Assembly: GCA_027488845.1 (NCBI GenBank) | Contig: JAIYBC010000014.1 | Span: forward strand, 1 to 34,167 | Source: Verrucomicrobiales bacterium | GTDB lineage: Bacteria > Verrucomicrobiota > Verrucomicrobiia > Limisphaerales > UBA9464 | Direction of reading: 5' to 3' | DNA: 34,167 nt | Shown here: positions 1-34,167 of the stretch, one piece after another | Layout: each line of letters starts with the position of its first letter | Position numbering within the stretch: position 1 is the stretch's first letter | Translations under genes and position numbers: made by a program | The notes under the pieces: generated by a model | Databases searched by the model: none | Told to the model about the DNA's origin: nothing | The model's input: only the letters and a program-made list of their open reading frames with translations

Positions 1-649
1 ACCGCCGCCTCCGGCGGCGCCAGGTATCTCCGGGTCCTCATTCGGCAAGGACTCTGCCACGGCTCCAGAACCTTCCGCGACGGGCGGCTTGTGCTCAGGG
101 GGTGAATGGCGGGAGGGCCTGCTGCGCGAAGAAAAACGGCACTCGGTTCCAGGGCAACGACTTCCGTGGATGCTCCGTGGGATGGAGATTCCACTCTCGG
201 TGTGACGTGTCCCCAACGCGGAAGGTGATCTCAGAGAGACGTGTCCCCAATCAATGGGGGAAATGCAGCGACTCGAGATCGTGGTGTTCGGGGCGGTTGC
301 AGGAGCTGATCGGGATCCGGGCGGCTCCGTGGCAGTCCGTGTCTCGCCACGATAGCGCGAGCGGTCTCGCGCACTCAATGACGCTCGCGCGCTTCCGTCG
401 GTCGCGGGGGCTTCTTCACTCACTCGGTAGGATGTGTCCCCTGCGCAGGATGAGGGCGGCACACGCTACGAGAAGCTTTCCCCACACTTCCTCGCCTTCG
501 TCCAACTCGCCGCCGTCCTCGATTGGCTCAAGTCGACTTTTTGAAGATACGCCCTAGAACGGGATGATTCGGCTGAAAGCCCAACTCACGCCCTCGGGCA
601 TTCGCCCACTCAACTCGCCCACATGAAGTCGTCGGGAGCCCCAGTTCGG
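1..649. other. Left-edge region without a convincing gene
   Basis: I see no recognisable protein in this stretch. An open frame at 102..557 (+) encodes a low-complexity, Arg/Ser-rich sequence with no motif, and a frame open from the left edge ends near base 204 without recognisable domains. That second frame could be the tail of a gene lying mostly outside the window. The only structured element is a 13-bp direct repeat at 204-216 and 238-250. The region lies downstream of the minus-strand kinase that ends at 650. It may be decayed mobile DNA, but nothing proves it. Confidence 0.4.
204..250. repeat. Pair of 13-bp direct repeats
   Basis: GACGTGTCCCCAA occurs at 204-216 and again at 238-250, 34 bp apart start to start. 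A partial relative, GTGTCCCC, occurs near 432. Short GTGTCCCC-type sequences can lie at insertion-sequence ends, but no transposase is visible here, so the origin is unknown. Confidence 0.5.
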
Positions 650-3004
650 CTATGGGCGTGTCGATTCGGCCCCAACCTCGGGGTCGGCGGTCCGGGAGAC
701 GTCCAGAACACCGCGGACCGCCTTGGCCAGACGCTCCGTGTTCACCGGCTTGGTGAGCAGCTCCGCGATGCCTAACGCCGACAGCTCGCCCGTGTCCTCT
801 GTGCCATGGTAGCCGGTGGTCAGCAGGAACGGCATGCCATAGCGGACCTCGCGTACCCGACGCGCCAACTCCAGCCCGCTCATCCCCGGCATGGTCAAGT
901 CCGCGATCACCAACTGGAACCGCATCGGGTCGGCCACCAATGCCGCCAGCGCCTCCGTTGGACGGGTGAAGAACGTGACCTCATAGCCCATCGAACGGAG
1001 CATCCGGTCGGCCACCTTGGCCAAGGCGATCTCATCGTCGACGTAGAGGATCCGTTCGCCACGACCGCGGGCAGGAAGAAGCGGTTCAGCCACCACCTCG
1101 GCCGCCTTGGGAACCAAGGCCGGAATGAAGACGTGGAACGTAGTTCCCTGCCCCGGTTGCGAGTAGACGGTCACCCCGCCGCCGTGGCTCCGCACGATGC
1201 CATGGACCACCGCCAGGCCGAGCCCCGCGCCCTGTCGCGGCCCTTTTGTGGTGAAGAATGGTTCGAACAACCGGTCGAGCGTCGCCGCGTCCATTCCAAC
1301 ACCGGTGTCGGTCACGCTCAGCCGAACGTAGCGCCCAGGCGCCAGGTTGCCCTGAGCCTGGGCCATGGTGGCGTCCACGTCGACCGCGTGCAGCCCGATC
1401 GACATCCGACCGTTCCGCCCCTCCATCGCCTGACGGGAATTCGTGGCAAGGTTCATCAGGACCTGGTGCAACTGGCCGGGATCGCCGAGCACCTGCGGGA
1501 CCGCGGAGGAGATCTTGACCTCGATTTCGATCGATACAGGAATCGAGGCCCGCAGGAACTTGCAGGCCTCCTTCACGACCAAGGCGAGGTCCAGCGGTCC
1601 CCGCGGCTGGTCCTGACGTCGGCTGAAGGTGAGCATCTGCCTCACGACCTCCGACGAGCGCCGGGCCGCCTTCAGGATCTCGGCCACCGATTCCGCTCCC
1701 GGGCTCCCCGGCGGCAGGTCGAGCTGGAGCAGTTCGGCATGGCCGAGGATCGCGCCCAGCACATTGTTGAAGTCATGCGCGATCCCGCCCGCCAACGCCC
1801 CGATCGCCTCGAGCTTCTGGGATTGGCGCAACTGGGCCTCCAGCTTGGTCCGCGCCGAGTCCGCCTGCCGCCTTTCGGTGACATCCCGGAGGATCACCGT
1901 CAGCAACCTCTCCCCGCCCACCACGGTCTGCGAAACGGATGCCTCAACCGGGAACTCCTCGCCGTTGGACCGGATCCCGGTAAGGGAGCCCATCGGTCCC
2001 ATGACACGGCTGATCAGCCCGTTCTGTCCCGGTGGCAACAGGTCCGCGGGACGATCCCCACCCCAACCGGTCCGGATCAGCTCCTCCAGGCGACGGCCCC
2101 GAACCTCGTCCACCGAACGGCCGAACATCCTCTCGGCCGCTCCGTTGAAGAGCATCACCCGCATCTCCTCGTCGACCGTCAGGATCGCATCCATCGCCGA
2201 TGCAATGAGGCCCGAGAGTCGTGCCTCGCTTTCTTGAAGGGCCGCCTCGGACCGTTTGCGCTCCGTGATGTCGACGACAAGCCCATTGGTGCGGACGACC
2301 TGCCCCAGCGGGTCCCGGACCGGATAGGCCCGGTCGAGTAGCCACCGCTGCGAGCCATCGCTACGCACCACCCGGAACTCCACCTCGGTCACCTCGCCCA
2401 GGCTTTGACGACGCCAGATCTCCTCGATCTTCTCCCGGTCCTCCGGGTGGACCGTGGACAGGAATCCGTCGAGGGTCATCAGGTCCTTCACCGGACGCCC
2501 CCAGATGGCCTCGGCGGCAGGACTGACATACTCCAGCGGCGCCGGCGCCCTTCCAGCCACCCAATACACATCGGACATGGTACGGGTGAGGTCCTCGAAA
2601 CGGCGTTCCGCCAACGCCTTGTCGCGGCGGAGTCGGGCCTTCCACAACTCACGCTCGACCGAGGTGACCAGCCGCTGGAGCGACCGTCGGCCGAGGCAAT
2701 CCTGGGCACCGGCCCGCAGGGCCTCCACCGCGGCGTCTTCGCCCATGTCCCCGGCCACGAAGAGGAAAGGGAGATCCGGGGCCGATTCGCGGACGATCCG
2801 CAAGGCCAGCGGCCCGGGAAGCCTGGAGAGGCCGTGGTCGGCGAGCACAACATCCCATTCGGACGCCAAGGCCTCCCGGAGTTCGGACTCGCACGAGACC
2901 AAACGGGAAACGACACGGTGCCCCGCCCCGGTGAGCGCGTCCTCCAGCAGGCGCGCGTCGGCCGGGTTGTCCTCGATGTGCAGGATGCGCAGCGGTGGAA
3001 CCAT
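650..3004 (-). CDS. Hybrid PAS sensor histidine kinase with two receiver domains
   Basis: This 784-residue signalling protein has no predicted membrane segment, so it is probably cytoplasmic. It begins with a receiver domain (about residues 5-120, acidic pair E11/D12, phospho-acceptor D56). Two PAS domains follow (about 135-250 and 262-380, both ending in a DITERK/DVTERR-type linker). The HisKA dimerisation domain has the phospho-acceptor H410 in a GIAHDFNN motif. The ATPase domain has N518 and an N-box, the DTGVG box near 566 and the GAGLGL lid near 592. A C-terminal receiver has D702 and K752. The AHDFNN-type H-box is typical of PAS-rich hybrid kinases. The signal sensed is not evident. The start at 3004 places the receiver at the N-terminus directly, and no Shine-Dalgarno sequence precedes it. 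No dedicated output regulator is adjacent, so it is an orphan kinase. Confidence 0.93.
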   Translation of the reverse strand: MVPPLRILHIEDNPADARLLEDALTGAGHRVVSRLVSCESELREALASEWDVVLADHGLSRLPGPLALRIVRESAPDLPFLFVAGDMGEDAAVEALRAGAQDCLGRRSLQRLVTSVERELWKARLRRDKALAERRFEDLTRTMSDVYWVAGRAPAPLEYVSPAAEAIWGRPVKDLMTLDGFLSTVHPEDREKIEEIWRRQSLGEVTEVEFRVVRSDGSQRWLLDRAYPVRDPLGQVVRTNGLVVDITERKRSEAALQESEARLSGLIASAMDAILTVDEEMRVMLFNGAAERMFGRSVDEVRGRRLEELIRTGWGGDRPADLLPPGQNGLISRVMGPMGSLTGIRSNGEEFPVEASVSQTVVGGERLLTVILRDVTERRQADSARTKLEAQLRQSQKLEAIGALAGGIAHDFNNVLGAILGHAELLQLDLPPGSPGAESVAEILKAARRSSEVVRQMLTFSRRQDQPRGPLDLALVVKEACKFLRASIPVSIEIEVKISSAVPQVLGDPGQLHQVLMNLATNSRQAMEGRNGRMSIGLHAVDVDATMAQAQGNLAPGRYVRLSVTDTGVGMDAATLDRLFEPFFTTKGPRQGAGLGLAVVHGIVRSHGGGVTVYSQPGQGTTFHVFIPALVPKAAEVVAEPLLPARGRGERILYVDDEIALAKVADRMLRSMGYEVTFFTRPTEALAALVADPMRFQLVIADLTMPGMSGLELARRVREVRYGMPFLLTTGYHGTEDTGELSALGIAELLTKPVNTERLAKAVRGVLDVSRTADPEVGAESTRP

Positions 3005-3109
3005 GACGCGGCGGAACGTTCATTCGGCTCCGCCTGTGGCGCAAGCAACCGTTGGAACCACGCCGAGCGGCTCGATGGGCCTTTCTCTTTACCCACCAAT
3101 TCCAATCGC

Positions 3110-3115
3110 TAGCCT
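3110..3115 (+). promoter_or_regulatory. Possible -10 element for the DUF3616 gene
   Basis: TAGCCT at 3110-3115 ends 7 nt before the ATG at 3123. A TSS at the usual distance would fall on the start codon, implying a leaderless transcript. A weak -35 candidate (TTTACC-like) lies about 16 bp upstream. This is a pattern-based call only. Confidence 0.25.
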
Positions 3116-3122
3116 TCACAAC

Positions 3123-4097
3123 ATGAAGCGCTTCGCCCGGGCGGCCATCCCCTTGTTGGGGTGCGTTTTCCTCGCCTGCGCGGGGTCAGCCAAGCCTCCG
3201 ACCGTCCATTCCGGAATGGCCGGAGCCTCGGCGGCGGTGAACCTCGGAGAGGGCCGCTTCGCTGTGGCCAACGACGAGGACAACCGGATCCGCATCTACC
3301 GCGCCGGAGAACCAGGCGGCCCCGAGGCCGAGGCCGATTTCTCCCGGTTCCTGCAGGTCCATGGCCGCAACACAGAAGCCGACATCGAAGGCGCCGCCCG
3401 CATCGGAGACCGCATCTACTGGATCGGTTCCCACGGACTTTCCAAGGACGGCAAGGCCCGCCCCAATCGTCATCGCTTCTTCGCCACGGACATCGTCACG
3501 GCCGCAAGCGGCCCTCCGAACCTGATACCGGTCGGCAAACCGTGCGTCGACCTCCTGAACCAGTTGGCTTCCTCGGCGATCCAACCCGAGCTCGACCTTT
3601 CGCGCGCCATGGCCCTCCCACCCAACGAACCGGGCGGGCTCAACATCGAAGCCCTCTCAGCAGGGCCCGACGGCGCCCTGTTCGTCGGTTTCCGCAGCCC
3701 GATCCCGTCCAAACTCGCGATCCTCGTGCCCCTGCTGAATCCCGCCGAGGTCGTCGAAGGCAAACCCGCGCGGTTCGGGAAGCCGCTGCGTCTCGACCTG
3801 GACGGCCGGGGCATCCGCGACCTCGTCTGGGACGGACACCGATGGTACCTTCTCGGAGGTGGAGGCGGTGGGGAGGACCGGAAAACCAGGCTCTATCGCT
3901 GGGACGGCCCGGGCCGGGCCGCAACTCCGATCGCCACCAAGGGCCTCAAGGGCCTCAACCCCGAGGCCATCACGCTCCTCGGTTCCGGCGAGGACGCATC
4001 CCTGTTCATCTGCAGCGACGACGCCAGCGGCCCAGGTGGCCTGTCCACTTCCCGCACCTTCCGCAGCCTCCGCCTCCCGTTGAAGGACGCCCACTGA
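3123..4097 (+). CDS. Exported DUF3616 family protein
   Basis: The 324-residue protein matches the DUF3616 pattern: a VANDEDNRIRIYR segment, an ADIEGAARIGDRIYWIGSHG segment and a following RFFATDI. These are, to my knowledge, the hallmark blocks of this uncharacterised family, which probably folds as a beta-propeller-like domain (inference). The N-terminus (MKRFARAAIPLLGCVFLACAGSA) looks like a signal peptide. The cysteine in FLAC could be a weak lipobox, otherwise cleavage would follow AGSA. The open frame extends upstream to 2454 inside the antisense of the kinase, but the ATG at 3123 gives the signal peptide and a sensible family length. It converges with the cation-efflux gene, with 18 nt between the stop codons. 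Biochemical function is unknown. Confidence 0.85.
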   Translation: MKRFARAAIPLLGCVFLACAGSAKPPTVHSGMAGASAAVNLGEGRFAVANDEDNRIRIYRAGEPGGPEAEADFSRFLQVHGRNTEADIEGAARIGDRIYWIGSHGLSKDGKARPNRHRFFATDIVTAASGPPNLIPVGKPCVDLLNQLASSAIQPELDLSRAMALPPNEPGGLNIEALSAGPDGALFVGFRSPIPSKLAILVPLLNPAEVVEGKPARFGKPLRLDLDGRGIRDLVWDGHRWYLLGGGGGGEDRKTRLYRWDGPGRAATPIATKGLKGLNPEAITLLGSGEDASLFICSDDASGPGGLSTSRTFRSLRLPLKDAH

Positions 4098-4124
4098 GAC
4101 CGGCAAACGTGTCCCTCAGCGGGC
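4089..4124. terminator. Inverted repeat spanning two convergent stop codons
   Basis: GCCCACTGAG (4089-4098) pairs with CTCAGCGGGC (4115-4124) with one internal mismatch and a 16-nt loop. The TGA of the DUF3616 gene lies in the left arm and the stop of the minus-strand cation-efflux gene in the right arm. It could act as a bidirectional terminator, although neither side has a clear T-tract. Confidence 0.35.
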
Positions 4125-4985
4125 CGGTTCGATGTGGACGCTGACATATCCCACCCGCAGCCGCGAACCACTCATGGCATCCTCGACCGCATGAGCCACG
4201 TCATGGCCTTCATGCACCGTCATGGCTCCCGGCACCTTCACGTGGATGTCCACCAGCAGTCCCATGCCGCTCTTGCGCACCCGGACACGGCCGATTCCGG
4301 ACACCCGCGGGACAGCCGCTGCCAGTTCACGCAGATGCGCCTCGACCGCCTCGCCGGGACTCGCATCCATCAGTTCGTCCAGGGCGCCGGCCAGCAGCTT
4401 GAAGCCGTTCCACACGATGAACCCGCAGGCCAACAGCGCCGCCCAGTCGTCGGCCGACTCGTAGCCGACCCCTCCGACCATCGCCACGAGGATGCCCATG
4501 AACACCGCCGCCGACGTGATCGCGTCGGACCGGTGGTGCCACGCCTCGCCCTGGAGCGCCGTGCTGTCGAGGTCGGAGCCAACCGCATGGACCGCCCGGA
4601 ACAACCACTCCTTCACGGCCACCACCACGCCGAGCACCACGAGTGTGTACCATGCGGGCGGATGATGCGGATGCCGGATCTCATGGATGGAATGGAACGC
4701 GATGAAGCCGGCCGCCGTGAGCAACGCCAACGACACGAGGACACCGGCCACCGGCTCCGCCTTGCCGTGGCCGAAGGGGTGCTTCTCGTCCGGAGGCCGA
4801 ACCGAGATCCGCAGCCCACCCCAGACGATCAGGGAACCCACGATGTCGGCGGTCGATTCCACGCCGTCGGCCACCAGGGCGTGGGAATTGCCGACGACGC
4901 CGGTGACGATCTTCACCGCCGCCAACAGCGCGTTGGCGACAATCCCGGTTCCCGTGAGCCGAAGTCCCGTGTGGAGATCCGACAT
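4116..4985 (-). CDS. Cation diffusion facilitator (CDF) family efflux protein
   Basis: The 289-residue protein is the usual CDF length. It is an inner-membrane divalent metal/proton antiporter, presumably exporting Zn, Fe, Mn or a similar ion. Visible family motifs are HALVADGVESTAD (35-47) in the second helix, DEKHPFGHGKAEP (66-78) in the following loop and WHHRSDAITS (149-158), which carries the His/Asp pair of the transport site. About six hydrophobic segments are present between residues 10 and 200. A cytoplasmic C-terminal domain (about 210-289) ends in HVKVPGAMTVHEGH and VSVHIEP, as in the metal-binding ferredoxin-like domain of the family. It starts 40 nt downstream of ruvB on the same strand and may be co-transcribed with it. 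Metal specificity cannot be read from the sequence. Confidence 0.92.
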   Translation of the reverse strand: MSDLHTGLRLTGTGIVANALLAAVKIVTGVVGNSHALVADGVESTADIVGSLIVWGGLRISVRPPDEKHPFGHGKAEPVAGVLVSLALLTAAGFIAFHSIHEIRHPHHPPAWYTLVVLGVVVAVKEWLFRAVHAVGSDLDSTALQGEAWHHRSDAITSAAVFMGILVAMVGGVGYESADDWAALLACGFIVWNGFKLLAGALDELMDASPGEAVEAHLRELAAAVPRVSGIGRVRVRKSGMGLLVDIHVKVPGAMTVHEGHDVAHAVEDAMSGSRLRVGYVSVHIEPAR

Positions 4986-5025
4986 CTTGGTGGGGGGCTC
5001 GGGCTTCTCGGACAGTCCGTCGGGA

Positions 5026-6042
5026 TTACAGCAACCGGGGCTGGCCGCTTCTCGACGGCGTCAAACCCAGCTTCCGGAAGGCCTTCTCCGTGCAGATGCG
5101 CCCCTGCGGCGTGCGGTTCAGGTAGCCTTCCATGATCAGGTACGGCTCATAGACCTCCTCGATCGTGTCCGGCTCCTCGCCGACCGCCACCGCCAGGGAG
5201 TTCACCCCGACCGGCCCGCCGGCGAACTTCACGATCACCGCCTCGAGGAGGCGCTTGTCCATCTCGTCCAGGCCGTCCGCGTCGATCTCCAGGATGCCGA
5301 GCGCACGGTCGGCGATGGCGCCGTCGATGCGGCCGTCCCCGCGGACCTGCGCATAGTCCCTCACCCTGCGGAGCAGGTTGCCTGCGATACGGGGCGTCCC
5401 ACGGCTGCGACGCGCGATCTCCAGCGCTCCCGCCGGATCGGTCTCGATCTTCAGCAGGCGCGCGCCGCGCAGGATGATTCCCTGCAGCTGCTCCGCCGTG
5501 TAGTAGTCGAGACGCTCACGGATGCCGAAGCGGGTCAGCATCGGCGCGGACAGCAACCCGCTCCGCGTGGTCGCCCCGATCAGGGTGAACCGCGGCAGGG
5601 TGAGCCGGACGCTGCGCGCGTTCGGTCCCTGGTCGATGATGATGTCCAAACGGAAGTCCTCCATCGCCGGATACAGGTACTCCTCGATGGTCTTCTGCAG
5701 CCGGTGGATCTCGTCGATGAAGAGCACGTCCCCCTCGCTCAGGTTGGTCAGCAGGCCGGCGAGGTCCGCGGCCTTCTCGATGGTGGGTCCCGAGGTGGCC
5801 TTCACCGTCGCCCCCATCGCGTTGGCGAGGATGTTGGCGATGGTGGTCTTGCCGAGGCCGGGCGGTCCGCTCAGGAGGATGTGGTCCAACGGCTCCTTCC
5901 GCCGCCGGGCCGCCTCCACCGCGATCTCCAGGCGCTCCTTGACCTTCGGCTGGCCGGTGAAGTCGTCGAACGCCGAGGGACGCAACGCCGCCTCCAGGGT
6001 CGCATCGGGCTTGTTCAACGAGCTGAGGGGACGGTCCGCCAT
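5026..6042 (-). CDS. ruvB: Holliday junction branch migration ATPase RuvB
   Basis: RuvB is the hexameric AAA+ motor that drives branch migration of RuvA-bound Holliday junctions in homologous recombination. The 338-residue product has the standard length and order. The N-terminal segment contains AFDDFTGQ, Walker A is GPPGLGKT (59-66), and Walker B is LFIDEIHRL with D110/E111. Sensor 1 is GATTRSG (156-162) and an arginine-finger region follows in LTRFGI. The C-terminal winged helix contains [15 protein letters not shown] and ends in TPQGR. Neither ruvA nor ruvC is adjacent; the only same-strand neighbour is the CDF gene 40 nt downstream. The gene is divergent from the DUF1080 gene across about 170 bp. 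Confidence 0.98.
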
Positions 6043-6211
6043 GGCCGGTGAGTGTGTTCAGACAGCCCCGGGAAGGAAGGCGGAAGAATCGGCCGGCGAT
6101 GCCCGGACACGCCCGAGGCAAGTTCTCCGGACCGCGGACGGGTACGATCCACGGCGTCCCACAAGGCCTTGTCTTTTCGGCCGGGGACCGGATTCTTTCC
6201 CGCGACTCCCC

Positions 6212-7015
6212 ATGAGAAACGCAGTCCGACTCATTCCGTTGGCCATCGCCACCGCCACCGCCTTCGCCGCCGGCGTCGGCTACGAAGACACCCCACAGAT
6301 CCCGGGTCAGAAGTGGAAGGTGCACGACAAGAACCGCCCGAACCCGCCGGTCGTCGCCCCCGGCGAGACCTTCAGCCACCAGGCACCGGCCCCGGCCGAC
6401 GCCACGGTCCTCTTCGACGGCAAGGACCTGTCCAAATGGCAGGGCGGCAAGGACGGCAAGGCGCCGTGGAAGGTCGAGAACGGCTACTTCGAGGTCGTGA
6501 AGGGCACCGGCGACATCCAGACCAAGGAGAAGTTCGCCAACTTCCAGCTCCACTTCGAATGGTCCGCCCCGAACCCGCCCAAGGGCGACAGCCAGGGCCG
6601 CGGCAACTCCGGCCTCTTCCTCCACGGCCTCTACGAGGTCCAGGTCCTCGACGTCTACAACAACAAGACCTACGCCGACGGACAGGCCGGCGGCCTCTAC
6701 GGGATGTGGCCGCCCCTGCAGAACGCCATGAAGAAGCCCGGCGAATGGAACACCTACGATGTCATCTTCGAGGGACCGCTCTTCGGCGACGACGGCAAGG
6801 TGACCCGCAAGGCCTCCGTCACCGTGATCCACAACGGCGTGGTGCTGCACCACAAGCAGGAGTTCAACGGTCCGTCCGGACACCGCAACACGCCCAACTA
6901 CTTCAAGTACGACGGAACCGGTCCGATCCGGCTGCAGGACCACGGTGATCCGGTCCGCTTCCGCAACATCTGGATCCGTCCGCTGGGCGAATACGACCGC
7001 CCGGAGACGCACTGA
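6212..7015 (+). CDS. Secreted DUF1080 (3-keto-disaccharide hydrolase type) protein
   Basis: The 267-residue product carries a signal peptide (MRNAVRLIPLAIATATAFA) with likely cleavage near AFA-AG. A single DUF1080 domain (PF06439, concanavalin-like fold) fills the rest. It starts at ATVLFDGKDLSKW, continues through WKVENGYFEV, the TKEKFANFQLHFEW strand and GRGNSGLFL, then YEVQVLD, GGLYG and GEWNTYDVIFEGP, and ends at PVRFRNIWIRPL. Members are abundant in Planctomycetota and Verrucomicrobiota. Characterised relatives hydrolyse 3-keto-glycosides, so a role in periplasmic or extracellular sugar breakdown is likely, but the substrate cannot be told. The ATG at 6212 is chosen because it starts the signal peptide; the frame is open further upstream. 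No other glycan-degrading gene is adjacent. Confidence 0.92.
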   Translation: MRNAVRLIPLAIATATAFAAGVGYEDTPQIPGQKWKVHDKNRPNPPVVAPGETFSHQAPAPADATVLFDGKDLSKWQGGKDGKAPWKVENGYFEVVKGTGDIQTKEKFANFQLHFEWSAPNPPKGDSQGRGNSGLFLHGLYEVQVLDVYNNKTYADGQAGGLYGMWPPLQNAMKKPGEWNTYDVIFEGPLFGDDGKVTRKASVTVIHNGVVLHHKQEFNGPSGHRNTPNYFKYDGTGPIRLQDHGDPVRFRNIWIRPLGEYDRPETH

Positions 7016-7020
7016 ACCCG

Positions 7021-7040
7021 TTCCGTCGCGAACGACGGAA
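7021..7040 (+). repeat. Perfect 8-bp hairpin after the DUF1080 gene
   Basis: TTCCGTCG (7021-7028) and CGACGGAA (7033-7040) form a perfect stem with a CGAA tetraloop, 5 nt after the DUF1080 stop codon. It may protect the mRNA 3' end or help terminate before the stronger terminator just downstream. Confidence 0.55.
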
Positions 7041-7060
7041 CCGGACGGTGAAGACAAGAC

Positions 7061-7094
7061 AAAGGGCCGGCATCCGATGGATGCCGGCCCTTTT
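7061..7094. terminator. Bidirectional intrinsic terminator
   Basis: AAAGGGCCGGCATCC (7061-7075) pairs perfectly with GGATGCCGGCCCTTT (7079-7093) around a 3-nt GAT loop. The plus strand continues with TTTT in and after the stem, and the minus strand has the matching A/T run. It lies between the converging DUF1080 and fumarase genes and should serve both. Confidence 0.88.
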
Positions 7095-7119
7095 CAGCGT
7101 CACCAAACGGCGATGCAGG

Positions 7120-7998
7120 TCAGTAGAGCCAGCGGGTGATCCCGGAAAACGCGTCGAGCTCCACGCCCTGGCGACGGAACGCCCAGCACATGTAGCTCAC
7201 GCTGACGAAGAACGAGGCCGGCACGCGGTTGGCCGCCGTGATCTTCACGCCCAACAGGGTCGTCTTCCCGCCGAATCCCATCGGACCGATCCCCAGCTCG
7301 TTCGCCGTCTTCAGGACGTCCTGTTCCAAGGCGTCCAAGGTCGGATCGGGATTCCGGTCGTCGAGCAGCCTCAGGAACTGGGTCTTGCTCAGCTCGTAGC
7401 CGGTCGCCCGGTCGCCTCCGATGCAGATGCCCAGGATTCCGGGTCCGCAGCCCTTGCCCTGCGCCTGGAGCACCGTGTCGAGGATCACCTTCCTGCAACC
7501 GTCGAGGTCGCGGTTGGCGTGCAGCTTCTCGTTGGGCAGCGAATACTGGGCTCCCACGTTCTCGCAGCCGCCGCCCTTCAGCATCAGCCGGACCTCCACC
7601 GCGGACGAACGGTGCTGGTGGAAATGGATCGCCGGGGAGCCCGGGCCGACGTTCGTGCCGTCGTTCTTGCCCGTGACCGAATCCACCGAGTTCTGCCGCA
7701 GGTAACCCTTCTTCGTCGCCAGCTTCACCGCCTCCCGCGCGGTCTCCGCGAAGGTGATCTGGTCGAATCCCACCGGGACGTCGACGTAGAAGAGGATGCT
7801 GCCGGTGTCCTGGCAGATCGGCTGCGACTTCCGCTTCGCAAGCTCGATGTTGCGCTCGATGATCCGCAGCGCGCTCTCGGCGATCGTCCCCTTTTTCTCG
7901 GCCTCCAGGGAGCGGATCAACGCGTTGTTCACGTCCTCCGGGATCTCGGCGGAGGTGCGTCGGATGAGTTCAACCAGCGATTCAAGCAGGGCGGACAT
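7120..7998 (-). CDS. Class I Fe-S fumarate hydratase, alpha-type subunit (orphan)
   Basis: The 292-residue product belongs to the Fe-S hydro-lyase alpha family (fumarase A/TtdA type), which reversibly hydrates fumarate to malate, or handles tartrate in some members. The [4Fe-4S]-binding cysteines are visible as C62 in QPICQDTG, C145 in KGGGCENVG and C184 in GKGCGPGILG. SPAIHFHQH (121-129) and GFGGKTTLLGVKI are further family blocks. The length fits the separate alpha chain of two-subunit enzymes. The beta subunit (about 180-200 residues), often encoded next to alpha, is absent here because the downstream gene is on the other strand. The beta gene must therefore lie elsewhere if the enzyme is heteromeric. 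Substrate choice between fumarate and tartrate is not certain from sequence, though fumarate is more likely. Confidence 0.9.
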   Translation of the reverse strand: MSALLESLVELIRRTSAEIPEDVNNALIRSLEAEKKGTIAESALRIIERNIELAKRKSQPICQDTGSILFYVDVPVGFDQITFAETAREAVKLATKKGYLRQNSVDSVTGKNDGTNVGPGSPAIHFHQHRSSAVEVRLMLKGGGCENVGAQYSLPNEKLHANRDLDGCRKVILDTVLQAQGKGCGPGILGICIGGDRATGYELSKTQFLRLLDDRNPDPTLDALEQDVLKTANELGIGPMGFGGKTTLLGVKITAANRVPASFFVSVSYMCWAFRRQGVELDAFSGITRWLY

Positions 7999-8006
7999 CG
8001 ACGCGG

Positions 8007-8035
8007 ACGCTACGAACCCGGCCGGGAACCGTCAA
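8007..8035 (-). promoter_or_regulatory. Likely promoter of the fumarase gene
   Basis: On the minus strand, TTGACG (8035-8030) and TAGCGT (8012-8007) are separated by exactly 17 bp. The predicted TSS is near base 8000, only about 2 nt before the ATG at 7998. The transcript would be leaderless or nearly so, which fits the absence of a Shine-Dalgarno sequence. Confidence 0.42.
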
Positions 8036-8147
8036 CGGGCCGCCGAGCCGGCACCGGCCCCACCGAAGACCGCCTCCTCCGTCGCGCGGTCCACCGGCTC
8101 TCCCGGCTTCCTTCGTCCGACCGCCTTGGATATCCTCTCCGCTTCCG

Positions 8148-9587
8148 ATGCGTCTGCTCGACCGCTACCTCCTCCGGGAGCTCCTGATGCCGCTGGCGGT
8201 CTGCCTCTGCGGTTTCACGATCTTCTGGATCGCCTTCGACCTGCTGGGGGAACTCGACCGCTTCCGCCGGGCCGACCTCGGCCTCGCCGGCATCGGACGC
8301 TACTACCTCGTCGGCCTGCCGGAGCTGCTCAACACCATCCTCCCGGTCGCCCTCCTGCTGGCGCTGCTCTATTCCCTCACCGCCCACTCCCGACACAACG
8401 AACTGACCGCCATGCGCTCCGCGGGGATCAGCCTCTGGCGCATCATCGTCCCCTACCTCGGCGTCGGGCTCGCCGCCAGCGGCCTGCTCTACTGGCTCTC
8501 CGAGGTCGCCGTGCCGGACTCCAGGGAACGGCAGGAACGCATCCTCGAAGGCGCTCCCACGACCACGGCCGCCGACGGCTCGGACTGGCGCGGTCCGCTC
8601 AACTTCGACAACCAGCCCGCGAGACGTTCTTGGACGATCGGCTCGTTCGACCTGCGCTCGGGCTCCATTCGCAACGTCCGGCTCCTCCTGCCCGTCGGCA
8701 CGGGCGCCCGCCGCGAGGTCGAGGTCGGATCCGCCCGTTGGACCAATGGCGACTGGCGGCTCTCCGGCGTCACCGAGCGCCTCTGGCGCCGCGCCGCGGA
8801 TCCCAACCCCGCGGTCCATGAAAGCGGCTTCGCCCCGGTTCCCCGCCTGCCCGCAACCAACCTCGTCCTGCTCTGGCCCGGCGGGTCCGTCACCCTCTCC
8901 AACGCGGTCCTGAGGACCAACATCTCCTTCCGCGACGAGGCTTCCGGAGCCGAATGGACCGCCGACTCCTACGATCCGCGGACGCTGGAACTCCGCGGAC
9001 TCACGTTCCGGGAGGCGCTCCGCGGCGGGGCACAAAGGCAGTTCCTCGCCGAGGGCGCCACCTGGGACTCCGATGGATGGCGCTTCTCCAACGGCCACGA
9101 GTACGTGTTCCGCAACAACCGCGACCGGGAACCCCTGTGGATCCCTTCGATCGAAAGGATGCCCGAACTGGATGAGACTCCGGAGATCCTCCGCTCCGAA
9201 CTCCGGGTCAGCGGTTTCAACCGCGCCAAGGCCCTGAAGCGCCCGCAGCTCACCGTCCAGGCGATCGTCGACTACCGTCGCCTCCACCCGGATCTGCGTC
9301 CGCAGATGCGCGCCTGGCTGGAGACCCAGATGCACGCTCGGATCGCCGCACCGTGGACCTGTCTGGTGGTTGTCGTCATCGCCGTGCCCTTCGCCGCGCC
9401 TTCGGGACGCAGGAACCTCTTCTTCGGCGTGGCCGGCAGCATCGGGCTCGCGTTCATCTACTTCGTCGTCCAACGCGTGGGCTTCGCCCTCGGCCAGAAC
9501 GGGGCCGTCGTCCCCTGGCTCGCCGCCTGGCTTCCGAACATCGGCTTCACCCTCGCCGGACTCATCCTCACCGCCCGCGTCCGCTAG
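8148..9587 (+). CDS. LptF/LptG-type (YjgP/YjgQ) permease
   Basis: The product resembles the inner-membrane permease subunits of the LptB2FG transporter that lifts lipopolysaccharide out of the inner membrane. The N-terminus LLDRYLLRELLMPLAVCLCGFTIFWIAFDLL is characteristic, as are the GLPELLNTILPVALLLALLYSL helix and RHNELTAMRSAGISLWRI, the coupling-helix region contacting LptB. Three transmembrane helices precede a long periplasmic beta-rich domain (about residues 125-380) and three follow near 395-475. At 479 residues it is clearly longer than the roughly 360 of E. coli LptF or LptG, with the extra length in the periplasmic domain. No second permease or LptB is in the window. The next gene starts 3 nt after the stop. 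A TATCCT hexamer 11 nt before the ATG may be its -10 element. Confidence 0.88.
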   Translation: MRLLDRYLLRELLMPLAVCLCGFTIFWIAFDLLGELDRFRRADLGLAGIGRYYLVGLPELLNTILPVALLLALLYSLTAHSRHNELTAMRSAGISLWRIIVPYLGVGLAASGLLYWLSEVAVPDSRERQERILEGAPTTTAADGSDWRGPLNFDNQPARRSWTIGSFDLRSGSIRNVRLLLPVGTGARREVEVGSARWTNGDWRLSGVTERLWRRAADPNPAVHESGFAPVPRLPATNLVLLWPGGSVTLSNAVLRTNISFRDEASGAEWTADSYDPRTLELRGLTFREALRGGAQRQFLAEGATWDSDGWRFSNGHEYVFRNNRDREPLWIPSIERMPELDETPEILRSELRVSGFNRAKALKRPQLTVQAIVDYRRLHPDLRPQMRAWLETQMHARIAAPWTCLVVVVIAVPFAAPSGRRNLFFGVAGSIGLAFIYFVVQRVGFALGQNGAVVPWLAAWLPNIGFTLAGLILTARVR

Positions 9588-9590
9588 ACC

Positions 9591-11330
9591 ATGCCTCCCC
9601 GGAATCCCGAAGCCGACCAGCTCCAGGCCCGCCTCGACCGCCTCGAGGCCCTCCACAAGGTCTCCCGCCGCGTCCACTCGACCCTCGATCTCCGCGAGTC
9701 GCTCCAGATCATCCTCGACGAGGCCGTCCGCCTCATGCGCGCCTCCTCCGGGTCCGTCTGCCTCATCAACCCGACCACCGGCTTCCTCGAGATCGAGGCC
9801 GCACGGGGCCTCCCGGAGAACGCCCGCGACGTCCGTCTGCGCGTCGGCGAGGGCATCACCGGCACCGTCGCCCGCTCCGGACGCTCCATCCGCATCGGCG
9901 ACGTCTCGCGCGAGCGACGCTACGTCCGCCTCGGCGAATCCATCCGCTCCGAACTCGCCGTCCCCCTGCGCGTCGCCGACGAGGTCCGCGGCGTCATCAA
10001 CGTCGACTCCGACCGCGTGGACGCCTTCACCGCGGACGACGAACGCCTGCTCGAGGACCTCGCTGCCATCGCCGCCCCGGCCATCCGGAACACCTGGCTC
10101 TACGAGTCCGCACGCCAACGCGCCTCGCTCCTCGAATCCCTCGTCCGGGTCGGACAGCTCATCAATTCCACCCTCTCCGTCGACGACGCCCTGAGCGTCA
10201 TCATCCGCGAGGCCCGCACCCTCACCCGGGCCAAGATGTGCTCGCTCATGATGGTCGACTCCTCCGGCGAATGGCTCGAGCTGCGCGCCCACGACGGCGC
10301 CGGCCCGGAGTACGTCGGCAAACCCCGGCTGAGCCTCGCCGAGAGCCTCGTCGGGATCGTCGTCCGCCGGCAGAAGCCGCTGCAGGTCGAGAACGTCCAG
10401 ATCTCCGGACGATACCAGAACGTCGGCATCGCCCGGCGCGAGGGCCTGCTTTCCCTTCTCAGCGTCCCCCTGCTCTTCGGAGGCAAGGCTACCGGCTGCC
10501 TCAACGTCTACACCGGCGAACCCCACCTGTTCTCGGACGAGGAGGTCCGCACGCTCTCCGCCTACGCGGAACTCTCGGCGCTCGCGCTCGAGAAGGCGCG
10601 GCTCTACGACCGCATCGTCTCCGTCGAGGAGGAGCTGCGCCAAAGCGAACGCCTGAGCGCCCTGGGACTGCTCGCCGCCGAGATCGCCCACGAGATCCGG
10701 AATCCGCTGACCGTGATGAAGATGCTCCACCACTCCCTGGAGCTGAACTACCCGGAAGGCGATCCCCGGCGCACCGACGTCCGGATCATGGGCGAGAAGA
10801 TGGACCACCTGAACCGCATCGTGGACCGGGTCCTCGACTTCGCCCGCGGCGCGGAGCCCCACCTCGAGGAGGTCGACGTCAACGCGTTGCTCGACGACCT
10901 CACCCTGCTGACGCGGGTCAAGCTGCGGGAGGCCGGCGTCGAACTGGCCCGGCGTCTCGATCCCAAGCTTCCCCGGCTGCTCGCCGACGCCACCCAACTG
11001 GAACAGGCGTTCCTCAACCTCACGCTCAACGCCGTCGAGGCGATGCCCGACGGCGGACGACTCTCGATCCGGACCCGTGCGCTGCCCATCGGCCGCCGCC
11101 GACGTGTCACCCACGTGCTCATCCGGTTCCGCGACACCGGCGTGGGCATGACACGGGAGCAGTCCGACCGCGCGTTCTCATCGCTCCTCCAGACGTCGAA
11201 ACCCCGCGGAAACGGGCTCGGCATGGCCATCGTCGCCCGGGTCATCGAGATCCACCAGGGCAACGTCCGCCTTCGGTCCAGGCCCGGAAGCGGCACCTCC
11301 ATCAGCATCATCCTGCCGGTCCTCAAATAG
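9591..11330 (+). CDS. GAF-GAF sensor histidine kinase
   Basis: The 579-residue protein has no membrane segment. A short coiled-coil-like start precedes two GAF domains (about 35-168 and 195-335), the first containing GEGITGTVARSG and the second SLVGIVVRR. A HisKA domain follows with phospho-acceptor H367 in AAEIAHEIRNPL. The ATPase domain has N480 in LNLTLNAVEAM, a DTGVGM box near 515-520 and a GNGLGMAIV lid near 541-548. GAF domains bind small molecules or sense redox state, but the ligand cannot be inferred. The gene begins 3 nt after the LptF/G-like gene, so the two are surely co-transcribed. This suggests a kinase linked to envelope state (inference). No response regulator follows. Confidence 0.93.
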   Translation: MPPRNPEADQLQARLDRLEALHKVSRRVHSTLDLRESLQIILDEAVRLMRASSGSVCLINPTTGFLEIEAARGLPENARDVRLRVGEGITGTVARSGRSIRIGDVSRERRYVRLGESIRSELAVPLRVADEVRGVINVDSDRVDAFTADDERLLEDLAAIAAPAIRNTWLYESARQRASLLESLVRVGQLINSTLSVDDALSVIIREARTLTRAKMCSLMMVDSSGEWLELRAHDGAGPEYVGKPRLSLAESLVGIVVRRQKPLQVENVQISGRYQNVGIARREGLLSLLSVPLLFGGKATGCLNVYTGEPHLFSDEEVRTLSAYAELSALALEKARLYDRIVSVEEELRQSERLSALGLLAAEIAHEIRNPLTVMKMLHHSLELNYPEGDPRRTDVRIMGEKMDHLNRIVDRVLDFARGAEPHLEEVDVNALLDDLTLLTRVKLREAGVELARRLDPKLPRLLADATQLEQAFLNLTLNAVEAMPDGGRLSIRTRALPIGRRRRVTHVLIRFRDTGVGMTREQSDRAFSSLLQTSKPRGNGLGMAIVARVIEIHQGNVRLRSRPGSGTSISIILPVLK

Positions 11331-11375
11331 GACGGCACGCCGGCTCCGACGACACCGGATGAAGCCGGAAAACAG

Positions 11376-11404
11376 GAACGCCCGGGACGATATCCCGGGC
11401 GTTC
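11376..11404 (-). terminator. Hairpin terminator for the ferredoxin gene
   Basis: GAACGCCCGGGA (11376-11387) and TCCCGGGCGTTC (11393-11404) form a perfect 12-bp stem with a 5-nt loop. On the minus strand the stem is followed by CTGTTTTCC, a short T-run, so it best fits termination of the ferredoxin transcript. It may also stop the kinase transcript that ends at 11330. Confidence 0.7.
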
Positions 11405-11428
11405 TCGCGGAGATTCCTGAAGGTCGGC

Positions 11429-11662
11429 TCAGTTGCCGCCGTTGCCGATCGCCTCGACCGGGCAGCCTTCCATGGCTTCCTTGCAGGCGGCTTCCTCATC
11501 GGGGGTGGTCGGCTGCTTCTTCACGTAGGAGTAGCCACCATCGTCCCAGCGGGTGAAGTTCTGCGGGGCCGTCTCGCGGCACAGGTCGCAGTCGATGCAC
11601 TGGTTGTCGACGAAGTACTTGCCGGCGACGTTCTCGGAGTAGCGGTTAGCGATGTCAGCCAT
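11429..11662 (-). CDS. Small [4Fe-4S] ferredoxin
   Basis: This 77-residue electron carrier has cysteines at 22, 25 and 28 (CIDCDLC) and C67 in GCPVEAIG, enough to bind one [4Fe-4S] cluster. C60 is extra and could form a disulfide or be irrelevant. The segment TAPQNFTRWDDGGYSYV between the cysteine groups is typical of single-cluster ferredoxins of the Fer4_13/Fer4_15 kind. The start is clear: the ATG at 11662 gives the normal short N-terminus. It is followed by a hairpin terminator and preceded by its own promoter, so it is monocistronic. The redox partner is not indicated by neighbours. Confidence 0.93.
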   Translation of the reverse strand: MADIANRYSENVAGKYFVDNQCIDCDLCRETAPQNFTRWDDGGYSYVKKQPTTPDEEAACKEAMEGCPVEAIGNGGN

Positions 11663-11682
11663 AGTTCGTAATTTCGGACCGG

Positions 11683-11711
11683 TTTATCGTCGGCACCTCC
11701 GGGTGGTGCAA
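11683..11711 (-). promoter_or_regulatory. Likely promoter of the ferredoxin gene
   Basis: On the minus strand TTGCAC (11711-11706) and GATAAA (11688-11683) are spaced by 17 bp. The -10 ends 20 nt before the ATG at 11662, giving a leader of about 14 nt with no Shine-Dalgarno sequence. Confidence 0.45.
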
Positions 11712-12099
11712 GGCTCATTTTGTGGAATGGGGAACAAGTTTCGGGACGGATCCGCCGCCGGTCCGCCCCCGATCGTCGAAGCGGATCCAGCCCCCTTCGC
11801 CATCGGGGTTTTTCCTGCGGCTCCACAATGCTCCGCCGGAGTCTCCAAGGGACGGCTGGATCCGCCAACGCCATCGCCAAACGCGAAGTCGATCCGCAGA
11901 TGTCGCAGACATCCACAGATCCCGAACTCTCCTTGGAATCCCCACCTGCGTCCCTCCGGTGTGATCTGCGGACGGATGTGGCCGCCTGGGCAACCGCGCC
12001 TGTCGTCGGGATTCTGGATCGGAGGATCCCCGCGGCGTAGGTTTCCGCGGCAGAGGGTTTCGCGGTTGAAGGAAGAAGCATTCGTTCTGCGGAAATCTC
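11712..12099. other. Gene-free spacer between ferredoxin and tRNA-Arg
   Basis: Short frames exist here on both strands, but none has a motif, a plausible start or a consistent codon pattern. I see no repeat or hairpin of note. The ferredoxin promoter lies at its left edge and the tRNA promoter at its right edge. Confidence 0.5.
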
Positions 12100-12128
12100 T
12101 TGCAGGCTGGGAAGGCCGTCTTTATGTT
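12100..12128 (+). promoter_or_regulatory. Promoter of tRNA-Arg(ACG)
   Basis: TTGCAG (12100-12105) and TATGTT (12123-12128) are separated by exactly 17 bp. The tRNA begins 15 nt after the -10, leaving a 5' leader of several nucleotides for RNase P processing. This is the best sigma-70-type promoter in the window. Confidence 0.65.
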
Positions 12129-12142
12129 CCGCGCTCCGTTGT

Positions 12143-12219
12143 GCATCCGTAGCTCAATTGGATAGAGCAGCTGACTACGGATCAGCAGGTTCCAGGTTCA
12201 ACTCCTGGCGGATGCACCA
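12143..12219 (+). tRNA. tRNA-Arg (anticodon ACG)
   Basis: The cloverleaf can be drawn completely. The acceptor stem is GCATCCG/CGGATGC and the D stem is GCTC/GAGC. The anticodon stem GCTGA/TCAGC carries loop CTACGGA, and the T stem is CCAGG/CCTGG with loop TTCAACT. Anticodon ACG (read as ICG) decodes CGN arginine codons. The CCA end is encoded at 12217-12219. A well-spaced promoter lies just upstream, and hisC starts 69 nt downstream. Confidence 0.97.
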
Positions 12220-12287
12220 CTTCCCTTCCTCTGGCCTTCGCGGCCCCCTTGATTCCTGACGTTTCCGGGTCAAGTCTCCCCGGCCGC

Positions 12288-13394
12288 ATGAGCGCTTTCA
12301 CCAGCCGCCTGAATCCCTATCTGGCCTCCCTGCCCGTCTACGTTCCCGGTCGCCCCATCGAAGAGGTCGCCCGCGAACATGGGCTCGACCCTTCCTCCAT
12401 CATCAAGCTGGCCTCGAATGAGAACCCCTTCGGTCCCTCCCCGAAGGCCGTCGCCGCGATGGAACAGGCCGCGCGGCAGTTCCATCTCTACCCCGACGGT
12501 TCAGCGACACTCCTGAAGCGTCGCCTCGCCTCGGTGCTGGGGGTCGATCCGACGAACCTCATCCTCGGCAACGGCTCGAACGAGATCCTCGAGTTCGTCG
12601 GACACATCGCCATGCGACCCGGGGTCGAGATCGTCGCCTCGGAGTTCTGCTTCGCGGTCTACCCCATCGTCGCCGCCCTGTTCGGCGCGAAGCTCGTGAC
12701 CGTGCCGTCGAAGGGGTTCGGCGCCGACATCCCCGGCCTGATCGCCGCCATCACCCCGGCCACCGGCGTGGTGTTCCTCGCCAACCCCAACAACCCGACC
12801 GGCACCCGCACCTCCGCCGAGGACGTGCGCCGGCTCCTCGACGCCGTTTCTCCGGAAGTCCTCGTGGTCATGGACGAGGCCTACATCGAGTTCCTCGACA
12901 ACCCAGTGGACCTCGTCCCGGAGGTCCGCTCCGGTGCCCGGCCCAATCTCGTCCTCTGCCGGACCTTCTCCAAGATCTACGGCCTCGCCGGCCTGCGGCT
13001 CGGGTACGGGATCGCCGGCAAGGAGCTCGTCGCGGCCATGGAGAAGGCCCGTCAGCCGTTCAACGTGAACTCCATCGCCCAGGCCGGTGCCCTCGCCGCG
13101 CTCGACGACACGGAGCACATGGACCGCACCCGTGCCAACAACCGGGTGGGCGTCGCCTACTACGAGTCGGCATTCGCGAAGCTCGGTCTCCGGTTCATCC
13201 CTTCCTCGGCCAACTTCGTCCTCGTCGAGGTCGGGGATGGCTCGAAGGTCTTCGCCGAACTCCAGCGGCGCGGCGTGATCACGCGGCCGATGGGAAGCTA
13301 CGGTCTTCCCCAATGGCTCAGGATCTCGGTCGGAACCCCGGCCGAGAACGCCCGTTGCCTCACCCAGCTCGTCGAGATCCTGCGCCCGGCCTGA
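12288..13394 (+). CDS. hisC: Histidinol-phosphate aminotransferase
   Basis: HisC is the PLP-dependent aminotransferase that makes histidinol phosphate from imidazole-acetol phosphate in histidine biosynthesis. From the ATG at 12288 the product is 368 residues, the usual size. Family landmarks are KLASNENPFGPSPKA, GNGSNEIL, the ANPNNPTGT block binding PLP, VVMDEAYIEF (with D196 and Y199) and TFSKIYGLAGLRLGYG, where K229 forms the internal aldimine and a conserved Arg follows. A TTG at 12249 would add 13 residues but is less likely than the ATG. No other his gene is adjacent, so the pathway is dispersed. Related aminotransferases for aromatic amino acids cannot be fully excluded. Confidence 0.93.
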   Translation: MSAFTSRLNPYLASLPVYVPGRPIEEVAREHGLDPSSIIKLASNENPFGPSPKAVAAMEQAARQFHLYPDGSATLLKRRLASVLGVDPTNLILGNGSNEILEFVGHIAMRPGVEIVASEFCFAVYPIVAALFGAKLVTVPSKGFGADIPGLIAAITPATGVVFLANPNNPTGTRTSAEDVRRLLDAVSPEVLVVMDEAYIEFLDNPVDLVPEVRSGARPNLVLCRTFSKIYGLAGLRLGYGIAGKELVAAMEKARQPFNVNSIAQAGALAALDDTEHMDRTRANNRVGVAYYESAFAKLGLRFIPSSANFVLVEVGDGSKVFAELQRRGVITRPMGSYGLPQWLRISVGTPAENARCLTQLVEILRPA

Positions 13395-13431
13395 TTCGGG
13401 ATGGGCGTCCACCGGTGACGCCTTGGCGGCC

Positions 13432-14958
13432 TCACCGGATCGACTTCATCGGCCGGGCGTCCGCGGCGGTGGCGGCACGGTAGTCGGCCAGCGCACGCAG
13501 GTAGTCGGCCACCAGGTCCACCTCGGTGGTCCGCGCCTCGAATCCCGCCTGCTCGCGGATCTGGACCGCAAGGAGGTCCGAGGCGCCCCGCTGGAACCGC
13601 GTGTTCTCGGCCTCGACCAGCTCGCCGGCCAGCTCGACGTTCAGGCGTGCCTGGGCGATCTGTTCCCATGCCGCGGTCAGCGCCGAGTGCGAATCCCGGA
13701 CCTCGGCCGCCACGCGGTCGCGTGCCATGCGCTCCTCCACCGCCAGGCGCTCCAACTGCGCCTCCGCCGCCTCGATGCGTCCCAAGGCGTCACGCCGCTG
13801 GAGCGGCAGCTTGAACTCCACGCCGGCCTCGACCTCGGTGTCCCGCTTGTCCTTGTAGCGGTCGGTTCCGAAATCCCGGCTCACGGCGACCCCGGCGTCG
13901 AGGCTCGGCAACGCCTGGTTCCTCGCCAGCCTCAGGTCCACTTCGGCCTTCTCGATCCCCAGTCGGAACCGTCGGATCTCCGGCCGCCCTCCGAGCGCCA
14001 CCACGATGTCCGACTCCAGCGCCGAGGGATCCGGGGGCGCGGACGCCGGTTCCTCCGGGGGAAGCCGGTCGCGTCCGGACAGCACCGGATTGCCATCCGC
14101 ATCCCGGTGGAAAAGAGACAGCGCGATGGAAGCCGCCTCGAAACGTCGCCGCGCCTGGACCACCGCCAGCTGACGCGACACCACCAGGCGCTGGTTGTCG
14201 GTGAGGACGATCCGGGGAACCAGTCCGCTCGTGGCCTGGTTGGTCAGCGCCTGTCCCCGTTCGCTCGCGACCCGGAACAGGTCCTCGGAAAGCTCCCAGC
14301 GCCTCCCCGCCGCGACCCACGACGCATGGGCCATGGAGGCCGCACGGATGAAGTCCAGCTGCTGGCGCAGGATGAAGGGATCGGCCAGTTCGCGGTCGAG
14401 GCGCGCCTGCAGGATCGCGGCACGACGGCGGTCGATCGACCCGTCCTTCAGCAACGGCACCCGGAGGCCGATGCGCGGCTCGCCATCCCCCTGGGTCCGG
14501 TTCTTGTCGTAGTCCGGCAGGCTGTCGCCCCGGTTGATTCGGTAGCCGCCGAACACCGTGCTGCCCCAGATCCCCGTGAACTGTTCGAAGCCCGCCTCGA
14601 ACGTCCGGTTCTCGTAGTAGCCCTGCGGGATGCCCGTGAACTTGGCGAAGGTCTGGAAGTCGAACGCGCCCTCCGCGCTGCGGAGGCGTCCCGCCGCGAT
14701 GTCTCGCTCGATCAGCGCCGCCAGCAACGGCGGATAGCGGTTCGTCACCGACGCCAGCACATCCTGGAGCCGCAAGGGCCCTCCGCCTCCACCCACCCCA
14801 GCCCGGAGCGGTGACCAGCCAACCAGACCGATCAGGAGTGCCATGCCAACCACGGCGAGGCGCAGACGGGTTCGGGATCGTTGCAGGTTCATGAGCTGGG
14901 AACGGGAGGGATGCCGGACGAAATCCGGCTCCACGCGGGTTCGGTCGCCTCGGATCAT
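13432..14958 (-). CDS. TolC-like outer-membrane efflux protein
   Basis: This is the outer-membrane channel component of a tripartite exporter, last gene of the ABC-HlyD-TolC operon. The sequence is mostly long amphipathic helices with alanine- and arginine-rich heptads, as in the TolC/OEP family. Examples are the LRLQDVLASVTNRYPPLLAALIERDIAAGRLRSAEG start, the QLAVVQARRRFEAASIALSLF region and the repeated-half segment ERMARDRVAAEVRDSHSALTAAW to AENTRFQRGASDLLAVQIREQ. The ATG at 14958 overlaps the adaptor stop codon as TGATG, suggesting coupling, and yields 508 residues. A second ATG at 14892 would start directly at a good signal peptide (MNLQRSRTRLRLAVVGMALLIG) and give 486 residues. I cannot decide between them. 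It converges with hisC. Confidence 0.88.
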   Translation of the reverse strand: MIRGDRTRVEPDFVRHPSRSQLMNLQRSRTRLRLAVVGMALLIGLVGWSPLRAGVGGGGGPLRLQDVLASVTNRYPPLLAALIERDIAAGRLRSAEGAFDFQTFAKFTGIPQGYYENRTFEAGFEQFTGIWGSTVFGGYRINRGDSLPDYDKNRTQGDGEPRIGLRVPLLKDGSIDRRRAAILQARLDRELADPFILRQQLDFIRAASMAHASWVAAGRRWELSEDLFRVASERGQALTNQATSGLVPRIVLTDNQRLVVSRQLAVVQARRRFEAASIALSLFHRDADGNPVLSGRDRLPPEEPASAPPDPSALESDIVVALGGRPEIRRFRLGIEKAEVDLRLARNQALPSLDAGVAVSRDFGTDRYKDKRDTEVEAGVEFKLPLQRRDALGRIEAAEAQLERLAVEERMARDRVAAEVRDSHSALTAAWEQIAQARLNVELAGELVEAENTRFQRGASDLLAVQIREQAGFEARTTEVDLVADYLRALADYRAATAADARPMKSIR

Positions 14959-16259
14959 CACGGCTTCGGCTCCGGCGGGAAGCCGTTGATCAGACGCCAG
15001 ACCTCGTACCAGAACGGAACCTGCCGGGCGAGGACCCAACCCTGCGCCCGAACGCCCTGGCGAAGGATCGTCGGATCCGGCCAGTTCTCGGGCACCTCGC
15101 GCGTGCCGTCCGAGACGAGATCCGGCTTCGGCGCCACAACGACGCGGAACATCCCCTTGCCGTTGTCGGTGGCGTCCACCAGCACGACTTCGCCACCGAA
15201 GGTCCCGCGCGGGGCGCGGAACGGTCCCACGATCGCCACCGCCGGCCAGCCCTCGAACTGGATCCGGACGTCGCTGCCCGGGGCGACCGTCTTCCCTTCG
15301 GCGTCGGTCTGCCGCGGCATCGCCAACGGCATGTTGTTCCCCTCCAGCCACAATTCGACCATCCGGCTCTCGGTCTCGGGGATCACCACGCAGATCGGCG
15401 AACCCGGACGAAGGTAGGTGCCTGGCGTGGCCTGGACCGAGAAGATGAAGCCGTCCCGCGGCGAGACCACCGTCTGTCGCGAGGCCTGCGCCAGCTGGAT
15501 GTCGAGCGTCGCCAACAACTGGTCGGCGGCGGCCAGCTCGGCCTCGGCCGAATCCCGGAGGCTGCGGCTGCCCGCGATGGCCCCGCCGATCGTGGCCTCC
15601 TGCAACGAGAGGTTCGCGCGCGCCGACGCGAGGTCCGCCGCCGTGCTCTTCTGCGAGAGGATCGCCAACTCGTACTCCTGTTCCGAAGCAAGCCCACGGC
15701 GGTCCTGGAAGAGGTCCCGGATCCGCTCGAAGCGCAGCTGGGCCGTCTGGGCCGCGATTTCCGAGGCCCGGATACGCTCCCTCGCCGCCGCCAACGCCGC
15801 CTCCAACGACAATTCCTGCTGACGGACCTGCAGCGCCAGCTCGTTGGTCCTCGAGGCCAGCGACGTGCGTCGACGCCCCGCGTCCGCGCGCTGCCGAGCG
15901 AGGTTCGCCAACAGGTTCGGATCGTTGTCCTCCAACTCGATCAGGACGTCGCCGGCCTTCACGCGCCGGCCCTCGACGAGATGCGAAACGCGCACCGCGC
16001 CGGAGACCCGGGCCTCGACGTTCACGCGCCGTTCCAGCGGATCGAAGGCGATCACGCGCCCCTTCCCTCCGGCCGACTGCTGCCACGGCATGAAGGCCAC
16101 CGCGACGAGCGCGGCCAACACCGCCGCCGGGAAGAACCGGCGGAAGGTCGAGATGCGCTGGTTCGGATCCACCAGCAACAACGCCGGGAACCGCGATGGG
16201 TCGCCCCTCAAGGGCAACGGATCGTGATGCCCGCCTCCGGTCGGATGTCCTTCGCTCAT
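14958..16259 (-). CDS. HlyD-type periplasmic adaptor (membrane fusion protein)
   Basis: The 433-residue protein links the inner-membrane ABC protein to the outer-membrane channel. It has a cytoplasmic N-terminus, one transmembrane helix (about 42-58) and then a beta-barrel/lipoyl region with NVEARVSGAVRVSHLVEGRRVKAGDVLIELED (half-lipoyl motif). A long coiled-coil hairpin spans roughly 115-270, rich in Ala, Arg and Glu. The second lipoyl half is VVSPRDGFIFSV with GTYLRPGSPIC. The C-terminal beta-barrel region contains VRIQFEGWPAV. The start ATG overlaps the stop of the ABC gene by 4 nt (ATGA), and its stop overlaps the next start as TGATG. It is complete, with no sign of decay. Confidence 0.92.
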   Translation of the reverse strand: MSEGHPTGGGHHDPLPLRGDPSRFPALLLVDPNQRISTFRRFFPAAVLAALVAVAFMPWQQSAGGKGRVIAFDPLERRVNVEARVSGAVRVSHLVEGRRVKAGDVLIELEDNDPNLLANLARQRADAGRRRTSLASRTNELALQVRQQELSLEAALAAARERIRASEIAAQTAQLRFERIRDLFQDRRGLASEQEYELAILSQKSTAADLASARANLSLQEATIGGAIAGSRSLRDSAEAELAAADQLLATLDIQLAQASRQTVVSPRDGFIFSVQATPGTYLRPGSPICVVIPETESRMVELWLEGNNMPLAMPRQTDAEGKTVAPGSDVRIQFEGWPAVAIVGPFRAPRGTFGGEVVLVDATDNGKGMFRVVVAPKPDLVSDGTREVPENWPDPTILRQGVRAQGWVLARQVPFWYEVWRLINGFPPEPKP

Positions 16260-18517
16260 GCCGCCTCCTTTCGCACGTCCGAACGTTCCGGCAGCGTCAG
16301 CTGCCTATCAAAACGCCGGAGCACATCCGGATCCCGGGTCACCACCAACAGGGTCCAGGGTCGCTCCGGAGACGCGATGTAGGAAAGGATGCTGTCGATC
16401 TCCTCGGCCTCGAAGCCGTCCAGCGTGCCGTCGAGGAGCAGCAGGCGCGGCGACCGCGCGATCGAACGGGCCAAAAGGACCTGCCGACGCTCGGTTCCGG
16501 AAAGCGACCGGCCCAACAGGGCAATCGGCTCGTCCAAGCCGTGCGGCAGCGCCTGGATCTTCCTCAGCAACCCCACCGCCCGCAATGCCCCGACCACCTC
16601 AGCCACACCGACGGTCTCGTTGCCCATCTGCACGTTCTCCCGGACCGTTCCGTCGAAGATCGAGTCGTCCGCCGCAACCCGGGCCACCGCGGTGCGCAAC
16701 GACTCGAGGTTCCACTGCCGCAGGTCGAGACCGTCGATCTCCACGAGCCCTTCGCTCGGCGAACGCAGCCCGTACAGGATGTCGAGAAGGGTCGTCGAAC
16801 CCGTGGAGGCGCGGGCGAAGAGCGCGATCCGCGCACCGGACTCGATCGTCACGTCCAACCCGCGGAAGACCGGTCGGTCCGCCGAGTATCCGAAGTGGAG
16901 TCCCCGCACCTGGACCGACGCTCCCGCGGGCGCCGGGGAACTCGGTGCACTGCCACCCGAGCGCTCCATCCGCAGGTCCACGAGATGCCCGATCTTGTCG
17001 ACCGCCGTCAGCAGGTCGTACGCGGTCTCCAGCTGCTTCCCGAACTTCGCCGAGGCCGCCAGCGTCGCGGTCAGGATCAGCTCGCTGGCCACCAGCTGCC
17101 CGATCGAAAGCTTGCCCGAAAGGACCAGGAAGCCACCCCACAGCAGGAGTGCGGTCGTCGCCACCACCTCGATGGCCAGAAGGCCCACGACCTGGCGGAA
17201 GAGGATCTTGAAGTGCGTGCGCCGGTGCTTCAGGTACTCCCGCGCATAGGAGTCCGCCCGGGCCTCCGCCAGCGCCTCGCCGCCCGGAGACTTGAAGGCC
17301 CCCGAGAACAGCGCCACCTGCTGCAGCCAGCCCGCCGTGGCGTACTTCGCACGGGATTCCTCGATGCTCGAGTTCACGCCTCCGCGTCCAAAGCCACGGA
17401 TCACCACCGCGATGAGCACGAGCAGTCCCGCGTCGAACCAGAACAGCGTCCAATCATAGAAGGCCAGCACCAGCGATCCGATGAGGAAGCTCAGGATGAC
17501 GTCCAATCCATCGAGAAGCAGCTGCGCCGCCGCCTTCTGGAGGGTCATGATGTCGAAGAACCGGTTGGTCAGCTCCGGGCCGTGGACCTTGTCGAATTCC
17601 GCCTGGGTCACCTTGGGCAACCGCGCCGCCAGGTCCGCCGTGAAGCGCACGAAGAGCCGGCGTTGGAGCCGTTCGATGACCACGAAGGCCAATGCGCGGA
17701 TGGACGCGTACAGGAAAAGGAAGGTGCCCAGCACCGCCGCCAGGACCAGGAGGGCCTGCACGTAGACCCTCTGCTGTCCGCCGAACGCGATGTTGCTGAC
17801 CATCGCGTCCACCGCCAACGGGATAGCCAGGTACAGAAGCCCGGTCGCCACCGCGTACCAGAAGAGCGTCCAGAGGTCCTTCTGCTCCAGCCGCGCGAGG
17901 GACCGGACGCGGTCCAGCGGAGAAGGATGCACATGAGCCTGGAAGTGCTCCTTGCCCATGGCGCCGACCGAATCCGAAGGCATCCCAGCAGGTCCCACCG
18001 CATCGGCCGGCAAGGCGGCCTCGACCAACAGGCACGTGATCGGGGAACCCGAACCGCCCAGCAGCTTCTCCAGTGCACCGACGGTGACGTCCCGGGTGCG
18101 CCCCAGCCGATCCAGGCCGTCCACGCGTACACGGAACCACCCGCGCCGCACCACGATGAGCCATTCGTTACCCGGGGAGGCATCTGGCCGGCGGAGGACG
18201 ATCGGGGTGTCCGACCGTGCATGGTGCACCACCTCCGCCAACGTCATGGAGACGGGACGGGCCTTCAGGCCGACCGCGACGATCGCAGCGGCGAGGGAAT
18301 CCAGCGGCGCGGCGCCGGAAGCGGCCGCCTCGCGGATACGATCGCGGACCTGCGCCGGCGTGCGCTCGATCCCACACCAGTAGTCGAGCCGCCCGCAAAC
18401 CGCCTCGATCGCTTCCGCGGTGGAGGTCGCCGACTTGGCTTCGTTGTTGGATCCCATTTGATTCGAGGTTCGCGACTGCGCCGGCACCACCGACCTGTTC
18501 CCCGGCAAACGGGCCAT
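16256..18517 (-). CDS. ABC exporter-like protein with degenerate ATPase and C39-like domain
   Basis: The 753-residue protein has the layout of a type I secretion ABC transporter. An N-terminal peptidase-C39-like domain spans about 35-160, a six-helix transmembrane region about 215-500, and a nucleotide-binding domain about 534-745. The ATPase motifs are abnormal. The Walker A region reads ARASTGSTT (568-576), with Ser574 where the invariant Lys belongs. The Q-loop Gln is Ala616, and the signature is LSGTE (672-676). Walker B is LLLLDG, keeping D696 but with Gly697 for the catalytic Glu. The switch His is replaced (Thr727/Arg728). The C39-like domain lacks the DCG catalytic cysteine block and the His. 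I read the Walker A codons directly and found no frameshift. It is the first gene of the operon. A TTGACA just upstream would favour an alternative ATG at 18457. Confidence 0.9.
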   Translation of the reverse strand: MARLPGNRSVVPAQSRTSNQMGSNNEAKSATSTAEAIEAVCGRLDYWCGIERTPAQVRDRIREAAASGAAPLDSLAAAIVAVGLKARPVSMTLAEVVHHARSDTPIVLRRPDASPGNEWLIVVRRGWFRVRVDGLDRLGRTRDVTVGALEKLLGGSGSPITCLLVEAALPADAVGPAGMPSDSVGAMGKEHFQAHVHPSPLDRVRSLARLEQKDLWTLFWYAVATGLLYLAIPLAVDAMVSNIAFGGQQRVYVQALLVLAAVLGTFLFLYASIRALAFVVIERLQRRLFVRFTADLAARLPKVTQAEFDKVHGPELTNRFFDIMTLQKAAAQLLLDGLDVILSFLIGSLVLAFYDWTLFWFDAGLLVLIAVVIRGFGRGGVNSSIEESRAKYATAGWLQQVALFSGAFKSPGGEALAEARADSYAREYLKHRRTHFKILFRQVVGLLAIEVVATTALLLWGGFLVLSGKLSIGQLVASELILTATLAASAKFGKQLETAYDLLTAVDKIGHLVDLRMERSGGSAPSSPAPAGASVQVRGLHFGYSADRPVFRGLDVTIESGARIALFARASTGSTTLLDILYGLRSPSEGLVEIDGLDLRQWNLESLRTAVARVAADDSIFDGTVRENVQMGNETVGVAEVVGALRAVGLLRKIQALPHGLDEPIALLGRSLSGTERRQVLLARSIARSPRLLLLDGTLDGFEAEEIDSILSYIASPERPWTLLVVTRDPDVLRRFDRQLTLPERSDVRKEAA

Positions 18518-18545
18518 AAACTGTTCTGCAAGCCCCGTGTGTCAA
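18516..18545 (-). promoter_or_regulatory. Possible promoter of the ABC-HlyD-TolC operon
   Basis: A perfect TTGACA (18545-18540) on the minus strand is followed after 18 bp by GTTTAT (18521-18516). The -10 overlaps the ATG at 18517, so if this promoter is used, translation must begin at the in-frame ATG at 18457. The -10 match is poor, so this is tentative. Confidence 0.32.
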
Positions 18546-18661
18546 GGGGGCCGAGGCCTTTTCGTGGCTGTACCGATTCCCGGACGGCCACGCCATTCCG
18601 GCTCCACAGTTTCCAGTTTCGCCCGAGGCCTCCACGTCCTAGCGTGACGCCACAAACCTGC

Positions 18662-19204
18662 ATGGCCGACCCCGAATCGCCTTCATCGACACCCTGGTGG
18701 CAGGTGGTCCTGGTGGGCCGCAACCCTCGGACGACGCTCCTGCGTCTCGTCGTCACCGCGGTCCTTGTCTACTTCGGCTTCAGGGCTTCCGTCCAACCGA
18801 TCGTCGTCAGCGGCGTCAGCATGCTGCCCACCTACCGCGACGGCCGAAGGCTTTTCGTCAACAAACTCGCCTTCCGCCTGTCCCCGCCCAAACGCGGCGA
18901 CGTCGTCGCCATCCGCGAGGCCGGCAACCACCTCTTCCTCCTCAAACGCATCATCGCCCTTCCCGGCGAACGCATCCGCATCCGGGCCGGCCAGGTCTTC
19001 ATCGACGACGGAACCCTCGAGGAACCCTACCTGCGGCCGCCCGCCCCCGGAGTGCGGAACCCCGCCGCCTGGGAAGTCCAGGAACTGGAACTCGGCCCGG
19101 ACGAGTTCTACGTCATCGGCGACAACCGCTCCATGCGCCGCGAGGACCACTACTTCGGCCGCGTGAACCGCGAGCGCGTCGTCGGCCGCCTGATCAACCC
19201 ATGA
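18662..19204 (+). CDS. lepB: Signal peptidase I
   Basis: This 180-residue inner-membrane serine protease removes signal peptides from Sec and Tat substrates. One transmembrane helix (about 25-42) precedes the catalytic domain. S53 lies in SGVSMLPTYRDG (box B), the general base K95 in LLKRIIALPGERI (box D), and box E is GDNRSMRRED (153-162). It is short, like Gram-positive or archaeal-style versions with one membrane anchor, and lacks the large insertions of the E. coli enzyme. The frame is open far upstream, but the ATG at 18662 is the only start consistent with the family. A TAGCGT hexamer at 18640-18645 may be its -10. It is divergent from the export operon and its stop overlaps the next start (ATGA). 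Other paralogues may exist elsewhere. Confidence 0.9.
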   Translation: MADPESPSSTPWWQVVLVGRNPRTTLLRLVVTAVLVYFGFRASVQPIVVSGVSMLPTYRDGRRLFVNKLAFRLSPPKRGDVVAIREAGNHLFLLKRIIALPGERIRIRAGQVFIDDGTLEEPYLRPPAPGVRNPAAWEVQELELGPDEFYVIGDNRSMRREDHYFGRVNRERVVGRLINP

Positions 19205-19710
19205 AGTCGCCCCTGGTCCGGATCACCCTCTTCCTCGCGATCGCGGCCGCCGTGACCCTGCTCGTCCGCCTGCTGCCGACCGAGGAGGACCGCATCCGCG
19301 TCGTGCTGCTCAAGGCCCAGCGCGCGGTCTCCTCCGAAGGCCGCCCCAACACGCCCATCGACGCCCTCGCCCGCGCCGGCGAGATCGCCGGCTGCATCAC
19401 CCGCGACGTGGTGATCCAGGTCGACGTCTTCGGACTCGGATCCGGCACGATCCAGGGCGCCGACGAGGTCCGCGCCGCCGCCGCCTCCCTGCCGCAGCAG
19501 TTCCCCGGGCTGAAGGTCCAGATCGACGAGATCAAGGTCGTCATCGACGGTCCCGACACCGCCCATGGCTCCTTCGTCGCCACCACAGCCCTCCCCGGTG
19601 GACGCAAGGGCGAAGGCGGCGCCCAGGAATTCAACGTACGGTTCCGCAAGTTCGAGGGTCGCTGGTATATGTCCCGCATCGAGACCGTCCGCACCCTGCA
19701 GCAGCGCTGA
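19201..19710 (+). CDS. Membrane-anchored or exported NTF2-like protein
   Basis: The 169-residue product begins with a hydrophobic segment (VRITLFLAIAAAVTLLVRLL) that may be a signal anchor. The remainder resembles the NTF2/SnoaL-like cone fold: an early helix, then IQVDVFGLGSGTIQGADEVRAAAASLPQQFPGLKVQIDEIKVVIDG, a strand AHGSFVATTAL, and the closing strands EFNVRFRKFEGRWYMSRIETVRTL. No catalytic residues can be assigned. The start codon overlaps the signal peptidase stop by 4 nt, so the two genes are translationally coupled. Function is unknown. Confidence 0.8.
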   Translation: MKSPLVRITLFLAIAAAVTLLVRLLPTEEDRIRVVLLKAQRAVSSEGRPNTPIDALARAGEIAGCITRDVVIQVDVFGLGSGTIQGADEVRAAAASLPQQFPGLKVQIDEIKVVIDGPDTAHGSFVATTALPGGRKGEGGAQEFNVRFRKFEGRWYMSRIETVRTLQQR

Positions 19711-19919
19711 GCCGCCACCTTCGGACTCCGAAGGGCAACACCCCGCGGAATCGCAAGTCGGTATTCAGCGGAGGAAATCGGCACGCCAATCCGCCAAGCC
19801 GCTGAGTGGAAGGGAGGAAACCGTTGCCTTGTCGGTCCCGGATCCTGTGCGCCGCTGGCGACTTGGCGGAGTCGCGTGAAGTCGGTTTTCACGCCATCGG
19901 CATCGCCACGTTTCGGGCG

Positions 19920-19961
19920 TTCCCGATTTCCGATTCCCGATGGGTGATCCGCGATTCCGTC
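19920..19961. repeat. Short heptad-periodic tract
   Basis: Read in steps of seven from 19920, the units are TTCCCGA, TTTCCGA, TTCCCGA, TGGGTGA, TCCGCGA and TTCCGTC. Five of the six end in GA. The TTCCCGA unit recurs at 22369 and 22376, so the tracts are related. Confidence 0.6.
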
Positions 19962-20021
19962 CGATCGGTCCCGCCTCAACTCCACCCCGGCAAACGTCAA
20001 CTGCGACCCTCGGAGTCATCT

Positions 20022-20079
20022 GCGGAGGAGTCTCCCCTCCGCCAGCCCCCGACGGATCCGTCCTTTTCGCGGATCCGCG
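20022..20079. promoter_or_regulatory. Hairpin plus two GGATCC-centred palindromes upstream of the molybdoenzyme
   Basis: GCGGAGG (20022-20028) and CCTCCGC (20036-20042) can pair around a 7-nt loop. Two perfect 12-bp palindromes follow: GACGGATCCGTC (20051-20062) and CGCGGATCCGCG (20068-20079), centres 17 bp apart and separated by CTTTT. They end 72 nt before the ATG of the molybdoenzyme gene. They could be operator sites or part of a terminator; the sequence does not decide. Confidence 0.4.
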
Positions 20080-20151
20080 GACCACTCCTCCCGAACTCCC
20101 CCTTGCCCACGGGCCCATCCCGTCGGAGGGTCCCCCGTTGAACTCGTCCCG

Positions 20152-20784
20152 ATGAAGGAAGCCTACATCGCCGCCAAGGAACGCTGGGCCCGCAAGATGG
20201 CGGGCACCGCCAAGCTCGAGGTCCGCTCCACCGACCGCCTTCCCCCAGGCCAGAGGCAGGTGCACAACTTCCCCGTACTCGACCTCGGCGTGAAGCCCGA
20301 GGTGCCGACCGACCGTTGGGAATTGCGCATCGGCGGCCTCGTCGAGAACCCGGTCTCCCTCTCCTGGCAGGACTTCCTCGCCCTGCCCCGGTTCCGCGAC
20401 ACCTCCGACTTCCACTGCGTCACCACCTGGAGCCAGTTCGACATGCAGTGGGAAGGCGTCGCCTTTTTCACCCTCGCGGACCTCGTCAAGCCCAAGCCCA
20501 ACGCCTCCCACGTCTTCTTCAAGAGCTACGACGGCTACTCGACCAACAACCCCCTCGAAGTCTGCCTCGATGACGACGTCCTCATCGCCCATTCCTGGAA
20601 TGGTCAGCCCTTGGCGGTCGACCATGGCGGCCCCGCCCGCGTGATCATCCCCAAGAAGTACGCCTGGAAGGGCGCCAAGTGGATCCGGGAGATCACCTTC
20701 ATGGACCGTGACATCCTCGGCTTCTGGGAGTTGCGCGGATACTCCAATACCGCGGATCCGTGGACCGAGGATCGCCATTCCTGA
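20152..20784 (+). CDS. Sulfite-oxidase-like molybdopterin oxidoreductase
   Basis: The 210-residue protein corresponds to the molybdopterin-binding domain of the sulfite oxidase family (COG2041, YuiH-like short members). C89 in SDFHCVTTWS is at the position of the cysteine that ligates molybdenum. GGLVENPVSLSWQDFLALP is the typical early strand/helix and GGPARVIIPKKYAWKGAKWIREI the typical C-terminal block. It lacks a Tat signal and a dimerisation domain, so it is probably cytoplasmic, and its substrate is unknown. MsrP-like peptide methionine sulfoxide reductase is a relative but has a Tat signal and a partner MsrQ, neither present here. No molybdenum cofactor genes are nearby. Confidence 0.88.
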   Translation: MKEAYIAAKERWARKMAGTAKLEVRSTDRLPPGQRQVHNFPVLDLGVKPEVPTDRWELRIGGLVENPVSLSWQDFLALPRFRDTSDFHCVTTWSQFDMQWEGVAFFTLADLVKPKPNASHVFFKSYDGYSTNNPLEVCLDDDVLIAHSWNGQPLAVDHGGPARVIIPKKYAWKGAKWIREITFMDRDILGFWELRGYSNTADPWTEDRHS

Positions 20785-20866
20785 CCCTCTTCCCTTCACC
20801 CAAGTCTTTGGCGTACTGACTCTTACGCCACTCCGGTTCCGATTCCCCACATTCCGAACAGGACTC

Positions 20867-20902
20867 TTGCCTTCTGTGACAACCACGTTACGGTTTCGTC
20901 AC
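20867..20902 (+). promoter_or_regulatory. Possible promoter and inverted repeat before the small membrane protein
   Basis: TTGCCT (20867-20872) and TACGGT (20889-20894) are 16 bp apart, with the ATG at 20907. An imperfect inverted repeat overlaps them: GTGAC (20876-20880) with GTCAC (20898-20902), and AACC (20881-20884) with GGTT (20892-20895). A repressor site over the promoter is possible. Confidence 0.3.
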
Positions 20903-20906
20903 TGGC

Positions 20907-21110
20907 ATGAAACACATCGTGGATACGCTGGATCGGATGGCGCTGCGCGTGCTTTCCGTGGGTCTCGCCGCCCTGTTCATCGGGATGCTCTCCGTCGGAG
21001 CCGGCGTGCTGGTCACCCACGGCCAGACGGCCAGCGCGGGCATGGCCATCGCCGGAGCCGGAGCCATGACCTCCCTGCTTTGCGCCTGCTGGGTGATGCG
21101 CCGGGACTGA
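20907..21110 (+). CDS. Small two-helix membrane protein
   Basis: The 67-residue product has two hydrophobic stretches, about residues 14-36 and 43-62, separated by a short THGQTASAG turn, and ends in WVMRRD. A basic end and a short amphipathic N-terminus (MKHIVDTLDRMALRV) fit a small inner-membrane protein. I do not recognise a family. Codon third positions are GC-rich like neighbouring genes, which supports coding. Function is unknown. Confidence 0.55.
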   Translation: MKHIVDTLDRMALRVLSVGLAALFIGMLSVGAGVLVTHGQTASAGMAIAGAGAMTSLLCACWVMRRD

Positions 21111-21225
21111 TTCCGCGCTCCTCAAGGAGATGGCTTCGGAGCGGCGCGGAATGCCCTTTCCCTGAACCGGCTGTTTCGCCGCCCGTCGTTGCCACAAACC
21201 ATTGGCTCGGGTCATCGTCATCCCG

Positions 21226-22368
21226 ATGCCCCAGCCGCTCGAAAACGGCCCCGCCTCAGCACTCCGGCGGCGTTTCCGCCACCTCGCCGTCGCCGGCTCC
21301 CTCTCCGTTCTGGTCGCCCTGACCCTGCGGCTCCTCCTGTTCGAAGGCCCCTACCGACCGGTCGAACCGCTCTCCGACGACGGCATCGTCGACATCCATT
21401 GCCACGCGGCGGGCATCGGCGCCGGCGGATCGGGATGCCGGGTGTCACCGGCGCTTCAGGGGAGCTACAAGTTCGGCATCTATCTCAAGGCCTTCGGAAC
21501 CTCCCGGGAGGAACTCGCCGCACGAGGTGACGACGTCCTCGTCGACCGCATCGCCGAACGGCTCCGGCAATCGCAGCGTGTCGGGAAGGCGGTGCTGCTG
21601 GCCATGGACGGCTCGGTCGGTCCGGAGGGCGAACTGGACCCCGCACGCACCGAGGTCCTCGTGCCCAACGAATTCGTGCTCGCCGGCGTCCGACGTCATC
21701 CGGACCGGCTGCTGTTCGGCGCCTCCATCCATCCTCGTCGAAAGGACGCCCTGGAACGTCTCGACCGCTGCGCCCGCGACGGCGCCGTGTTGGTGAAATG
21801 GATCCCCAGCATCATGGACATCGATCCCGCCGATCCCGCGCTCGACCCGTTCTACCGACGCATGAAGGAACTCGGCATGCCGCTCTTGACCCACACCGGT
21901 CAGGAACGCTCCTTCACCGGCGCCCGCGATGAACTCTGCGATCCGAAACGCCTGCGCCGCCCCCTCGCCATGGGCTTGACCGTCATCGCCGCACACATCG
22001 CCTCCACCGGCTCCAACGAGGGCCAACGCGACACCGACCGCCTCCGTGCCCTGATGGCGGAGTTCCCGAATCTCCATTCCGAGATCTCGTCGCTCACCCA
22101 GGCCAACAAGATCGGCTATCTCCGGGAGGCGTTGGAACATCCCGAGTTCCGCGACCGCCTCTGCTACGGATCCGACTATCCGCTCGTGAACACGGCCCTC
22201 GTCTCGCCGTGGCTCTATCCCCTGCAACTCACCCGATCCGAGATGGCCCGCATCGCGGCAATCCCGAATCCCTGGGATGCCGACATCGCCCTCAAGGAGG
22301 CGTTGGGCGTCCCGCCGGACCACTTCCGTCGCACCGCCACCCTGCTCCGCAAGATTCCTGATCCTTGA
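21226..22368 (+). CDS. Membrane-anchored amidohydrolase-family (TIM-barrel) hydrolase
   Basis: The 380-residue protein starts with a membrane anchor (about 19-39) followed by an Amidohydro_2-type metal-dependent hydrolase domain. Metal ligands are visible as H58 and H60 in VDIHCHAAG, H223 in LLTHTGQE, H257 in IAAHIAS and D317 in CYGSDYPL. K191 in LVKWIPS may be the bridging lysine or simply conserved. The anchor suggests the enzyme faces the periplasm (inference). The substrate cannot be deduced. The ATG at 21226 is preferred to a TTG at 21202. The last two codons and the stop lie inside a 7-bp-periodic repeat tract, so the extreme C-terminus may vary between strains. Confidence 0.85.
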   Translation: MPQPLENGPASALRRRFRHLAVAGSLSVLVALTLRLLLFEGPYRPVEPLSDDGIVDIHCHAAGIGAGGSGCRVSPALQGSYKFGIYLKAFGTSREELAARGDDVLVDRIAERLRQSQRVGKAVLLAMDGSVGPEGELDPARTEVLVPNEFVLAGVRRHPDRLLFGASIHPRRKDALERLDRCARDGAVLVKWIPSIMDIDPADPALDPFYRRMKELGMPLLTHTGQERSFTGARDELCDPKRLRRPLAMGLTVIAAHIASTGSNEGQRDTDRLRALMAEFPNLHSEISSLTQANKIGYLREALEHPEFRDRLCYGSDYPLVNTALVSPWLYPLQLTRSEMARIAAIPNPWDADIALKEALGVPPDHFRRTATLLRKIPDP

Positions 22369-22382
22369 TTCCCGATTCCCGA
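22355..22382. repeat. Heptad tract overlapping the amidohydrolase stop codon
   Basis: Units of seven from 22355 are TTCCTGA, TCCTTGA, TTCCCGA and TTCCCGA. The stop codon TGA (22366-22368) is the end of the second unit. The TTCCCGA unit is shared with the tract at 19920. Confidence 0.65.
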
Positions 22383-22418
22383 TCCTCCCGGCGCTCGAAG
22401 TTGTCCGACCAAAACATC

Positions 22419-22452
22419 GACACGGATTTCACGGAGACACGGATTTCACGGA
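22419..22452. repeat. 17-bp perfect tandem repeat
   Basis: GACACGGATTTCACGGA occurs at 22419-22435 and immediately again at 22436-22452. CACGGATTTCACGGA-like sequences are a familiar intergenic repeat in several environmental bacterial phyla, from general knowledge. It lies between the amidohydrolase and yggS genes. Confidence 0.85.
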
Positions 22453-22504
22453 TGGACTTGGAGCGGCCTTTTTCCCAGACGCCCCTCTGCGCCCCATTCC
22501 CAGC

Positions 22505-22623
22505 TTCCGAACTGAAAACCGAAAACGCGAAACGCGGCGCTCCTGACGCCTGACGCCCGACGCCCGACGCCACTCGATTCTCTCCGCTCCCTGCTCGGTG
22601 CTCGGTGCTCCCCGCTCTTCGCT
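22505..22623. repeat. Long heptanucleotide-periodic tract (17 units in phase)
   Basis: Stepping by seven from 22505, units form families that change gradually: TTCCGAA, then CTGAAAA (22512) and CCGAAAA (22519), CGCGAAA (22526), CGCGGCG (22533), CTCCTGA (22540), CGCCTGA (22547), CGCCCGA (22554 and 22561), CGCCACT, CGATTCT, CTCCGCT, CCCTGCT, CGGTGCT (22596 and 22603), CCCCGCT and CTTCGCT (22617). The phase is kept throughout. It resembles the short tandemly repeated (STRR) heptanucleotides known from filamentous cyanobacteria. It ends 29 nt before the yggS start. Confidence 0.8.
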
Positions 22624-22640
22624 CCCATCGAAACGTGGGA

Positions 22641-22646
22641 TATGCT
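22641..22646 (+). promoter_or_regulatory. Possible -10 element of yggS
   Basis: TATGCT (22641-22646) ends 6 nt before the GTG start, so the transcript would be leaderless. A TCCCA/TGGGA inverted repeat (22623-22640) abuts it. The -35 region falls in the heptad tract and shows only a weak match. Confidence 0.28.
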
Positions 22647-22652
22647 GAACCC

Positions 22653-23345
22653 GTGTCCGAGATCGAATCCCGATTGCTGATCCTCCGAGAACGCATCGCC
22701 GACGCCTGTGCGCGGGCAGGTCGCGATCCCTCCTCGGTGTCGCTCATGGGGGTGAGCAAGAACCACCCGCCCGCGTCCGTCGCCGAGGCCGTCCGCTGCG
22801 GTCTCCGGCTGTTCGGCGAGAACCGCATCCAGGAAGCCAAGGCCAAGATCCCCGCGTGCGCCGCAGATCTCGAATGGCACTTCATCGGCCACCTCCAATC
22901 CAACAAGGTCCGCGACGCCGTCGACCTGTTCCGCGTCGTCCAAGGCGTCGACACCTTGGACATCGCCGAGGCCCTCGCAAAACAGGCCGCCAAGCGGGAT
23001 CGCATCCAGCCGGTGCTGCTCGAGGTCAACGTCTCCGGCGAGCCGTCGAAGTTCGGCTGGGATCCGGACCGCCTCATCGAAGCCCTGCCGGGTCTTGGCG
23101 GGATGGACCGCCTGGCGATCCGCGGCCTGATGACCATCGCCCCCTACACCGAGGACCCCGAACTGGCGCGGCCGGTGTTCCGACGCCTGCGCGAGTTGCG
23201 CGACCGATGTTCCGAGCGGCTGGGAACGGCCCTGCCGGTCCTGAGCATGGGCATGAGCGGCGACATGGAAGTCGCCATCGAGGAAGGCTCCACCCTGGTC
23301 CGCATCGGCACCGGCCTCTTCGGTGAACGGCCCGTTCCCCAATGA
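22653..23345 (+). CDS. YggS/PROSC-type pyridoxal phosphate homeostasis protein
   Basis: YggS-family proteins bind PLP and buffer its free level, affecting amino-acid metabolism; they are single-domain TIM-barrel proteins related to alanine racemase. With the GTG start at 22653 the product is 230 residues and the PLP lysine in LMGVSKNHP is K36, the same number as in E. coli YggS, which supports this start. Other blocks are LFGENRIQEAKAKI, WHFIGHLQSNKVRD, LEVNVSGEPSKFGW, IRGLMTIAPYTEDP, LSMGMSGDMEVAIEEGSTLVRIGTGLFG. An upstream GTG at 22605 would place the N-terminus inside the heptad repeat and is unlikely. No Shine-Dalgarno is present. Confidence 0.94.
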   Translation: MSEIESRLLILRERIADACARAGRDPSSVSLMGVSKNHPPASVAEAVRCGLRLFGENRIQEAKAKIPACAADLEWHFIGHLQSNKVRDAVDLFRVVQGVDTLDIAEALAKQAAKRDRIQPVLLEVNVSGEPSKFGWDPDRLIEALPGLGGMDRLAIRGLMTIAPYTEDPELARPVFRRLRELRDRCSERLGTALPVLSMGMSGDMEVAIEEGSTLVRIGTGLFGERPVPQ

Positions 23346-23436
23346 CCCGGAGGGACAGGAGGCCCGGATCGACGCTCCCAATGGCGGCCGTCCGCCTGGA
23401 GGACAGGTCGGCCACCGCCAGCCGTTGACCGGCGAC

Positions 23437-23460
23437 ACGATGTCCGACACGATGTCCGAC
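23437..23460. repeat. 12-bp tandem duplication at the antitoxin start
   Basis: ACGATGTCCGAC is present twice in a row (23437-23448, 23449-23460), directly before ATGAGG. It creates in-frame ATG codons at 23440, 23452 and 23461. Because 12 is a multiple of 3, copy-number changes would not break the frame. Confidence 0.85.
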
Positions 23461-23670
23461 ATGAGGGTCACTTCGAGGGATTTCCAGCGCGAGTTCGCCC
23501 GCATGAAGGCCAAGGCCAAATCGGGTGAAGCCATCTACGTCACCTCGGGCGCGGAGGAATTCGTGTTTCAGGCGGTGAAGCCGAAGACCTGGCAAGGCGC
23601 CTTGAAGGGCAAGGGTAGGATCACCGGCGACATCTTCAGCACGGGGCTCGAATGGGAGGCGTCTCGGTGA
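23461..23670 (+). CDS. Type II antitoxin (Phd/YefM-like), partner of the PIN toxin
   Basis: From the ATG at 23461 the product is 69 residues: MRVTSRDFQREFARMKAKAKSG opens like Phd-family antitoxins (short beta strand, then helix), followed by EAIYVTSGAEEFVFQAVKPKTWQGALKG. The C-terminal part (KGRITGDIFSTGLEWEASR) would wrap the toxin. In-frame ATGs at 23440 and 23452, in a duplicated 12-bp unit, give slightly longer forms. TTGACC at 23425 may be a -35 element, which would favour the downstream ATG. The stop overlaps the toxin start (GTGA). The family call rests on the N-terminal pattern and the context, since the sequence is short. Antitoxins of this kind neutralise the toxin and repress their own operon. 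Confidence 0.78.
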   Translation: MRVTSRDFQREFARMKAKAKSGEAIYVTSGAEEFVFQAVKPKTWQGALKGKGRITGDIFSTGLEWEASR

Positions 23671-24071
23671 CGCACCTGCTGGACACCCACGCCTGGATTC
23701 AACGGGCCCTGGGCGAGCCGTTGCCGCACTTGGTGGAAGGCGCGCTGGCGGACCACGCCGACAGTCTGGCCATTGCCGACGTATCGCTGTGGGAGGCGGC
23801 GAAGCTGGTGGAACTCGGCCGGCTGGAACTGTCCGTGCCGCTCGCCGAGTTCTTCCGCTTGGCGATCACACCGGAACTCACCGTGTTGCCCATCACACCC
23901 GCCATTGCCGAGCGGGTGCCACAACTGGAGGGATCCGGTTTTCACAAGGACCCGGCGGACCAACTGATCGTCGCCACGGCGCTTGTCCACAAACTGCGGC
24001 TGATCTCCGACGACTCGCGCATCCGCAAATGGGGCAAGGTTCCCCTCCTCTGGCGGACCTCCCGGGGCTAG
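23667..24071 (+). CDS. PIN-domain toxin (VapC-like ribonuclease)
   Basis: The PIN domain is a Mg-dependent RNase fold. The expected acidic residues are present in the 134-residue product: D6 in HLLDTHAW, E43 in ADVSLWEAAKL, D95/D98 in HKDPADQLIVATAL and D115/D116 in LISDDSRI. The GTG at 23667 is preferred because it overlaps the antitoxin stop (GTGA) and a good Shine-Dalgarno GGGAGG lies 8 nt upstream (23653-23658), one of the very few in the window. An ATG at 23652 would add five residues. LLDTHAW with WEAAKL is typical of VapC proteins paired with Phd-like antitoxins. The gene ends on a CTAG shared with the opposing toxin gene. Confidence 0.9.
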   Translation: MTHLLDTHAWIQRALGEPLPHLVEGALADHADSLAIADVSLWEAAKLVELGRLELSVPLAEFFRLAITPELTVLPITPAIAERVPQLEGSGFHKDPADQLIVATALVHKLRLISDDSRIRKWGKVPLLWRTSRG

Positions 24072-24520
24072 CTCCCGTTTCCATCCATCTCCGGAACGCG
24101 CAGGCCGGCCGCACGGGCCAGCGTCGCCTGCCGGGTGTCAAAGGTGACAAACTGCTCCGAGCCTAGAACAAGCGCACCGGCGACATGCAGGATGTCGAGA
24201 CTCCGGGTGCCGATGAGTTCCGAGTGGCCCGCGCTCAGGCGTTCCGCCTCCGAAAGCACATCGGCCCACCTCGGGTCCGCTTGGGCAAACACCCCGGCCG
24301 CGAGGTCGGAAAGCATGGCCTGAATCGAAAGCTCCCGCTGTACCGCGGTGATTTCCTTCCGAAAGACGCGAAGCCGAAGGGCGTTCCGAAATTCCAGCCG
24401 GTGAAGCCCGGTGAATGGCAACGGATCGCGGTTCTTCCTGAGCCAGGCAATCGCACGCCCCGTGTTCGCGTCGGGTGCATGAACCGAACAGAGGAAGCCG
24501 GTGTCGGCGTAGGCGTTCAT
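24068..24520 (-). CDS. PIN-domain toxin (VapC-like ribonuclease), second module
   Basis: The 150-residue protein has the PIN catalytic set: D6 in AYADTGFL, E43 in GLHRLEFRNAL, D109 in GTRSLDILHVAGAL and D128 in FVTFDTRQ. The RSLDILHVA and TFDTRQ blocks are typical of VapC toxins with a different subtype from the upstream plus-strand toxin, so the two are not recent duplicates. The start ATG overlaps the antitoxin stop by 4 nt (ATGA). Its stop codon and that of the plus-strand toxin occupy the same palindromic CTAG (24068-24071). Confidence 0.9.
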   Translation of the reverse strand: MNAYADTGFLCSVHAPDANTGRAIAWLRKNRDPLPFTGLHRLEFRNALRLRVFRKEITAVQRELSIQAMLSDLAAGVFAQADPRWADVLSEAERLSAGHSELIGTRSLDILHVAGALVLGSEQFVTFDTRQATLARAAGLRVPEMDGNGS

Positions 24521-24762
24521 CGGTCGCCGCGTTCATCGGCCAACAACTCGGTCGCCGTGGTCGCGAGCACCGTGTCCCCGTAAATGGATTTCAGCCGGGC
24601 GGCGAAATCCGGCCGTGCCGATGCCTTCGCGTCCGGTGCAGGACGACTCAAGATCGCAACCGGTTTGCCGCGCTTCTGGATTTCAACCGATTCGCCCGCC
24701 GCCACCCACCCAAGAACGGTGGTGGTATCGTGCTTCAAGTCCCGGATGCTGGCCGTCTTCAT
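24517..24762 (-). CDS. Type II antitoxin (Phd/YefM family), second module
   Basis: The 81-residue product MKTASIRDLKHDTTTVLGWVAAGESVEIQKRGKPVAILSR is a clear Phd/YefM-type antitoxin. The order is start strand, RDL helix, then the GESVEIQKRGKPVAIL strand pair, followed by a C-terminal toxin-binding tail (ARPDFAARLKSIYG to LLADERGDR). The ATG at 24762 fits the family start; the open frame extends further upstream without meaning. Its stop overlaps the toxin start by 4 nt. A pair of 11-bp direct repeats lies 3 nt upstream, probably the autoregulatory operator. Confidence 0.93.
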   Translation of the reverse strand: MKTASIRDLKHDTTTVLGWVAAGESVEIQKRGKPVAILSRPAPDAKASARPDFAARLKSIYGDTVLATTATELLADERGDR

Positions 24763-24764
24763 TT

Positions 24765-24788
24765 GTGACACAATGAAGTGACACAATG
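24765..24788 (-). promoter_or_regulatory. Putative antitoxin operator: direct repeats
   Basis: GTGACACAATG occurs at 24765-24775 and 24778-24788, a 13-bp period. The first copy also contains TTGTG-A-CACAA, a near-palindrome. They sit 3 nt upstream of the antitoxin start. Phd-family antitoxins bind paired short sites over their own promoter, so an operator role is the natural reading. Confidence 0.5.
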
Positions 24789-25261
24789 CCGACGTCAACG
24801 GGCTGCTGGAAGAGCGCGCTGCCGAGTTGGTGAGCCGGCGAAGACCGAAGAGTCCGAGTTCATCGGGCATCCCGTTCTTCGCGGATCGCCGCAGCAATGG
24901 CGCCGGACGTCGCAGTGAACCTAGGCGGAAAGGCCAGCCTCCCGTTCTTCCGGACAAGCCGGACCGACCTTATGTCCTCTGTGGGCAGCAAACGTCGGAC
25001 TACGACCCTCCCGTCATCCACCTGCTGATCCCGCTTGCCGCCGCGTTTTGGCAGCGCGTATCAACTCCCCGACGACGCACGCCGCCGGAAAAGGCGCTCC
25101 ACAACCTGTTGAAAACGGGGCTGTCTGGACGCATCCTTCGGCGCCCTCACGAGACCTTGGGACTTGGACATCGGCCAGGGAATCGGGGGACACGAACGGT
25201 TTGCACGCGAAGCTGTGAGCAGCAAGGAAGCTCCGCGGAACCCATTCGTCGTCAGCGGTTT
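24789..25261. other. Gene-free stretch upstream of tRNA-Arg(CCT)
   Basis: The open frame at 24827..25300 runs into the tRNA and has no motif, so I do not treat it as a gene. No repeats or hairpins stand out. It may hold remnants of genes lost next to the toxin-antitoxin modules, and it must contain the tRNA promoter, which I could not identify with confidence. Confidence 0.45.
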
Positions 25262-25337
25262 GTCCTGATAGCTCAAATGGATAGAGCAGCGGTTTCCTAA
25301 ACCGCGGATCCAGGTTCAATTCCTGGTCGGGACACCA
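25262..25337 (+). tRNA. tRNA-Arg (anticodon CCT)
   Basis: The cloverleaf has acceptor stem GTCCTGA/TCGGGAC (one T-G pair), D stem GCTC/GAGC, anticodon stem GCGGT/ACCGC with loop TTCCTAA, and T stem CCAGG/CCTGG with loop TTCAATT. Anticodon CCT reads AGG arginine codons. CCA is encoded at 25335-25337. It lies between the toxin-antitoxin pair and the two-component genes. tRNA-Arg(CCT) is a common integration site in bacteria, but I see no integrase or duplicated 3' end in the window. Confidence 0.96.
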
Positions 25338-25368
25338 CTCTTCCTCAACGACTTACAACGCTTCCAAT

Positions 25369-25386
25369 ATCCGACCACGGTCGGAT
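25369..25386. repeat. Palindromic 8-bp inverted repeat
   Basis: ATCCGACC (25369-25376) and GGTCGGAT (25379-25386) are separated by 2 bp, 31 bp downstream of the tRNA. The loop is too small for a good hairpin, so a protein-binding palindrome is as likely as a terminator. No T-tract follows. Confidence 0.4.
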
Positions 25387-25529
25387 GCCGGGCTCCAAGG
25401 AACAGTTTTGGAACTCGGCCACGTAGGTGTGTCGCAATGGCCGTTTCAGCCGGTCACGGTAACAGCCTGTTCCTACCGTCGGATTACTGATCTCGATCAG
25501 CTCGATCTCCACTCAACGAACAGTCTTCT

Positions 25530-26183
25530 CTACCGCAGCTTTGCCTGTTCCTCGACAAAAACGGCGACAGCTTGGGCACGGCGCTCAACACCCAACTTGG
25601 AAAGGATGACGGACATCTGGTTGCGGACGGTCTTTTCCGCCAAACCGATGGAGTCCGCGATCTCCTTGTTGGTTCGCCCCTCGGTCACCAATGAAAGGAT
25701 CCGGCGTTCCGGACCCGTCAGCCCGGCCAATCGGCCACCTTGAACACTGGGAGATGAACCTCCCACGACCAATGGACGGATCCTCGGGTGTAACACCTGC
25801 TGTCCCGCGGCCACGGCAATCAGTGCGGCCACCAAGGCGTCCGCATCGCTGTCCTTCAGCAAGTAGGCGTCGACGCCCGCTTCCAACGCGGCGAAAATCT
25901 CCACCGGCTCCGCGAAGGAGGTGAGAATGGCCACGCGCGGAGGCGACGGCAGCGCCTTGAGCTCACGGACCAGTGAGGTGCCCGAACCGTCTGGCAGACG
26001 AACGTCCAGCAGAACGACATCGGGCTTCTGGGCAAGAACGGCGGGCCGAACCTCCGCTACCGTCGCTAAGGCACCGATGACGGTCAGACGCGGATCCGCA
26101 CCGAGGATGGTGTTCAAGCCGGCGCGGACCACCGCGTGGTCATCCACCAGCAAAAGCCGGATAGAGGTCGGTTTCGGGTTCAT
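25530..26183 (-). CDS. NarL/LuxR-type response regulator
   Basis: The 217-residue protein is the DNA-binding partner of the kinase encoded just upstream. The receiver domain (8-125) has the acidic pair D14/D15, phospho-acceptor D60 in VVLLDVRLPDG, T/S switch in AILTS and K110 in YLLKD. A linker precedes a LuxR-type helix-turn-helix (about 153-212): LTGPERRILSLVTEGRTNKEIADSIGLAEKTVRNQMSVILSKLGV. Its ATG overlaps the kinase stop by 4 nt, so the pair is coupled. Target genes are not known; the adjoining secreted-protein genes are candidates (inference). Confidence 0.95.
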   Translation of the reverse strand: MNPKPTSIRLLLVDDHAVVRAGLNTILGADPRLTVIGALATVAEVRPAVLAQKPDVVLLDVRLPDGSGTSLVRELKALPSPPRVAILTSFAEPVEIFAALEAGVDAYLLKDSDADALVAALIAVAAGQQVLHPRIRPLVVGGSSPSVQGGRLAGLTGPERRILSLVTEGRTNKEIADSIGLAEKTVRNQMSVILSKLGVERRAQAVAVFVEEQAKLR

Positions 26184-27994
26184 TTTGGTTCGTCTGGCTT
26201 CGAGCTGGGAACGGAGATCGGATTCGCCAAGGGCGAAGCGCGTGGAACGGTGATCCGAAGGGTCGTGGGTCCGCCGATCCGGGAATCAATCTCAAGCGCG
26301 CCTCCGCAAAGGACCGCCCGCTCAGCCAGATTCCGCAAGCCCTGACCGGACTGTCGGGCGACGGTCGGATTGAATCCGCTTCCGTCATCCTCGATCTCGA
26401 TGACCAGGGACTCGGAACTCGGCGTCCAACGCACGTGGAGCTGCCGGGCCTTCCCATGGCGCCAAGCGTTGCTCAGCCCTTCGCGCACCATCTGCAAGAG
26501 GTGCTCTCCGCTGCCACCAGCCAATCCCACCAGCGCTTCATCCACGACGTCGACCGACACCACCACTCCGGTTTGCCGGGAGAATGACAGGCACAATCCC
26601 CTGAGGGCCAATGCGAGCTCCGCTGGCGTCAGTTCGCGGTGGGTGGATCCGCCGAGGAAATTCCGCAATTCGCTCATGGCGTCATCCAATTCCGAAACCT
26701 GGATTCCGAGCTCATGGACCTGTACGGACTCGCCCCGGCTGGCGGCTTGCCAAGTCCGGCGCGCGTGCAGGGCGGCGGCGTAGAGACGCTGCAGGACGGC
26801 GTCGTGGAGATTCCGTTGGAGCTGCGTACGGGCGGCATGGACGGCATGGAGTTCGTCCCGGGCGCGGGATAGTTCTCGGCTCAACTCCTCCGCGCGACGA
26901 CGCCCGACACTTTCCACCCACATCAGCGCCGCCACGGCTGTTGTCAGCACCAAGCCAGACACGCCGACCCAACCCGCACGGGAATGGTTGGAGTTCTTCC
27001 GGAAGGCTGGAGTCGTGCGGAAGGCCAGGGTCCATCGGGAGCCGTACCAGGGAACCTCATAGTTGCGGTGAAGCCCCCGGCGGTACTCCTCGGAATCGGC
27101 GAAGGCGGCTTGGTCTAGGCGGTTGAGGCGGTTCGTCTCCGCAATCGGGCCCGCGTAGAGCTCCAATTCCAGTTCTGGATTCTGACAGATCTGCCGCATC
27201 AGCGGCTCGATGGCCACTTCGGCGACCACGGCACCCAAGAACGCGTTCATCCGCTGCCTAGAACGAAACGCTTGGTTCCCTTTCTGATTTTCTGGGATCG
27301 AGGACGACGGCGGCAACAAGTCGCGGGCATAGACCGCGAGGTAGGCCCGATATCCGGGCTGGCGACGCCCGTCCGGGCCTACCAACTCGATCCTTCCCGT
27401 CGTCTTCAACGTGCCCGTCAGATAGGCAGCCGAGTAGGTGTCCCCTTCCCCTTTCGCCTGCATCACGACGGGTTCGGTGGACCACTTCTTCCAGGGCTCG
27501 ATGCGGGAATCGTAGGCCAATCGATCCCGGGTTTCCGGCAGGTAGCCCTCAGGCCAGATCGCCGCCCAGTGTTTGGGTACTCGTTCCTTCCAACGGCTGA
27601 CCAGCGCGGAGTACGGCGCATATCCGATCCGCGCCAAACCGGGGAACGTGACCGGAAGATCCAAACGATCCAGAAGGTTGTTCCAATCGTCCAAGGAGGG
27701 AACCTCAACCCATCCCATCCACTCCCGGACTCCGTTCAGCGCCTGCTCATACTTCTCCGTCTCCCAATCGAACATCTGGCGGGTGATCTCCACCTGGACG
27801 TCGAAGCGTTCCCGGTCTCGCCTTTCGGCCTCCTGCCAAGTCCATACGACGGCAAGAAACGTCGCGACAACGCCGAAGATGGCCGCCAACGCCGCGGAAC
27901 GGAATCCGCCATGTCGGGACAAGTAACGTTCGACACCGGTCCGAGCAGTAGCCCAGTTCGGAAGCCTCATACTGAATCCCAATCGCAGCGACAT
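26180..27994 (-). CDS. CHASE-domain sensor histidine kinase (HisKA_3 type)
   Basis: Taking the ATG at 27994, the 604-residue protein has a first transmembrane helix (about 32-51). A periplasmic CHASE-like sensor region (about 60-330) follows, including LARIGYAPYSALVSRWKERVP, RLAYDSRIEPWKKWSTEPVVM and YRAYLAVYARDLLPP. A second membrane helix lies near 341-360. The cytoplasmic part has a HisKA_3 domain with H397 in LQRNLHDAVLQRL and an ATPase domain with EGLSNAWRHG, EDDGSGFNP and a GQGLRNLAERA lid. This NarX/DesK-type arrangement pairs with LuxR-type regulators, as here. CHASE domains bind small extracellular ligands, but this one is unidentified. A second ATG at 27970 and a TTG at 28102 are alternatives. 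It overlaps the regulator by 4 nt. Confidence 0.9.
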   Translation of the reverse strand: MSLRLGFSMRLPNWATARTGVERYLSRHGGFRSAALAAIFGVVATFLAVVWTWQEAERRDRERFDVQVEITRQMFDWETEKYEQALNGVREWMGWVEVPSLDDWNNLLDRLDLPVTFPGLARIGYAPYSALVSRWKERVPKHWAAIWPEGYLPETRDRLAYDSRIEPWKKWSTEPVVMQAKGEGDTYSAAYLTGTLKTTGRIELVGPDGRRQPGYRAYLAVYARDLLPPSSSIPENQKGNQAFRSRQRMNAFLGAVVAEVAIEPLMRQICQNPELELELYAGPIAETNRLNRLDQAAFADSEEYRRGLHRNYEVPWYGSRWTLAFRTTPAFRKNSNHSRAGWVGVSGLVLTTAVAALMWVESVGRRRAEELSRELSRARDELHAVHAARTQLQRNLHDAVLQRLYAAALHARRTWQAASRGESVQVHELGIQVSELDDAMSELRNFLGGSTHRELTPAELALALRGLCLSFSRQTGVVVSVDVVDEALVGLAGGSGEHLLQMVREGLSNAWRHGKARQLHVRWTPSSESLVIEIEDDGSGFNPTVARQSGQGLRNLAERAVLCGGALEIDSRIGGPTTLRITVPRASPLANPISVPSSKPDEPK

Positions 27995-28337
27995 CGAACG
28001 CCTAGATACCCGCGAAGCGGAGAAGTGGCCAACCTTCAAAATAGTCAAAGGATTTCTGACAACAGATATTCTCAAGACGTTCCGTTTTAATCCGCCCTTC
28101 AAACTATTTTGTTTCCCGCAATCTTTTCACAAGCTTGGAAAGGTGACATCGCTACGCGCTTTGGGTCGTTCAGCTATCGATTCATGAATCCACCACTGTT
28201 AATATATTGCACATATCCATTCAGCAGAATTCCGCATCTCGTTCAGACCTACACTGCGATTTCATTTCGAGTCAGTCATTTGCGAATCCGCAAGATGCCA
28301 TACAGACTCCATACCGCGAGATTCCAAGAATAACAGC
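27995..28337. other. AT-rich spacer at the compositional boundary
   Basis: No gene is supported; a 74-residue frame at 28109..28333 (+) has no motif. Base composition falls sharply here from the GC-rich left side to the AT-richer block that continues to about 34000. The kinase promoter must be in this spacer, but I could not identify it clearly. Confidence 0.45.
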
Positions 28338-30245
28338 TTAACGAATCTTCTGGACTCGATAAAAAGCCTTGTCGGAGATCATTGAAAGATTCGTTACTGT
28401 AACAATTATGTTTGTTTGAGGGAGTCTAAGTCGCGAAGTCGCGGTGCTCGTTGGAACAATTGGGCGCACCAGCTCCCAGTCAATGAGATTGGACGAACTC
28501 TGTATTTCATAAAGCTCATAGGCTTGGGCGGGAAAAGTGATTTGGCCATTAAACAATTCACTAACTCGCAGTAGAGATTGAGAATCTTTCGGATTCGTTC
28601 CCAAGCGATACTCATCAAGGTTGCTTAACCCATCATGATCAGCATCATCAGCAGCTCGCGATAATGTTGCAACAGAGGGAATTGAACTGCCAAAATAGGT
28701 ATTCATCCAGTAGTCAGGGATGCCATCCGGCACAACTCCGGCATCATTCCTCAAAGAAACGACTCGAATCTTGCTGGAGGGAGATGCATTTTCCCCGTCA
28801 GATACTCGAAAATAGATAATGTCTTTATAGATATAGCGCCCATCAGAAGCTATTGCAGGGTCATCCCGAAGCGCAGTCTCCCGAACTAGAACCGGTACAG
28901 AATATCTAACCTTGAACCCTTCAGTTATGAACTGACCATTTAGTACTGATTGGTCAGCAGTTATCACCTGGAGAGGTTGCCCTTGTATGTCATAACCTCG
29001 AATTTCAATTTCATTAATTCCCGATATATTCAGCGGCGATCGAGCCATTGTCGCATCCATAACCCGATCAAATGTATACGGAACGGTGTTTAAAGGATAG
29101 CAGCTACGAATTGCTGCTACGTCGTATTCTCCCAATCTAGGCCCGCGCCCATCTCTGTGCGCTCTATAGTACATTATTGAATCCCTAAGCACCGGATCAT
29201 CGGTTTCATACTCACTGGAATGAGCCAGGTTTAGGGCATGTCCGATCTCATGACAGAGCGTTGCGGCCAGCATGTTTACGTCCTGCACGGTAGGATGAGT
29301 CGATTTAATAATTACAAACCCACTCGTAGACTTTAAGAACTCACGCCCCTGAACATTTCCACCAATATTCCATCCGGAAGGAGACGGATTACTGATTCCT
29401 GACTGCCCGCCGATCCCCAATACAACCGGGGAGCTTATCTCATTGTATTTGTCATGCAGTTGAATCCGAATCTTTTCGTCGTTAAGTCGAATACTATTGG
29501 CGCTTTGCCCAAACGCACCAATGCCTTCGATGACAAACTTAAGACTTGTTACATTTGCCCACGCATCTAATGCTGCAATTAAAGCATTAGTAGCTTGTGC
29601 AAGCGAGATTCCTGATGGCAGATTCTCGGCGTCGACTAAGATAGGAATTGGCTCAGCACGATCGGGCTGCAGGAAGCGCTTGTTGACTCCGTCGATCATT
29701 CCGCTGCTGATACTCGGCATTGTTGATTCAACGCCAACTTGATCTGTGACATCCACGCCAATCTCCGGTCGAGCTTCACTGATTTGCCGCACCTTATCCG
29801 GAGAAGCATATTTTCCAACAGTGATATCGCACTTTAACGGGCAATGTACTGGAAGCAAGAAGCAGCTGGAAGATCCATCAGTTGGCTCAAGCCTTCCAAG
29901 CAACGTACGCTTCAGGAACAGGATATACTTTCGGCCTGGATGCAATTGCGGGGAGTTTCCAAAGAAGTAGTATTCGTTTCCCAGGTTACCACCGCGACTG
30001 CAGATCGCAACTATTGACGGGAACTTACCTTTGAACGACTCATCAACCTTAAGTGACGTCTGTGTGCAAATCTCCCCATTTTCTTCACGGAAGCAAAATG
30101 CACCTACCACCGTCCCCTGAAGCACAGCATCTGAACGTTCATATAAGCGATCCAAATCATCTTCTATCACCGCGGAAGCCAAACAGTGAAGCGCACAAAA
30201 ATGTAAAAGTGCTAACACGCATGCAGCAAGAGAAAAGCGTTGCAT
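28338..30245 (-). CDS. Secreted matrixin-like zinc metalloprotease with calcium loop and C-terminal module
   Basis: The 635-residue protein has a signal peptide (cleavage near CLASA). An N-terminal region of about 150 residues is rich in cysteines. The catalytic domain carries HEIGHALNLAH, with H332, H336 and H342 as zinc ligands and E333 as the base, and a Met-turn SIMYY with M358. This defines a metzincin of the M10/matrixin kind. Further on, GVVPDGIPDYWMNTYFG and DADHDGLSNLDEYRLGTNP (534-552) form a thrombospondin-type-3-like calcium loop. The last 75 residues (YELYEIQSSSNLIDW to FYRVQKIR) resemble a C-terminal module found in many verrucomicrobial secreted proteins. Base composition is lower in GC than the rest of the window. 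Substrate and partner are unknown. Confidence 0.85.
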   Translation of the reverse strand: MQRFSLAACVLALLHFCALHCLASAVIEDDLDRLYERSDAVLQGTVVGAFCFREENGEICTQTSLKVDESFKGKFPSIVAICSRGGNLGNEYYFFGNSPQLHPGRKYILFLKRTLLGRLEPTDGSSSCFLLPVHCPLKCDITVGKYASPDKVRQISEARPEIGVDVTDQVGVESTMPSISSGMIDGVNKRFLQPDRAEPIPILVDAENLPSGISLAQATNALIAALDAWANVTSLKFVIEGIGAFGQSANSIRLNDEKIRIQLHDKYNEISSPVVLGIGGQSGISNPSPSGWNIGGNVQGREFLKSTSGFVIIKSTHPTVQDVNMLAATLCHEIGHALNLAHSSEYETDDPVLRDSIMYYRAHRDGRGPRLGEYDVAAIRSCYPLNTVPYTFDRVMDATMARSPLNISGINEIEIRGYDIQGQPLQVITADQSVLNGQFITEGFKVRYSVPVLVRETALRDDPAIASDGRYIYKDIIYFRVSDGENASPSSKIRVVSLRNDAGVVPDGIPDYWMNTYFGSSIPSVATLSRAADDADHDGLSNLDEYRLGTNPKDSQSLLRVSELFNGQITFPAQAYELYEIQSSSNLIDWELVRPIVPTSTATSRLRLPQTNIIVTVTNLSMISDKAFYRVQKIR

Positions 30246-30646
30246 TTAATGCGACAGAGCTGGAGGTAAACCTTATTTACAGAACTGTTTAGTATTCGGC
30301 TGTTTTTAAGACAGATGGGGTAGCAAAAGCGGATTGAAAGATATTCCAGACACACTTTTCTTCCCGCAACAACACCACATATTTAATGCGACACATGATC
30401 AGAAATCCACCATTCAACTAGCGCTAAACATTTCCATAAAACAGACTGTAGAATAAAGCATTCGGAAATTGGCGAAGGCAAATCCAGTAAGAAAAGGCAA
30501 CTGTCGAAACCTCATTACCAATCTTTATAAAGAGCAATCCGTCTAAAGTTCACAATTTGCAAAATATGACTTCCGGTCAATCAGATTAATCAAGAGCCCG
30601 AGGAATGATTATTTGTTGGTTGAATTGATCACAATTCAAGTGCAGC
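30246..30646. other. AT-rich spacer between the two secreted-protein genes
   Basis: I find no gene. ATTTAATGCGACA occurs twice, at 30244-30256 (overlapping the protease start codon) and at 30381-30393. A perfect inverted repeat lies at 30620-30639. The protease promoter is presumably here, with no clear sigma-70 match. Confidence 0.45.
30620..30639. terminator. AT-rich inverted repeat downstream of the large surface protein gene
   Basis: TTGAATTG (30620-30627) and CAATTCAA (30632-30639) form a perfect 8-bp repeat with ATCA between. It lies 7 nt beyond the stop codon of the minus-strand gene ending at 30647. No T-run follows on that strand, so it may be a weak terminator or a 3'-end stabiliser. 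Confidence 0.4.
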
Positions 30647-33600
30647 CTATTGCGTTTCCAGCAGAACCGCACGATAATACCGAGTTGATTCACGGCGTGA
30701 GCTTAAGTCGATCCATACAGTGGGACTAACCGTCAGTGTCAAATTAGTCACCTGTTGCCACGCGTTCTCTGGAGCTAGGGCCTCGCGAATGTCTATCCTA
30801 TAGGTCGAACCGATCGGGCCTGTTATAACGGTTCCCGCAAATGTCGCCAAGCTAAAGAGGCTCACACTGGCTGGCTGGCTTTCCACCGTTCCTTCGGCGT
30901 TAGTCACAAGCACCGTGTAGCTACCAGCATTCTCGACGTCGGCAGAAGCGATCCGGTAGGTGGCTTCGGTCGCACCAGGAATCACCTGCCCATTCAAACG
31001 CCACTGGAACCTAAGGGGGCTCACGGAGGCTGCCGATACGCTCAATTCCAGCGCCGTACCAGGCCCCACGACACTGCTGACGGGGGGAACTGTAATCACC
31101 GCGGTACCTTGGAGCGGCTGAAGTTGCACTGTGTGTGTATATGGAACAAGCATCGGATTCCCCGCGAAATCCTTGATGTCGGGACCGACAAGCACTCGAT
31201 AAATGCCATTCGTCCTCTGGGTGTCGAAAGTGAATTGAAACGTTCGAGGGTTGATCATCACAGGTAAAGCGATCGGAATGGCAACTCCTTCCGGGCCAGT
31301 AAACGTAACATCCTCTGTGGTCAAGGTGTTGGGGTCGATAGGTTCTGAAAAGGTAACCGTAAATCGATCTAGGCTTCCAGAGACAGTCGACGGTGGATCA
31401 GTGCTCACCACACGAGGGCCTTCGCTAATCATAACCCTTAGCGAAAGATTGGAATTGGCGTAGATTGGAACAAACTCCTGTCCTGAGCTCGCCCCTAGGT
31501 CCGAAAAGCCAGTAAACTCCCCAGAAAAGTTCGCCCATCGCATCAATTGGAATCCATCATTGATTTCGATAAGTGATGCATTTTGAGGTGATACCGAGAG
31601 CGTTCCTGCGAGTTGGGCACGTCCCCCAACGATCAATTGCTCATGCTGGGAAGGTGTTTCCGTTCCGGTTACGATGAAATTGAGGCTGGATCCGGCGCGA
31701 AGAACTAGGTCTCCATCAATAGTCAGCGGATTGAATACACCAGAGCTATTGAAGTTTCCGGTCAACTCCAGATTCGCCGAAATCCTCCCATCACCTTCGA
31801 GCGTCCCTCCCCCAAGTGCCTGAATAGTGCTGGACGTGAGACGCCCCCGATTGGAAACCACGATCCGGGAAAAGCCAATACTGAGTTGAGGAACGCCCGA
31901 TCCGACATCAAGAATTCCTTGATCTTTTGCTGACAGCCACACGAGACCAATTGTGGCAAGTAGGGGAGCATGAACAACACTATCAATTCCATCAGAGGAG
32001 ATACCGTTGCTGTCGGCACCTTCAATCTGTCGCAAAGCCGGCATATCGACCCTCCCTCCTGCTTCAGCCACAAAACTCGTTCCAGCGATTCCCTGAGTGA
32101 TCCGAGTGATCCGAGACAGATCTAATATCGATCCGGCGCCCACAGCATAAAATCCTCCTCCACCCGCGATTTGGGTGATACGATTGGGAGGACTCCAACG
32201 AGCCCCCTCAAAAACTCTCGCACCACTGAAATCCATATTGGCCAGAGAAGCGACATTTAGCGTGCTCGCCCCAGTGATATAAATGTAGCCTGTATTGAGC
32301 CGTTGAAGAGCGCCGGCCAAAATGCTTCCGCCCCTCTCAACGGCCAGCCCTCCGTTCGTCAATCGAATCAGGGACGAAAGATCGACACGTGATCCAACTC
32401 CAGCAGCGGAGAAATGAATTCTTCCTTGGATAAATTGAGTCAATGACGAGATGCGCACCTCGGCTCCTGCTGTCGCATTAACTCCAACCCACGCCACTCC
32501 GTCTGTCGCTGTTGAAATCTGAGTCAATCCCGAAAGATCCAGTAGTGCCCCGTCACCATCAGCGGTGAAACTAGCAGGACTACCGGTCTGGTAGCTATTG
32601 ACACGGGCAGGTGGTGCCCAAATCGCTCCGGACCTCAAATTGACACTGCTGGAGTCAAAATTGCGCAAGGAAGGCAGAGGCAAAGACCCGGGACCAGTAA
32701 TATCCAATATGGAATTATTGAAATCCAACAATCCATCCGCCAAGATTTGTCCACTTTGCGATACAGAAAAGGTTCCTGCACTCCGACGAGTGAGCGTCGG
32801 GAACTCGATTCGGCTGCCCTTTCCGGAGGAGTCAAACGTTCCACCAATCAACTGCGAAATCATCGCAAACCGGATCAGCCCTCCATTTCGGGCTGACACG
32901 TTTCCAGCGCTGAGCCCAGTCAAATCAGGAAAGTCCAAAAGGCTTCCTGCACCGTCGGAAATCAAATTACTAATTTGGAAACTCTGAATTCGACTAGGTG
33001 GCGACCATTGAGCTCCTTCATACACATAAATACCTCCATTTTCGATGAGGCTCAGTGCGGGCAATGGTAAACTACTGGAACCAGAAACTGACAGAGTTAC
33101 CCCACTCACACGTTCCAGGGAATCGGCGTAAACTTTTCCACCGCCCGAGACTGTGATACTTCCATCCACCATTCGAACAAATGACTGAAGATGAATTTCG
33201 CTTCCACTTCCTCGGGAATCAAAAGTGACAGATCCCTGAATCACTTGCGGCAATGATGGTAGCAGAATTGTCGCGCCTTCGTCCGCGCTGACATAGATTG
33301 AGCTTCCGATACTCGAAATTCGGGTAAGGCCGGAGAGGTCGAGGAGGCTTCCAGAGCCTTTCGCGGTGAGAAAACCGGCTGGAGAATTGGGATCGGAAAT
33401 CTGGTAGGTGGTCAAGCCAGGAAGAGCAATCTTTCCTCCTTCAACCGCACTTAAACTCGCTCCTCCTACAATAGTCGCCGAAGCGGTTTCAAATATCGCG
33501 TCAATTCCAGAGGCTGTCAGCGATGCGCCTGATCGTAGGGTCAGACTTTTGACCGTCACCGCGTTAAGGATCACTGGGTATCTTCCGTTGTTCAATGATG

Positions 33601-33793
33601 GGACAACTACATCATCATCAACTCGAGGCACCGAATTGCCGATCCAATTAGAAGGCGTATCCCAGGACACACTACTGTCATTTCCTGCACCATTCCATGT
33701 AATTGTGGCTCCCTCACTTTCCCCAATGAGGAACATGGCGGCAGCCGCTAAAAAGGATATAGGATTTCGAGATCTGTGGTGATGAGATGTCAT
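30647..33793 (-). CDS. Large secreted repeat protein (beta-helix-like repeats, SbsA/Ig-like domains)
   Basis: The 1048-residue protein starts with a signal peptide (PISFLAAAAMFLIGESEGA). Four related units of about 132-139 residues follow. Each starts near LLDLSGLTRIS (150), LLDFPDLTGLS (285), LLDLSGLTQIS (417) or ILDLSRITRIT (556). In the later units a W[SA]PP.R[IV] block precedes this (262, 391, 532). Short glycine/serine-rich strands inside suggest a parallel beta-helix (inference). A region near 660-790 (GGTLEGDGRISANLELTG, LVLRAGSSLNFIVTG) resembles autotransporter-type passenger repeats. An SbsA/Big-type domain (793-890, FTVTFSEPIDPNTLTTEDV) and an Ig-like domain (about 898-978, FQWRLNGQVIPGATEATYRI, AGSYTVLVTNAEG) follow. 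The C-terminal module ends YYRAVLLETQ. No autotransporter barrel is present. The role is probably adhesion or surface structure. Codon use is AT-richer than in the left part. Confidence 0.82.
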   Translation of the reverse strand: MTSHHHRSRNPISFLAAAAMFLIGESEGATITWNGAGNDSSVSWDTPSNWIGNSVPRVDDDVVVPSLNNGRYPVILNAVTVKSLTLRSGASLTASGIDAIFETASATIVGGASLSAVEGGKIALPGLTTYQISDPNSPAGFLTAKGSGSLLDLSGLTRISSIGSSIYVSADEGATILLPSLPQVIQGSVTFDSRGSGSEIHLQSFVRMVDGSITVSGGGKVYADSLERVSGVTLSVSGSSSLPLPALSLIENGGIYVYEGAQWSPPSRIQSFQISNLISDGAGSLLDFPDLTGLSAGNVSARNGGLIRFAMISQLIGGTFDSSGKGSRIEFPTLTRRSAGTFSVSQSGQILADGLLDFNNSILDITGPGSLPLPSLRNFDSSSVNLRSGAIWAPPARVNSYQTGSPASFTADGDGALLDLSGLTQISTATDGVAWVGVNATAGAEVRISSLTQFIQGRIHFSAAGVGSRVDLSSLIRLTNGGLAVERGGSILAGALQRLNTGYIYITGASTLNVASLANMDFSGARVFEGARWSPPNRITQIAGGGGFYAVGAGSILDLSRITRITQGIAGTSFVAEAGGRVDMPALRQIEGADSNGISSDGIDSVVHAPLLATIGLVWLSAKDQGILDVGSGVPQLSIGFSRIVVSNRGRLTSSTIQALGGGTLEGDGRISANLELTGNFNSSGVFNPLTIDGDLVLRAGSSLNFIVTGTETPSQHEQLIVGGRAQLAGTLSVSPQNASLIEINDGFQLMRWANFSGEFTGFSDLGASSGQEFVPIYANSNLSLRVMISEGPRVVSTDPPSTVSGSLDRFTVTFSEPIDPNTLTTEDVTFTGPEGVAIPIALPVMINPRTFQFTFDTQRTNGIYRVLVGPDIKDFAGNPMLVPYTHTVQLQPLQGTAVITVPPVSSVVGPGTALELSVSAASVSPLRFQWRLNGQVIPGATEATYRIASADVENAGSYTVLVTNAEGTVESQPASVSLFSLATFAGTVITGPIGSTYRIDIREALAPENAWQQVTNLTLTVSPTVWIDLSSRRESTRYYRAVLLETQ

Positions 33794-34112
33794 TCATCGC
33801 GATCCAACCAATATTTGTTCCATATAAAAGCCGAATCATGTCCTGCTTGTTAGGAATTTAGCCCCTGCTGCGTCGGGACAAATCGGCAAACGTCGACAAT
33901 TTGGCTTCCTTCACGTTCCCCATCCCCTGCGACGGGATACTTTCATCCACTCACACTCCTTCGCTCCAAATGGTCCCTTAATATCTGCCGCCGAACCGTG
34001 TCGAACAGACTGCCATGACCGGAGTCGTGCTACTGGCGACGCTGGAACGGTGGTTCCTCGCTGATTCCAGTGGAACCGGGGGGGCTTGACGGGCGGAGGA
34101 TGATGACGGGCG
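33794..34112. other. Spacer between the large surface protein and the edge transposase
   Basis: No gene is supported. The minus-strand promoter of the surface protein should lie near 33800-33860, which is AT-rich (TTATAT-like sequence), but no convincing -35/-10 pair is seen. Base composition rises back to GC-rich after about 33990. An inverted repeat GGTTCC/GGAACC with a 14-nt loop lies near 34055 and could belong to the end of an insertion sequence. Confidence 0.4.
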
Positions 34113-34167
34113 ATGACACCCGAGGAGACGTTTGGGCAGTTGTTGGGACTGGGGAAGAGCTGGCGCG
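34113..34167 (+). CDS. Probable transposase start (partial, runs off the window)
   Basis: From the ATG at 34113 the 18 visible residues read MTPEETFGQLLGLGKSWR. This resembles the opening of ISL3-family transposases, which often start with a short helix and an LLGLG/ALGL-W block. GGAGG lies 13 nt upstream. Only 55 bases are in the window, so the call is tentative and the family could be wrong. It would mark a mobile element at the right edge of the AT-rich island. Confidence 0.4.
   Translation, partial: MTPEETFGQLLGLGKSWR

Follow-up and report, generated by a model that had tools for sequence, protein, structure and literature searches.

A tripartite export locus whose ABC subunit lacks the ATPase residues, with relatives in several phyla

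What defines an ABC transporter is transport powered by ATP. Among the described systems, the type I secretion exporters HlyB, LssB, and PrtD (TIGR01846, TIGR03375, TIGR01842) are like the ABC protein analyzed here in domain order, fold, and an operon with HlyD and a TolC-type channel, and HlyB (8dck) is among its top Foldseek rows. The PCAT or C39 exporters (PCAT1, ComA) share its fold over nearly the whole chain, including the N-terminal domain. TmrAB, TM287/288, and TAP likewise keep a degenerate nucleotide-binding domain (NBD) as structure, but in these one composite site is active, whereas in the present family no active partner is linked and all aligned members have an incomplete site. 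The operon hlyB-hlyD-omp of Blastomonas fulva, HlyBD2-OMP2, is reported to be similar to genes of N. aromaticivorans and, compared by description only, is possibly a member of the same family; the available part of that report describes an ABC-type pump and does not mention a degenerate ATPase (PMC9505733). We found no description of a pseudo-ATPase exporter family in the open-licence literature, and the family is apparently undescribed so far.

The window, meaning the whole stretch of DNA that we analyzed, comprises 34,167 nucleotides of a Verrucomicrobiales bacterium, and all features given below lie on its minus strand. An intact open reading frame (ORF) of 753 codons at 16256-18517 encodes an ABC protein of the type I secretion type. 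Judging by sequence conservation, translation probably starts at Met21 (18457) and not at Met1, which would place the pseudo-ATPase ABC exporter gene at 16256..18457, because Met1 is not conserved (the codon is Ile in G007 and has no counterpart in G012) and the motif MGSNNEAK is conserved in relatives (identical in G007 and G012, VGSNNEAK in G014). The ABC gene belongs to an ABC-HlyD-outer membrane channel (OEP) operon, as the first-pass annotation had it. Its stop codon overlaps the start codon of the HlyD-type periplasmic adaptor (14958..16259) by 4 nt (ATGA). The TolC-type OEP gene (13432..14892) starts about 65 nt past the HlyD stop, so only HlyD looks translationally coupled to ABC; the coupling proposed for both genes holds for the adaptor and not for the channel. 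Nor did the suggested TTGACA promoter fare well: the hexamer is present upstream of the ABC ORF at 18545-18540, but a scan of positions 13200-18900 for sigma-70 promoter-like pairs found 0 against 0.3 expected, which leaves an upstream sigma-70 promoter of the ABC gene unsupported. The best NCBIfam scores of the HlyD protein for RND, EmrA, and HlyD adaptors are nearly equal and all below cutoff, so the adaptor type is uninformative about the energy source.

The protein has the type IV ABC exporter fold, a six-helix membrane domain plus an NBD. Pfam still detects ABC_tran (E value, 1.7e-16) and ABC_membrane (E value, 2.7e-7), and the predicted NBD (amino acids 522-745; 16283..16954) superposes on the TAP1 NBD (4k8o) with 222 residues matched at 1.6 A; the domain therefore has its full length, as had been claimed. 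When the protein is aligned with ordinary ABC proteins from the same genome, the P-loop GxxGxGKST corresponds to A568-R-A-S571-T-G573-S574-T-T (16790..16816), in which two glycines are changed besides the Lys, now S574 (16798-16796). The Q-loop position is A616 (16670..16672), the Walker B segment (amino acids 692-697; 16427..16444) reads LLLLD696-G697 with Gly for the catalytic Glu, and the switch position holds R728 (16334..16336), following T727, instead of His. At these columns, six ABC controls from this genome carry K, Q, and H throughout and E in all but one, which has D. The alignment thus bears out the four replacements noted at first pass, together with retention of the Walker B Asp696 and of the LSG signature (LSGTE). 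Judged from these columns, the ATPase site is dead, each of its catalytic residues having been replaced.

This loss is shared by relatives from Verrucomicrobiota, Planctomycetota, Acidobacteriota, Gamma- and Alphaproteobacteria, and Bacteroidota. One homologue is SARO_RS19820 of Novosphingobium aromaticivorans DSM 12444, a strain in laboratory use. The complete set of K, Q, E, and H was found in 0 of 101 aligned relatives versus 19 of 22 ordinary exporters; the three incomplete controls are two bad rows (L213, whose aligned part ends short of the NBD motifs, and L223, which looks like the wrong ORF) and L007, which has Asp for Glu. All four residues are absent in 20 relatives, three in 61, two in 14, and one in 6, these last lacking the Q-loop Gln alone. 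Of the 101 members, 88 retain the Walker B Asp and 50 the Walker A Lys; by sequence, about half of the family, the members with that Lys, could still bind ATP. Fragments (L023, L036, L037, L075, L076, and L158) and a duplicate (L121) were removed before counting, and the figures count sequences rather than independent events, as genome draws overlap (four of them contain the window genome) and the plasmid matches described below include near-identical records. Some group names are those of the central genome in each draw. The earlier note had treated relatives with normal motifs as a sign of recent decay or error, and none appeared. The particular replacements S574, A616, and G697, whose conservation it had raised, are not conserved as a set: the Lys position in the Verrucomicrobial clade holds A, G, S, T, C, or V, and Glu is kept at position 697 in 28 of 43 Verrucomicrobial members. 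At the level of sequence, the conserved feature is the absence of ATPase residues and not their particular replacements.

On a tree made without the motif columns, after removal of 13 near-duplicates, one Verrucomicrobial clade (SH-aLRT, 100) lacks the Walker A Lys in 33 of 33 rows, and at least six switches between Lys and no Lys are required. The Lys probably disappeared on several occasions at the least, with one loss placed at the base of the main Verrucomicrobial clade or earlier. The site as a whole would probably have been lost in steps; throughout the family the Q-loop Gln is missing, and in most cases the Glu or the His too. Pfam did not find ABC_tran in the gamma- and alphaproteobacterial members L194, L195, L196, L197, L199, L230, L231, and L235 or in L232 from Bacteroidota; the model of L195, from a gammaproteobacterium, can still be superposed on complete ABC exporters across about 560 residues.

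The window gene is intact, as the earlier note said, and selection on it is purifying, with dN/dS of 0.071-0.127 against three congeners. Against the same congeners, values were 0.012-0.070 for the membrane domain, 0.040-0.099 for the NBD, 0.04-0.06 for the HlyD gene, and 0.09-0.12 for the OEP gene. Across matched genome pairs (21 pairs from 7 genomes), the membrane domain stands at 91% versus 85% for the NBD in the pseudo-ATPase family, and at 83% versus 90% in an ordinary exporter. The membrane domain is the constrained part and the nucleotide site is eroding, the reverse of the matched controls.

The N-terminal domain (amino acids 33-174; 17996..18421) is probably a degenerate C39-peptidase-like domain, based on modeling and on the alignment with PCAT1 (9azl_A), which begins at residue 35. 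PCAT1 is the best Foldseek match and covers nearly the whole chain, this domain included. Pfam C39 gave no match in the window protein even at an E value of 1, and on that result we rejected a C39 peptidase, while the fold-level likeness to PCAT1 remains. The domain is missing from relatives of about 588 amino acids. Several features separate the protein from the PCAT and C39 exporters: it has no Pfam C39 match and a dead ATPase, many of its relatives lack the N-terminal domain, and its TM6 signature is polar, the counterpart of E479 in PCAT1 being Asn. The dead site and the membrane signature also set it apart from HlyB, LssB, and PrtD, whose NCBIfam models it matches with scores far below the curated cutoffs (LssB, 168 versus 693 bits; HlyB, 121 versus 726; PrtD, 108 versus 510), and no linked RTX-type substrate was noticed.

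The membrane domain (amino acids 199-515; 16973..17923), modeled as six long helices, is the most conserved part of the protein. Its TM6 signature (amino acids 470-508; 16994..17110), which includes E479 (17083-17081) and Y500-D501 (17020-17015), takes the family form LTLGQLVAxELIV...KLGKxLExxYDxLAAxDK. K391 and Y500 are each present in 101 of 101 members, K328 in 100, and E479 and D501 in 97 each, with Glu at 501 in the remaining 4. None of the 22 controls shows K391, Y500, or an acidic residue at 501, and the one E at 479 belongs to a misframed row. L145 and L160 have Trp in place of E479, and L039 and L040, which form the closest sister lineage to the window clade, have Gln, so a role for E479 as an obligate proton carrier is disfavored. 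Judged from modeled helix lengths, Y500-D501 and K391 probably lie in cytoplasmic extensions and not in the membrane, where they could act in coupling or gating instead.

A search with the membrane domain alone against 72,556 plasmid records returned 23 matches. Leaving aside L239, where the HlyD ORF was read instead, all 17 correctly framed loci have E479, Y500, K391, and an acidic residue at 501, and the ATPase site is incomplete in every one of them (0/17 complete). Tyr replaces H435 in 7 of these loci. The weakest match, a type I exporter from Rhizobium, lacks the signature and carries all of the ATPase residues. Phage records gave only 3 weak matches, with 35-54% query coverage.

Downstream of the ABC gene, HlyD is encoded in 73 of 76 loci and OEP in 70 of 76 (L098, L105, and L111 were omitted from this count). 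Another ABC-like ORF occurs within the stretch fetched in 7 of the 76, though in one of these it is a fragment of the ABC gene itself, which is split there; on this count, a linked heterodimer partner was not found. Among the neighbor-ORF clusters listed, we found no widely shared gene beyond the ABC/HlyD/OEP triad, only prepilin-like genes, which we take to be generic for these phyla, and matches that did not extend beyond the genus of the window, with many shadow frames. No listed cluster spanned lineages in the way that a conserved substrate or accessory gene would. Individual loci show damage: L036/L111 carries in-frame stops, L094 is split across frames, and an IS3 transposase gene lies close downstream in two sphingomonad loci.

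Taken together, these sequences would best be read as an old and extensive family of tripartite exporters whose ABC subunit is a conserved pseudo-ATPase. That the window holds a member of an ABC, HlyD, and OEP export family in which the ABC protein works without ATP hydrolysis, probably driven by an ion gradient, we put at close to an even chance. The fuller claim that the family abandoned ATP, with NBDs kept as structural fossils and a charged membrane network coupling an ion gradient to HlyD-TolC export, is more tentative. It is unlikely, if a serious contender, that the protein is instead the degenerate half of a TmrAB-type heterodimer completed by an ATPase-competent ABC exporter encoded elsewhere. 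Other ABC exporters are encoded in the window genome, and pairs of a degenerate and an active site, one of each, are a known arrangement in the available part of PMC7756269. Set against this pairing, which the earlier note had offered and to which linkage lends no support, are the scarcity of ABC-like neighbors, the family-wide membrane signature absent from the controls, and the window protein's own changes, which would spoil both halves of the composite site. Known bacterial pairs such as TmrAB, moreover, are encoded by neighboring genes. We consider it distinctly unlikely that the protein is a scaffold or sensor that does no pumping, its ABC-fold dimer serving as a regulated base or valve for the HlyD-OEP conduit. 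Such a role would suit an NBD fold that outlasts its motifs, as in the L195 model, but the conserved helices and cytoplasmic extensions and the constant HlyD/OEP linkage resemble a substrate path, although neither demands active transport. Of the earlier note's other two suggestions, another energy source and a gated scaffold, the former appears favored because the polar membrane-domain signature is conserved.

Atypical ATP use, in which the NBDs bind nucleotide or hydrolyze it slowly with other residues substituting, is improbable: it draws on the frequent retention of the Walker B Asp and Walker A Lys and on the six members lacking Gln alone, but the window protein is without two P-loop glycines, Lys, Gln, Glu, and His, and Pfam ABC_tran is absent in several gamma- and alphaproteobacterial members and in L232. 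An external motor, such as a SecA_DEAD-domain protein energizing the channel, seems highly improbable. The available part of PMC4452313 describes HlyD/OEP-like loci in Planctomycetes and Verrucomicrobia, the same phyla, that likewise lack a normal ABC ATPase and have a secondary SecA_DEAD protein. Those loci, as described there, differ in content (M50-like proteins, GAF-HlyD, and no recognizable ABC homologue), whereas the window has an ABC fold, and none of its nine other genes that were scanned matches SecA_DEAD. Among the neighbor clusters listed, the triad alone is widely common to lineages. A pseudogene, sequencing error, or assembly error is scarcely credible; the broken or split members and the IS3 genes would fit decay, but we ruled it out for the window gene, recent decay included, on the purifying selection against three congeners and the same loss throughout the family.

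Under the ion-driven reading, the ABC protein would work as a homodimer whose NBD fold serves as structural base and gate coupler, and export through HlyD and OEP would proceed without ATP hydrolysis at these NBDs. The drive would most likely be an ion-motive force (or a substrate gradient) acting on K328, K391, H/Y435, Q442, Q474, E479, Y500, and D501, conserved polar or charged positions of the membrane helices and cytoplasmic extensions. LmrA and MsbA membrane domains would be a working precedent for ATP-free, ion-coupled transport: in the available parts of the two reports, NBD-less LmrA transports in an ion-coupled manner and its coupling to delta-pH requires TM6 Glu314 (PMC2704374), and MsbA without its NBD exports ethidium on a delta-pH (PMC4979069). 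Those, as described, are truncated laboratory constructs of ATPase-competent proteins, whereas the present family is natural and full length. According to the same sources, deleting Walker A in full-length LmrA inhibited ion transport (PMC2704374) and MsbA with the Walker A Lys deleted was inactive (PMC4979069), so a full-length protein with a dead site does not simply equal NBD removal. D501 lies 73 residues ahead of the Walker A position, compared with 74 in LmrA (388 minus 314), by count and not by alignment; an equivalence of D501 to Glu314 is only a lead.

A multi-phylum family with no complete site in any aligned member, but with adaptor and channel still in place, would mean that ATP is not needed to run the ABC fold, or to use it. 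Genes of this family that are labeled "ABC transporter ATP-binding protein" would be misdescribed, and the contested ion coupling of LmrA and MsbA would gain natural test subjects. If the ion-driven reading is true, these proteins would be natural secondary-active "ABC" transporters.

The exporter gene of the window belongs to a triad of three consecutive genes on the minus strand (18457-13432). The ABC exporter (ORF 18517-16256, probable start Met21 at 18457) matches Pfam ABC_membrane and ABC_tran, and its stop overlaps in an ATGA motif with the gene for a HlyD-type adaptor (16259-14958, minus strand; Pfam HlyD_3), followed by that for a TolC-type channel (14892-13432, minus strand; Pfam OEP). 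The triad stands alone, because a signal-peptidase-like gene diverges upstream and a HisC-like gene lies downstream in the opposite orientation. The genome containing the window is 5.39 Mb. A matrixin (M10)-domain protein with an apparent signal peptide is encoded roughly 10 kb upstream of the triad (28338-30245, minus strand), and a 1048-aa protein with Ig-like domains close to its C terminus is encoded at 30647-33793 (minus strand).

Alignment with ordinary ABC proteins of the same genome bore out the first-pass annotation, which had claimed that all key ATPase residues are changed and that the Walker B Asp and LSG remain. The window protein has S574 for the Walker A Lys, A616 for the Q-loop Gln, G697 for the catalytic Glu, and R728 for the switch His; two glycines of the P-loop are missing as well, and the Walker B Asp and LSG are kept. 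Judged from sequence, the dead ATPase site is real. The fold is intact: the AlphaFold2 model is a full exporter (mean pLDDT 81.7), its nucleotide-binding domain (NBD) matches TAP1 at 1.6 A across 222 residues, and the closest structures to the whole chain, based on Foldseek, are PCAT1 and HlyB.

When homologues were checked for normal motifs at these positions, none of the 101 aligned family members (95 from genomes, 6 from plasmids) had all four catalytic residues, K, Q, E, and H. Six lack one, 14 lack two, 61 lack three, and 20, including the window protein, lack all four. Among 22 control exporters, 19 have the full set; of the three incomplete ones, Asp replaces Glu in one and the other two are faulty alignment rows. 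As far as these alignments go, a dead ATPase site is a family trait. The Walker A Lys is kept in 3/43 Verrucomicrobial, 31/33 Planctomycete, 9/9 Acidobacterial, 4/10 gamma, 0/3 alpha, and 3/3 Bacteroidota rows, in some of which it sits inside an otherwise vanished P-loop. When a tree of 86 rows was built with the motif columns left out, 33 Verrucomicrobial rows grouped in a single clade (SH-aLRT 100); all 33 are without the Lys and have A, G, S, T, C, or V in its place. At least six Lys/no-Lys changes are needed over the whole tree, which has long branches, some composition warnings, and a root resting on four distant paralogues. Several gamma and alpha members have an NBD so eroded that Pfam detects no ABC_tran; one of these, L195, is still modelled as a complete exporter (pLDDT 82.7) that matches TmrAB and HlyB with Z about 26 across about 560 residues.

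Counted at E <= 1e-40, relatives occur in 18/19 genomes of the window's genus, 31/50 of its family, 15/245 in the order draw, and 8/337 in the phylum draw, and in 35/343, 8/217, and 9/274 genomes of draws centred on a Planctomycetaceae genome, a Bryobacteraceae genome, and Methylotetracoccus, respectively. More distant relatives reside on plasmids of sphingomonads, Persicobacter, Aureibacter, and Riemerella. Two MAG records titled Akkermansia muciniphila (L053) and Klebsiella pneumoniae (L064) hold members typical of other lineages, and their titles look wrong.

Substitution rates indicate that the ABC gene is maintained by selection. Against congeneric orthologues in genomes G007, G012, and G014, its dN/dS is 0.080, 0.127, and 0.071 (membrane domain, 0.012-0.070; NBD, 0.040-0.099), with a looser N-terminal domain (0.22 and 0.21 in two comparisons); the same congeners give 0.043-0.064 for HlyD and 0.094-0.121 for OEP. 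Against L079, from another genus, the ABC gene gives 0.277 at near-saturated dS. The HlyD gene follows downstream in 73/76 loci and OEP in 70/76; of seven incomplete loci, four end or break close to the triad and one has OEP upstream. In L036/L111 (genome G003) and L094 (G048), the ABC gene is interrupted by in-frame stops or is frame-split, through pseudogenization or assembly error. In two sphingomonad plasmids (L237 and L247), some copies may be disrupted, because an IS3-family transposase gene lies inside the triad region or immediately downstream of it.

Constraint has shifted to the membrane domain. Over 21 nonindependent pairs from seven congeneric genomes, the family's membrane domain averages 91% identity and its NBD 85%, with the membrane domain ahead in 20/21; for an ordinary exporter compared across these pairs, the figures are 83% and 90%, with the NBD ahead in 16/21. 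The window gene against G012 gives 96% and 91%; the L002-type exporter of the window genome is control-like (83-85% versus 92-93%).

The membrane domain carries a polar signature. K391 and Y500 are invariant in 101/101 members, position 501 is always acidic (97 D, 4 E), and K328, S388, and Q474 occur in 100, 99, and 98, with Q442 and E479 in 97 each. In the 22 controls, K is absent from positions 391 and 328, Y from 500, D/E from 501, and Q from 474 and 442; E at 479 appears in one mis-framed row. A membrane-domain-only search of 72,556 plasmid records gave 23 matches, 22 of them family. Of these 22, 18 were read, one of them in a wrong frame; the remaining 17 (6 also among the 101) all have K391, E479, Y500, and an acidic 501, and all have an incomplete ATPase site, L237 being truncated before Walker B. 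Signature and dead site thus travel together in a set not chosen by NBD. The 23rd match, a Rhizobium type I exporter (E 8e-4) adjoining a metallopeptidase gene, has a complete ATPase set and no signature.

The protein would presumably act as a homodimer in the export direction, and we place first a reading in which an ion gradient drives export without ATP. This order follows from precedents in the excerpted literature: LmrA without its NBD is an ion-coupled transporter that needs TM6 Glu314 for delta-pH coupling (PMC2704374), and MsbA without its NBD also operates ATP-free (PMC4979069). Against it count the replacement of E479 by Gln in the two closest sister sequences (L039 and L040) and by Trp in two Planctomycete sequences, Tyr at H435 in 7/17 plasmid loci, the probable location of 500/501 and 391 in cytoplasmic extensions, and, in the same excerpts, the impairment of full-length LmrA or MsbA when the Walker A Lys is deleted. 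Four alternatives rank below ion-gradient drive: a second ABC subunit encoded elsewhere, a scaffold that does not pump, some remaining use of nucleotide, and an external motor. For the external motor, an excerpt of PMC4452313 offers a parallel, namely type-I-like loci linked to SecA_DEAD in the same phyla.

On Sphingobium pHAL16 (L235, 1362-3914 and 12286-12493), the triad adjoins a DUF2309 gene, and a gene for carbonic anhydrase is close by. Two Novosphingobium plasmids and Aureibacter (L230, L231, L232) have a TonB-dependent receptor gene at the triad's downstream end or close to it. Immediately upstream of a 588-aa ABC gene, and on its strand, lies a 132-aa open frame (L091:8098-8493, plus) with counterparts at 9 loci in the window's genus among the matches listed; it may be either a small gene or an N-terminal part that has become separate.

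The best NCBIfam model scores 168 of 693 bits on the window protein. Relatives carry ordinary annotations, either "ABC transporter ATP-binding protein" or "transmembrane domain-containing protein." We found no description of the family in open-licence papers. The Blastomonas operon HlyBD2-OMP2 may belong to it; the excerpted description (PMC9505733) does not mention a dead site. A demonstration of ATP-free transport would make the family categorically new.
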